44,762 nt of DNA from a virus. A program made the position numbers and the translations under genes. How positions within the stretch are numbered: position 1 is the stretch's first letter; every line of letters starts with the position of its first letter. Below are positions 1 to 44,762 of the stretch, in pieces. Location: positions 1 through 44,762 of IMG/VR virus record IMGVR_UViG_3300042516_005278. One strand, 5' to 3'. Under the pieces are notes generated by a model. That model did not search any database. It was not told the origin of the DNA and saw only the letters and a program-made list of their open reading frames with translations.

Positions 1-3000
1 TTTCTGGAATTGCTGCCTGCAATCTTAAATCACCATTGACTTGCAATGTATCTTGTGGATTATCAGTTCCTATGCCAACATTGCCATCAGTTGTAATTCT
101 TACTTTTTCAATACTATTAGTTGAAAACCTCAATACCCCAGCAGAACTTGTTGCATCAAATTCAATTCCAGAACCATTAAATCCAGAATTAAAAGATTTA
201 ATGGTTAAATAACGAGTGCTATCAGAAGCACGAAAACGAGCAATTTCACCTTCGGTCGTCTGTTCTACATGAAGTTTTGATAATGGATTTGTGGTATTAA
301 TGCCAACATTACCGTTATTAGTAATTCTTACTTTTTCTGTACTGTTTGTGAGGAACTTCCAAACACCAGTTGTATCATAATTTGCAAATCTAAATTGGTT
401 TCCACCATCTACATCAAGATAATATCCAAGACTTCCATTAGTGTAATCAAATCCTATTTCTCCACCCTCAGTCAAATATGGTTTTAATCTTAAGAAACTT
501 CCAATACCAACACCACCACTTCCTGTTGTTGTTATAATACCAGAAGCAACATTAATATTATTACTGAAAGTTGATAAACCTGATACACTTAACTGCTGTG
601 TCGTTAAATTAGTTGTTGTAGTGACACCAAGTGTAGAGACACCAGCGTTAATTTGACCACTGAATGTCATAGCGGTTACAACACCAGAAACTCTGGCATC
701 ACCACTTACAGTTAATCTAGAAGTCGGATTTGTGGTTCCTATACCAAGATTAGTACCAGTATTAATAACAACAGTACCAACACCAGCAGTTGGACCGATA
801 TCGATTTGAGTAAATGAACCAGAAAGACCACCAGTTCCAAGGTTAATTGTCTTGGTTGTACCTACACCAGAAGCACCTGCTTGTATATCAGTTTGTTGTG
901 ATGTTGTTGCTTGCCCCAGTGTAATTAATCCAGTTCCAGAAGATCCTCCGAGTGTTATTGATGCTGATGTTTGTTGAGTTCCAAATCTATGAATACCTGT
1001 TGCTGAACCAGTTAATGAAAGAGTACTGGTTGCAGATAATATTCCACCGAATGTTTGAGCACCAGTAAATGTTTGGTTTATACCAAGAACTGCTAATGTA
1101 TCAGTTCCAGTAATTACAGGTAGGTTGAGAGTTCTATCAGCAACAATCGCATCACCAGTAATATTGTATTGGAAAGTGTTTGCTGGATTTCTTATCTTAA
1201 GTCCTGATGATAAGAAGGTTCCTACACCAGTTACATTCAGGTTGTTGGTTGTTGTAATACCAGAAACGTTTAGTTGACCTAATGTACCAACAGAAGTTAG
1301 TGAAGAATTAACGACTCCACTTCCAAGAGTTGTGGAACTTAAGACTGACGTTCCACCAATTTCATATATTTTACCAGATGCAATATTCCAATCTTCACTA
1401 GAAGTTAGAGCAGATGCTGTATTATTCCAGGTAATTGTCTTACGAATACCAGTAGAACCAATACCAATTCCAGCACCATCAAGGAGTAAGTTAGTTCCTA
1501 CTGTGGTTGCAATACCAACATTAAAGTCAGCAAGTTCAATCGTGGTTGAATTAACAATAAACTGTGTGCCATCTACATACAAGTCACCACGAACTCTTAC
1601 AATACCACTTGTTGTACCTACTCCAACTGGTGATGGGTCAATAATAATTTCTGATGGTCCACTAATTGTGTTGGTAGTAAATCCAAGATTACCAGAACCC
1701 GTTGTAAATTGTGATGCTGTAACAATACCAGAAACTTGAAGTCCTCCATAAACAGTAACACCGTATCCAGTGGTTTCAAACCTTAATACATTATTATAAT
1801 AAAGATCTACACCCGTTGCAAAAATTGCTCGATTATGAGCAGAGTCTCTATCTACAATAATTAATCCTGTATTTGGTCTTAAATAGATATTATTCGATTC
1901 AATAAAAAGTTCTCCACCCAGATTTGAATTGGAAATATAAGCATCAGAATTATTATGATAAATTTGAAGACGTTGTGCATCCCCAAATATTATTTTATCA
2001 TTAGCACCAAAGTAAGCAGAAGTTCCAAAACTTACGGCACCAGTAAATGTAGAAACTCCAGAAATATTCAGTTGTGGAACACTTAAAGTACTATCAGTGA
2101 CTTGCATTCCACCAGCAGCAAGTCTTACATCATTAGGAACTTGTGTGCTACCAATACCAATCGCATAGTTACTAATCCAAGCATCAGTACCAAGTCCAGA
2201 GAAAGTTCCAGACTTAAACCACATAAACTTCTTATATGTGGATGGGTTTGTTTCACCTACTCCAACATCATAAAGACTGATGAGTGGTGTTCCTTCTGTT
2301 GATGCAATCGCAATACCACCGTGATTTGCAGTATTATCCGTAGAAGTATCATTACCTAGTGCATCAGTTCTAAATCCAAGAACAATATCAGGGTCAAATA
2401 TGTTTAATGTTTGTGAAAAGATTGTAGCAGATGTTCCACCAATTGTGATATTACCAGTAACATTTAAGTTTCGATTAACTTGAAGGTCTCTTGTAACCGT
2501 TGCATCTTGTGGAATAGTAAATTGATTTGGAATACTTAATGTTGGTGTAGAACCTTCACCAGTTCCACCAGTTACAGTAATCTGGTTTGAAGTTCCAGAA
2601 ATTGACTGGACATAATCACCTGTAGTATCTCCACCAAGAGCAACACTATTAGGTTGAATTGTGGCTGCCAGAGATACATTACCAGTTCCATCAAAACTAA
2701 TAGGAGACGCTACAATGTCTCCGGTAATTTCAAAAGTTCTTGCGTTTTGAAGAGCAGTTGCCACACCTGCTGTTGTAGCATAAGTTGCTATACCAGCATT
2801 ATCAACATAATTTGAAAATGTAATCGTTGCAATGCCTAAAGTAGAAGCAACAGATACTATATTTCCAACAAAGTTTAGTTCAGAAACATTATTTGCACTA
2901 CCAACTACATTTCCCTCATCACGAATTGTTAAACCAGTAATAGCATTGGCAGGTGCAGCAGCAACCCATGATGGAGCATTACCAACTCCATTTGATTTAA

Positions 3001-5338
3001 GTATTGTACCAGAAGAACCATTTGCTAAAAATGCAGTAGTATCTGTAGCAGATTGATAAACTAAATTACCAGCAAGACCACCTTTAAGATTGGTTGATAG
3101 TCCGGCATTAGTTGCATAAGTGGCACTTGATGCATTTCCAGAGAAACTTGATGCAGTTACTTGACCAGTAAAGTTTCCATCACCAACGACGTGTAGTTTT
3201 GATGTTGGATTTATGGTTCCTATACCAACTCTTTGAGTGTTGTTATTTGCGATAAACCAAGTATTTCCACTGTTTCTACCTTCGAATGTTTGTATTTGTT
3301 CGGCACTTCTGGTCATCTTGAACAGATTACCACCACCAGAACCAGCATCAGTTAATGCTTGCCAATAAAACTCTTGTTCATTTACTCCAACATTCCAATT
3401 TCTATTATTTGCGGATGCATCAGATTCTGCAAATCTTATAAGTGGTGCGTTATTTTGTAAATGTAATAGTGCAACTGGATTTGTGGTTCCAATACCAGTA
3501 TTACCATCACCTCTAACAACAAAAGGAGTTGCATCGGGATTAGCAGAATCTTCAACTACCAGAGCATTACCAGAACCAAGTTGATTAATTCTTAATGCAT
3601 CAGAAGAACTATTGACTGATATGGTTGCAATACCAGTTAATAAGAAACCTTGAGACTGTAAAACACCAAAGACCGTTGCGTCTCCTTGAATATCAAGTTT
3701 TGATGTTGGATTTGTAGCACCTACACCAAGATTACCACTTACATAAGCACCACTATTAACTTGAAGTGCTTGTGATGCTGTTCCCGTAGTTGTAGCAGTA
3801 CCAATAAGAAGATTAGTTGGTGAAGGAATAGTAACAGTACTAATCGCACCAGCAGTAGCAGAACCTAATGTAAGTAGTGTTCTAGAACCAGAAGCACCAC
3901 CAGTGGCAATATTAACTGTTTTTGATACTCCAGAAGCATTGGCACCAGAAGCAATATTTAATGTATGAGCAGAAGCAGACTGGTCTATTGTAATAGTTCC
4001 AGTTTGGGAAGCACCACCAACAGTTAATGTTCCTGATGTTAGACCACCAAAAGCAGTAATATTGGTAGTAGTATTACCACCAAGAAGTGTTGCAGCAATG
4101 TTTCCTGCGGTGATGGTTCCACCAGAAACTGTAAGGTTACTGCTTGTCGCAACAGAACCATCAACTTGTAAAGTTCCTTTTAGAGTAGTATTGCTGCTGA
4201 TATGAGTATCACCAGTTACATAAAGACGATTGTTCAGTCTTGCTTCATTATTGAGAATGATTGAAGACCTTGTAGAAATACCAGAAGAAGCAAGTTCAAG
4301 TGAAGGAACATCAGTATTGTATTGATAAACAGTATCTCCAGTAGTTCCTACAATATATGCTTTTGATTGATCTTCTTGATAGAATATTCCAGTTGGTGCA
4401 GTTTCTTGGAAACCAATATAGACATTATCATAAAATACTGCAGTACTTAAGTCCCAAGGAGTAGATAAATCAAATCTTGCAACTAAATCACGGGTTGAAT
4501 CCGTAATATACATCTTGGTGCCAGATGTATTAAAATCAATACCAGTTGGATTAGTGAGAGTTAGTGGAAGATTTTGAGTGTTTGCAGTACCAATCAAAAG
4601 TGTATGATTAAGAGTTACAGTTGAATCAATTTCCCAGGCAGTAGAAACTGTATATTCATAAACTGCATCACCTGTGACTCCAACCACATACATCTTAGTT
4701 CCATCATCTTTGAAATAAAGTCCATGTGGTCCAGTATCATTTGCTCCAACATTAAAGTTTTTAACTGTAGTTCCAGCACCAGCAACAGTATCAGTAGTAA
4801 CTCCAACAAGAGACCAAGGATTGCTTAATGTATAAGAGTAAACTCTATCACCAGTTGGAGAAACCCCAGTTTGACCACAAATATACATTCTGGTTCCATC
4901 TGGTTTAAAATATAAACCGGTCGGAACAGTTTCTTGTGCTGCAATACTAAAGTTGGTTGTAAATGTAGCACTACTGACTTCCCAAGGTGTAGATAGTGCA
5001 TACTCATTTACATCATTACCAGTATCACCAAGAATAAACATCTTGGTTCCATCATCTTTGAAGAAAACGTCTGATGGTGCGGTGTCTTGCCCTCCTACAG
5101 AGAAACTTACTCCATAATATTCCCAAGAGTTTATATCAACAACAGAACGAATGGAGTTTATACCAGCAAAATCTGTTCTACCAATTGAGATTGTTCCACG
5201 AACATCAAGTGCTGATTGTGCGTTATCGGTTCTAATACCAACTTTCCCAGTAACCTCCAATACGGTACTGTTTTCTGTATAAGAACTAATACCAACTTTT
5301 AGATTTTTTTGACGATTACTGAGATAACCTTTTGCCAT
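1..5338 (-). CDS. Large tail-fibre-like virion structural protein with propeller-like repeats (C-terminus beyond window)
   Basis: The frame is open from an ATG at 5338 to base 1, at least 1779 codons, with no stop in the parts I translated; the gene continues past the left edge. The N-terminus (MAKGYLSNRQKNLKVGISSY) leads to a LEVTGKVGI segment typical of phage fibre modules. Residues about 85-345 hold five repeats of the form GLYFKDDGTKMYVVG followed by VYEYTLSTPW, which looks like a beta-propeller (NHL/YVTN-like) domain. The rest is fibre sequence with GIGTxNPTSKLHV motifs and a segment near 2200-2400 (IAIASTEGTPL, then STYKKFMWFKSGT) shared with the 7830-10643 protein. It follows a 109-residue gene by 9 bases. 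Probably a long tail fibre or baseplate-attached fibre; exact position in the virion is inferred. Confidence 0.85.
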   Translation of the reverse strand, partial: MAKGYLSNRQKNLKVGISSYTENSTVLEVTGKVGIRTDNAQSALDVRGTISIGRTDFAGINSIRSVVDINSWEYYGVSFSVGGQDTAPSDVFFKDDGTKMFILGDTGNDVNEYALSTPWEVSSATFTTNFSIAAQETVPTGLYFKPDGTRMYICGQTGVSPTGDRVYSYTLSNPWSLVGVTTDTVAGAGTTVKNFNVGANDTGPHGLYFKDDGTKMYVVGVTGDAVYEYTVSTAWEIDSTVTLNHTLLIGTANTQNLPLTLTNPTGIDFNTSGTKMYITDSTRDLVARFDLSTPWDLSTAVFYDNVYIGFQETAPTGIFYQEDQSKAYIVGTTGDTVYQYNTDVPSLELASSGISTRSSIILNNEARLNNRLYVTGDTHISSNTTLKGTLQVDGSVATSSNLTVSGGTITAGNIAATLLGGNTTTNITAFGGLTSGTLTVGGASQTGTITIDQSASAHTLNIASGANASGVSKTVNIATGGASGSRTLLTLGSATAGAISTVTIPSPTNLLIGTATTTGTASQALQVNSGAYVSGNLGVGATNPTSKLDIQGDATVFGVLQSQGFLLTGIATISVNSSSDALRINQLGSGNALVVEDSANPDATPFVVRGDGNTGIGTTNPVALLHLQNNAPLIRFAESDASANNRNWNVGVNEQEFYWQALTDAGSGGGNLFKMTRSAEQIQTFEGRNSGNTWFIANNNTQRVGIGTINPTSKLHVVGDGNFTGQVTASSFSGNASSATYATNAGLSTNLKGGLAGNLVYQSATDTTAFLANGSSGTILKSNGVGNAPSWVAAAPANAITGLTIRDEGNVVGSANNVSELNFVGNIVSVASTLGIATITFSNYVDNAGIATYATTAGVATALQNARTFEITGDIVASPISFDGTGNVSLAATIQPNSVALGGDTTGDYVQSISGTSNQITVTGGTGEGSTPTLSIPNQFTIPQDATVTRDLQVNRNLNVTGNITIGGTSATIFSQTLNIFDPDIVLGFRTDALGNDTSTDNTANHGGIAIASTEGTPLISLYDVGVGETNPSTYKKFMWFKSGTFSGLGTDAWISNYAIGIGSTQVPNDVRLAAGGMQVTDSTLSVPQLNISGVSTFTGAVSFGTSAYFGANDKIIFGDAQRLQIYHNNSDAYISNSNLGGELFIESNNIYLRPNTGLIIVDRDSAHNRAIFATGVDLYYNNVLRFETTGYGVTVYGGLQVSGIVTASQFTTGSGNLGFTTNTISGPSEIIIDPSPVGVGTTSGIVRVRGDLYVDGTQFIVNSTTIELADFNVGIATTVGTNLLLDGAGIGIGSTGIRKTITWNNTASALTSSEDWNIASGKIYEIGGTSVLSSTTLGSGVVNSSLTSVGTLGQLNVSGITTTNNLNVTGVGTFLSSGLKIRNPANTFQYNITGDAIVADRTLNLPVITGTDTLAVLGINQTFTGAQTFGGILSATSTLSLTGSATGIHRFGTQQTSASITLGGSSGTGLITLGQATTSQQTDIQAGASGVGTTKTINLGTGGLSGSFTQIDIGPTAGVGTVVINTGTNLGIGTTNPTSRLTVSGDARVSGVVTAMTFSGQINAGVSTLGVTTTTNLTTQQLSVSGLSTFSNNINVASGIITTTGSGGVGIGSFLRLKPYLTEGGEIGFDYTNGSLGYYLDVDGGNQFRFANYDTTGVWKFLTNSTEKVRITNNGNVGINTTNPLSKLHVEQTTEGEIARFRASDSTRYLTIKSFNSGFNGSGIEFDATSSAGVLRFSTNSIEKVRITTDGNVGIGTDNPQDTLQVNGDLRLQAAIPE

Positions 5339-5347
5339 TGTTTTATA

Positions 5348-5677
5348 TTAGTTGAGAGTTTCTAGAATACTTGCGACGAATTTCAAGTTTGTTGCATTAC
5401 TACCAGATAGAACTAATTTATCTCCACTTTCAAGAACTAGTTTTCCCGAAAGAAGATTTGCAGTATCATTTGCAGAGATTGGATAGTTCTTTAACATTTC
5501 AGTATCGGTTGAACTTCTACGATGAACCAAAGTTACATCATAAGAAGATGCTCCAATATTTGCTACTTGTGCTAAAAGAACAACACCAGTATATCCAACA
5601 GGTGCTGTATAAATTTCTGTTGCGCTTGTAGATACTACTGCTGTTACTGTTTGAAATACGTTAAGTGCTAAAGCCAT
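5348..5677 (-). CDS. Small virion-associated protein, 109 aa
   Basis: A 109-residue beta-rich protein with no signal peptide or membrane segment. It starts MALALNVFQTVTAVVSTSA and contains TEIYTAPVGYTGVVLLAQVAN, a pattern also seen in the 14247-14609 protein (attachment of a polar beta sandwich, then a VLESGDKLVL strand near the C-terminus like EEGDQIEAG in that paralogue). The ATG lies behind a strong AGGAGGAGA ribosome site, and it starts 4 bases after the stop of the 620-residue beta-helix protein, so the two are translated from one message. Such small proteins recur beside fibre genes in T4-like cyanophages; a capping or fibre-associated role is inference. Confidence 0.75.
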   Translation of the reverse strand: MALALNVFQTVTAVVSTSATEIYTAPVGYTGVVLLAQVANIGASSYDVTLVHRRSSTDTEMLKNYPISANDTANLLSGKLVLESGDKLVLSGSNATNLKFVASILETLN

Positions 5678-5681
5678 TTGA

Positions 5682-7544
5682 TTAATCTCCTCCTAGTGCA
5701 AGTATGAATGGCGTCATTGTAGAAAACAAACTCTTAGAATAGAATGTTCCACTAATAGTTCCTGTTTGTTGATTAATTACAACACCATCACCAATTCTAA
5801 AGTTACCAGATTGATCTGTTGACGTATAAATAACCAACCCACCATTTCTCATATCAATTTCATTTTCTTGAATTGGAACACCACCAGAAGCAGGAAGAGC
5901 AGTCGCAATATTTGTTCCAGAACCAATATATTCAAGTGAGTGTCCTGACGCTAATACGCGACTTTGCTTAAAGAAAGGAACCGTAGTTCCAACTCCCACA
6001 GCATAAGGTACATTATCAGTAATGGTTATGGTACAAATGCCAGCAGAAACTGGTGTTGAACTTGAAATAACATAATAAGTTGGAACTAAGTTTGCAGTTC
6101 CTGTAGCAGTGTTGATACCAACATCAGGAGAGGCAAAAGTTACTGTTGGTGTAGATGTATATCCACGACCGTTTGAAACCATTTCAACAGAAGTCACAGA
6201 ACCATTCTTTACTTCTCCTACAGCAGTTGCAGGAATACCCCATGGTGTTGATGGAGATCCAAATGTAATATCAACATTCTGAGTGTATCCAGTTCCACCA
6301 GAACTTACAGTTACTCCTCCAACCGTATAATAGAGTGTATCAAAATAAATCACCTGACCATCAAAAGGTCTTACTGCATTAATTTTTACAGTTCCACCTG
6401 ACTGATATGTGTGTTGTAGAGTAGAAACTCCGACATAAACTTCAAATGAAGTTGAGGAAGGAACTCCTGCAACTTCAAAAATATATCCCTTGTTACCTGA
6501 AGGATAAGTTACAATTCCTGGACCAGAAGAGCAAGTGAATGCAAGTCCAACGATTGAAACTCCCATTCCAACGTTAAAATTATGATTAGAACTTACAGTA
6601 ATTGTAGTAAGTCCTGTAGTGTTATTATAAAGAGCGTTGGTTACGTTTAGTGTAGGAACATTCAAATCAAGAACAAAAGTATCTGCATCTGCCGCAGCGG
6701 CTGATGTAATAATTCCAGTATATTTTTTGGGACCTACTCCATCAGCAACTAATGCATAATTACCAAATGATGAGTTGGAGTTTGTTAGGTCACATGCTCC
6801 ACCAGAACCACAATAAACAGCAATATCATCACAGATAGTAAACATTGAAACCAACTGAGCATAACCTTCGTTGGTAATAGAACAACCAATACCACCTTGA
6901 TTGTATTGTGTATAACTATCAAGAACCATTGACTTTAATGGTCCGATTGCTTTTGACCCATCAATCTTTAATCCGATTGAGTTTGGAATAAAGTTAGTGC
7001 AGTTTTGAATATAAGGTGACTGATTAAAATATCCTACTTCAGTTGGGTTAAATGCGAATATTGCTTTACCTGAGTTTAGAGTTCCTGTATAGGACATCTC
7101 TGCGATATAATTTCCATTTGAAACATAAAACAAGTCTTGATTTGCATTCTGTGGTGATACTGATACTTCTCTTAAACTATCACCAACGATTGAGACTTGT
7201 TCTGGAATGGTTAATGGATTATTCTCTACATAAGATCCAGCACTAACTTTAATAACTGTTCCTGTTGTTGCTGTTGTAAGTGCTGCTCCAATTGTTCGTT
7301 TTGCGTCTCCAAGTTTTCTTCCTGTGTTTGTGTCGCTTCCATCTGTCGTAACATATAAAATATTTGTAACCGTTGCGCCAGCACCCACTCTTACAATATC
7401 TGTTCCAATACCCGTCCTTTCTCTACGAGTATACAGTTCTGCGTCGTAAGTATTAAGAGCTAATTCTCCAAGATTTACGTCTGATGTTGTTGGTTTTTTG
7501 CCGGCAACAGAAGATCGTTTAATTTTAATAATCGGATCTGCCAT
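5682..7544 (-). CDS. Tail-fibre-like structural protein with beta-helix region, 620 aa
   Basis: Residues 1-55 (IKIKRSSVAGKKPTTSDVN, LGELALNTYDAELYTRR) match the short N-terminal module that opens many phage tail proteins and resembles the start of the 7830-10643 protein. Residues about 60-290 (GSDTNTGRKLGDAKRTIGAA, then VSAGSYVENNPLTIPEQVSI) have the look of a right-handed parallel beta helix of the pectin-lyase type, as in fibres and tailspikes that touch host polysaccharide. Later parts have repeated VSSGGTGYTQ and VSNGRGYTSTPTVTF motifs, also seen in the 1532-residue protein. No catalytic residues are identifiable. The ATG is 56 bases from a late-promoter motif, with palindromes between. 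Virion location is inferred. Confidence 0.8.
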   Translation of the reverse strand: MADPIIKIKRSSVAGKKPTTSDVNLGELALNTYDAELYTRRERTGIGTDIVRVGAGATVTNILYVTTDGSDTNTGRKLGDAKRTIGAALTTATTGTVIKVSAGSYVENNPLTIPEQVSIVGDSLREVSVSPQNANQDLFYVSNGNYIAEMSYTGTLNSGKAIFAFNPTEVGYFNQSPYIQNCTNFIPNSIGLKIDGSKAIGPLKSMVLDSYTQYNQGGIGCSITNEGYAQLVSMFTICDDIAVYCGSGGACDLTNSNSSFGNYALVADGVGPKKYTGIITSAAAADADTFVLDLNVPTLNVTNALYNNTTGLTTITVSSNHNFNVGMGVSIVGLAFTCSSGPGIVTYPSGNKGYIFEVAGVPSSTSFEVYVGVSTLQHTYQSGGTVKINAVRPFDGQVIYFDTLYYTVGGVTVSSGGTGYTQNVDITFGSPSTPWGIPATAVGEVKNGSVTSVEMVSNGRGYTSTPTVTFASPDVGINTATGTANLVPTYYVISSSTPVSAGICTITITDNVPYAVGVGTTVPFFKQSRVLASGHSLEYIGSGTNIATALPASGGVPIQENEIDMRNGGLVIYTSTDQSGNFRIGDGVVINQQTGTISGTFYSKSLFSTMTPFILALGGD

Positions 7545-7573
7545 TCAACCCTCGCATGGTGGTATATACCTTT

Positions 7574-7597
7574 AGAAACCCTTATATAAGAGTTTCT
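7574..7597. repeat. Imperfect palindrome in the leader of the 620-aa gene
   Basis: AGAAAC and GTTTCT flank a perfect palindrome CTTATATAAG with a single mismatched pair between the blocks. A second perfect palindrome, GGTATATACC, follows at 7561-7570. Both lie between the late-promoter motif at 7600-7607 and the start codon at 7544, so the RNA leader could fold into one or two hairpins. Confidence 0.6.
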
Positions 7598-7599
7598 AT

Positions 7600-7607
7600 T
7601 ATTTATT
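7600..7607 (-). promoter_or_regulatory. Late-promoter motif AATAAATA
   Basis: Minus-strand AATAAATA fits the NATAAATA late promoter of T4-like cyanophages, which is read by a phage sigma factor of the gp55 type. It overlaps the stop codon of the 58-residue gene and precedes the 620-residue gene by 56 bases, farther than the 20-32 bases seen at most other copies here. Confidence 0.5.
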
Positions 7608-7782
7608 AAAAGTCTTCTGGTGCAATTTTTGTATTTCGTTTGGATTTTGGTTCTTGGTTTAATAATTTAATTTGTTTCTGCAACGTCTCTACTTGCGTTT
7701 CAAGAACTATATTTTGATTGAATAACTCAAATGCTTTTTGTTGATACTTTGCAAGAACTGATTTCAGATCATCTTCAGACAT
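7606..7782 (-). CDS. Small coiled-coil protein, 58 aa
   Basis: A 58-codon frame starts with ATG (MSEDDLKSVLAKYQQKAFEL) and ends TAA. Residues 17-44 are a helix with leucine, isoleucine and valine in heptad-like spacing (FNQNIVLETQVETLQKQIKL), so it probably forms a coiled coil; the tail is basic then acidic (KSKRNTKIAPEDF). The start codon directly follows the U-tract of an intrinsic-terminator-like hairpin, and the only good GAGGAG ribosome site is inside that stem, 18 bases from the ATG. Codon use and the clean start and stop suggest a real gene. I do not recognise a family; possible scaffolding or oligomerising role is a guess. Confidence 0.65.
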   Translation of the reverse strand: MSEDDLKSVLAKYQQKAFELFNQNIVLETQVETLQKQIKLLNQEPKSKRNTKIAPEDF

Positions 7783-7808
7783 AAAAAAAGAGGAGATAAA
7801 CTCCTCTT
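7783..7808 (-). terminator. Intrinsic terminator after the 937-aa fibre gene
   Basis: On the minus strand AAGAGGAG pairs with CTCCTCTT around a five-base loop and runs into five more T residues. It lies 22 bases beyond the stop of the 7830-10643 gene. The T-tract touches the ATG of the next small gene, so it may also act on translation. Confidence 0.7.
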
Positions 7809-7829
7809 ATTTAGATTGTAGTGATTATA

Positions 7830-10643
7830 TCACCATGTTCCACCATCAATTGTAATGTTCTCCAGTTTTCTTGTGGTTCCAGAACAGTTGATGACTTGTG
7901 ACTGACCAGCACAGTCATTGACCCATAGTGAACCAATTTCAAGTGGAGCATAAGTTGTAAATGTAATTTGTGGGTTGCTATTTCCAGTTCCACCTCCATC
8001 TGAGATGACAGAACCTAACTTAAATCTTGCATCACCTTGTTCCCAAACGAGTGCTGATTTCTTTGCAGAACCATCATTATAATTAAAGAGAACTCCAAGA
8101 TCCCATGTGGTTGTGGAAGAAGGTGCAGAACCATCGACAACACCAAGTTCAATTGTACGATCTTCTACAGTGATTGCAGCAGTATTAACCTGAGTTGTAG
8201 ATCCATTGATGTAAAGATTTCCACCAACTGTTAAGTCGGAATTTGTTTGTAAGGCACCAGTTGAGTTTGTGATTGTAATCGCAGCAGTACCATCAAGTGC
8301 TTTTACTGCAGATGATTGAATCGTTGGAACTGTTAATGTATTTGTTGATGGATTGATCGAAAGAGCAGCACCAACGCGAACAGTTTCTCCATTTGTTCCA
8401 CTACCATTTGATACAAATGGAATATAATAATTTTGGTTTGTTGTTGTAGTTGTTGTATCAACAGTATTTGATCTAGCAGCAGTTGAAATTGTACCTGCAG
8501 AAACACCAGAAATAGTAGTCCAACCAATACCAGCACCAGTCACAACTAAAAATTGTCCGTTAATACCTGCACTATTTGTAGAGTCATAAAGACTATTTGT
8601 AACTCTTAAACTATTACGTACAGTGGTGATACCGCTCGATGCACCCAAAAGAATGCTAGTTGCAGCACCAAAAGCATTTACGGCAGTTAAGTTAGTATTG
8701 AATAACGTAAGAGTTCCTGTGCTTGTTCCAGAAATGGTTGGGTTTACTCCATTGACAGCAACTGTAGTAGCATTAGGGAAAGAAACAGTAGCATTTCTAA
8801 TTGTTCCAATGCCAGTTGCAGCACCCATGTTAAGTGCAGTTGCGGCACCACCAAAGTTTATATTAGTTGCTGTTCCATTGACCAGATTAAATGTAGAAGC
8901 AGATGTTGTTACATCTCCACCATTAACAGCAATGTCTCCAGTTAATGTGAGAGTATCAGTATTAGAAACATAAGAAATACCAGCATCAACATAAACAGCA
9001 GTTGATGCAGTTCCCGTACTACTTACAAACAGACCTGGATAGAAAGTTCCTGATGGTGCTGTTGTAGTATCAACTAAAGTAGCACGAGTTGCAGTTGAAA
9101 TAGTACCAGTTAAACCTTGAGTGAAGGTTGCAGTGCCATTAATTGTAATTGCATCTCCAGCAGCATCACCAAGAGTAATATTTCCAGCTAGGGTAGTAAT
9201 TCCACTGATATTTACATTTCCAGTAAATAATGCGTGTTGAGTGGTAAAAGTATTTGTACCTGGGTTGTAGTAAATAGCATCATCAGTATAGATAGATTCA
9301 TTGGTTGCAGAACCATTATGTGAATTTACAAAGGTTAGATAATGTGTGGAATTTAAATCACTTGCAGTAACAGTCTTAACTTGATCTGCAGATGATGCAT
9401 TACCAGTTACATTACCAGTAAATGCACCACGGAATGTTGTTGCAGAGATTTCGGTATCAGTCATTGTAATACCAGAACCAACAGCAAGGCGAATGCCATT
9501 TGCCATATTTGTGGTTCCAATCGCTACTCCATAGTTAAATCCAAATGCATCAGTTGAAAATCCAAGAGTTCCACTCTTGAACCACATCATTTGCTTATAT
9601 GTACTTGGAAGTGTGTTTATTCCAGAAACATTAAAGTTTGCTAATGGAGTTCCTTCCGTTGATGCAATCGCAACACCTGCGTGATTTGCAGTTGTATCAT
9701 TGGGTTGAGTGGTAGTTGTATATCCAAGAACAATATCTTTGTTCTCAATAAAAACATCTGTACCACGAAGAGTAACTGTTGTTCCTCCAATATAAACATT
9801 ACCAGTTACATCTAAATCGCCAATAACATCAAGATGTTGTGCAATTTCAACAGTATTTGTTGCAGAATTGAGAGTTAACTTACCTGCGGTAGTATCAATA
9901 GTATTGGCATCAGAAATACCAATTCTAATGTTATCAATAACTGCGCCAGTAGAAAAAGTACCTACTCCAGCAAAACTTGCGTTTCTCCACTGCCTTGTGC
10001 TGTCACCAAAATCATAAGTATTTGTTGTATTTGGATACAGACCTGATGTAAATTCTCCGCCGATATTAATGTTATCACCAGTGTCATCGCCAAGGTTAAT
10101 CGTACCACCTTGGAAAGTTACAACACCAACAAAGTTTGAATATCCTTGAACGTGTAAATTTTGCCCTACTGTTAGGTTTTTATTAATTCCTAAACCACCG
10201 TCAATTTGAACTGCACCAGTATCGGCATTCCCAAGTGTATTATCTGTTGTATTGGTAAAAGTTGTGATGCCAGAAAAAGATGCTGCTGGAAGAGAATTAG
10301 TCCAACTCAAATCACCATCTGCATTTGTTGTTAAAACAAACCCATTTGTTGGAGTTGCTGGAAGTGTATAAGTTGTAATTCCAGCAAGTGTATTTGGAGA
10401 CTTTAAATTAATTGAATTTGTTCCGTCTTTATCAACTAACTTAACTTTTAATGATGTAGTACCGTCTTCTCTTCCCCAGTAACGGTGAGAACCAAAGAAT
10501 TTATTATTTGCTACAGAGGTATCAATACCAATAAAAAAATCAAAATTATTTAACGAAATTGCGGGTTCACCTGGACGGAGTGCTGGTACTGTTCCTGCGA
10601 CTCCTGCATTACCTCTCTTAAACTGAAGTACTGGTGCAGGCAT
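7830..10643 (-). CDS. Tail-fibre-like structural protein, 937 aa
   Basis: The N-terminus (LQFKRGNAGVAGTVPALRPG, EPAISLNNFDFFIGID) is the short module that starts many phage fibre and tropism-determinant proteins. The middle is beta-rich fibre repeat sequence (VQIDGGLGINKNLTVGQNLH, NVTGNVYIGG). A segment around residues 300-390 (IENKDIVLGYTT, GVAIASTEGTPL, MMWFKSGTLGFSTDAF) is shared with the left-edge giant protein, and a related one (VEDRTIELGVVDG, ALVWEQGDARFKLG) closes the protein near residues 840-890. This suggests fibre genes exchange modules. An intrinsic terminator follows, and a variant late-promoter motif precedes. Probably a fibre or baseplate appendage; receptor specificity cannot be read from sequence. 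Confidence 0.82.
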   Translation of the reverse strand: MPAPVLQFKRGNAGVAGTVPALRPGEPAISLNNFDFFIGIDTSVANNKFFGSHRYWGREDGTTSLKVKLVDKDGTNSINLKSPNTLAGITTYTLPATPTNGFVLTTNADGDLSWTNSLPAASFSGITTFTNTTDNTLGNADTGAVQIDGGLGINKNLTVGQNLHVQGYSNFVGVVTFQGGTINLGDDTGDNINIGGEFTSGLYPNTTNTYDFGDSTRQWRNASFAGVGTFSTGAVIDNIRIGISDANTIDTTAGKLTLNSATNTVEIAQHLDVIGDLDVTGNVYIGGTTVTLRGTDVFIENKDIVLGYTTTTQPNDTTANHAGVAIASTEGTPLANFNVSGINTLPSTYKQMMWFKSGTLGFSTDAFGFNYGVAIGTTNMANGIRLAVGSGITMTDTEISATTFRGAFTGNVTGNASSADQVKTVTASDLNSTHYLTFVNSHNGSATNESIYTDDAIYYNPGTNTFTTQHALFTGNVNISGITTLAGNITLGDAAGDAITINGTATFTQGLTGTISTATRATLVDTTTAPSGTFYPGLFVSSTGTASTAVYVDAGISYVSNTDTLTLTGDIAVNGGDVTTSASTFNLVNGTATNINFGGAATALNMGAATGIGTIRNATVSFPNATTVAVNGVNPTISGTSTGTLTLFNTNLTAVNAFGAATSILLGASSGITTVRNSLRVTNSLYDSTNSAGINGQFLVVTGAGIGWTTISGVSAGTISTAARSNTVDTTTTTTNQNYYIPFVSNGSGTNGETVRVGAALSINPSTNTLTVPTIQSSAVKALDGTAAITITNSTGALQTNSDLTVGGNLYINGSTTQVNTAAITVEDRTIELGVVDGSAPSSTTTWDLGVLFNYNDGSAKKSALVWEQGDARFKLGSVISDGGGTGNSNPQITFTTYAPLEIGSLWVNDCAGQSQVINCSGTTRKLENITIDGGTW

Positions 10644-10670
10644 CTTCTTACTATTATTTGATTATAATAG

Positions 10671-10678
10671 TATTTAGA
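10671..10678 (-). promoter_or_regulatory. Variant late-promoter motif TCTAAATA
   Basis: Minus-strand TCTAAATA differs from NATAAATA at one position and sits 28 bases before the 937-residue gene. The same TCTAAATA occurs at 26920-26927 and a GCTAAATA at 44674-44681, at similar distances from starts. Confidence 0.35.
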
Positions 10679-10683
10679 AGATG

Positions 10684-11022
10684 TTAAAAAGTGCCAGCAT
10701 CAAGATCAATACGGTCATCGAGATCAATATCTACACGATCCAAGAATGCTGTTGCATATCCAACAAATCCTGGTTGAGTTGTTTCGGTAGAAGCAGCAGC
10801 ATTAAGAACCTCATCAGGATTACGATCTCTCCATTTTCCAGATGCTGCATCATACATTAACACATACTTATCGTTTGTACCACTAATTTCTACGTCGGTA
10901 AGTTCGTCTAGTGTCTGTGGCATAATTTCCAACCCGTAGGAAACACTTGCTTTGTAGTTTGTTGGTTGTGAAGATTTAACTGAATAATTATTTCCAGAAG
11001 AAAAAGTAACTTTATAAGTCAT
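10684..11022 (-). CDS. Small virion-associated protein, 112 aa
   Basis: A 112-residue protein. Residues 1-30 are polar and beta-like (MTYKVTFSSGNNYSVKSSQP); residues 37-70 hold LDELTDVEISGTNDKYVLMY and DAASGKWRDRNPDEV, a motif (LTDV, then W) that recurs in phage fibre and appendage proteins as a start module. The C-terminus is acidic (RVDIDLDDRIDLDAGTF). The ATG overlaps the stop of the 111-residue gene by four bases (ATGA type), implying translational coupling. A role as an appendage or adapter protein is inferred from context only. Confidence 0.75.
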   Translation of the reverse strand: MTYKVTFSSGNNYSVKSSQPTNYKASVSYGLEIMPQTLDELTDVEISGTNDKYVLMYDAASGKWRDRNPDEVLNAAASTETTQPGFVGYATAFLDRVDIDLDDRIDLDAGTF

Positions 11023-11354
11023 ACAGATGCACTCTCTTCTACGATTGCTGTTCCTTTAATGACTTTAGTTTTTTTACCATCGATTGTTAAGACAACATCA
11101 AAATAATTTCTACCTGCCTTAAGATTGGCAGTTTGTTCTGCAGTTAATGTAAGTTTGATTGTTCCAGTTCCTGCAGTGATAGTCTTGGAAAATTCTTCTC
11201 CACTTGTTGCATCAGGATACTTACGAATGGTGGCATAAGTCGTTGATAATCCTGTTAGATATGTTGCAGATTGATCCGGATCAAACAAATTAAAAGTCGC
11301 CTCAAAATGAGTTCCTTTCTCAATGACTATATTTGTAATTTCAGCAACTGCCAT
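11019..11354 (-). CDS. BppU-N-terminus-like beta-sandwich protein, 111 aa
   Basis: The sequence follows the pattern of the phage BppU N-terminal family: an opening strand (IVIEKGTHFEATFNLFD), a LTGLSTTYATIRKYPDA segment, then TGTIKLTLTAEQTANLKAG, and a final FDVVLTIDGKKTKVIKGTA strand. In that family the domain is a small immunoglobulin-like sandwich attaching receptor-binding proteins to the baseplate. The length (111 residues) is that of the domain alone. It has an exact TATAAATA late promoter 20 bases upstream and is coupled to the 112-residue gene. The family assignment is by pattern recall and the attachment role is inference. Confidence 0.65.
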   Translation of the reverse strand: MAVAEITNIVIEKGTHFEATFNLFDPDQSATYLTGLSTTYATIRKYPDATSGEEFSKTITAGTGTIKLTLTAEQTANLKAGRNYFDVVLTIDGKKTKVIKGTAIVEESASV

Positions 11355-11374
11355 TTGTCTTGAGAATTTTTAAG

Positions 11375-11382
11375 TATTTATA
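11375..11382 (-). promoter_or_regulatory. Late promoter TATAAATA
   Basis: An exact TATAAATA on the minus strand, 20 bases before the ATG of the 111-residue gene. It should drive that gene and the coupled 112-residue gene late in infection. Confidence 0.65.
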
Positions 11383-11409
11383 AAAAAATAGGATACCTAA
11401 AAATTTGCT

Positions 11410-11769
11410 TTATTTAAGAAAATCAGTCTTATTTGGATCAAAGACAACAAAATCTCCATCATCAAGATTTATAAACCTCAAACACCCAGAAAAGTATAAT
11501 TTTTTCTTACCGAAGATAATTTTATAATTTTTATTCTCTATAATATCGTTTAAGAATTCTAAAACTTTTTCATGCTCTACACCACGTTTATCAATATCTT
11601 TTAGAATTAGAAATCCGTATTTCTCAAAAAAAGGATTTTTTCCTCTACTTGATGGTTGTGGTGCTGGATGTTCTATTGAAAAATACCAAGATAACATATT
11701 ATGCATTTCAAAGCAAAACTTTTTTTCTTCTGAAATAAGTTTTTGAATTATATTTTTAATTAACTTCAT
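11410..11769 (-). CDS. Hypothetical protein, 119 aa
   Basis: I do not recognise a family. The 119-residue protein starts MKLIKNIIQKLISEEKKFCF, is lysine- and phenylalanine-rich, has no membrane segment or signal peptide, and ends with strands (YKIIFGKKKLYFSGCLRFIN, then DGDFVVFDPNK). Its composition differs from the threonine- and serine-rich fibre genes around it, so it is more likely a globular or enzyme-like accessory protein than a fibre. It is transcribed divergently from the plus-strand gene at 11807, with only 37 bases between the starts. A TATAAATC sequence at 11790-11797 on the minus strand is a near match to the late promoter. Confidence 0.6.
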   Translation of the reverse strand: MKLIKNIIQKLISEEKKFCFEMHNMLSWYFSIEHPAPQPSSRGKNPFFEKYGFLILKDIDKRGVEHEKVLEFLNDIIENKNYKIIFGKKKLYFSGCLRFINLDDGDFVVFDPNKTDFLK

Positions 11770-11775
11770 TTTATC

Positions 11776-11783
11776 AATAAATA
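11776..11783 (+). promoter_or_regulatory. Plus-strand late-promoter motif AATAAATA
   Basis: AATAAATA on the plus strand, 23 bases before the ATG of the only plus-strand gene. Its presence suggests the inverted gene is expressed with the structural genes. Confidence 0.5.
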
Positions 11784-11806
11784 TTCTTAGATTTATATAT
11801 ACACGA

Positions 11807-12181
11807 ATGGCACACTTTGCAAGAGTAAATTCAGATAATATAGTAACCTATGTAACTCCAGTCAGAAATGATTTAATGACTATCAATGGAGTAGAAATAG
11901 TCGAAATGGGTATCGCACATTTATACAGTACTATTCCCGATTCTGTTGGGGATAGATGGATTCAAACTTCTTATAATAGAAACTTTAGAAAAAATTATGC
12001 AGGAATTGGATACAAATATGATGATGAATTGGATATATTCATTCCCCTCCAACCATTTTCATCCTGGTCATTTAATAGAGAAACTTTAGAATGGGAAGCA
12101 CCAATTCCTAAACCAGAAGGTCTTTATATGTGGAATGAAGAAACTCAGGAATGGGTAAGTATGATACCTGTAGACTTATAA
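11807..12181 (+). CDS. Tfa-like small protein, possible adhesin chaperone (inverted copy), 124 aa
   Basis: The only plus-strand gene. It begins MAHFARVNSDNIVTYVTPV and has RWIQTSY, then FRKNYAGIGYKYDDELDIFI and PLQPFSSWSFNRETLEWEAP, and ends with MWNEETQEWVSM. The 17060-17440 protein has the same order (KNYAGIGYYYNEELDAFIPP, FNSWVLDEETCLW, YYWSEEEY), so they are paralogues. The tryptophan-rich WxxPxPxP plus YxWxEE ending resembles tail-fibre assembly (Tfa) proteins, which fold and cap fibre tips. Both copies adjoin the 3' end of a glycine-rich adhesin gene; this one converges on it with a six-base overlap. The chaperone role is inference from motif and position. Confidence 0.75.
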   Translation: MAHFARVNSDNIVTYVTPVRNDLMTINGVEIVEMGIAHLYSTIPDSVGDRWIQTSYNRNFRKNYAGIGYKYDDELDIFIPLQPFSSWSFNRETLEWEAPIPKPEGLYMWNEETQEWVSMIPVDL

Positions 12182-14230
12182 AGGCCACAGATACCTAATA
12201 ATTACGATACCGGATCCACCATTTCCTTGAGCATAAGAAATTCCTGCACCAGGATCAGGCCATCCTCCTCCACCCCCACTGCCAGTATTTGTTGCGCCAT
12301 TACCACCAACTCTATAAATTGGGTTATAATAAAAAATACCATTTGGAGCTTGAGCATAATAGTATACGGAACTTCCGCCTTGTCCGCCACCACCAAATCC
12401 ACCACTACCACCAGATCCAATGTTATAAATGGGTGTTGATGAAGGTAAAGTAGTGTCTACTCCAGCACCGATTCCACCTCCGCCAGCAGCGAACCATCCA
12501 GAAGGAGATCCATATCCCATTGCTGATCCTAATGGCGAAGAAGCACCTTGTCCGCCATTTCCTCCTGTTGAATATGATCCATTTCCACCCGCTGTTCCTG
12601 CACCACCACCTCCTCCATGCCATCCGCCATATACTGTAGTACTAGAGTTTGCATAATAAATTCCCGCTCCACCGGGATTTCCTTCTGGTGGAGTATAATT
12701 ATTGGAATTTCCAGATCCTCCAGGAAATGGTCCGGCGTTGGTGGCACCATATGAAGCTCCTCCACCCCCCCCAGAACCTCCAGGATTACCGGATGGGGAC
12801 CCCCCACCACCACCTCCAGTAGAAGTAATAGATGAAAAAACAGAGGCACTTCCACTAATAGTTGCATTATAAGCACCACCTGCACCAACAGATATGGGAA
12901 ATGGTGAAGGTCCAGTTAAAACTAATCCCGTCCCATTTCTAAATCCACCAGCACCGCCACCACCGCCGTAAGCGTTGCCGCCGCCACCACCAGCAACTAC
13001 TAAGTAATCGACAGAAATTTGTGAAGTACTATTAATAGTAAAACTACCAGGACCAGTATAAACATGATATCTATAACCACCCGTATCTGAAGTTATAGCA
13101 CCAGAAGTTGTTATACTTACCGCCGGTTCAGTAATAGTTACAGTACTGCTAGTTGCAACAACAGTTCCTGATGTGCTTACGGTACGAACTTGGAATTGAA
13201 ATGATTCAGAACCTTCGTTTGTTGCAGTTGTAGATGCAGTGAGAGTTACTGATCCAGAATTGCTGTTAATTGTAAAAGATCCTGTTAAAGAGTTAGTTGT
13301 AAAATCTGAAGCGGTAATAGTTCCACTGACTTGATTTATACTATAATAAAGAGTAGTTCCATTAGAAACATTCAGAGTTGTTACGTTGAATGTAACAGAA
13401 GATCCCTCAGTAATACTTGAAACCGAAGGAGATACTGCATAAGTTATTCTTGAACTATCACTTATTGTAACTGTGGGACTTGTTGCAACAACAGTTCCCG
13501 ATATACTTCCAGTTCTTAATTGTAGTTGGAATTGTTCATCACCCTCTCCCACACTTAAATCACTTGATAATGTATATGCTACTGATGCTGCACTTGAATT
13601 AACAGTAACAGATCCAGACAAAGATCCGCTACTAAAATCTGATGCGTCTACTGTACCGCTAACAGTGTTTAGCGTATAATATAATGTCGTTCCATCTGGT
13701 AAATTGGTAGTGGAAATGTTAAAGGTTACTGAAGAACCTTCATTCACTGATGTGGTTGATGGATTTACCGAATATGTTGGCGTAAGAGTAGTATCATTTA
13801 TTGTTACCGTACTACTTGTTGCAACAATGGGTCCGGAAGTGCTTCCAGTGCGAACTTGAAACACAAAGGTTTCTGAACCTTCTGTAGAATACTCAGCTGC
13901 AGCAGTAAGAGTTACTGCACCACTATTACTATTAACTACAAATGAACCTGATAGAGATCCACTACTAAAGTCTGCAGCAGTTACTGTTCCGCTTATTGTA
14001 TAATAAAGTGTAGTATTATCAGGAACTCCAACAGTGGTAGTTGTAAATGTTACCGATTGACTTTCATTGATGTTTGAAGTGTTTGGCGAAACTGAATAAT
14101 CGCCACTAATCCATCTATTAATACTTCTCAAATAATATTGAGAAGCTAATTGCCACAATCCTGAATTGTTATTAGCACCTTCAGGAAGTGTTTTTCTTCC
14201 GATTAATCTACCAAATCCTAAGTTACCCAT
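12176..14230 (-). CDS. Adhesin-like fibre protein: three Calx-beta repeats plus glycine-rich domain, 684 aa
   Basis: Residues 45-146, 152-257 and 262-368 are three Calx-beta-like repeats, each with NEGSSVTF, TLYYT, SGTVDASDFSSGSLSGS, a SEGSESFQFQVRTGS segment and VVATSSTVTI. Residues about 408-684 are glycine-rich (VDYLVVAGGGGGNAYGGGGG onward), ending SGIVIIRYLWP. This arrangement is like the glycine-rich tips of phage adhesins, where loops between polyglycine strands bind the host. It is a paralogue of the 17446-19521 protein, though the N-terminal 45 residues (MGNLGFGRLIGRKTLPEGAN) differ. It starts 16 bases after the 120-residue gene and so belongs to that transcript. Confidence 0.82.
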   Translation of the reverse strand: MGNLGFGRLIGRKTLPEGANNNSGLWQLASQYYLRSINRWISGDYSVSPNTSNINESQSVTFTTTTVGVPDNTTLYYTISGTVTAADFSSGSLSGSFVVNSNSGAVTLTAAAEYSTEGSETFVFQVRTGSTSGPIVATSSTVTINDTTLTPTYSVNPSTTSVNEGSSVTFNISTTNLPDGTTLYYTLNTVSGTVDASDFSSGSLSGSVTVNSSAASVAYTLSSDLSVGEGDEQFQLQLRTGSISGTVVATSPTVTISDSSRITYAVSPSVSSITEGSSVTFNVTTLNVSNGTTLYYSINQVSGTITASDFTTNSLTGSFTINSNSGSVTLTASTTATNEGSESFQFQVRTVSTSGTVVATSSTVTITEPAVSITTSGAITSDTGGYRYHVYTGPGSFTINSTSQISVDYLVVAGGGGGNAYGGGGGAGGFRNGTGLVLTGPSPFPISVGAGGAYNATISGSASVFSSITSTGGGGGGSPSGNPGGSGGGGGASYGATNAGPFPGGSGNSNNYTPPEGNPGGAGIYYANSSTTVYGGWHGGGGGAGTAGGNGSYSTGGNGGQGASSPLGSAMGYGSPSGWFAAGGGGIGAGVDTTLPSSTPIYNIGSGGSGGFGGGGQGGSSVYYYAQAPNGIFYYNPIYRVGGNGATNTGSGGGGGWPDPGAGISYAQGNGGSGIVIIRYLWPL

Positions 14231-14246
14231 ATTTTTACACTAGAAA

Positions 14247-14609
14247 TTAACCGATTTCTTCGTAAGAAATTACAATATTTAAAGATGAACTCGACGATGA
14301 ACCAGCTTCAATCTGATCACCTTCTTCCAAATAAATTGCAGAATCTTTACTAACAACAACAAGTGTTGTATCTGCAGGAACAGCAATAGTATATGCTAAT
14401 GCATATCTGGTTGTATTGGTACTATCCCAATAATAAACAGTAGCATCCGCAGAACTAGTTCCATTAACATTTGCTACTATAATAGAATTAACTTTTAGAA
14501 CTCTATTTGAAGGACACTCTAGAATATCAGTTGTTGTGGTGGTGCTTAGAGAAGCACCAATAGTTTTTCCATAAATTGACGATACATTAACTATATTTGG
14601 TGCAGCCAT
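14247..14609 (-). CDS. Small virion-associated protein, 120 aa
   Basis: A 120-residue beta-rich protein starting MAAPNIVNVSSIYGKTIGAS. It contains ILECPSNRVLKVNSIIVANV, a YYWDSTNTTRYALAYTI stretch, and a VVSKDSAIYLEEGDQIEAGS ending, a layout echoed by the 109-residue protein at 5348 (TAPVGYTGVVLLAQVAN, LESGDKLVLSG). The pattern of a hydrophobic sandwich followed by GDxIxA is common in small cyanophage structural proteins. It has an exact TATAAATA late promoter 20 bases upstream and is first in a transcript with the 684-residue adhesin. A capsid- or fibre-decoration role is possible; I have no direct evidence. Confidence 0.75.
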   Translation of the reverse strand: MAAPNIVNVSSIYGKTIGASLSTTTTTDILECPSNRVLKVNSIIVANVNGTSSADATVYYWDSTNTTRYALAYTIAVPADTTLVVVSKDSAIYLEEGDQIEAGSSSSSSLNIVISYEEIG

Positions 14610-14629
14610 TTTTAATGTTCTTTATTGAT

Positions 14630-14637
14630 TATTTATA
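14630..14637 (-). promoter_or_regulatory. Late promoter TATAAATA
   Basis: Exact TATAAATA on the minus strand, 20 bases before the ATG of the 120-residue gene; it would also serve the adhesin at 12176-14230. Confidence 0.65.
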
Positions 14638-14640
14638 GTT

Positions 14641-15522
14641 TCATCCAAAAACAATTGTCATCGCTATTGCTTTTCCTGTACCGATAGTAAGTGTGCCGCC
14701 AGAATAAACTTGAGTTGCACTGATAATACCTGCATTTCCATTAATAGTAACACCAGTCCCTACCTTTAAAGATGTGGCAGTTACTATTCCTGATGAATTC
14801 AAGTTTGTAATGGTTGCATTAGTACTATTGAGAGTAGTAATAGTTCCATTGGTACTATTAAAAGTTGTAATAGTTCCTGCAGTTCCTGTTAGGTTTGTAA
14901 TAGTTCCTGCAGTTCCTGTTAGGTTTGTAATCCTACCATTAGTACTATTGAGAGTAGTAATAGTTCCTGCAGTTCCTGTTAGGTTTGTAATAGTTCCATT
15001 GGTACTATTAAAAGTTGTAATAGTTCCTGCAGTTCCTGTTAGGTTTGTAATAGTTCCTGCAGTTCCTGTTAGGTTTGTAATAGTTCCTGCAGTTCCTGTT
15101 AGGTTTGTAATAGTTCCATTGGTACTATTAAAAGTTGTAATAGTTCCTGCAGTTCCTGTTAGGTTTGTAATTGTACCATTACTAATAGTGGAAACTCCAG
15201 TAACTAAAATATTGCCAACTACATGAAGTGTTGATGTTGGTATTGAAGTTCCAATTCCTACATTACCTGTTAAATTATCATAATAAAAATTGGAAGATCC
15301 TTTAAGTGTTAAGTTATCACTATAAAAAATTTGTTTATCTTGAGCAATTCCAGTTCCTACTGATGATGCTACAATATCAGTTAGAAATCTGCCACTACCA
15401 TAAAATCTTGTCGCAGTTACAACTCCAGTAATATTTAAATCTGTTGAAAATCCAATTTTTTTAGAAGTATTATTTACTTCTACAAGAGATGCAAATTGTG
15501 ATAATTCTCTGTTGTATGCCAT
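14641..15522 (-). CDS. Repetitive tail-fibre protein, 293 aa
   Basis: Residues 1-115 carry fibre modules: IGFSTDLNITGVVTATRFYG, a VGIGTSIPTSTLHVVGN motif, and FYYDNLTG. Residues 116-245 are thirteen ten-residue repeats, mostly GTITNLTGTA and GTITTFNSTN. Residues 246-293 form a closing domain (TSLKVGTGVTINGNAG, ending AIAMTIVFG). The threonine- and asparagine-rich decamers probably form a repetitive beta fibre whose length depends on repeat number. A CATAAATA late promoter lies 22 bases before the ATG. Probably a short fibre or a spacer; no enzymatic signature is visible. Confidence 0.8.
   Translation of the reverse strand: MAYNRELSQFASLVEVNNTSKKIGFSTDLNITGVVTATRFYGSGRFLTDIVASSVGTGIAQDKQIFYSDNLTLKGSSNFYYDNLTGNVGIGTSIPTSTLHVVGNILVTGVSTISNGTITNLTGTAGTITTFNSTNGTITNLTGTAGTITNLTGTAGTITNLTGTAGTITTFNSTNGTITNLTGTAGTITTLNSTNGRITNLTGTAGTITNLTGTAGTITTFNSTNGTITTLNSTNATITNLNSSGIVTATSLKVGTGVTINGNAGIISATQVYSGGTLTIGTGKAIAMTIVFG
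14788..15177 (-). repeat. 30-bp in-frame tandem repeat, 13 units
   Basis: Thirteen contiguous 30-base units lie inside the 293-residue fibre gene, with no spacers. There are two main unit types, encoding GTITNLTGTA (A) and GTITTFNSTN or GTITTLNSTN (B), in the order A B A A A B A B A A B B plus one diverged unit (ATITNLNSSG). Many units are identical at the DNA level, so slippage or recombination could change copy number without breaking the frame. Confidence 0.92.
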
Positions 15523-15544
15523 TCTTGTAGAACTCTTTTAAGAA

Positions 15545-15552
15545 TATTTATG
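15545..15552 (-). promoter_or_regulatory. Late-promoter motif CATAAATA
   Basis: Minus-strand CATAAATA fits NATAAATA and lies 22 bases before the 293-residue fibre gene, overlapping the last codons of the 489-residue gene. Confidence 0.55.
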
Positions 15553-17017
15553 GATATAAAGTTAGTGTGGTGGAACCAATTCCCACTGCAGTGAATGTTA
15601 GTTTATTGCCAACTAAACTAATTTTGATTGGTGTTGTGCTTCCGGCGCTTATAAATCCTTGGGTTGCTGTTACAATGCCACTGACGTTCAAATTACTATT
15701 TGCCGAGGTAAATCTTTGAATAAGTGCCGAAGTTCCAGAAGAAATTCCAGTGGCAGAAGTACTACCAGTACCAATTAAAACAGCATTTCTTTGTGTGATA
15801 ACTGAAGAAAATCCAACAATCGAACTGACTGGAATAACAGAAGTTGTGGTAAATCCAGAGTTGATTAAAACTGCATTTACATATCCTGGAGATTCAACTA
15901 TCGGAATAGTAGTAAATCCAACAATAGGAACATTATTATAATACCCATTGATAGTTATTGAACTGCCAATAGATACACCTAATGTGCTTGCAACGCCGAT
16001 TGTTGTAGATGAACTTCCAACGTTAACATTTGTTGTTGTAGTTAAGAATGTTTGATTATATGGAGTAACATTTACTGTAGTAAGATCGATAATTGATACT
16101 GAGGTTAAAATTCCAGAAACTGTAATACTATCACCAACAAGAATATTGTCAATATTATTAAGTATAATTTGTGTTGAACCAATTCCAACTGCTCTATCAA
16201 CAGTCTTTATTAGATCTTGAGTGGAATAAGTTCCACCGATCACATTTAGTTCTTTTGTAGTAATTGTTCCAGTATCAATGCTATTTTTAGTACCATTAAT
16301 TTTAACACTTGATTGTCCTACAGTAAGAATACCGGTAATTGTTGCATTACCGTCAATATAATTTAAGTTTACTGGAGTAACTGTTACAGTTACTCCAGCA
16401 CCAGTTCCTGCTGCTTGTACTGTTCCGCCAACAAAATTAATTGAGGTAATAGCATCTACTGTTCCAACTGGAATTCCCTCATCTAAGACAGTAACTCCAG
16501 AAATTCCTGTAGTTGATGCCAATCCAATCCCAATTACACCATATCCAATTAACTCTATAAAATCTCCAGCAAAAGCTGGATTAACTAATGTAACATTAAT
16601 GCTACTATCAGTATATTCTGATGTGCTTAATTTAACTCCATTGATATAAACATCAATTTCATTTGGAGTGTGTACAAATTCAAATACTGTTTGACCTTCT
16701 GTTGCAGTATATGTTTGCGTCGTTCTTAAAGTTGGGAAACTAGCCCATTCTAGTCCAGTGTAAGTAGATCTTAAATATTGTCCTGTCGATCCTACACCAA
16801 TACCACCAACATTTAATGGTCCAGTAACTGTAAGAGATTGAATCGTAGCGATACCACTCACATATACATTAGTTGCACCAATTTCGCCATTAACATGAAG
16901 AGTATACTTTGGTGATGTTGTTGCAATTCCTACTAAATTTGCAGTTGCATTAGCAACAATTAGATCCGTATTAACTTCTAAACCGTTCTTAACTACAAAA
17001 TTCTTGTTGATACTCAC
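15548..17017 (-). CDS. Tail-fibre-like structural protein, 489 aa
   Basis: The N-terminus (NKNFVVKNGLEVNTDLIVAN, then a YTLHVNGEIGATNVYVSG segment) is the fibre start module seen in several proteins here. Residues about 100-165 hold TATEGQTVFEFVHTPNEIDV, YINGVKLSTSEYTD and FAGDFIELIGYGV, a beta-sandwich module (VFxNGVxL, then GD) known from many phage fibre proteins including those with T7 gp17-like parts. The rest is beta-rich and valine/threonine-rich (VGIGSTQIILNNID, ISAGSTTPIKISLV). It has its own TATAAATA late promoter 28 bases upstream. A receptor-related fibre is the best guess; no catalytic residues stand out. Confidence 0.8.
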   Translation of the reverse strand: MSINKNFVVKNGLEVNTDLIVANATANLVGIATTSPKYTLHVNGEIGATNVYVSGIATIQSLTVTGPLNVGGIGVGSTGQYLRSTYTGLEWASFPTLRTTQTYTATEGQTVFEFVHTPNEIDVYINGVKLSTSEYTDSSINVTLVNPAFAGDFIELIGYGVIGIGLASTTGISGVTVLDEGIPVGTVDAITSINFVGGTVQAAGTGAGVTVTVTPVNLNYIDGNATITGILTVGQSSVKINGTKNSIDTGTITTKELNVIGGTYSTQDLIKTVDRAVGIGSTQIILNNIDNILVGDSITVSGILTSVSIIDLTTVNVTPYNQTFLTTTTNVNVGSSSTTIGVASTLGVSIGSSITINGYYNNVPIVGFTTIPIVESPGYVNAVLINSGFTTTSVIPVSSIVGFSSVITQRNAVLIGTGSTSATGISSGTSALIQRFTSANSNLNVSGIVTATQGFISAGSTTPIKISLVGNKLTFTAVGIGSTTLTLYP

Positions 17018-17044
17018 GGTTCACTGTCCCCGTTAAATTTTAAC

Positions 17045-17052
17045 TATTTATA
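17045..17052 (-). promoter_or_regulatory. Late promoter TATAAATA
   Basis: Exact TATAAATA on the minus strand, 28 bases before the 489-residue fibre gene, in the short gap after the Tfa-like gene. Confidence 0.65.
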
Positions 17053-17059
17053 GTATATT

Positions 17060-17440
17060 TTAATTTATTAAGATCCAACCATTACCCCTATTATTATACT
17101 CTTCTTCGCTCCAGTAATATTGTTGTCCGTCATTTGGATATTCTACTGAAGGTTTCCAAAGACAAGTTTCTTCATCTAATACCCAAGAGTTAAATGGTTT
17201 TGGTGGAATAAATGCATCTAATTCTTCATTATAATAATATCCTATTCCTGCATAATTTTTTCTGAAAGGAATACCACCGGTTTTATGTTGACCCGCCAAA
17301 GTGTTATATGAAGTTTTCTTACATACTTGTCCATGACTATTTTCATAAATTTTTTCCCAATCTTCTTCTCCATCTTCCCCAAGACCAACTATAACGTTAG
17401 TTACAATATTATTTTGATCTAAAAATGCGTAATGTGCCAT
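17060..17440 (-). CDS. Tfa-like small protein, possible adhesin chaperone, 126 aa
   Basis: Paralogue of the plus-strand 11807-12181 protein. It begins MAHYAFLDQNNIVTNVIVGL, has a KKTSYNTLAGQHKTG insertion, then FRKNYAGIGYYYNEELDAFI, FNSWVLDEETCLWKPSVEYP and a YYWSEEEY ending. The tryptophan- and tyrosine-rich tail matches the pattern of tail-fibre assembly proteins. It lies directly downstream of the 691-residue adhesin on the same strand, with five bases between stop and start, so the two are probably co-translated. This adjacency, seen for both paralogues, supports a dedicated folding or capping role for the adhesin, but that is inference. Confidence 0.75.
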   Translation of the reverse strand: MAHYAFLDQNNIVTNVIVGLGEDGEEDWEKIYENSHGQVCKKTSYNTLAGQHKTGGIPFRKNYAGIGYYYNEELDAFIPPKPFNSWVLDEETCLWKPSVEYPNDGQQYYWSEEEYNNRGNGWILIN

Positions 17441-17445
17441 AATTT

Positions 17446-19521
17446 TTATGCTAGATTAAATGTTATGGGACCACTTCCGGAAGTAAATATTCTTATAGTT
17501 GGACTCGGGGCAGAATACACAAGTCCACCACCAATAGTTATATTATGTATAGAGGGGAATGATACTGCAACAACACCCGATCCGCCATTACCGCCGGTAG
17601 AGGAAACAGGTCCTGGCGATCTTCCCCACACTCCACCACCTCCACCACCAGATCCATAGTTATTAGATCCATTTGCTCCATTTGCAAATGTGGCATTATA
17701 AGTATCTCCCGGGGAACTGGGTCCGGCACCACCGATGCCACCGCCTGCACTAGCGTTACCTGCAGGTAATGACGGATAGTTACTCCATTGTCCACCAGGT
17801 CCACTATATCCTGGTCCAGATGCTGGTGGATTTCCTGCGGCACCAGATCCTCCTCCACCTCCTGCTGCTAACGTATATGATACTAATGGAGAATAAGTTC
17901 CAGGTCCACCAAAACCAGCACCAAATGTACCAGCAGATCCTCCTGATCCTCCTGATCCTCCTCCGCCTCCACCTATGGCATAGTTTTTAATAGTATATGC
18001 ATAATAAGTTGGATCACTTGCGGGCACTGACGGGCTATTAGGTTCTGTTGAGTAACTGTAACCAGATCCACCAGAATATCCTTGAGATGGTGGTGGAGCA
18101 GGTTCTCCCGTAATAGTATATCCAGTGTAAGGTTGGACATAAGATCCAGGTGCTCCACCACCAGAAGCAATTGTCGATGGTGATGTAGGAGAAGCACCAG
18201 CACTAAGTCCACCACCACCACCTCTAGCAGTTATTGGTCCAAATGTACTATCCCCACCACTGATACCATTATAAAAAGCACCAAATCCACCAGAACCACC
18301 ACCACCGATAGAAACTGGATATGGACTACCAAGAGTATATGTAAATGACCCGGTTAGATAACCTCCAGCACCACCTCCACCGCCCGCATATGCTCCGGGC
18401 GCGACTTGAGATCCACCGCCGCCGCCACCACCACCTACGACAAGATAAGTTGCAGTTCCTGTTGCACTAGTATCATTAATAGTTACAGTACTGCTAGTTG
18501 CAACAACAGTTCCTGAAGCACTTTCTGTTCGAACTTGAAACTGAAATGATTCAGAACCTTCAGTAGTTACATCATTTGCTAATGTAAAAGTTACAGAACC
18601 ACTATTACTATTGATAGTAAACGATCCACTCGTAGAACCACTTGAAAAATCAGAAGAGTTTATTGTGCCACTTATGGTGCTTAATGTATAAAAAAGACTT
18701 GTGCCATTTGGAACTCCAGTTGTAGTGACGGTAAATGTTACAGAAGAACCTTCATTAACTGTATTGGATGATGGTGATACCGAATATGTTGGAACTGATG
18801 TATCATTAATAGTTACAGTACTGCTAGTTGCAACAACAGTTCCTGAAATACTTCCTGTGCGAATTTGTAATTGGAAAGATTCGGATCCTTCCAAGGTCAA
18901 ATCATTTGATAATGTATAAGAGACGGTTGCACTTCCGCCAGTATTATAAGTTCCCGATGCTCCACTAATAGTAAAAGAACCACTCAAAGATCCACTTGAA
19001 AAATCAGAAGAATTTACAGTGCCACTAATTGGATTTATTGTATAATATAGTGTTGTGCCATTTGCAACTCCATTAGTACTAATCGTAAAAGTTACAGAAG
19101 AACCTTCATTTACACTTGATGTAGAAGGAGAAACTGAATATGTTGGACCAGAAGAAGTATCTGCGATAGTTATAGTGCTGCTAGTTGCAACAATGGTTCC
19201 CGATACACTTCCTGTCCTAACTTGTAACTGAAATGATTCGGATCCTTCCAAAGTATAATCACTGTTCATAGTGATAGAAATTGATCCAACACCATTTGAG
19301 TTAGTAGTAAAACTTCCAGATGTTGACCCACCTTGAATATCATTGGAATTAATAGTTCCACTTATTGTGTTTATTGTCCAATAAAAAGTAGTCGATGGGG
19401 CAACATTTACTGTAGTAAATGTAAATACAACACTACTTCCTTCATCTATAGAAGTAGTAGTTTGAGTTAAACTGTAGTATGGATCTCCATTTCCGGAGAT
19501 TAGTGCAAGGAGGGATGACAT
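17446..19521 (-). CDS. Adhesin-like fibre protein: three Calx-beta repeats plus glycine-rich domain, 691 aa
   Basis: Calx-beta-like repeats lie at residues 15-121, 127-240 and 243-350 (NEGSSVTFTISTNG, SGTVNSSDFSSGS, LEGSESFQLQIRTGS, VVATSSTVTIND). A glycine-rich domain starts near residue 357 (ATYLVVGGGGGGGGSQ) and runs to about 645, with many GGGGG stretches that suggest a polyglycine sandwich adhesin. The C-terminus (FPSIHNITIGGGLVY, ending GPITFNLA) differs from the 684-residue paralogue. A 40-base stretch is identical to one in that paralogue and occurs twice here. It starts one base after the stop of the 1994-residue gene and is followed by the Tfa-like gene. Confidence 0.82.
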   Translation of the reverse strand: MSSLLALISGNGDPYYSLTQTTTSIDEGSSVVFTFTTVNVAPSTTFYWTINTISGTINSNDIQGGSTSGSFTTNSNGVGSISITMNSDYTLEGSESFQLQVRTGSVSGTIVATSSTITIADTSSGPTYSVSPSTSSVNEGSSVTFTISTNGVANGTTLYYTINPISGTVNSSDFSSGSLSGSFTISGASGTYNTGGSATVSYTLSNDLTLEGSESFQLQIRTGSISGTVVATSSTVTINDTSVPTYSVSPSSNTVNEGSSVTFTVTTTGVPNGTSLFYTLSTISGTINSSDFSSGSTSGSFTINSNSGSVTFTLANDVTTEGSESFQFQVRTESASGTVVATSSTVTINDTSATGTATYLVVGGGGGGGGSQVAPGAYAGGGGGAGGYLTGSFTYTLGSPYPVSIGGGGSGGFGAFYNGISGGDSTFGPITARGGGGGLSAGASPTSPSTIASGGGAPGSYVQPYTGYTITGEPAPPPSQGYSGGSGYSYSTEPNSPSVPASDPTYYAYTIKNYAIGGGGGGSGGSGGSAGTFGAGFGGPGTYSPLVSYTLAAGGGGGSGAAGNPPASGPGYSGPGGQWSNYPSLPAGNASAGGGIGGAGPSSPGDTYNATFANGANGSNNYGSGGGGGGVWGRSPGPVSSTGGNGGSGVVAVSFPSIHNITIGGGLVYSAPSPTIRIFTSGSGPITFNLA

Positions 19522-19522
19522 A

Positions 19523-22500
19523 TCAACTAATACCTGTTCCAGAGATTACAAACGTATTTGATGCTACACACAATATTGTACAAATACCATATTGTGCTAA
19601 GGTTCTATTGCCAGTATTACTTGTTCCAGCTTGTCTCAATATCACTCCAGCACCTTGAGTAATTGTTTGATTAGTACTAGAGTCATTGTATATAGCAACA
19701 GTATCTCCAATACTAAATGTTCCAGAAAGAACTGTTATGCCGCCTGTAGTAATAGAAATGTGTTTTCCATTGTCCGATGCTGCCAAGTTATATGATGAAG
19801 TCTTTGCATTTTGTGGTATGCTTCTTAGATTTCCAGATGAATCTGAAACAGAAGTTGCTGTAATTGCTCCCGCACTAAAGTTTCCTGAAGCATCTCTAGC
19901 AACTATAGCAGATGATGTATTTGAACTAGTTGCTGTCGTAGCACTATTCGGAATACTGGTCAATAATGCACCAGAACCACTAAAATTAGAAGCAGTGATT
20001 GTTCCACCTGTTGCAGATACATTACCACTAATAGTAATACCAGAAGAAGAAGTTTCAAGTCTTGCAGTATTATTGTGGAATAATGTTACTGCACCTCCTC
20101 GTGTTAGAGTTATTCCACTATGGAAGGAAGTATTTGCATTATCTAAAAGTCTTAAATATACAGTATAATTTGATACTCCATTATTGGTATAAAAGTCAAC
20201 ATACTTGTCACTTGCCCCAGTAAAGTTAAGTTCTCCGCCAACATCAATATTATTTGTTATTGAAAGCGATCCCGAGGCACTCAAAATTCCAACTGAAGTA
20301 TTGTCAAGACGATAAGTATAATCTGAAGTATCTCCATCGCTAGTATGGAAATCAAGATATCTACCAACCTCCATTACGCCACTACTATCAATCGTAGGAA
20401 TTACTCCCCAACGATCACCAGAAGAACTTCCAAGAGTATTGCCTCCAAGTATCGAGGATGTTGCAACACCAACAAAAGTAAGAGTTGTAATTCCAGTGGT
20501 TGAATTATATTGGGAAGCGATTGAGATATTAGTTCCAGCAACAAAATTAACTAAGGTAGAAAATCCAACGCTTCCTCCAGAAGTTTTAATACCAACTCCA
20601 GTTAATCCTCCTCCTGTTGTTCCAACACCAACTGTACCAATCTTACCAAATTCTTTCCATTCATTATTACTAGTATAAACCCATCCCAAATAATCGGCAT
20701 TAGAAGGATTTGCATTGTATTGAACATCGCCGGGATTTCCTGCAATCGTTGGTTTAGTTTCCCCAACAGTATACTTTCTAGAAACAGTTTGATTTCCTTG
20801 TAAGAATAGTGAGTTGACCTCAAATCCTTTTGTGGAAGTTGATGTTACTTTATCTCCAAAAATGACAGGTCCATCAAATTGAGAAATTGCTTCTCCATTT
20901 TCTCCACCATCAACCTTGATTGAACGTCTAAAGTTACCCTCAACTGGATTGATAACATTCAATCCAAGTTCATTTCCAATATCCTCTCCTGTAATAGTTT
21001 GGACGGGAGTATCAAATATTTCCTCTTGACCCGTAACCGTACTTAACTTCTTATTACCAGAATATGAAATACCCTTGTCATTCATACCTGTGTAGAAGTT
21101 AATTCCACCCTCTCTTCTAGTTGACTGTCCAAGAAGTTCTTCCTGAGCAGAAATTTGACGGTTTTGTTTATCTGGGAATGCTGTCGAATAATTTCCAGGA
21201 CCAAAACCAACGTATTCAAATGTGTGTCCAGATGCACGAATGATAGAATGTCTTCTAAATTCAATTGGAGTTATTGATACCTTTCTAACTACGGAATTTA
21301 TAACATGTCTATTTGCTCTTGTTCCAAGAACACCACGGAATACATAAACTGGATCTGTTGAACTAATTGTTGTTGGAACAGTTGTTTTAACTCTTACGAG
21401 TTCATCATCAATTTGTAGATAGTCTCCAATTCTAATATCTAGTTTATCAATACCACGAATTGTAATTTCATCGATAGTTTCGTTACTAACTTCATAAAGA
21501 AGAGTTGTGGTGATACCGGCGTAGTTTGCTACCATTCTACCGGCAAGGTTTTCATTATCAGAAGAGATTACTCCATCATTTGAAGTAGCACCTCCACGAT
21601 GAGCAAAAATTGTACCAGATACTGTAGGAATATTCGTTGAAACTCCAATATTAAGAATGAATGTTGATAATCCTACATTTCTAGTAACTACAAAGTCTCC
21701 ATTATAAAAACTTTGAGTTGCTCCTGATAAACGAATTTTATTACCGACAGATAAACCATGACTATCTGATGTAGTGACTGTTGCAAGTCCGCTTACATTA
21801 TTATAAGCAATACTAGTAACCGAAAGTGATTTGTCGGTGAGATATGCAAATGCTCTTTGAGCAGAAGTTTGTCCTATGCCGGTAACTGAAAATCCAGAAA
21901 TTGGCTTTGTAGAAACTGCAGAAAAACTCTTTGCAGATCCAACAGAAACTCCAGAAATTCTATAAAGATCATTATATTCTTTATAAGAACTTGAAGAAAC
22001 ACCAGAAATTCTAAAGGTATCTCCTACATTGTTATAAATGCCAGTAACTTCAAAAACTGCTGGAATAAATCCAGAAAAAGTTGACACACCTACAACAGTA
22101 AGAGTGTTACCAATTCCGTATGCACTACCACCATCCATAATTTGGATTGCAGTAATATTTCCACTAGGATTAACTGCAATTTTAGCAGTTGCATTGTATC
22201 CAGTTGTAGATCCAGCAAATCCAACAAGTCTTGCATTATAAAAACTTTCTGCGGATCCGGATCCATATCCAACTCCAGAATACAAAGAGTTTAACTTAGT
22301 AATTCTGTTAAGTCCATGATCAATCGATGTGTAAACAGTATGTGTTGTTGTAGTTCCAGAAATAATGTTCGTAACTCCAACACCAACATCAATATCCGAA
22401 AGAACTTTGTTGATTGTTTCTTTAGTAATACTATTTCTTACATCATTTACAACAACCTCACCAATTAAACCTGATGAAGCAAATGATCTTGTTTCATCGG

Positions 22501-25500
22501 GATCTGATACGGGATTGTCGCGACTGGTCTGAGGATAAAGTTCTTTAACTGGTTGAGAATATTTTTCTTCAGTAAATGGCGCAACAGTAGGAGCGTTGGA
22601 AGCATTAATTAAAGTGAGGTAATAAACACCATCTTGTTTTCCAGGAACATATCTCTGTGCTTCTTGATTTCTGTAGATATAATAGGTGTTATTATATCTT
22701 TTTCTCTTAAAGTATGGAAGATTTGTATCTCTTGCGTTTACGTTATTTGCAAACGTTCCGGGATTACTGTCTAAAGAAACAACAAATTCCTTGGCACTAC
22801 TGATACCTGCAACAGTATAAGTTTTATTAAATCCAGAGTTTCCAACTCCAGCTGGATTTGTACTACTCTTAATATTAACAAGTTCAACTTGAGAACCTAC
22901 TTGTAGGTTATGAGGAATTTCTGTAACGACCTTAACTGTATTTGTTAAAGAACTCCAAGATGCATCAGCAATAATTCTAAAGTTTCTTTGCTGATTGATG
23001 TTTGTGATTGATCCTGATCCAAAATAAGTCTGGATTTCAGTATTTGATGGTCCAATTACTGTGTTCGATTCTTGAAGAATAAAACCATCACTTGGTGGTC
23101 TTGCATAAGCACCACCATTTGCTGCAGGAACTACATAACGCACTCTGTAAATAGTATCTACAGCATTTCGATTAAATTTCTTTCTATTAAAGTAAGTTCT
23201 TGAAGTTGCTGCACCAAGAGATGTCGTTCCAAGACCTACAACTGCAGAATGAATAGTATTTTCAGTAGATGCAGTAGAAACTTTAATATACCACTGTCCT
23301 ATAGAGGTATCATATCCAACAGGATGCCCAATATCTCCAGGAGCTTTATCACTAACTCTACTTACAACCGTTAGAGATCCACCTTTATTATTAAGAGTGA
23401 TTTCTTTTCCACTTCCACCATTTTTAGCATCATTCAGAGTTTTTGCAAGTTTGATATCTACACTTGTCGTCAAACCACTACTTGCATTGGCATTAGTAAT
23501 TGCATAGTAAATTGTATTTGGTTGTAGACCATCTGGAAGTTGTCCAGTCTCACTTATAACACGAATTGTTTCTCCATTCTCGAAGGTATGTGGAGTGGTG
23601 AGTTTTAGAATATTTGAAGAAATGCTATTAATTCCGACAACACTTCTACCTACTTTGAAAGATTTTTCATAACTTGACTGAGAATTGGGCATTACAATTC
23701 TCGAAATATATTCTGTAGATGTTCCTCCCGTGGAAATGATAACTTTTAAGTTATCATTTTCTCTTACACCAATTCTATAACCCTCAAGAATATGTTCTGG
23801 TTGAACATCTTGATTATTTTCATTATAAAGATAAAGTCTCTCATTTGTTGTTCCAACGCCAACTGTTGCTGCAACATCTATTGCATTAAATTCAATAGAA
23901 ATTTCGCTATTAGGCAGTTCTTTTGGAGGAATAATGTGAGTAATATATCCAAAATCATCTTGAGGAAAAGCATTCTTTCTAAATCCAGATGCTACAAGAG
24001 ACTTTGCACCAAAATTTGAGTTGGAATTAGTGACTGATTGATCGCCACCATCTTCAACAACAAAATGTTCCGCATATCCAATCGCAAAAATTGAAACGTT
24101 TTGAATAAACGCATCGTTAATGCATTTTACATGGAAGTTTTTATATTTGGGTTTATAAACTGCTCTTGAGTTTGTGCTAATCGTTTCATTTCCGGCAACA
24201 GTATTATCGTCATACACACCGGTAGTTTCATTATAAACTACGAAAGCATTATCATCTTTTTGAAGTCCAATACCCGTAAATTGGGCAATAACCATCGACT
24301 TAAATCCTGATGCTTTATCACCATCGGCAAGGACACCGCACATTCCATAAACAGATCTCAAAGAGATATTAAAGATATATGGAGATGCTGATGTTACTGT
24401 ATCTGATGAAAGAGAAAGAGTGGATCCTAGTGGAGAGGGAAGTGCATTTACTGGAGCATTTTGAACTTGATACTTAATTCTAGTGTCATTGACTTTTTCG
24501 GAAACAATATAACTTCCATTATATCCACTGACAGAAACACCTTCAATCCTAATTGGAGTGTCTACTTCTAACCCAGCAACTGCCGATGAAACGTCTACAG
24601 TGATTGTTGATGTAGAAGTAACACCATCACCAGCACGAATACTTGAAATTCCTACGGACAGACCAGTAGAACCTACAATTCTATACTCATCAATCTTAGA
24701 TTCAATGTCAAGAGAAGTTGATGGATAATCTGGTTCAATAGCACGTCCAGATGCAGCACCATAGGCAAGACCAACTTTTTCATAATACATATCCAGATCT
24801 GTACGATCTGTTGCATATGTCTGAAAATCGTCATCAATTGAAACATTATTTACGCCATCAGCATACTCAAAACAAGTGAGTTTGTGGTGAGAAAAATTAG
24901 GAACGAATAGATTACTCGTATAATCAATATAACATTGACTACTTGGATCAGCATCAAACATTGAAAACTGCCAGAAGTAACAACCACCTGTTACGCGGAA
25001 AATTGTAGATCTTTCAATATTATCATTTACTGGATTTGGAACATATTTTGGACGAATTTTTGTTTTTCTTAAATCGAGACCAACAATTGATGTTCCTCTT
25101 GGTACAATTACACCACCATGAATACTGTTCAGTTTGTAAAGAGCATTATTCGAATCTGTTAGATCAAAATTAGTCGTTAACTCAAAAGGAGGAAAGGCGT
25201 TAGAGGTCTGCCCGTTTCTTAATCTAAAATTATTTGCACCATCTGGTATCCATCCTGGACGATTATCGATAACATGATCGCCTGGATAAACTAAAATCGT
25301 CGTTTTACCAAATCTATCGTTATTCAGTCCAATCTGATATGAAAACCTTGCTGCTTCAATCAGTGCTCTTTGGATTGTTTTAAATGGACGTGTTAAACTA
25401 TTTCCTTTATTCTCAATAGAGTCTGTTGCATCAAGACTATTTGGATCAACATATAGAATAGTGCCACGAACAGATTTCAGGAAGTTTTCCAGGCGTGAAA

Positions 25501-25507
25501 GACCCAT
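19523..25507 (-). CDS. Giant virion structural protein with N-terminal beta-helix-like domain, 1994 aa
   Basis: The N-terminus (MGLSRLENFLKSVRGTILYV, DPNSLDATD) leads to RPFKTIQRALIEAARFSYQI and ILVYPGDHVIDNRPGW, the entry to a right-handed beta helix of the pectin-lyase type. The middle repeats segments such as VTTSDSHGLSVGNKIRLSGA and TTPHTFENGETIRV, which look like a module for beta-sandwich domains in cyanophage structural proteins. The last 110 residues (SYNLAASDNGKHISITTGG, TFSIGDTVAIYNDSS, TLAQYGICTILCV) match a knob-like tail-protein ending common in phages. Expressed from a GATAAATA late promoter 31 bases upstream. Probably a baseplate-attached fibre or tail protein; the exact position is unknown. 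Confidence 0.85.
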   Translation of the reverse strand: MGLSRLENFLKSVRGTILYVDPNSLDATDSIENKGNSLTRPFKTIQRALIEAARFSYQIGLNNDRFGKTTILVYPGDHVIDNRPGWIPDGANNFRLRNGQTSNAFPPFELTTNFDLTDSNNALYKLNSIHGGVIVPRGTSIVGLDLRKTKIRPKYVPNPVNDNIERSTIFRVTGGCYFWQFSMFDADPSSQCYIDYTSNLFVPNFSHHKLTCFEYADGVNNVSIDDDFQTYATDRTDLDMYYEKVGLAYGAASGRAIEPDYPSTSLDIESKIDEYRIVGSTGLSVGISSIRAGDGVTSTSTITVDVSSAVAGLEVDTPIRIEGVSVSGYNGSYIVSEKVNDTRIKYQVQNAPVNALPSPLGSTLSLSSDTVTSASPYIFNISLRSVYGMCGVLADGDKASGFKSMVIAQFTGIGLQKDDNAFVVYNETTGVYDDNTVAGNETISTNSRAVYKPKYKNFHVKCINDAFIQNVSIFAIGYAEHFVVEDGGDQSVTNSNSNFGAKSLVASGFRKNAFPQDDFGYITHIIPPKELPNSEISIEFNAIDVAATVGVGTTNERLYLYNENNQDVQPEHILEGYRIGVRENDNLKVIISTGGTSTEYISRIVMPNSQSSYEKSFKVGRSVVGINSISSNILKLTTPHTFENGETIRVISETGQLPDGLQPNTIYYAITNANASSGLTTSVDIKLAKTLNDAKNGGSGKEITLNNKGGSLTVVSRVSDKAPGDIGHPVGYDTSIGQWYIKVSTASTENTIHSAVVGLGTTSLGAATSRTYFNRKKFNRNAVDTIYRVRYVVPAANGGAYARPPSDGFILQESNTVIGPSNTEIQTYFGSGSITNINQQRNFRIIADASWSSLTNTVKVVTEIPHNLQVGSQVELVNIKSSTNPAGVGNSGFNKTYTVAGISSAKEFVVSLDSNPGTFANNVNARDTNLPYFKRKRYNNTYYIYRNQEAQRYVPGKQDGVYYLTLINASNAPTVAPFTEEKYSQPVKELYPQTSRDNPVSDPDETRSFASSGLIGEVVVNDVRNSITKETINKVLSDIDVGVGVTNIISGTTTTHTVYTSIDHGLNRITKLNSLYSGVGYGSGSAESFYNARLVGFAGSTTGYNATAKIAVNPSGNITAIQIMDGGSAYGIGNTLTVVGVSTFSGFIPAVFEVTGIYNNVGDTFRISGVSSSSYKEYNDLYRISGVSVGSAKSFSAVSTKPISGFSVTGIGQTSAQRAFAYLTDKSLSVTSIAYNNVSGLATVTTSDSHGLSVGNKIRLSGATQSFYNGDFVVTRNVGLSTFILNIGVSTNIPTVSGTIFAHRGGATSNDGVISSDNENLAGRMVANYAGITTTLLYEVSNETIDEITIRGIDKLDIRIGDYLQIDDELVRVKTTVPTTISSTDPVYVFRGVLGTRANRHVINSVVRKVSITPIEFRRHSIIRASGHTFEYVGFGPGNYSTAFPDKQNRQISAQEELLGQSTRREGGINFYTGMNDKGISYSGNKKLSTVTGQEEIFDTPVQTITGEDIGNELGLNVINPVEGNFRRSIKVDGGENGEAISQFDGPVIFGDKVTSTSTKGFEVNSLFLQGNQTVSRKYTVGETKPTIAGNPGDVQYNANPSNADYLGWVYTSNNEWKEFGKIGTVGVGTTGGGLTGVGIKTSGGSVGFSTLVNFVAGTNISIASQYNSTTGITTLTFVGVATSSILGGNTLGSSSGDRWGVIPTIDSSGVMEVGRYLDFHTSDGDTSDYTYRLDNTSVGILSASGSLSITNNIDVGGELNFTGASDKYVDFYTNNGVSNYTVYLRLLDNANTSFHSGITLTRGGAVTLFHNNTARLETSSSGITISGNVSATGGTITASNFSGSGALLTSIPNSATTATSSNTSSAIVARDASGNFSAGAITATSVSDSSGNLRSIPQNAKTSSYNLAASDNGKHISITTGGITVLSGTFSIGDTVAIYNDSSTNQTITQGAGVILRQAGTSNTGNRTLAQYGICTILCVASNTFVISGTGIS

Positions 25508-25538
25508 CTTATTAATACTTATAGTTTCCGTTATAAGT

Positions 25539-25546
25539 TATTTATC
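25539..25546 (-). promoter_or_regulatory. Late-promoter motif GATAAATA
   Basis: Minus-strand GATAAATA fits NATAAATA, 31 bases before the 1994-residue gene and just past an intrinsic terminator, so it marks the start of the fibre transcript. Confidence 0.55.
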
Positions 25547-25551
25547 ATAAG

Positions 25552-25584
25552 AAAAAAGAGACCAAGGTTACCCAAGGTCTCTTT
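25552..25584 (-). terminator. Intrinsic terminator closing the non-structural island
   Basis: On the minus strand AAAGAGACC pairs with GGTCTCTTT around a 12-base loop, followed by further T residues. It lies 25 bases past the stop of the Mom-like gene and just before the late promoter of the fibre operon, separating two transcription programmes. Confidence 0.8.
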
Positions 25585-25609
25585 CGCACTTCCTTCACAC
25601 CATATTATT

Positions 25610-26218
25610 TTACCACTTCTCTTCCTTCCATGTCAAGCGTTTTTGCAGTTGCTTATCAAACACCATCAGATATCTATGTTTTCTACTTCGCTCTTTCCAT
25701 TGACCCTCAGCACCTTTTACTTTTCCACGAGAGTGTTTAGTTCCATCTGAATAGTAGAAATCTTTTTTTCGATCCGTGAGACCGTAGTACTTAAAATTGC
25801 AAGCCCGATAGATTGTACCAGAATGGTAATCGTTATCAGCATAAGAGAGGATTGCTTTAACTTCAGTATCTTTCCGAAGTTGTCTAATCGCTCGTGACAC
25901 AAACCAAGAAGTGATGTTATATTCGCATGACTGCGTACTAGGTTCGATGCAAAGTCTTGAGAGTTCAAAAAGTCCTTGTTGTTCGTTTCGTTCAAGTCCA
26001 AATGCTCCCTTTGCTACTTCAGGTACTGGCGGTCCAGTAAAAATACAAATTCCTTGAAGACCACCAATATTCAAAGGAGAAAACTCATTCCTTTTAAAAA
26101 GACCATAGTTATATCCAGATTTAAAACCTTTAGATATGTCTTTAAGATAATGATATTGAAGTAAAAGTTCTTCTGATTGTTTCTTTGTTACTTTATCAAT
26201 GTAGAAGTCAGACTTCAT
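25610..26218 (-). CDS. Mom-like DNA-modification protein (GNAT-related fold), 202 aa
   Basis: The order of motifs fits the phage Mu Mom family: a GIKGS-like hydrophobic strand (LQGICIFTGPPVPEVAKGAF), LFELSRLCIEP at residues 83-93, a helix (NITSWFVSRAIRQLRK), then ILSYADNDYHSGTIYRACNF at 123-142 with FKYYG. In Mu, Mom modifies adenines and protects phage DNA from restriction; it was predicted to have an acetyltransferase-like fold. A basic C-terminus (WKERSRKHRYLMVFDKQLQK) may bind nucleic acid. The ATG overlaps the stop of the 57-residue gene (ATGA), so it is the last gene of the island, followed by a terminator. Family call from memory of motifs, not a search. Confidence 0.75.
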   Translation of the reverse strand: MKSDFYIDKVTKKQSEELLLQYHYLKDISKGFKSGYNYGLFKRNEFSPLNIGGLQGICIFTGPPVPEVAKGAFGLERNEQQGLFELSRLCIEPSTQSCEYNITSWFVSRAIRQLRKDTEVKAILSYADNDYHSGTIYRACNFKYYGLTDRKKDFYYSDGTKHSRGKVKGAEGQWKERSRKHRYLMVFDKQLQKRLTWKEEKW

Positions 26219-26388
26219 TCAGGTTGCTTACATTCCATCATATATTCTACAGTATTTGCCACATCATTCATAGCATCACGAAGATGTGGTTGTTGTCCAG
26301 ATTCCTGCCTAGAAATTGGTCTAGAATTATCAGTCAGTGTCCAACGCCACTGTTTCATTTCACTGCAGTACCATAAATTAATTTTCAT
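26215..26388 (-). CDS. Small protein coupled to the Mom-like gene, 57 aa
   Basis: I chose the ATG at 26388 (MKINLWYCSEMKQWRWTL) over a TTG at 26499, because the upstream part overlaps another convincing small gene. The protein is rich in tryptophan, tyrosine and methionine at the start, then RPISRQESGQQPHLRDAMND and a VEYMMECKQPE ending. Only two cysteines are present, so it is not a Com-like zinc finger. It overlaps the 52-residue gene by 11 bases and the Mom-like gene by four, so the three are probably translated in sequence. I do not recognise a family. Confidence 0.65.
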   Translation of the reverse strand: MKINLWYCSEMKQWRWTLTDNSRPISRQESGQQPHLRDAMNDVANTVEYMMECKQPE

Positions 26389-26536
26389 GTTTGAAGTGCT
26401 CCAATTCGACCCAGTTAAGGAGGGTTTGGAATGCACTGATAGAGGCAGGAGTGCAGTTATCTTCCTTAAGTTTTTGAACATAATATTCAAGTGCTTCAAT
26501 GACCATTTGACGGTCTTGTTGTGAAATAAGTGACAT
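26378..26536 (-). CDS. Small helical protein, 52 aa
   Basis: A 52-codon frame from an ATG just downstream of the tRNA-Thr gene on the same transcript (MSLISQQDRQMVIEALEYYV). It is mostly predicted helix: QMVIEALEYYVQKLKEDN, then PASISAFQTLLNWVELEHFK, with no membrane segment. Its stop overlaps the next start by 11 bases (ATGAAAATTAA), a coupling typical of real phage genes. Family not recognised. The tight packing between a tRNA and a Mom-like gene supports it as part of the island. Confidence 0.65.
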   Translation of the reverse strand: MSLISQQDRQMVIEALEYYVQKLKEDNCTPASISAFQTLLNWVELEHFKHEN

Positions 26537-26554
26537 TGGAGTTTTATGAACTCA

Positions 26555-26626
26555 AGCCCCCCATCGGATTTGAACCGATGACCGCTCGCTTACAAGGCGA
26601 GTGCTCTACCACTGAGCTAGAAAGGC
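26555..26626 (-). tRNA. trnT: tRNA-Thr (anticodon TGT)
   Basis: A full cloverleaf folds on the minus strand: acceptor GCCTTTC with GGGGGGC, D stem GCTC/GAGC, anticodon stem CTCGC/GCGAG with loop CTTGTAA (anticodon TGT), variable loop CGGTC, and T stem ATCGG/CCGAT with loop TTCAAAT. No CCA is encoded. The acceptor stem has three consecutive T-G pairs, which is unusual. It reads ACA codons, which are frequent in the threonine-rich fibre genes. Confidence 0.92.
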
Positions 26627-26627
26627 A

Positions 26628-26897
26628 TTAATCAACAGGTAACATTTCTGGATTTTCCAGTTCCAACTCATATAAGAGAGGATGACATTCTTCAAGCATT
26701 AAGTAGTATGATGCTTGATAAAGGTCTTCTGGTTCAAAACGTCTTTCATTATCTGCTAATTTGATTAGTTCCAAATCAAATAAAGATTCGTCTGGAAGAT
26801 CATCAAAAGTAAAAGGAATTTGGTTTATGAAATACATCAGAACAATTTGAGTTCCGCGATTATACCAAACGTATCTGGCATCTATTCTGTATTTCAT
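26628..26897 (-). CDS. Hypothetical protein between two tRNAs, 89 aa
   Basis: An acidic 89-residue protein, MKYRIDARYVWYNRGTQIVL then MYFINQIPFTFDDLPDESLF, with the C-terminus LELENPEMLPVD. The region around residues 18-30 is hydrophobic but too short and broken for a clear membrane helix. Many acidic residues follow (LADNERRFEPEDLYQASYYL). It lies between tRNA-Leu and tRNA-Thr; its stop is one base before the tRNA-Thr. An AAAGGA ribosome site precedes the ATG. No family recognised; conserved small proteins of this kind are common in T4-like cyanophage early regions. Confidence 0.7.
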   Translation of the reverse strand: MKYRIDARYVWYNRGTQIVLMYFINQIPFTFDDLPDESLFDLELIKLADNERRFEPEDLYQASYYLMLEECHPLLYELELENPEMLPVD

Positions 26898-26919
26898 AGA
26901 ATAGTCCTTTACTTTTGTT

Positions 26920-26927
26920 TATTTAGA
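26920..26927 (-). promoter_or_regulatory. Variant late-promoter motif TCTAAATA
   Basis: Minus-strand TCTAAATA, identical to the sequence before the 937-residue fibre gene, sits 22 bases before the 89-residue gene. One mismatch from NATAAATA; function uncertain. Confidence 0.3.
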
Positions 26928-26939
26928 GGAAGAACCTCA

Positions 26940-27013
26940 TACCCGTGGGCGGATTCGAACCGCCGACTGCTCGATTTTAAGTCGAGAACCTCATTCCGCT
27001 GGGTCACACGGGC
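26940..27013 (-). tRNA. trnL: tRNA-Leu (anticodon TAA) with a short variable arm
   Basis: The cloverleaf has acceptor GCCCGTG with CACGGGT (G1-T72 wobble), a three-pair D stem ACC/GGT with an 11-base loop containing GG, anticodon stem CTCGA/TCGAG with loop CTTAAAA, a variable loop of five bases (CAGTC), and T stem GGCGG/CCGCC with loop TTCGAAT. The anticodon TAA reads UUA (leucine), but leucine tRNAs normally carry a long variable arm. Discriminator base is A. No CCA is encoded. The 5' end overlaps the last ten bases of the HNH gene. Confidence 0.8.
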
Positions 27014-27441
27014 TTGTAGTTTAGATTTGGTTTTCCTCCTCTAAAAGTTTTATTTAACCTTTGACTATATTTTCCAGCACAAGATTTAGAACAAAATGGA
27101 CCAACTTTTTGTTGTTTTAGATTGTTATGTCTAATGTCTCTTGCTGGTTTATAGAAAGATTTATCACATTCAGGGCATACGCAACAAATCATTTCTGCTC
27201 TGTTATGTACTGCTGCATGTTTTCTTATATTATCTACTCTACTTAAAACTTGTAAGTTGTCAAGTGAGTTGTTGGTAAAATCACCATCTATATGGTCGCA
27301 GGTTTCATCAGGTAAAAGTGGTCTACCAAGTTTTTGTTCTAAAAGATATTTTGGATAAGAAACTGTTGTTTTTTTACCATTTTCATAGAGAACAATTCTT
27401 TGTCTTCCGTCTTTTGCTGTGTAAGGACCATATATTTTCAT
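27004..27441 (-). CDS. HNH homing endonuclease, 145 aa
   Basis: Residues 46-66 have the HNH core: ETCDHIDGDFTNNSLDNLQV, with the DH pair at 49-50 and asparagines at 57-62, as in the HNH_3 family of free-standing homing enzymes. Further on are cysteines at 86, 87, 89, 92, 117 and 121 (CCVCPEC and FCSKSC), which could bind zinc. Such genes spread by cutting an allele that lacks them. The stop codon and last two codons lie inside the acceptor stem of tRNA-Leu, so the gene appears to have been inserted beside or in a tRNA. It follows the 67-residue gene by seven bases. Start is ATG; ribosome site is weak. Confidence 0.85.
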   Translation of the reverse strand: MKIYGPYTAKDGRQRIVLYENGKKTTVSYPKYLLEQKLGRPLLPDETCDHIDGDFTNNSLDNLQVLSRVDNIRKHAAVHNRAEMICCVCPECDKSFYKPARDIRHNNLKQQKVGPFCSKSCAGKYSQRLNKTFRGGKPNLNYKPV

Positions 27442-27448
27442 AAAAAAC

Positions 27449-27652
27449 TTACGCTTTGTAAGTACTAGGATTATACTTGATATACTCCCAGAATGTCAAC
27501 TTCATTTCTTTTTGTGACATTCCGCAGTGCTTTGCTGCTTTGGGAAGATTCCACTTTGCAGAAAAGAGTGCTTCATTTGCCTCTTTAACATTTTCGGGTG
27601 TTGTTTTGACTGTTTCCTCTTTGAGGTCTTTGTATGAGATTTTATAAACCAT
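27449..27652 (-). CDS. Small helix-turn-helix-like protein, 67 aa
   Basis: I take the ATG at 27652 rather than a TTG three codons upstream. The sequence VYKISYKDLKEETVKTTPEN leads to a helical half: KWNLPKAAKHCGMSQKEMKL with WEYIKYNPSTYK. The AAKHCGMSQKEMK part has the spacing of a helix-turn-helix (small residue, then G, then a second helix), so DNA binding is possible. It is basic overall. It belongs to the transcript starting at the sigma70 promoter at 27941-27969, with a hairpin in the gap before it. The DNA-binding role is inference. Confidence 0.7.
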   Translation of the reverse strand: MVYKISYKDLKEETVKTTPENVKEANEALFSAKWNLPKAAKHCGMSQKEMKLTFWEYIKYNPSTYKA

Positions 27653-27697
27653 ACTTTTCAAAAAAGTAATAGGGGTGAATTTTTGCCGGGATTTTTT

Positions 27698-27725
27698 ATC
27701 GACCTTTTTGGAATTAAAGGTCGAT
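27698..27725. repeat. Perfect 10-bp inverted repeat in the gap
   Basis: ATCGACCTTT and AAAGGTCGAT flank an eight-base loop (TTGGAATT). On the minus strand the hairpin is followed by A residues, so it is not a standard terminator for that direction; on the plus strand a short T run follows. It may process or stabilise the mRNA between the 60-residue and 67-residue genes. Confidence 0.75.
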
Positions 27726-27732
27726 TTTGGTT

Positions 27733-27915
27733 TCAGAGTGGATTTGCGTATGAGAGTGTTTCTTCATCCACTGTAGCACGAACGAACTCTAGAACGTTCA
27801 TAAATTCATCTACCGTCTCGCAGGTCACTTGATTTTCTGACCCTTCGCTGGAATACAGATACACTGTACGCTTGATGGGGTCAACAACGCAGCGTGAGAG
27901 GTACTCGTCTTGCAT
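27733..27915 (-). CDS. Small early-type protein, 60 aa
   Basis: First gene after the sigma70-like promoter. It starts MQDEYLSRCVVDPIKRTVYL and has a YLYSSEGSENQVTCETVDE middle and a FMNVLEFVRATVDEETLSYA helix near the C-terminus. It is acidic, soluble, with two cysteines (residues 9 and 32), and no membrane segment. Family not recognised. Its position directly after the promoter suggests it is made soon after infection, unlike the neighbouring structural genes. Confidence 0.7.
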   Translation of the reverse strand: MQDEYLSRCVVDPIKRTVYLYSSEGSENQVTCETVDEFMNVLEFVRATVDEETLSYANPL

Positions 27916-27940
27916 TCGGTCGTCCGTTGATTACCCATGT

Positions 27941-27969
27941 ATCATAGCACGGTCAGGGGTCCGTGTCAA
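27941..27969 (-). promoter_or_regulatory. Sigma70-type (early) promoter: TTGACA, 17 bp, TATGAT
   Basis: On the minus strand a consensus -35 TTGACA (27964-27969) and a -10 TATGAT (27941-27946) are separated by exactly 17 bases. It points to the 60-residue gene (ATG at 27915). The -35 overlaps the TGA stop of the 28670 gene, so the promoter arises in the tail end of a structural gene. This form suits the host RNA polymerase, hence early expression of the island. Confidence 0.85.
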
Positions 27970-28670
27970 GGGGTATAGGGGGCGACTTCTCCTGGGTAGT
28001 CCTTGGCACTTGCTCCTTCATATTCAGTAATGTTCTTAGGAACATCTTTTCTCTGCCCATAAACAACGTAAGAACAATTGATTGGTCCACCTAAATTATT
28101 TTTAATAATAATTCTTTGTCCCCATTCAATTTTTTCAACAAAGAGTTCTTGATAAACACCCATGGGAGTTAAAGTGACACCAATACTTTCAACATCAACT
28201 AAATTTTTCCAATAATCTGGAAGTTCGATTACATTAGAACCTTCAATCTTTCCTCTCAAATATACTTCTGCTTCTGGACCCTCTAAACAAATATAACGAA
28301 GACGATATCCTTCTTTTGATGGATGAGGAATGTCAAAAGATTTTACTGATCCAACACTATTTCCATACCAAGTTCCTATAAAATTATTGGCAGTAACTGT
28401 TCCACTAAAATTAGTGTTATTTGCCTCCACATTAAAGGTTGGAATAGGTCCACTATTTCTTTCTAAGGTCACCGTGGCAGTGCTACTGCCATTTAAATGC
28501 ATATAGACATAATCTGCTGGAGATTCTGCGGTATTTACCAGAACCATAGAGACATCATTGAGATTAAAATATCCATCAAAAGGATCTAATGAGAAATCAT
28601 CATTGTCTCTATAGTTAATATCAACTCCAGGACCAGCAAAGGTCCCATATTTTCTAAAAGTATATGCCAT
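27966..28670 (-). CDS. Virion protein with conserved C-terminal beta domain, 234 aa
   Basis: Residues 1-110 are unlike the sister gene (MAYTFRKYGTFAGPGVDINY, fibre-like VEANNTNFSGTVTANNFIGT). Residues 111-213 (SFDIPHPSKEGYRLRYICLE, GPEAEVYLRGKI, ELPDYWKNLVDVESIGVTLT) share a domain with the 28670-29332 protein, where the same order is IPHPTKPGKQLVHTCLEGPE, VYVRGRL and ELPEYWTGLVDESTITVSLT. The domain recurs in cyanophage tail proteins. Its start codon overlaps the stop of that gene by one base (TAATG). Probably a baseplate-attached or fibre protein; role not established. Confidence 0.75.
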   Translation of the reverse strand: MAYTFRKYGTFAGPGVDINYRDNDDFSLDPFDGYFNLNDVSMVLVNTAESPADYVYMHLNGSSTATVTLERNSGPIPTFNVEANNTNFSGTVTANNFIGTWYGNSVGSVKSFDIPHPSKEGYRLRYICLEGPEAEVYLRGKIEGSNVIELPDYWKNLVDVESIGVTLTPMGVYQELFVEKIEWGQRIIIKNNLGGPINCSYVVYGQRKDVPKNITEYEGASAKDYPGEVAPYTP

Positions 28671-29332
28671 TACTCGTCAGTCTCCGTAGCTAGTCTAGGA
28701 ACATCTTTTCTTGTTCCAAAAATATGATAAAAACAATTTACAGGAATGCCTGGTTTTGCTTGAAGATAAATTTTATTATCCCCAATTCTTTTTACAATAA
28801 TATCTTGATGAGCTCCAATTGGAGTTAAGGATACCGTAATTGTACTCTCATCTACTAATCCTGTCCAGTATTCTGGCAGTTCAATTTCTGTCTTATTTAA
28901 TAATCTTCCACGAACATAAACCCCATTTTCTGGTCCTTCTAAACAAGTATGAACTAATTGCTTTCCTGGTTTAGTTGGGTGAGGAATTACAAAGTTCTTA
29001 ATTGATGCTTGAAGAATTTGTGTTCTTACAACCTTTGCTTCAATATAAGTTGACTTAAGAAGTAAATCAACTCTCACAAAACTTTGGAATCTTGAATATA
29101 ATCTACACCACAATGAATATAATGGTTTTGTTTTTGCGTCAGGGTTTGTAAGAGGACCAATCATCAATGTTGCTTTTGCACTGTTATGAGCACCTGCCTG
29201 ACCAGTCTGTAAGGGTCCTTCGACGTATGCAGACCCATTAATTTTATTTTTCCCAAGTCCAAGTGCTTTTGGCACACCTGCACCAACCATGATTTGTCCA
29301 CCGATTGCATTATCATCCATTAAAAATGCCAT
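28670..29332 (-). CDS. Virion protein with the same C-terminal beta domain, 220 aa
   Basis: Residues 1-60 (MAFLMDDNAIGGQIMVGAGV, PKALGLGKNKINGSAYVEGP) differ from the sister protein and look like an adapter. Residues 112-212 contain the shared domain: FVIPHPTKPGKQLVHTCLEG, PENGVYVRGRLLNKTEIELP, then LTPIGAHQDIIVKRIGDNKI. Two adjacent genes with one domain and different N-termini suggest gene duplication followed by attachment to different partners. An AAGGAG ribosome site precedes the ATG. It sits 11 bases after the beta-helical spike-like gene on the same strand. Confidence 0.75.
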   Translation of the reverse strand: MAFLMDDNAIGGQIMVGAGVPKALGLGKNKINGSAYVEGPLQTGQAGAHNSAKATLMIGPLTNPDAKTKPLYSLWCRLYSRFQSFVRVDLLLKSTYIEAKVVRTQILQASIKNFVIPHPTKPGKQLVHTCLEGPENGVYVRGRLLNKTEIELPEYWTGLVDESTITVSLTPIGAHQDIIVKRIGDNKIYLQAKPGIPVNCFYHIFGTRKDVPRLATETDE

Positions 29333-29343
29333 AATTTTTCTCC

Positions 29344-30012
29344 TTACTTTGTGTTTTTCTTTTGAATTAATCTTCCACCAACCTTCGAATCTTTATTTGC
29401 GACAGCATCACTAACTCCACGGATTAGTGATGCATACAATGTCATATTTCCATTAGCAATTATTTCAGCGGTCCCTGAAGTTGCTAATCTGTATGATGAC
29501 TTAGCACCAACCACTACTTTTTGTGCGTCAAGTTTGATCGCACCAGTATCGGCGGTAATTTGGATATTCCCCTTACTTCCACCTTCACCAACAGCAACAA
29601 TTTCAACATCAGTTCCTTGAAGTCTCAATTTTCCATTAGATGCAATAATAGCAATATTACCGTTGTGTGAATGAATAAAAAGAGTTTCTTCTGCCTCCCC
29701 TTTATCTATTCCTGATTCAATTGAAATTCTACCGGGAGCAGTTATTTGAGTACAAGCTTTTCTTTGACCTTCTTTATCTAAAATGATGGAATGTCTCCCG
29801 TCACTTGCCTGAAGCATCACATCAGAAGTTACTTCACCTTGCTTGTGAATGTGTCCAAAACTAATTGAACCATGATCATTTCCATACCTAATGGCAGTAT
29901 AGTTTTGTTTTGCAGTGCTATTTCTTGAGATATTATCGGCAAGAAGTTCTTCTCTACCAGCTTTAGGTGGACTTCCTACTTTTGTATTGTTACTATTTTG
30001 AGCGGTTGCCAT
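29344..30012 (-). CDS. Beta-helical spike-like protein, 222 aa
   Basis: Residues about 60-205 are short beta strands in repeated form: GSISFGHIHKQGEVTSDVML, SIESGIDKGEAEETLFIHSH, NIAIIASNGKLRLQGTDVEI, NIQITADTGAIKLDAQKVVV. This is the pattern of the needle-like beta helix in T4 gp5 C-terminus and related spike tips that pierce the outer membrane. Because gp5 of this phage lies in the same region but lacks an obvious needle here, this gene could supply it. The N-terminus (NSNNTKVGSPPKAGREELLA) is polar. The gene follows the 1532-residue gene with a palindrome and a variant late promoter between. The spike role is inference. Confidence 0.65.
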   Translation of the reverse strand: MATAQNSNNTKVGSPPKAGREELLADNISRNSTAKQNYTAIRYGNDHGSISFGHIHKQGEVTSDVMLQASDGRHSIILDKEGQRKACTQITAPGRISIESGIDKGEAEETLFIHSHNGNIAIIASNGKLRLQGTDVEIVAVGEGGSKGNIQITADTGAIKLDAQKVVVGAKSSYRLATSGTAEIIANGNMTLYASLIRGVSDAVANKDSKVGGRLIQKKNTK

Positions 30013-30015
30013 TAG

Positions 30016-30031
30016 TATTGATATATCAATA
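30016..30031. repeat. Perfect 16-bp palindrome before the spike-like gene
   Basis: TATTGATATATCAATA is its own reverse complement and lies four bases upstream of the ATG at 30012. It could be an operator-like site or a weak leader hairpin; it has no loop and is AT-rich, so chance is possible. Confidence 0.5.
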
Positions 30032-30037
30032 TAGTAC

Positions 30038-30045
30038 TATTTAAT
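30038..30045 (-). promoter_or_regulatory. Variant late-promoter motif ATTAAATA
   Basis: Minus-strand ATTAAATA, one mismatch from NATAAATA, 25 bases before the spike-like gene. The spacing matches true late promoters in this window. Confidence 0.35.
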
Positions 30046-30055
30046 ATATTTCAAA

Positions 30056-33000
30056 TCACTCAGTATCTTGAATTGTTCCAGGAATATTAAGGCGAGGATC
30101 ATTACTTGTAATATCAGTACCAGATCTCTGAATAGCACTTGCCGGTGTGGTAACACGAGCAGAAATACTTTCTTGTAGAGTTGTATAAACTCTTGTTTGA
30201 GGTCCGACCGTCTTATAATATCCCGCATATGGAACACCTTCATCATAGTAAATAGCACCATAATATGCTCTTCCATCAATATAACCAGTTTGTTTGAGAC
30301 CAACAAGATCAGTAACTTGGATAATTTTATCTCTTTGTTCTGGGGGAAGAATTGGATCTCTTACAACACGGAATACTGGACGGAATGACGCATTTACTCC
30401 CGTTGGTTCTTGGAAGGGTGCAGAAGGAGCACCAGGAACAGCAGGAATGGCAAAATTGGAAGGAGGACCAGAAGGACCAGGAGGTGGTCCAGGAGGTGGT
30501 CCAATAGTAATAATCGGATTTACGGTAATTGGATCCCCAGGAATATCAACTTTCACATCTTTAATTCTACCAAAAGAATCGCATGTGTAACTGAATTTAG
30601 CACCATTATCTGGAAATATTTTAATCTCATCTTCACCACATCGATAATTGATTCCAGTATCAATTACTTTTATTTCATCAAGAACAAGTGTAACTGGATA
30701 CCCAGGACCTTGTTCTCCAGGAGGTAAATAACCATTTCCTGTGTCTATCACCTCAACCCGATCAATAACTCCTCTACCACCAATTTTTTTAGCACAAGGA
30801 GGAGGAATAAGTATAGCAGAAACTCCCATGGGATTAGTGGTCCAAGGAGTTTTATTAGTTTCGTCAAATGATACATCCTTACTGATGGAAAGAGCAACTC
30901 CCATGGGATTACTTGCAAATACAGACTCATCTTTTCCACCTTTTTCGGTTTTAACATTTTCCAATTCAAGTACAACATCATATTTTCCTTGAGTTGCATT
31001 GAAAGTATATTGAATTTTTTCTCCAGTAAAATCAGAAGTTCTAAGTATTTCCCTACCACCTACTTTTAGTAAAGCATTATTATCTGATTGTAGATTGAAC
31101 TTATATGTCCCATCATATGGGAAATCAACATTTGACCATGTTAAAGTAAATTTGCCAATATTTTCAGATACTTGTGGAGAAACCGAGTAAGTATTCATAT
31201 ATTTACTCCATCTCTTATCAACATGCCCAAACAAGTTTGGACCGGTATACGTCACACCATTTTTTGCTGGACTTTGAGATATATTAGTAGATGGGGTGGA
31301 AGAAACAGTTTGTTTTATATTACCAATAGTGATCTTGATATTCTCATCATCACCATCAGCATCACGAATACCAAGTCGATTTGGACTTTTTATAATTGGA
31401 CCCCTTGCACCTACCCCAGCACCAATGATTTGAATTGGTCCATATTTTTTACCGGCAGAAAACTTACCATTTTCTTTTATGGTTTCTTTTTGCGGAACAG
31501 TAATATCGAATATAGCACTATTCGCGAACGCACCGGATCCAGTTTTTCCTTTTCTTTTAAATATAACCTTTCCACCATCTGATGGAATAATAACTTCTTT
31601 TGCAGCAAGTCCAGCGACAAAAGAACGGTCGTCTACATCCATAACAAAATTTATTTCACCAGATCCAGTTCCATCAACTTGCAGATAGAAATTTGATCCC
31701 TCTTTAATAAACTTTGCTTTTATATTGAAAGGTGGAGAAGATGGAGAAACTGCAGGAGATCTCCAATCTTGAGTACTAAAAATCTTAGTATCAATAACAT
31801 TTTGATTTTCAACAGGATTATTGAAAATCTCTGTAACTATAGTATGCCTTCCTTTTTTTAAATAAACCTTTGAAAGTTTTGGATTATCGACATTAAATCC
31901 ATCTAAAGAATAAACTTCCTTCCCATCAATTAAAATTCTACCAGTATTATCTCCAGTTCCTTTTACTCCATAAAATCCAGGATAAGGAAGATCTACTTGC
32001 CAACTGTTTGAGAAAGTAGTTCCGGATTTATCACTACCCGGAGTATCTAATGGAAGAGTAGGTGATATCGCATATCTGTTCATAAATCTACTCCATCCAG
32101 AATTTTCAAAAACTTTTGTAGAAGTTTCTGTAGTATTTTTAGTCCCACCTGGAGAATCTTTAGCGTCAAGCACGTAAGTCAAATCAAAAGTAGTTCTATC
32201 TCCTGTCTTTCCTCTATTTGAGCTAATAAATTTACCTATATTTGCTTTAACTTGAATATCATCGTTATCGTTAGTAGATCCAATAGCATCTGCAAATATT
32301 CTATTAGATTCTCCTATCCCACCTTCTTTTCTTTTTGTTCCTTCTTTTATAAGACCTTGTTCAACTTTTTTATTTGTTGATTGTTTTACTGAAATAACAT
32401 AGTTAACATTTTTTCTAATATTAATTTTATCTACTCGCGTTTCTCCACTTTTCTCTGCACCATCAAGTTTAAATGTATGTTGACCATCAACTGCAGTGAA
32501 TGTAAAAGAAAGATATTTTGATTGTCTCCCTTCACCAAAAACAGCAAATCTAACCTCTTGAGTTTCTGATACTGGTTCGGGAGTAGAAGTAGAAATTGTT
32601 TCCTGGACAATAGTTTTAGATCCAGAAAACCTCACAGGATACCACTTCTGACTTGATCCAGGAAATCTTGTAGTCCAAATAGGATTGGGTGGGCATCTTC
32701 CAATTTGCACTGGTAGTTTTTCTTGCGGAACAGGTGGAAGCGGAGATTCAATAATCATTGATACTCCCATTGGATCATCATTCCAAGATTTAGAAGAAAT
32801 TACTTCTCCAACTTCTATTGGACTTTCCAAAACAAATTTGCATCTATTCCCATTAACATTATAAAATTTTCCCTTAGTTACTCTGATAACCAAATCATTA
32901 AAATCATTATCAGTACTATCTTCAAGTCGAAGAACTTTTCCGTCAGCTCTCAACTTTCTATTACTTGGACTTGCTATGACTTGATATACCTTTCCAACTT

Positions 33001-34654
33001 CTAATTTTTTAGTTATTTCCTCATCTTTACTTGCTGTTAATAAATCAACTATTTCTATAGAACTTTCATCAGATCCAGCCTCACTTATCTTAAAGTTTAC
33101 CTCTACTTTTTTTGATGTTGCGGTAGAAGTAGGTGTATTTGATATTGTGTCTCCTTTTATATTACCAATAGTGATCTTGATATTCTCATCATCACCATCA
33201 GCATCACGAATACCAAGTCGATTTGGACTTTTTATAATTGGACCCCTTGCACCTACTCCAGATCCGACAATTTGTATCGGGCCATATTTTCTACCACCAG
33301 AAAACTTACCATTTTCTTTTATGGTTTCTTTTTCCGGAACAGTAACATCAAATATAGCATTACCTGCAAACACACCGGATCCAGTTTTTCCCTTTCTTTT
33401 AAATATAACTTTACCACCATCAGACGGAATAATAACCTCTCTTGCAGCAAGTCCAGCAAAATTAGGATTATCATCAACATCCATAACAAAATTTATTTCA
33501 CCAGATCCAGTTCCATCAACTTGCAGATAGAAATTTGATCCCTCTTTAATAAACTTTGCTTTTATATTGGAAGGTGTAGTTGTAGATGTAGATGTATCTG
33601 TAGCAGTAGGTTTTTCAATGGCGGGAGCATTTAAAAGATCGACTTTAAGAATATGATTTCCTTCAGAAATTGTTTTCTGCAAAGGAGATGGATTATCCTT
33701 AAATCCTTTTAGGTTACCAACCAAACTACCATCAACAAAAACCTGTGCAGTATCATCACATACCCCTCTAAAAATATATTCTCCACTAACAGGAAAATTC
33801 AACTCCCATTCCATAGAGAATATTTTTCCTGCTTCACTGCTTCCAATTAAATCAGACGGTTTAATCGGAGAAACTGCATAAGTATTCATAAACTCTCCCC
33901 ATTGGGAGAAAGTTACTGGTACAGTATCTTGTGTGGCATAAGATTTTTCAATAGTATAAACTCTATCTGGTTGTGTTTCTCTTGTTGTCCAAAAAGGATT
34001 TTTAAGTGCTCTCTGAAATATTTCTATTTCTCTTTGAATTGGATCAGCACCAACTCTTGTATATACTTGAGGTTCCCAAGGTCCCAATTCTTCTCCGTTA
34101 GGACCAAACCTTTTACCGTATCCAACATCAGTATCTTTACACAGTTGATACTCTTCAAAATCTTCCTCACCCTCAAAAACTTCTATTTCATCAGAAGTTT
34201 CCCCAAGAACAGCAGTTAAAACGGCACCGTTACCAATCTGACAATAATCCTTTGCTGCAACAATTGGTGGATATTGATATCCATATCCACCAGTAATAAG
34301 ATCGACAGCAAGCAAAGATCCATCTCTACCAATTATAGGATTTCCAGCAGCGCCAATTCCACCACCACCAAAAAATTGAATTATTGGTGGACCACACTCT
34401 CGATATTCTTGAATGCCTGCACACTCTCCTTCGGATGCAATTAAGTCATTTGGCGTAAGAAGATTGACCTCATTAATACTCAAATAACGAATATTATTAT
34501 CTCCATCCCTAAAAACAAAAGTTGTTCCAGGATTGTTCTTTGCATATTCATTTGCTTCACAAACAGATACACCATTAACAAAACCAAGAGTTGGATCAAT
34601 GTATCCAACCTTAATATCATCTTTAGTAGGTGCAGCAAACAAATTAAAAGACAT
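30056..34654 (-). CDS. Large virion structural protein with duplicated modules, 1532 aa
   Basis: Three PA14-like modules lie near residues 250-345, 870-960 and 1150-1240, each opening with a FMNxYAxSP motif (FMNTYAVSP, FMNRYAISP, YMNTYSVSP) and a GDNT- or DNxA-type strand (VFVDGSLVGNLKGF, RILIDGKEVYSLDGF). A roughly 140-residue block is nearly identical at residues 360-500 and 974-1114 (FIKEGSNFYLQVDGTGSGEI, ESIKENGKFSxG, SPNRLGIRDADGDDENIKIT). Proline-rich linkers (PGPPPGPSGPP) and GGYGYQYPPIV motifs follow near the C-terminus. The carbohydrate-binding look of PA14 suits a baseplate or fibre protein touching the cell surface. Late promoter GATAAATA lies 30 bases upstream; gp5 is the preceding gene. 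Confidence 0.8.
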   Translation of the reverse strand: MSFNLFAAPTKDDIKVGYIDPTLGFVNGVSVCEANEYAKNNPGTTFVFRDGDNNIRYLSINEVNLLTPNDLIASEGECAGIQEYRECGPPIIQFFGGGGIGAAGNPIIGRDGSLLAVDLITGGYGYQYPPIVAAKDYCQIGNGAVLTAVLGETSDEIEVFEGEEDFEEYQLCKDTDVGYGKRFGPNGEELGPWEPQVYTRVGADPIQREIEIFQRALKNPFWTTRETQPDRVYTIEKSYATQDTVPVTFSQWGEFMNTYAVSPIKPSDLIGSSEAGKIFSMEWELNFPVSGEYIFRGVCDDTAQVFVDGSLVGNLKGFKDNPSPLQKTISEGNHILKVDLLNAPAIEKPTATDTSTSTTTPSNIKAKFIKEGSNFYLQVDGTGSGEINFVMDVDDNPNFAGLAAREVIIPSDGGKVIFKRKGKTGSGVFAGNAIFDVTVPEKETIKENGKFSGGRKYGPIQIVGSGVGARGPIIKSPNRLGIRDADGDDENIKITIGNIKGDTISNTPTSTATSKKVEVNFKISEAGSDESSIEIVDLLTASKDEEITKKLEVGKVYQVIASPSNRKLRADGKVLRLEDSTDNDFNDLVIRVTKGKFYNVNGNRCKFVLESPIEVGEVISSKSWNDDPMGVSMIIESPLPPVPQEKLPVQIGRCPPNPIWTTRFPGSSQKWYPVRFSGSKTIVQETISTSTPEPVSETQEVRFAVFGEGRQSKYLSFTFTAVDGQHTFKLDGAEKSGETRVDKINIRKNVNYVISVKQSTNKKVEQGLIKEGTKRKEGGIGESNRIFADAIGSTNDNDDIQVKANIGKFISSNRGKTGDRTTFDLTYVLDAKDSPGGTKNTTETSTKVFENSGWSRFMNRYAISPTLPLDTPGSDKSGTTFSNSWQVDLPYPGFYGVKGTGDNTGRILIDGKEVYSLDGFNVDNPKLSKVYLKKGRHTIVTEIFNNPVENQNVIDTKIFSTQDWRSPAVSPSSPPFNIKAKFIKEGSNFYLQVDGTGSGEINFVMDVDDRSFVAGLAAKEVIIPSDGGKVIFKRKGKTGSGAFANSAIFDITVPQKETIKENGKFSAGKKYGPIQIIGAGVGARGPIIKSPNRLGIRDADGDDENIKITIGNIKQTVSSTPSTNISQSPAKNGVTYTGPNLFGHVDKRWSKYMNTYSVSPQVSENIGKFTLTWSNVDFPYDGTYKFNLQSDNNALLKVGGREILRTSDFTGEKIQYTFNATQGKYDVVLELENVKTEKGGKDESVFASNPMGVALSISKDVSFDETNKTPWTTNPMGVSAILIPPPCAKKIGGRGVIDRVEVIDTGNGYLPPGEQGPGYPVTLVLDEIKVIDTGINYRCGEDEIKIFPDNGAKFSYTCDSFGRIKDVKVDIPGDPITVNPIITIGPPPGPPPGPSGPPSNFAIPAVPGAPSAPFQEPTGVNASFRPVFRVVRDPILPPEQRDKIIQVTDLVGLKQTGYIDGRAYYGAIYYDEGVPYAGYYKTVGPQTRVYTTLQESISARVTTPASAIQRSGTDITSNDPRLNIPGTIQDTE
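31313..31733 (-). repeat. Direct repeat copy 1 (about 420 bp, internal duplication)
   Basis: Near-identical to 33155-33575 at a constant offset of 1842 bases with no insertions or deletions seen. It encodes residues 974-1114 of the 1532-residue protein. Confidence 0.85.
33155..33575 (-). repeat. Direct repeat copy 2 (about 420 bp, internal duplication)
   Basis: Partner of 31313-31733 in the same gene, encoding residues 360-500. Differences are scattered substitutions, so the duplication is recent or kept alike by gene conversion. Confidence 0.85.
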
Positions 34655-34683
34655 ATCTCCCTATTTCATTATTTCATTATTGA

Positions 34684-34691
34684 TATTTATC
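34684..34691 (-). promoter_or_regulatory. Late-promoter motif GATAAATA
   Basis: Minus-strand GATAAATA fits NATAAATA, 29 bases before the 1532-residue gene, in the gap after gp5. Confidence 0.55.
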
Positions 34692-34701
34692 CTATTTGGC
34701 A

Positions 34702-36498
34702 TCAAAATTGTATTCCACCAATTGAACTACCAGGTGTTCCCAGTCGCGGTTGACCTGTTCTAGGATTGATATTAAGATCAGGTTCATTTTGACTTGGTTG
34801 AGCAAATGGTGTTTCAGTAACTTGAGGTGCTACTGGAGTTCCTTGAGATGCTCTATCAACTTCTGCTGGTCTTGGTTGCTGTGGTTCTTCAGCAGCACCA
34901 GAACCATTTTGGAGGGTGTAGTAATCAGATGCTGCACAATTTGGTTTTAAGTCACATCCAAAAATATTAATCTTGATATTTTCAAAGTTTAATGCAGCGG
35001 TTAAACTTCCACTAATTCCACCAATCAAATCTTTTATACTCCCAATAATATCACTTACATTTCCCAATTCTTTTTGAATGTCACTTAAAAATTTATTTAC
35101 ATTATCAAGAATACTATCAATTCCAGTTGTCATTTCGCTCATATTTAATGCAATTACATCTCCCGTTAACTGCTCGACAGAACAAATTGGGGTAACTGGA
35201 GTTTGTAAAATCATAGTTCCATCCGGTCTTCTTTTCTCTGGAGGTAATTGTCTTTTGAGTGCTTTGTCTAAGAGACCTTGAATTAAAGCGCAAAGATTAT
35301 TCGTGATTTTATTATACAAACAAGTAATTAATTCAGTAATAGTTTCTTTAATATCAAAATATCTATTTCTCAGATTTGGTGGTAAGAGTTCCACTGTAGG
35401 AGAGAGACCTTTGTTTACTTGCTTTAAAACATACTCCATAATCTTGTTGAATATCACTTTCATATATTTCGCAATAATACAAGCAAAATTAGCAATAAGA
35501 GATTGAATTTCTCCAATCTTATTTGAAACCGCATCCACATAACTTTGAGCAGCATTTAGAACTTTATCAATATCCTTAGTCAAATTTTCAAGTTCAATCT
35601 GAATTGCTTTGAGTGCAGATTTAACACTCTCACAAGGAGAGAGTAAAACAGTCTTCCTTTGGTAATAATCGTTTCTTACAACATCTGCCTTTGATTGTTC
35701 ATGTACAGCATCTACATTTTCTTTTGTTGCTCCAGGTTGTGATGGAGATGTTGGAGAGTTTGCTGCCTCACATCGTGCTTTGATGCCGGCAGAAACTGCC
35801 TTTTTGACAAATTCATCAAAGGCAGCACCCGTTAAATTTCGTGCGGTTGCTTCAGCAGATGCACTCCTAAGATCCCTAAGTTGAAAAGAATTTGCTTTTC
35901 CATAAGGAAGTCCATACTTGTCTAATTGAGTTCCTGGAGGTATCGGCGCACATTCTTCAGATTGTTCTTTAGATTTTGGCTTATTAATTACAAGTCCTTC
36001 ATCAGGAACTTTAATATTTGGATCTTTATTTCCATCTGCGGGAGTTGCGTGGCCACTTACAGCGAGACTTCCTGGTTGAGTATTTGTTACTCTACTATCT
36101 CCCGTTTTTGTTGCAAGAGGAGTTTGTGCATTATTGCCAAGAACACCCATAATAACGGGCACTTGTTGCTCTTGACCATCAAGAAAAAATCCAAAAACAA
36201 TCATGCCTTGACGAAGGTTAGCAGTTGCTCCTGCATTTGCTTGTCCGCCGCCTCCAGTCACAGGATACATTATCTGTGCCCAAGGAAGTTGCTCCGATGG
36301 AATTTCAGTCTCTCCTTGATCGTGAAGACCTATAATTCTAACTTTATATCTTCTACCCCATCCAGGAATTTGATCTTTACTCTCAAATTTTCCCGGCAAT
36401 ATATTATCTCGCCAAGTTGAATCACTAGCGATTTGTCCTATCCACCAATTAAAATGTGCTCCAAGAAAACCTGGATTAAATAGAGATCCACCTTCCAT
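34702..36498 (-). CDS. gp5: Baseplate hub gp5, OB-fold N-terminus, lysozyme domain absent, 598 aa
   Basis: Residues 15-125 match the OB-fold of T4 gp5: FNWWIGQIASDSTWRDNI, GWGRRYKVRIIGLHDQGETE, PSEQLPWAQIMYPVTGGGGQ, RQGMIVFGFFLDGQEQQVPV, IMGVLGNN. This domain anchors the central spike to the hub. After it the lysozyme domain of T4 gp5 is missing; instead there is a long helical stretch (VKSALKAIQIELENLTKDID, VLNAAQSYVDAVSNKIGEIQ) and a proline-rich C-terminus. The hydrolase of the hub may be supplied by the 1023-residue protein. The gene follows cp12 by six bases, in the hub operon. Confidence 0.85.
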   Translation of the reverse strand: MEGGSLFNPGFLGAHFNWWIGQIASDSTWRDNILPGKFESKDQIPGWGRRYKVRIIGLHDQGETEIPSEQLPWAQIMYPVTGGGGQANAGATANLRQGMIVFGFFLDGQEQQVPVIMGVLGNNAQTPLATKTGDSRVTNTQPGSLAVSGHATPADGNKDPNIKVPDEGLVINKPKSKEQSEECAPIPPGTQLDKYGLPYGKANSFQLRDLRSASAEATARNLTGAAFDEFVKKAVSAGIKARCEAANSPTSPSQPGATKENVDAVHEQSKADVVRNDYYQRKTVLLSPCESVKSALKAIQIELENLTKDIDKVLNAAQSYVDAVSNKIGEIQSLIANFACIIAKYMKVIFNKIMEYVLKQVNKGLSPTVELLPPNLRNRYFDIKETITELITCLYNKITNNLCALIQGLLDKALKRQLPPEKRRPDGTMILQTPVTPICSVEQLTGDVIALNMSEMTTGIDSILDNVNKFLSDIQKELGNVSDIIGSIKDLIGGISGSLTAALNFENIKINIFGCDLKPNCAASDYYTLQNGSGAAEEPQQPRPAEVDRASQGTPVAPQVTETPFAQPSQNEPDLNINPRTGQPRLGTPGSSIGGIQF

Positions 36499-36504
36499 TA
36501 CTTA

Positions 36505-36723
36505 TCAATCATCATAAACTCTACATTCAAGTGCATCTGGATGTCCATCACAATAAAGTTCTAGTGGTGTTGGATCATGATCATCATCTGGGTGATTTAC
36601 TTGGTATTGTTCTAAATTTCCTAGCTCATCTGCTAAATGACGACGACGCTGACCGCTGGTGTTGGGGTTATCCAATTCATCACGATCATCATTAATATGT
36701 TGTTGAAGAGTTCTGTCCGTCAT
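36505..36723 (-). CDS. cp12: CP12 Calvin-cycle inhibitor (viral auxiliary metabolic gene), 72 aa
   Basis: The C-terminus PLELYCDGHPDALECRVYDD matches the cyanobacterial CP12 signature: a cysteine pair with eight residues between and an acidic CRxYDD end, which binds GAPDH. The middle (RRRHLADELGNLEQY) resembles the helix that contacts PRK. CP12 holds GAPDH and PRK in an inactive complex, shutting the Calvin cycle; phage copies are thought to divert NADPH to nucleotide synthesis. The first cysteine pair of many host CP12 proteins is absent here. Its ATG overlaps the stop of the hub gene by four bases (ATGA), so it is co-translated inside a structural operon. Confidence 0.87.
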   Translation of the reverse strand: MTDRTLQQHINDDRDELDNPNTSGQRRRHLADELGNLEQYQVNHPDDDHDPTPLELYCDGHPDALECRVYDD

Positions 36724-38066
36724 AATGGTATCTTGCCGGAGGTGTGATTTCCAATTCTACCAAAAGAATCTCTAACTAAATTCAATTTGGTGTAAGTTTC
36801 CTTTGGAGAAATATAGTGGCATAAATCTGCTATAATATATAGACCACCATATTCCTTATTAATTTCCTCATCCGCAACAGAGAGTTGTTTGGCATCACAG
36901 TAAACAACATCTCCAGCGTGTAAAGAAAAATCTCCAGGTATAGTAATTGTACTTTTCATAGAAAACAATTGATTATATCTCATGATAGATTGATTCAAGA
37001 TATTCTTGTACTCAAAATTTTCTTCCTTGGATTTTGTTATTTGCTGTTCTGTATTACCCGAAGGAAGAGTTCCTTTATCAAGAAGATAATAAGTAGTTCT
37101 TGAGAAATCTTTATTGGCACCAGTTCTATTAAATTCTGGATTTAATACCGGAAGATCTTTTCCCGATTTTTTAATACCACCTTTCTTTTCTATTTCTTTT
37201 GCGTTTGGAACAACCACTTCATAATAGAAAGTGAACGGGTCAAATAATACTGTTCGTGTTGAATATGCTCCCATCTTAAGTTTTTCTTGAACATCAACCC
37301 GATTGTCCTTTGAATATTCAAGAGCTTTGACATCATAACCAGATGGTATGTTATCACCTCTAGAATCTGGAGTCTGGTTAAAAACTATAGATTTTTTCTT
37401 CTCCTGACTTGATAAAGAATCAATTGACTTAAACTTAAATCCTTCAGAAGTCTCAAAGAAAAAATAACCAGCAGTATTACCTTTTGCTTTTTCAAAATTA
37501 GGAACTGATTTTTTTGATAACCAATTCATTGCATAATATGGTTTTCTATTATTACCTACAAAATTATAGTTATTTGAGGTTTCTTCAATATCTATTTTTT
37601 TCTTTGTCGCAAGATAATTCGATGCCGTTAGAATTTTTTTAATATGATCAGATATTTTTCCATCAAATCTTTCATTAAGTCTAATCTTTTCATTTAAAAT
37701 AAACTCTTTGGACACGAGTTCCAATTGAACCATCGACTTAGTTGTATCATCACTCAAAGGAGTAACTTTATTTACATACATTGTCAAATTCAATTCGGTT
37801 TCATTATTATCTTTAAATTTTACTGCGACTTTCTCTTGCCCAACTATTGGTAATCCCTCAAGAGCAGTTTTATTATCAATGGCGTTTCCCGAATCGGCAA
37901 ATGTGTAAGTTATTCTTACTGTGTCTTGAAGAATACTTTCATAATACATTAAACGAACAGCACCATTTACAACACTCACAGTTTTTCCTTGACTTTTATT
38001 TGATACTATATCAAATTTTTCTATGTAAGATGGTTGTGCGCTTTTGGTTGTTATTAAATTTGCCAT
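36720..38066 (-). CDS. Probable baseplate hub protein (gp27-like), 448 aa
   Basis: A 448-residue protein with MANLITTKSAQPSYIEKFDI, a long beta-rich N-half (VRLMYYESILQDTVRITYTF), lysine-rich segments in the middle, and a C-terminus with TITIPGDFSLHAGDVVYCDA, then GLYIIADLCHYISPKETYTK and LVRDSFG. The GDFSLHAGDVV and YxI pattern is seen in phage hub proteins that act like T4 gp27 or the tube-initiator family. The position directly before gp5 (through cp12) agrees, since gp27 holds gp5 in the spike. The name is inferred; sequence identity to T4 is too low to be certain. Confidence 0.6.
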   Translation of the reverse strand: MANLITTKSAQPSYIEKFDIVSNKSQGKTVSVVNGAVRLMYYESILQDTVRITYTFADSGNAIDNKTALEGLPIVGQEKVAVKFKDNNETELNLTMYVNKVTPLSDDTTKSMVQLELVSKEFILNEKIRLNERFDGKISDHIKKILTASNYLATKKKIDIEETSNNYNFVGNNRKPYYAMNWLSKKSVPNFEKAKGNTAGYFFFETSEGFKFKSIDSLSSQEKKKSIVFNQTPDSRGDNIPSGYDVKALEYSKDNRVDVQEKLKMGAYSTRTVLFDPFTFYYEVVVPNAKEIEKKGGIKKSGKDLPVLNPEFNRTGANKDFSRTTYYLLDKGTLPSGNTEQQITKSKEENFEYKNILNQSIMRYNQLFSMKSTITIPGDFSLHAGDVVYCDAKQLSVADEEINKEYGGLYIIADLCHYISPKETYTKLNLVRDSFGRIGNHTSGKIPL

Positions 38067-38089
38067 TTCTTATTACCTCTTATTTCTAT

Positions 38090-41000
38090 TTACCCACCTT
38101 GATATAATGTCGAGAATGGATCAGATTCCTCCCTACTGCTACCAATATATGTAACTCCACCGTAAGTTTCATTAGTTTCATAACTACTTCCATTAATTTG
38201 GGATGGCATTGTAACAACAATTGTTTCTTGTGCCTCTGTTTCATAAGAAGCATATCCAGAAATTAATTTAAGTTTTTCAATAATTGATGGTGCTTTTGCA
38301 ACCAATTGTGACTTATTTTCAATATCAATTATTTCTTTAGTTAGATCATAACCAAAAAGATTTACAGAATCTTTATCAATGACTTTAAACATTTCACCTT
38401 TATGGAGACTTAAGATAAATCCATCTCTGGGTGATATTCCAAAAGATTTTCCACCAAAATAATAAGAATCCGGTGCCTTATTTGATAAAACTGTTCCTTC
38501 CTGTTTTGCTAGTTTACCATCAAGAGTATATCTACCATGACCAACAAAAGCATTTACACCAACGATATCTGCTTTCATTCCATATCCACCAGGTTCAAAT
38601 CTATGATTTTTTATTTGTAATGGAAATGGAACTTTATTTCCTTGACCATAAGCACCACCGACTTGGATATCAATTTCTGTTTTTCTATGAGCAGATTGTC
38701 CTCTAGCAATAATTTTTCTAATCTGTTCATCTGTGGCATTTGAAGGAACAAATTCTTCAGATCTTCCAATAAAAACAGATTTTTTACCAAGAAAATGTTT
38801 AATTACATTGAAAGCGGCAGCAGCAGGTCCAGAAGGATCTCCTGGTTTTGTTGTTCCAACATGAAAATGTACTCCATCAGATGCTCCAGAATTACCTTGA
38901 ATAAAGTTACTTGCGCCAAATTTTACATTTCCAACAATTCCCGCATTAACTTGTGCTGCACTCAATTTACCTGCTTTAAACATACCAATAGTTGCGCCAC
39001 GAGGTTCAAATCCAAATGCGTGTCCAAGTCTTCTAACTTCGGTTTCATCTGCAAGATGATTTTCTGCATTTTCAAATGCGTATGATCTAAAGCTATCTCT
39101 AGGTCCCACAAATTGCCTAGCAGATTGTTGTTTTGATTTATCTAAAATCGCAGCTGCAACTGTTTCTAATTGTGCTTGAGTTTTACCTTGAGATTTTGCA
39201 AATTTTATTGCATCTTCTTTTGTTTTGATTGCTGCCCACGCTGATGGAGATGCATAATCACTAACTGGTTGAAATTGTCCTGGATCAAGAATAGATTTTC
39301 TAATACTGTTATTAACTTTCCAAGGATCTCCTGGCATCGCAACTCTATTATAAATTGCCTGAGCAACATCAGCAGCACCTTGGGGATCTGAATTTTCAAA
39401 CATTGCTGCAGTAGCAAGTAACCAAAAATCTGGACTATCACTAGAGACTTGAACTCCACCTCCAGCTCCCATATCTCCTGGACTAGGTGCGGTTTCTTCC
39501 CCACCAACTTTTTTAAGTTTTAAATTTTCTTGAATTTCTCTTAAAGTTTTTTGTGCATTAGTTTCTGTTGCTTCTTTGAAAGACTTTGCAACCCAATCAC
39601 TAATATCACCACCTTGGGAAATTGCATCAAGTGCTTTAGGATCAACTAATCCACCTTCAACAAATGCAGCAGCAAGACCACCTTTTAATTTTCCATCATC
39701 TATTCCTTTCGCAACCAACATATTAATACCAAGTCCAACATTCGTATAATCCTGTTGGGTTGGTTTTTGTCCCAAAAGAATCTTGGAAGTAATTGCAAGT
39801 ATTGGTCCAAAGTAATCACTCTCCCCAAGATTTTGTCCAGCCTTTTGAATTACTTTGAAAGGATTCATAACATCACTTGCCTTTTGTGCCATCTTGAATG
39901 GATTTGGAAATAATCCAAATAACTTTTGCTCACCACCAACATCAGCACCAGGAGAAGTTGCCTTCACATCACCTGGTTTTTTTGGTGTAATTTTTACTCT
40001 TCTTTTATATTTGCCCTTTGTCGAACGAGAAACTGTTCTTTTTACTTTACCGGCAGACTTTCCTCCTCTTGTTATTCCACCTTCAGCTAGACCAGTAACG
40101 ATTGAAGGTCCCGACATATATGGACTTCTTTTTTTAATTTGGTTATCAGTTACTCCAGGTTTTCCACTAAATGCTCTCCCAACACTCTTATCAAACTCTT
40201 TCCCACCCATAAATTCACGAGCAACATCAAGTGCTAAAAATACCCAACCAGCAATAGGAATTGCAGAACCAAAGGAGAGTAATCCACCAACATAATCACC
40301 CTCACGGATTCTCATTATACCTTCAACAATTGCAAGACCAGCACCTAAAAATGGAATTGCCTTAAGTGCTTTCGAACCTACTTTCGCAGTTAATTTTGCC
40401 GCACCCTTTCCACCAACACGAGCAGCAGCTCTTGTTGCCACCCTACCAGCACCCCGTCTACCAACAGTTCCTGCTACCTTTTCTGCACCTCTCTTAGTAC
40501 CTCTATCTCTTAAACGACTCATTCCAAAATCAGCACCTGCCATCCCAACAATGATGGCAAGATTCATAAATTTTTCAAATTCATTTGTGAGTTTATCAAA
40601 GTTCTTTAATGCATCATCACCAAATGTTTTACCTATTAAGTTGCGACTAAAATCAACTGCTTTATATCCCCAATCAATAAACGTTACCAATCCATTTAAA
40701 AGTTTTCCACCAAGTCCAAGAACCAAATCAGTTGCTTTCCCCAAAAACTTTACGATAGGAATTATTTTTGGCAAATGTTCAACCAATCTAACTGCAAAAT
40801 ATCCAAGAATAACATTACCAATAAAATTTTTTATCCAATCCAAAAATCCCATTCTAGGAAGACTTGGCATTTTTATTTTACCAGTTTCTGCCTTTGGTTT
40901 TGTTTCTAACTTTTCTTCTATCTTTTCTCTTCTCTTGGAACTATCTTGCTTTTTAGACTCATTCAGTTTTTTCTTTTCTGCGGCAAGAGTTCCTTTTAAG

Positions 41001-41161
41001 ATACTATCAATCTCAATTACTTTTACTTTAATAATTCCAATATTCTTTACCGCATTTTCACTCAAAATTACAGAAGAGGAAGCTTTAATAACAGTCTTAT
41101 TAACCTTCGCTAATGCTCCTCCCTTTGAGGAAGGTAAAAATTTTTGAGTGTTGATTGCCAT
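38090..41161 (-). CDS. Tape-measure-like protein with cell-wall hydrolase domain, 1023 aa
   Basis: Residues 1-100 are a charged helical start. Residues 105-160 and 260-320 contain hydrophobic stretches (FIGNVILGYFAVRLVEHLPK, IPFLGAGLAIVEGIMRI) typical of tape-measure proteins. Residues about 575-715 resemble the SleB/CwlJ cell-wall hydrolase family: LLATAAMFENSDPQGAADVA with glutamate 589 as likely catalytic acid, VAQAIYNRV, and DPGQFQPV. After it, SDGVHFHVGTTKPGDPSG (near 761-778) recalls a metallopeptidase-like end. Because gp5 lacks lysozyme, this protein may deliver peptidoglycan cutting. It follows the other tape-measure-like gene by five bases. Confidence 0.7.
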   Translation of the reverse strand: MAINTQKFLPSSKGGALAKVNKTVIKASSSVILSENAVKNIGIIKVKVIEIDSILKGTLAAEKKKLNESKKQDSSKRREKIEEKLETKPKAETGKIKMPSLPRMGFLDWIKNFIGNVILGYFAVRLVEHLPKIIPIVKFLGKATDLVLGLGGKLLNGLVTFIDWGYKAVDFSRNLIGKTFGDDALKNFDKLTNEFEKFMNLAIIVGMAGADFGMSRLRDRGTKRGAEKVAGTVGRRGAGRVATRAAARVGGKGAAKLTAKVGSKALKAIPFLGAGLAIVEGIMRIREGDYVGGLLSFGSAIPIAGWVFLALDVAREFMGGKEFDKSVGRAFSGKPGVTDNQIKKRSPYMSGPSIVTGLAEGGITRGGKSAGKVKRTVSRSTKGKYKRRVKITPKKPGDVKATSPGADVGGEQKLFGLFPNPFKMAQKASDVMNPFKVIQKAGQNLGESDYFGPILAITSKILLGQKPTQQDYTNVGLGINMLVAKGIDDGKLKGGLAAAFVEGGLVDPKALDAISQGGDISDWVAKSFKEATETNAQKTLREIQENLKLKKVGGEETAPSPGDMGAGGGVQVSSDSPDFWLLATAAMFENSDPQGAADVAQAIYNRVAMPGDPWKVNNSIRKSILDPGQFQPVSDYASPSAWAAIKTKEDAIKFAKSQGKTQAQLETVAAAILDKSKQQSARQFVGPRDSFRSYAFENAENHLADETEVRRLGHAFGFEPRGATIGMFKAGKLSAAQVNAGIVGNVKFGASNFIQGNSGASDGVHFHVGTTKPGDPSGPAAAAFNVIKHFLGKKSVFIGRSEEFVPSNATDEQIRKIIARGQSAHRKTEIDIQVGGAYGQGNKVPFPLQIKNHRFEPGGYGMKADIVGVNAFVGHGRYTLDGKLAKQEGTVLSNKAPDSYYFGGKSFGISPRDGFILSLHKGEMFKVIDKDSVNLFGYDLTKEIIDIENKSQLVAKAPSIIEKLKLISGYASYETEAQETIVVTMPSQINGSSYETNETYGGVTYIGSSREESDPFSTLYQGG

Positions 41162-41166
41162 TTATC

Positions 41167-43749
41167 TTACCTCATCATCCCCAGCGTTTCTATTTTTGAC
41201 CTCATCCCCTTTGTAGAAGCACTAAAACTTGGTGGTCTTGAAGTGGATGGTTTGCTACCACTTCCTCTTCTACCATTCATTCCACCTCCAGCAACTACAA
41301 CTTTTGGTTTTGGTTTTACTGGAGGATTTACTGGTTTTCTTCTATTCAATTCTGCTTGCCTTTTTGCAATAGTTGCTTGAGTTGCCCCTCTTGCTTTTAA
41401 TGACGCAATAGATCCTCTTGCTGCTTCGTCATATTTCTTTCTCGCATTTTCAGCATCAATATCTTTATATGCTCCAGGATTTATCATTCTTCCGAGTGCT
41501 TCAAGTGGATTGCTTGTTCCCGTTCCTGCTTGAGGACCTCTCACATAAACTAACTTACCACCTCTCATTGCCTTATATCCAACAAAAGGTCTTCCCCTAT
41601 CGTCACTCATAATTTGCGTTTTGGGTGCATCTTTAAAGGACTGATCTTTTAATCCATAACCGCCCATAATTTTTCCACCTTTCAATCCAGCAAGTCTTCT
41701 TTTATTTGCTTCTTGTTGTAAGAATTGTAGTCTTTCAGTTTCTACCCCCCCATCCATAAATTGTCCCATAGGACCAGATTGCAATTTCTGTACTCTTTTT
41801 GTCTGTTCTTCAATTTGTTTTTTTAATTCAGCATTAGAAAGATTTCCAAAACCAATTCCCATTTTGTCATATAAATCTCCCACAGCAGCCTGAACTTGAG
41901 GTTTAAATATTTCAGCCAAACCCAATAGAACACTACCGACAATACCACCTCTTCCACCACGACCACCAGGTACATTCATATTAGTTCTTATTTGCTGTAT
42001 CTCTGGAACTGAAAGACCAGCAGTTACTCCACTTCTAACAAGTCCTCCACCAGTATAAGGAACAATAGCACGACTTGCTGGTATTGGTTGTCTTACGTTT
42101 TGTGCTGCTTTGGAAAAATAATCTGCAGGAAGATTACTAAATTGACCTCTTAAATTTGATTTTGGTTTGTTTAATCTTGGCAGATTTTCGGCATATCTTG
42201 GAGCAGTTTTTGCATCCATATCAAACTTCTTCGCCAAGTCATCAAGTCCTGCAGCTGCTCTAGAACTTTGAGTAAATGATTGTGGATTATTAACTGCTTT
42301 TACTTTATCTGCTACAGATTGGCGAATAGCATCAAGAGCATCATCAGCACCGTGATGTCCCTGAAATATTCTTTCGTAAATATTTTCTCCACCGACCATT
42401 TTTGCAAAATCAGGTACTCCATTTAATTTTTTAAACGCTTTAAATAAATCCTCCTCTGTTCCAAATTGCCTAAAAACACGCGCAGCACGTCTAAGAGTAT
42501 CAACATCAGGATTTGCTCCATAACTAGAAGCAAGAGGTATATCACCAATCATACCGCCACCTTGAGCATAAACACTTTCATTCTTAAAGGTGGGTTTATT
42601 AGTTCCGCCACCAGCAGCATTCATTGCCTCAAAAGTTTCAACTCCATATTTACGAACAGCACCTGCAGAAATAACAAATTCACCATCACTCAACCAAGCA
42701 GGAATTTTATCTACTCCTTTTTCTCCAGTTACAAGTCCACTAAAGTAATTTCTAAAACCACCAAGCATACCAGAAAGATTAAATCCACCACCAGAAAATC
42801 TTGGAACACTTATAGACCCACCACCAGCACGTTGTTCAACTTTCTGCTCCTCACCACTAAATGCTCTCTGCGCTAATTGAGTTGCTGCATATCCTCCTAC
42901 AGCAACTGCAGCAGCAGTCCTTGGATTACTTTTAGCAAATCTTAAAAGAGCAGGTATTGCTTTTGCAAGTTTTGCAATTCCAGATAAAGCAATTTTTGTT
43001 AAGACTCTAACACTCTTTCCAAACTTTGTTCCAAATAAAATAAATCCACCAAGAAGTGCTGGTCCCCAATCACCCAAGAACCTAATAATAGATTTTACTT
43101 TATCAGCATTCTCTGGATTACCTAACCACTCAACGAGTTTATATACTATTCTTCCAAGTATGACAGTCGTGAAAAATTGAAGTATTCTATCGAGTAAAGA
43201 TTTAACAGGTGCTATTATTTTCTCTGCTGTTTTCTTTAATCCTTCAAATCTTTTTTCAAGTTTACTTTCAGCAAGACCTCTCTTTTCTTGCTCCGCTTTT
43301 CTTTTACTATAAGCAGATGCATCATCATCTATTTTCTTTTGTGTAGTAAGTGTATCTGCAACTGAAGACATATGCTTAACAATTGCAGAAATATTTTCCT
43401 CTATTCCTCCACCAACTTTTTGGGTAACTCCAGCATACTTTTGAAGTGTCCCGGATGGAGATCTTACAAGAGCGTTTCCACGAGGTCCATTTATCCCACC
43501 ACCAACTGTTGGTAATAGACCTTTTTTCGAAGAGACAATTGACGATTTTGCTGCTTTTGTACTTACAATTTTATCAACAAACTTTTCAAAACTTATCTTA
43601 TTTTTTCTTTTAGAAAATCCTTCTTTTAATTCTTCTTTAGATAATTTTTGCCCACCAACAGTATTCTCCGTGAGGAGTTCATTTAGGTAATATTCATACC
43701 TATTCTTACCAAAAAAACTAGAAGCACTTATTGCTTTAGAAGTGGGCAT
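41167..43749 (-). CDS. Tape-measure-like protein, 860 aa
   Basis: N-terminal helical part (EYYLNELLTENTVGGQKLSK, then a 120-180 coiled-coil-like stretch with KKIDDDASAYSKRKAEQEKR), hydrophobic helices near 185-300 (FFTTVILGRIVYKLVEWLGN, GPALLGGFILFG, TAAAVAVGGYAATQLAQRAF), and the motif DKIPAWLSDGEFVISAGAV with KYGVETFEAMNAAGGG at residues 346-382. That motif is a hallmark of phage tape-measure proteins. The gene lies directly after gp26 and the 62-residue ORF, the place where tape-measure genes sit in tailed phages. Its first 14 bases overlap the end of that ORF, so expression is coupled. Confidence 0.78.
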   Translation of the reverse strand: MPTSKAISASSFFGKNRYEYYLNELLTENTVGGQKLSKEELKEGFSKRKNKISFEKFVDKIVSTKAAKSSIVSSKKGLLPTVGGGINGPRGNALVRSPSGTLQKYAGVTQKVGGGIEENISAIVKHMSSVADTLTTQKKIDDDASAYSKRKAEQEKRGLAESKLEKRFEGLKKTAEKIIAPVKSLLDRILQFFTTVILGRIVYKLVEWLGNPENADKVKSIIRFLGDWGPALLGGFILFGTKFGKSVRVLTKIALSGIAKLAKAIPALLRFAKSNPRTAAAVAVGGYAATQLAQRAFSGEEQKVEQRAGGGSISVPRFSGGGFNLSGMLGGFRNYFSGLVTGEKGVDKIPAWLSDGEFVISAGAVRKYGVETFEAMNAAGGGTNKPTFKNESVYAQGGGMIGDIPLASSYGANPDVDTLRRAARVFRQFGTEEDLFKAFKKLNGVPDFAKMVGGENIYERIFQGHHGADDALDAIRQSVADKVKAVNNPQSFTQSSRAAAGLDDLAKKFDMDAKTAPRYAENLPRLNKPKSNLRGQFSNLPADYFSKAAQNVRQPIPASRAIVPYTGGGLVRSGVTAGLSVPEIQQIRTNMNVPGGRGGRGGIVGSVLLGLAEIFKPQVQAAVGDLYDKMGIGFGNLSNAELKKQIEEQTKRVQKLQSGPMGQFMDGGVETERLQFLQQEANKRRLAGLKGGKIMGGYGLKDQSFKDAPKTQIMSDDRGRPFVGYKAMRGGKLVYVRGPQAGTGTSNPLEALGRMINPGAYKDIDAENARKKYDEAARGSIASLKARGATQATIAKRQAELNRRKPVNPPVKPKPKVVVAGGGMNGRRGSGSKPSTSRPPSFSASTKGMRSKIETLGMMR

Positions 43750-43924
43750 TGTTGATTTGCTGTTTTTGTTTTAACTCTTCTTCCTCAAGATGTTGTTGTA
43801 ATAATGCAACATAGATATCCCTCTCCCAAGGAATCATATTTTCAATCTCCCATAGTGAATATTTATGGTACTGCATTAGAGAAAAATTAAGTTTGAAGTA
43901 ATTTTCCAGATCCATATGGATCAT
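43736..43924 (-). CDS. Small tail-assembly ORF, likely frameshift extension of gp26, 62 aa
   Basis: MIHMDLENYFKLNFSLMQYH then KYSLWEIENMIPWERDIYVA and LLQQHLEEEELKQKQ: a helical, acidic-ended protein like the T part of the G/GT tail-assembly chaperones of other phages. It is in the -1 frame relative to gp26, begins three bases beyond the gp26 stop, and the frame stays open back through the slippery site at 43933-43939. If the ribosome slips, a fusion of about 303 residues forms. It ends 14 bases inside the tape-measure gene. The stand-alone ATG is also usable. The chaperone role is inference. Confidence 0.75.
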   Translation of the reverse strand: MIHMDLENYFKLNFSLMQYHKYSLWEIENMIPWERDIYVALLQQHLEEEELKQKQQINNAHF

Positions 43925-43926
43925 AC

Positions 43927-44646
43927 TTATACGAAAAAACTTGCTAACCCTTCTAAAACAACTTCACTTTCAATTTCAGTTACTGGATTTTTCACTTTAA
44001 TTTTGTGAGAAAGTTTTGGCATCGTTTCAAAAAACTTTTCAATATCTTTAAATTGAGAAGAATTCATTGATTCCAAAAAGTCAGACATCTCTTTTTTAGT
44101 TACGTCTGCAGAGGTCCAAACTTCTTCTTCAGTAAAAATTTTATCAATACAAGATGCAATCAATTCAAAAGATTTGTCCATTGCATTCTTGTCACCAAAA
44201 TCAAAATTATTCTTAATAAATTGGTCTAATGATGGATACTTCATTTCCATCATAATAGAATTATCAAGTTTAATTCTGTTCGTATGCTTTTTATCTTTTT
44301 GAACTTGAATGTCATCCAGATTAATTTTTACAGGAACTTGCGTCTCACCATCATCGGGACAAATAATATTGACTTCAAGTTCTTCACCAACAGACTTACC
44401 GCGAATATTTAAAAACAAATATTCAATATCAAAAGTAGGAAGAGACTCTACTTTAATATTTTTCGTAAGAATACAGTTCGTGATAACCGTTTTAATTGCT
44501 GTTGTAATTTGCTTTGTATCTTCGCTCTCTAAAGCAATTACAAGCAACTTTTCTTCTTTGACCAAAAATGGTCTATATTGAATTGTGTCTCCAATTGAAG
44601 GCAATTCAAGTTCATAAGTTGGTGTAGAAATCTTAGGTAAAGGCAT
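43927..44646 (-). CDS. gp26: Baseplate hub/tail-assembly protein gp26, 239 aa
   Basis: Matches the T4 gp26 family pattern: PTYELELPSIGDTIQYRPFL, VKEEKLLVIALESEDTKQIT, FDIEYLFLNIRGKSVGEELE, then a Cys-containing strand (VNIICPDDGETQVPVKINLD). The C-terminus is rich in acidic helices (FTEEEVWTSADVTKKEMSDF) and ends LASFFV. In T4 gp26 is needed for baseplate hub formation; given its partner ORF and the following tape-measure gene, a chaperone role like lambda G is plausible. A slippery T TTT TTC precedes the stop by one codon. A GCTAAATA motif lies 28 bases upstream as a possible late promoter. Confidence 0.87.
   Translation of the reverse strand: MPLPKISTPTYELELPSIGDTIQYRPFLVKEEKLLVIALESEDTKQITTAIKTVITNCILTKNIKVESLPTFDIEYLFLNIRGKSVGEELEVNIICPDDGETQVPVKINLDDIQVQKDKKHTNRIKLDNSIMMEMKYPSLDQFIKNNFDFGDKNAMDKSFELIASCIDKIFTEEEVWTSADVTKKEMSDFLESMNSSQFKDIEKFFETMPKLSHKIKVKNPVTEIESEVVLEGLASFFV
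43933..43939 (-). promoter_or_regulatory. Candidate -1 ribosomal frameshift site T_TTT_TTC
   Basis: In the gp26 frame the codons read AGT TTT TTC GTA TAA. The heptamer T TTT TTC is a classical X_XXY_YYZ slippery sequence. A shift by -1 continues CGT ATA AGT ATG, into the 62-residue ORF with no stop. A downstream stimulatory structure is not evident by eye. Confidence 0.7.
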
Positions 44647-44673
44647 AATATCCTATAGAACTTCAGGTGTGAT

Positions 44674-44681
44674 TATTTAGC
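44674..44681 (-). promoter_or_regulatory. Variant late-promoter motif GCTAAATA
   Basis: Minus-strand GCTAAATA, one mismatch from NATAAATA, 27 bases before gp26. Shares CTAAATA with two other sites in the window; may be the promoter of the tail-core operon. Confidence 0.35.
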
Positions 44682-44724
44682 GTAGATGGACAGAAGAAAA
44701 AGTGCCATGCACAATAATCTAAGA

Positions 44725-44749
44725 GGGTCATTGAGACCCCCCCCTTTTT
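44725..44749. terminator. Possible terminator-like hairpin near the right edge
   Basis: GGGTC pairs with GACCC around a five-base loop; the plus strand then has five further C residues and five T residues. The T run suits the plus strand, but no plus-strand gene ends here; the minus strand has a poor T tract. The region 44647-44762 holds no convincing gene. Confidence 0.3.
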
Positions 44750-44762
44750 ATGCCAAAATATT

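Follow-up and report, generated by a model that had tools for sequence, protein, structure and literature searches.

Conserved slippery heptamer at the end of gene 26 and predicted -1 ribosomal frameshifting into gene 51 in T4-like cyanophages

Among T4-like phages, frameshifting in the tail-assembly chaperone genes is reportedly retained in several groups, and T4 itself is said to carry genes 26 and 51 separately. The chaperones of T4-like phages, both those made by frameshifting and those that are not, are reportedly the subject of Vladimirov, Gautam and Davidson (Virology 2022, 566:9-15). PMC12846349 cites Vladimirov et al. (2022) for poly-T slippery signals in the TAC-N genes of T4-like phages, and PMC10885494 cites the same work for T4-like phages with separate short and long genes. 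PMC12846349 also describes the TAC locus of Vandenendeviridae and Andersonviridae, where the -1 frame is conserved, TAC-N ends in a poly-T slip motif and annotation usually shows two genes. In lambda G/GT, treated by Xu, Hendrix and Duda (2004), and in P2 E/E+E' the short ORF ends in a -1 slip site, a second ORF continues in the -1 frame with the tape-measure gene directly after it, and the long form is a minor fusion.

The window analyzed here is the whole 44,762-nt stretch of IMG/VR record IMGVR_UViG_3300042516_005278, and all features of the junction lie on its minus strand. Its gene 26 likewise ends in a predicted -1 slip site, and it is by layout that we liken the locus to lambda and P2; a minor fusion is proposed here too. 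In the T4-like phages proper the long form is a separate gene, whereas the window would produce it, if at all, from one locus. A preliminary description of this DNA knew of no account of frameshifting for cyanophage gp26. That it is undescribed is probably wrong, as the T4-like chaperones were reported on in 2022 (Vladimirov et al., as cited in PMC12846349 and PMC10885494); an explicit account of cyanophage gp26/gp51 frameshifting was not found in the open literature searched. The predicted frameshift is a well-supported case of an already known principle and not a new principle, and the Shine-Dalgarno (SD)-like element and covarying hairpin described below may be new details. The features are:

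43927..44646, minus strand: gene 26, predicted to encode the short tail-assembly chaperone (TAC-N) of 239 aa (PF12322, E 5e-75; phrog_150, E 1e-78)
43933..43939, minus strand: slippery heptamer T TTT TTC, separated from the gp26 stop by a single sense codon (conservation, synonymous constraint)
43927..43929, minus strand: TAA stop of the unshifted product
43736..43933, minus strand: -1 extension after a slip, gp51 domain (TAC-C) (phrog_634, E 1e-27; open in 147/147 relatives)
43948..43953, minus strand: SD-like GAAGGG, candidate stimulator, ending 8 nt upstream of the heptamer (anti-SD pairing, synonymous bias)
43909..43922, minus strand: candidate stimulatory hairpin GATCC-ATAT-GGATC, 5 bp, from 10 nt after the heptamer (covariation)
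41167..43749, minus strand: 860-aa ORF, tape-measure-like, sharing 14 nt at its start with the end of the gp51 frame (weak PHROG matches)
44674..44680, minus strand: late-promoter-like CTAAATA, 34 nt upstream of gp26 (NTAAATA in relatives)

We consider it highly probable that programmed -1 ribosomal frameshifting at the end of gp26 yields a 303-residue gp26-gp51 fusion. The 3' end of gp26 reads AGT TTT TTC GTA TAA, with the heptamer exactly where the preliminary description had placed it, and the protein of the short form would end in ...ASFFV. By count, TTTTTTC is neither enriched nor depleted in the AT-rich window (21 occurrences vs 27.6 +/- 5.7 expected by chance), so the word alone is no proof, and its count was dropped as evidence. 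The case depends on position, phase and conservation: by the counts given below, the conserved place, phase and codon choice of the heptamer in relatives exceed what chance would give.

After a slip, the -1 extension would begin by reading the C of the heptamer a second time, and the 62-aa ORF running from the ATG at 43924 to 43736 makes up the main part of the gp51 domain. As the preliminary description had it, the -1 frame runs without a stop into this ORF. The predicted fusion, estimated there at about 303 residues, comes to exactly that length, reads ...ASFF-RIS-MIHMDLE... and includes the whole 62-residue ORF. Read across the slip it is ...ASFF-RISMIHMDLENYF..., and the junction peptide of the window type is ...LASFFR | ISMIHMDLENYFK.

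PF12322, phrog_150, phrog_634 and hhalign show gp26 to be homologous to T4 gp26, and the extension to T4 gp51. In relatives, gp26 is annotated as baseplate hub subunit or hub assembly chaperone, and the phrog_634 family matched by the 62-residue ORF is named 'baseplate hub assembly catalyst'. A further match of this ORF, to the C-terminal end of phrog_150, the gp26 profile, suggests that the gp26 and gp51 parts are joined in some members of the family. A T4-like gp26 aligned to the gp26 of the window (hhalign, E 1e-19), both ending at the same FF. A T4-like gp51, a separate gene of 250 residues, aligned with the whole fusion across the junction (hhalign, E 6e-11; residues 7-245 to profile columns 13-281). 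Thus the separate T4-like gene encodes what the window would make by slippage. NCBIfam has no model for gp26, gp51 or the downstream ORF, and PDB sequence searches with gp26, as a single sequence and as a profile, returned nothing relevant.

AlphaFold2 gave a good model of gp26 (pLDDT 85). Its structural neighbors among viral proteins are of the gp26 type, apart from a single gp51 (Acinetobacter phage ZZ1, E 1e-5). A structural likeness to lambda-type chaperones, which the preliminary description had proposed to look for, received a hint only: the HK97 chaperone 2ob9 ranked third in the PDB, but at non-significant values (E 0.72, probability 0.21).

Conservation of the heptamer in homologues had been named beforehand as a check to be made. 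Viral contigs and named phages supplied 206 different junctions, and in 203 of them a correctly phased TTTTTTC or TTTTTTT lies close to where gp26 ends. It is missing from three, which belong to a Serratia phage of Ackermannviridae, Vibrio phage D533 and an Escherichia T4-like phage. The site is thereby kept over a very broad range of relatives. No stop between the slip site and the gp51 core was found in the -1 frame among the heptamer-bearing homologues examined. Heptamer and phase are unchanged in lineages whose gp26 stop lies at differing distances (0 to 8 codons) after the heptamer, including a few where it has shifted several codons downstream. Reading by eye showed the heptamer in two further Straboviridae, Vibrio phage nt-1 and Aeromonas phage Aswh_1, the latter in a record marked unverified; Aswh_1 has no Met in the -1 frame from FF to the gp51 core. 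In Methylophilales phage Melnitz, assigned to Kyanoviridae, T TTT TTT stands immediately before the stop. One scan of the viral contigs with Vibrio gp26 as the query found no relatives. These findings support the G/GT-type layout first proposed for gp26 and the 62-residue ORF.

Several individual junctions deserve mention. The 0-frame stop of L213, L232 and L247 lies 8 codons past an unchanged heptamer, so that gp26 and gp51 overlap. Serratia phage Kevin (L089) and Vibrio phage D533 (L090), both without the heptamer, still have the gp51-like sequences DLISYFEMCDTLKRHGYSMFEIS and LLDYFELADECGKMGISYTEYN, respectively, in the -1 frame. The gp51 of Aeromonas phage Aswh_1 (L262) and of S-PRM1 (L083) is unannotated despite an intact -1 frame.

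Codon and frame tests were done on 147 relatives with less than 85% nucleotide identity. The first Phe codon of the heptamer is TTT in 147/147 of these, which were drawn from the heptamer-bearing junctions with only 3/206 excluded for lacking it; elsewhere in gp26, TTT makes up 66% of Phe codons. The second Phe codon is TTC in 141 and TTT in 6. The codon preceding FF ends in T in all 147, whether it encodes Ser, Asp, Asn, Ala, Gly, His or Thr. Among 45 columns with conserved residues, the two FF columns are the most conserved in codon choice. Probabilities from such tests are overstated, the relatives being treated as independent. In every one of the 147 relatives the -1 frame stays open for 56-73 codons beyond the slip site, and in none do the +1 or readthrough frames reach 45 codons or more.

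Eight nt upstream of the heptamer lies an SD-like element with the consensus GARGG(R). Its predicted pairing with the anti-SD sequence averages about -6.5 kcal/mol over the 147 relatives, compared with 0.16 (sd 2.4) elsewhere in gp26. The codons of the element specify a conserved Glu-Gly, and codon choice goes beyond what the protein needs. At the element GAG encodes Glu in 92/131 cases, compared with 33% elsewhere (p 2e-17), and the third base of the Gly codons is a purine in 86/131, compared with 39% elsewhere (p 2e-8). Synonymous randomization gives weaker pairing than that observed (-5.31 vs -6.49 observed, p 5e-8). GAAGGG is likely to stimulate slippage in the window.

The candidate hairpin was analyzed in the clade of the window, which comprises 65 relatives; the other 82 lie outside it. 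When all column pairs in 75 nt were scanned across the 65 relatives, two pairs of the stem ranked first and second for excess Watson-Crick pairing. Changes on both sides of the stem were found in 37 cells vs 10.3 +/- 5.4 in shuffles, and slid versions of the stem paired less than the true register in this clade. Along non-overlapping tree paths, the four stem pairs summed gave 19 full compensations, 12 changes to wobble and 11 breaks. RNAalifold, unprompted, returned exactly the GATCC/GGATC stem (-3.8 vs about 0 in column shuffles). Folding of the whole junction of the window alone was weakly more stable than shuffles (z -1.4), so the case for the hairpin is one of covariation and not of energy. 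A universal stimulator was rejected since the stem is not kept in the 82 relatives outside the clade, which makes it probably a lineage-specific one that would act on the ribosome. RNAalifold gave no consensus clearly better than shuffles in three other groups, and an Rfam search of the junction gave nothing meaningful.

Two other explanations of the junction have to be weighed. We think it very unlikely that gp51 is a separate 62-aa protein made by termination and reinitiation at the ATG at 43924, even though this ATG lies 2 nt past the gp26 stop, public records mostly annotate gp51 as its own gene, and in 106/147 relatives an ATG of the -1 frame precedes the gp51 core. Because the gp51 frame of the window itself has ATGs, separate reinitiation would be possible there. 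However, in 31/147 relatives the -1 frame offers no ATG, GTG or TTG ahead of the gp51 core, and in another 10 it offers only GTG or TTG. In those 31 the second ORF would be expressed with no start of its own, so that slippage is the only evident route and gp51 as an ordinary separate gene is unworkable. Furthermore, 94 of the 106 relatives with an ATG lack an SD-like motif before it, and the conserved SD-like element, about 26 nt from the ATG of the window, is too far away to be the ribosome-binding site of gp51. Reinitiation would also leave unexplained both the synonymous constraint on the heptamer and the single-chain T4-like gp51.

The fusion might instead be encoded by mRNAs that arise when the polymerase, and not the ribosome, slips on the T6 tract. 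The run of six T ahead of C, and the TTTTTTT of 6/147 relatives, are what such an explanation would draw on, but a run of six T is short for polymerase slippage. The phase of T TTT TTC relative to the codons never changes, and both the SD-like element and the downstream stem would be signals to ribosomes. We therefore regard transcriptional slippage as extremely improbable.

With ribosomal frameshifting as the preferred explanation, most ribosomes would terminate gp26 at the TAA one codon past T TTT TTC. A minority, with tRNA-Phe in the P and A sites, would slip back one base, aided by contact of the upstream SD-like element with 16S rRNA and, in the clade of the window, also by the hairpin 10 nt downstream. 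These ribosomes would continue through gp51 to give the 303-residue fusion. Together, the short (TAC-N) and long (TAC-NC) forms would then act as tail-assembly chaperones for the tape-measure protein, like lambda G/GT. Sequence comparison shows the heptamer, the open -1 frame, the conservation of both, the synonymous constraint and the covariation; the slippage and its efficiency, the action of the two stimulators and the chaperone role are what we infer.

The genes for gp26 and gp51 are directly upstream of the 860-aa ORF, whose matches to tape-measure PHROGs are weak and partly Gly-rich (E about 1e-6). In phiM12, a nearby downstream ORF is annotated as similar to tape-measure proteins. On the other side of the locus, CTAAATA at 44674-44680 is probably a late promoter of the T4-like type. 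In 117/145 relatives the 60 nt upstream of gp26 contain NTAAATA, mostly at 26-36 nt, vs 4.8% in control windows. Terminator-like G+C-rich hairpins for both strands lie at 44721-44743, just upstream of gp26.

If the frameshift is real, the annotation of hundreds of cyanophage genomes would be corrected, as gp26 and gp51 are now listed separately and gp51 is sometimes missed. The 'baseplate hub subunit' and the 'hub assembly catalyst' would thereby be tied to the tail-assembly chaperones. The diverged natural sites, with and without a stem, would form a ready comparative set for bacterial -1 frameshift signals.

The slip site differs in sequence from those of the systems it resembles. P2 E/E+E' is compared alongside lambda, whose heptamer is GGGAAAG where that of the window is TTTTTTC, and the motif of Vandenendeviridae and Andersonviridae, which are other phage families, is GTTTTT. 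The -1 signal of E. coli dnaX consists of an upstream SD-like element, an X XXY YYZ heptamer and a downstream stem. We somewhat favor the view that T4-like cyanophages have a three-part signal of this kind, made up of the SD-like element under synonymous selection, an invariant T TTT TT(C/T) and a lineage-limited downstream stem, in which case a fixed heptamer would be combined with changing stimulators. The window and dnaX share the three-part layout, but in another gene and with another heptamer, and the stem of the window is short and clade-specific.
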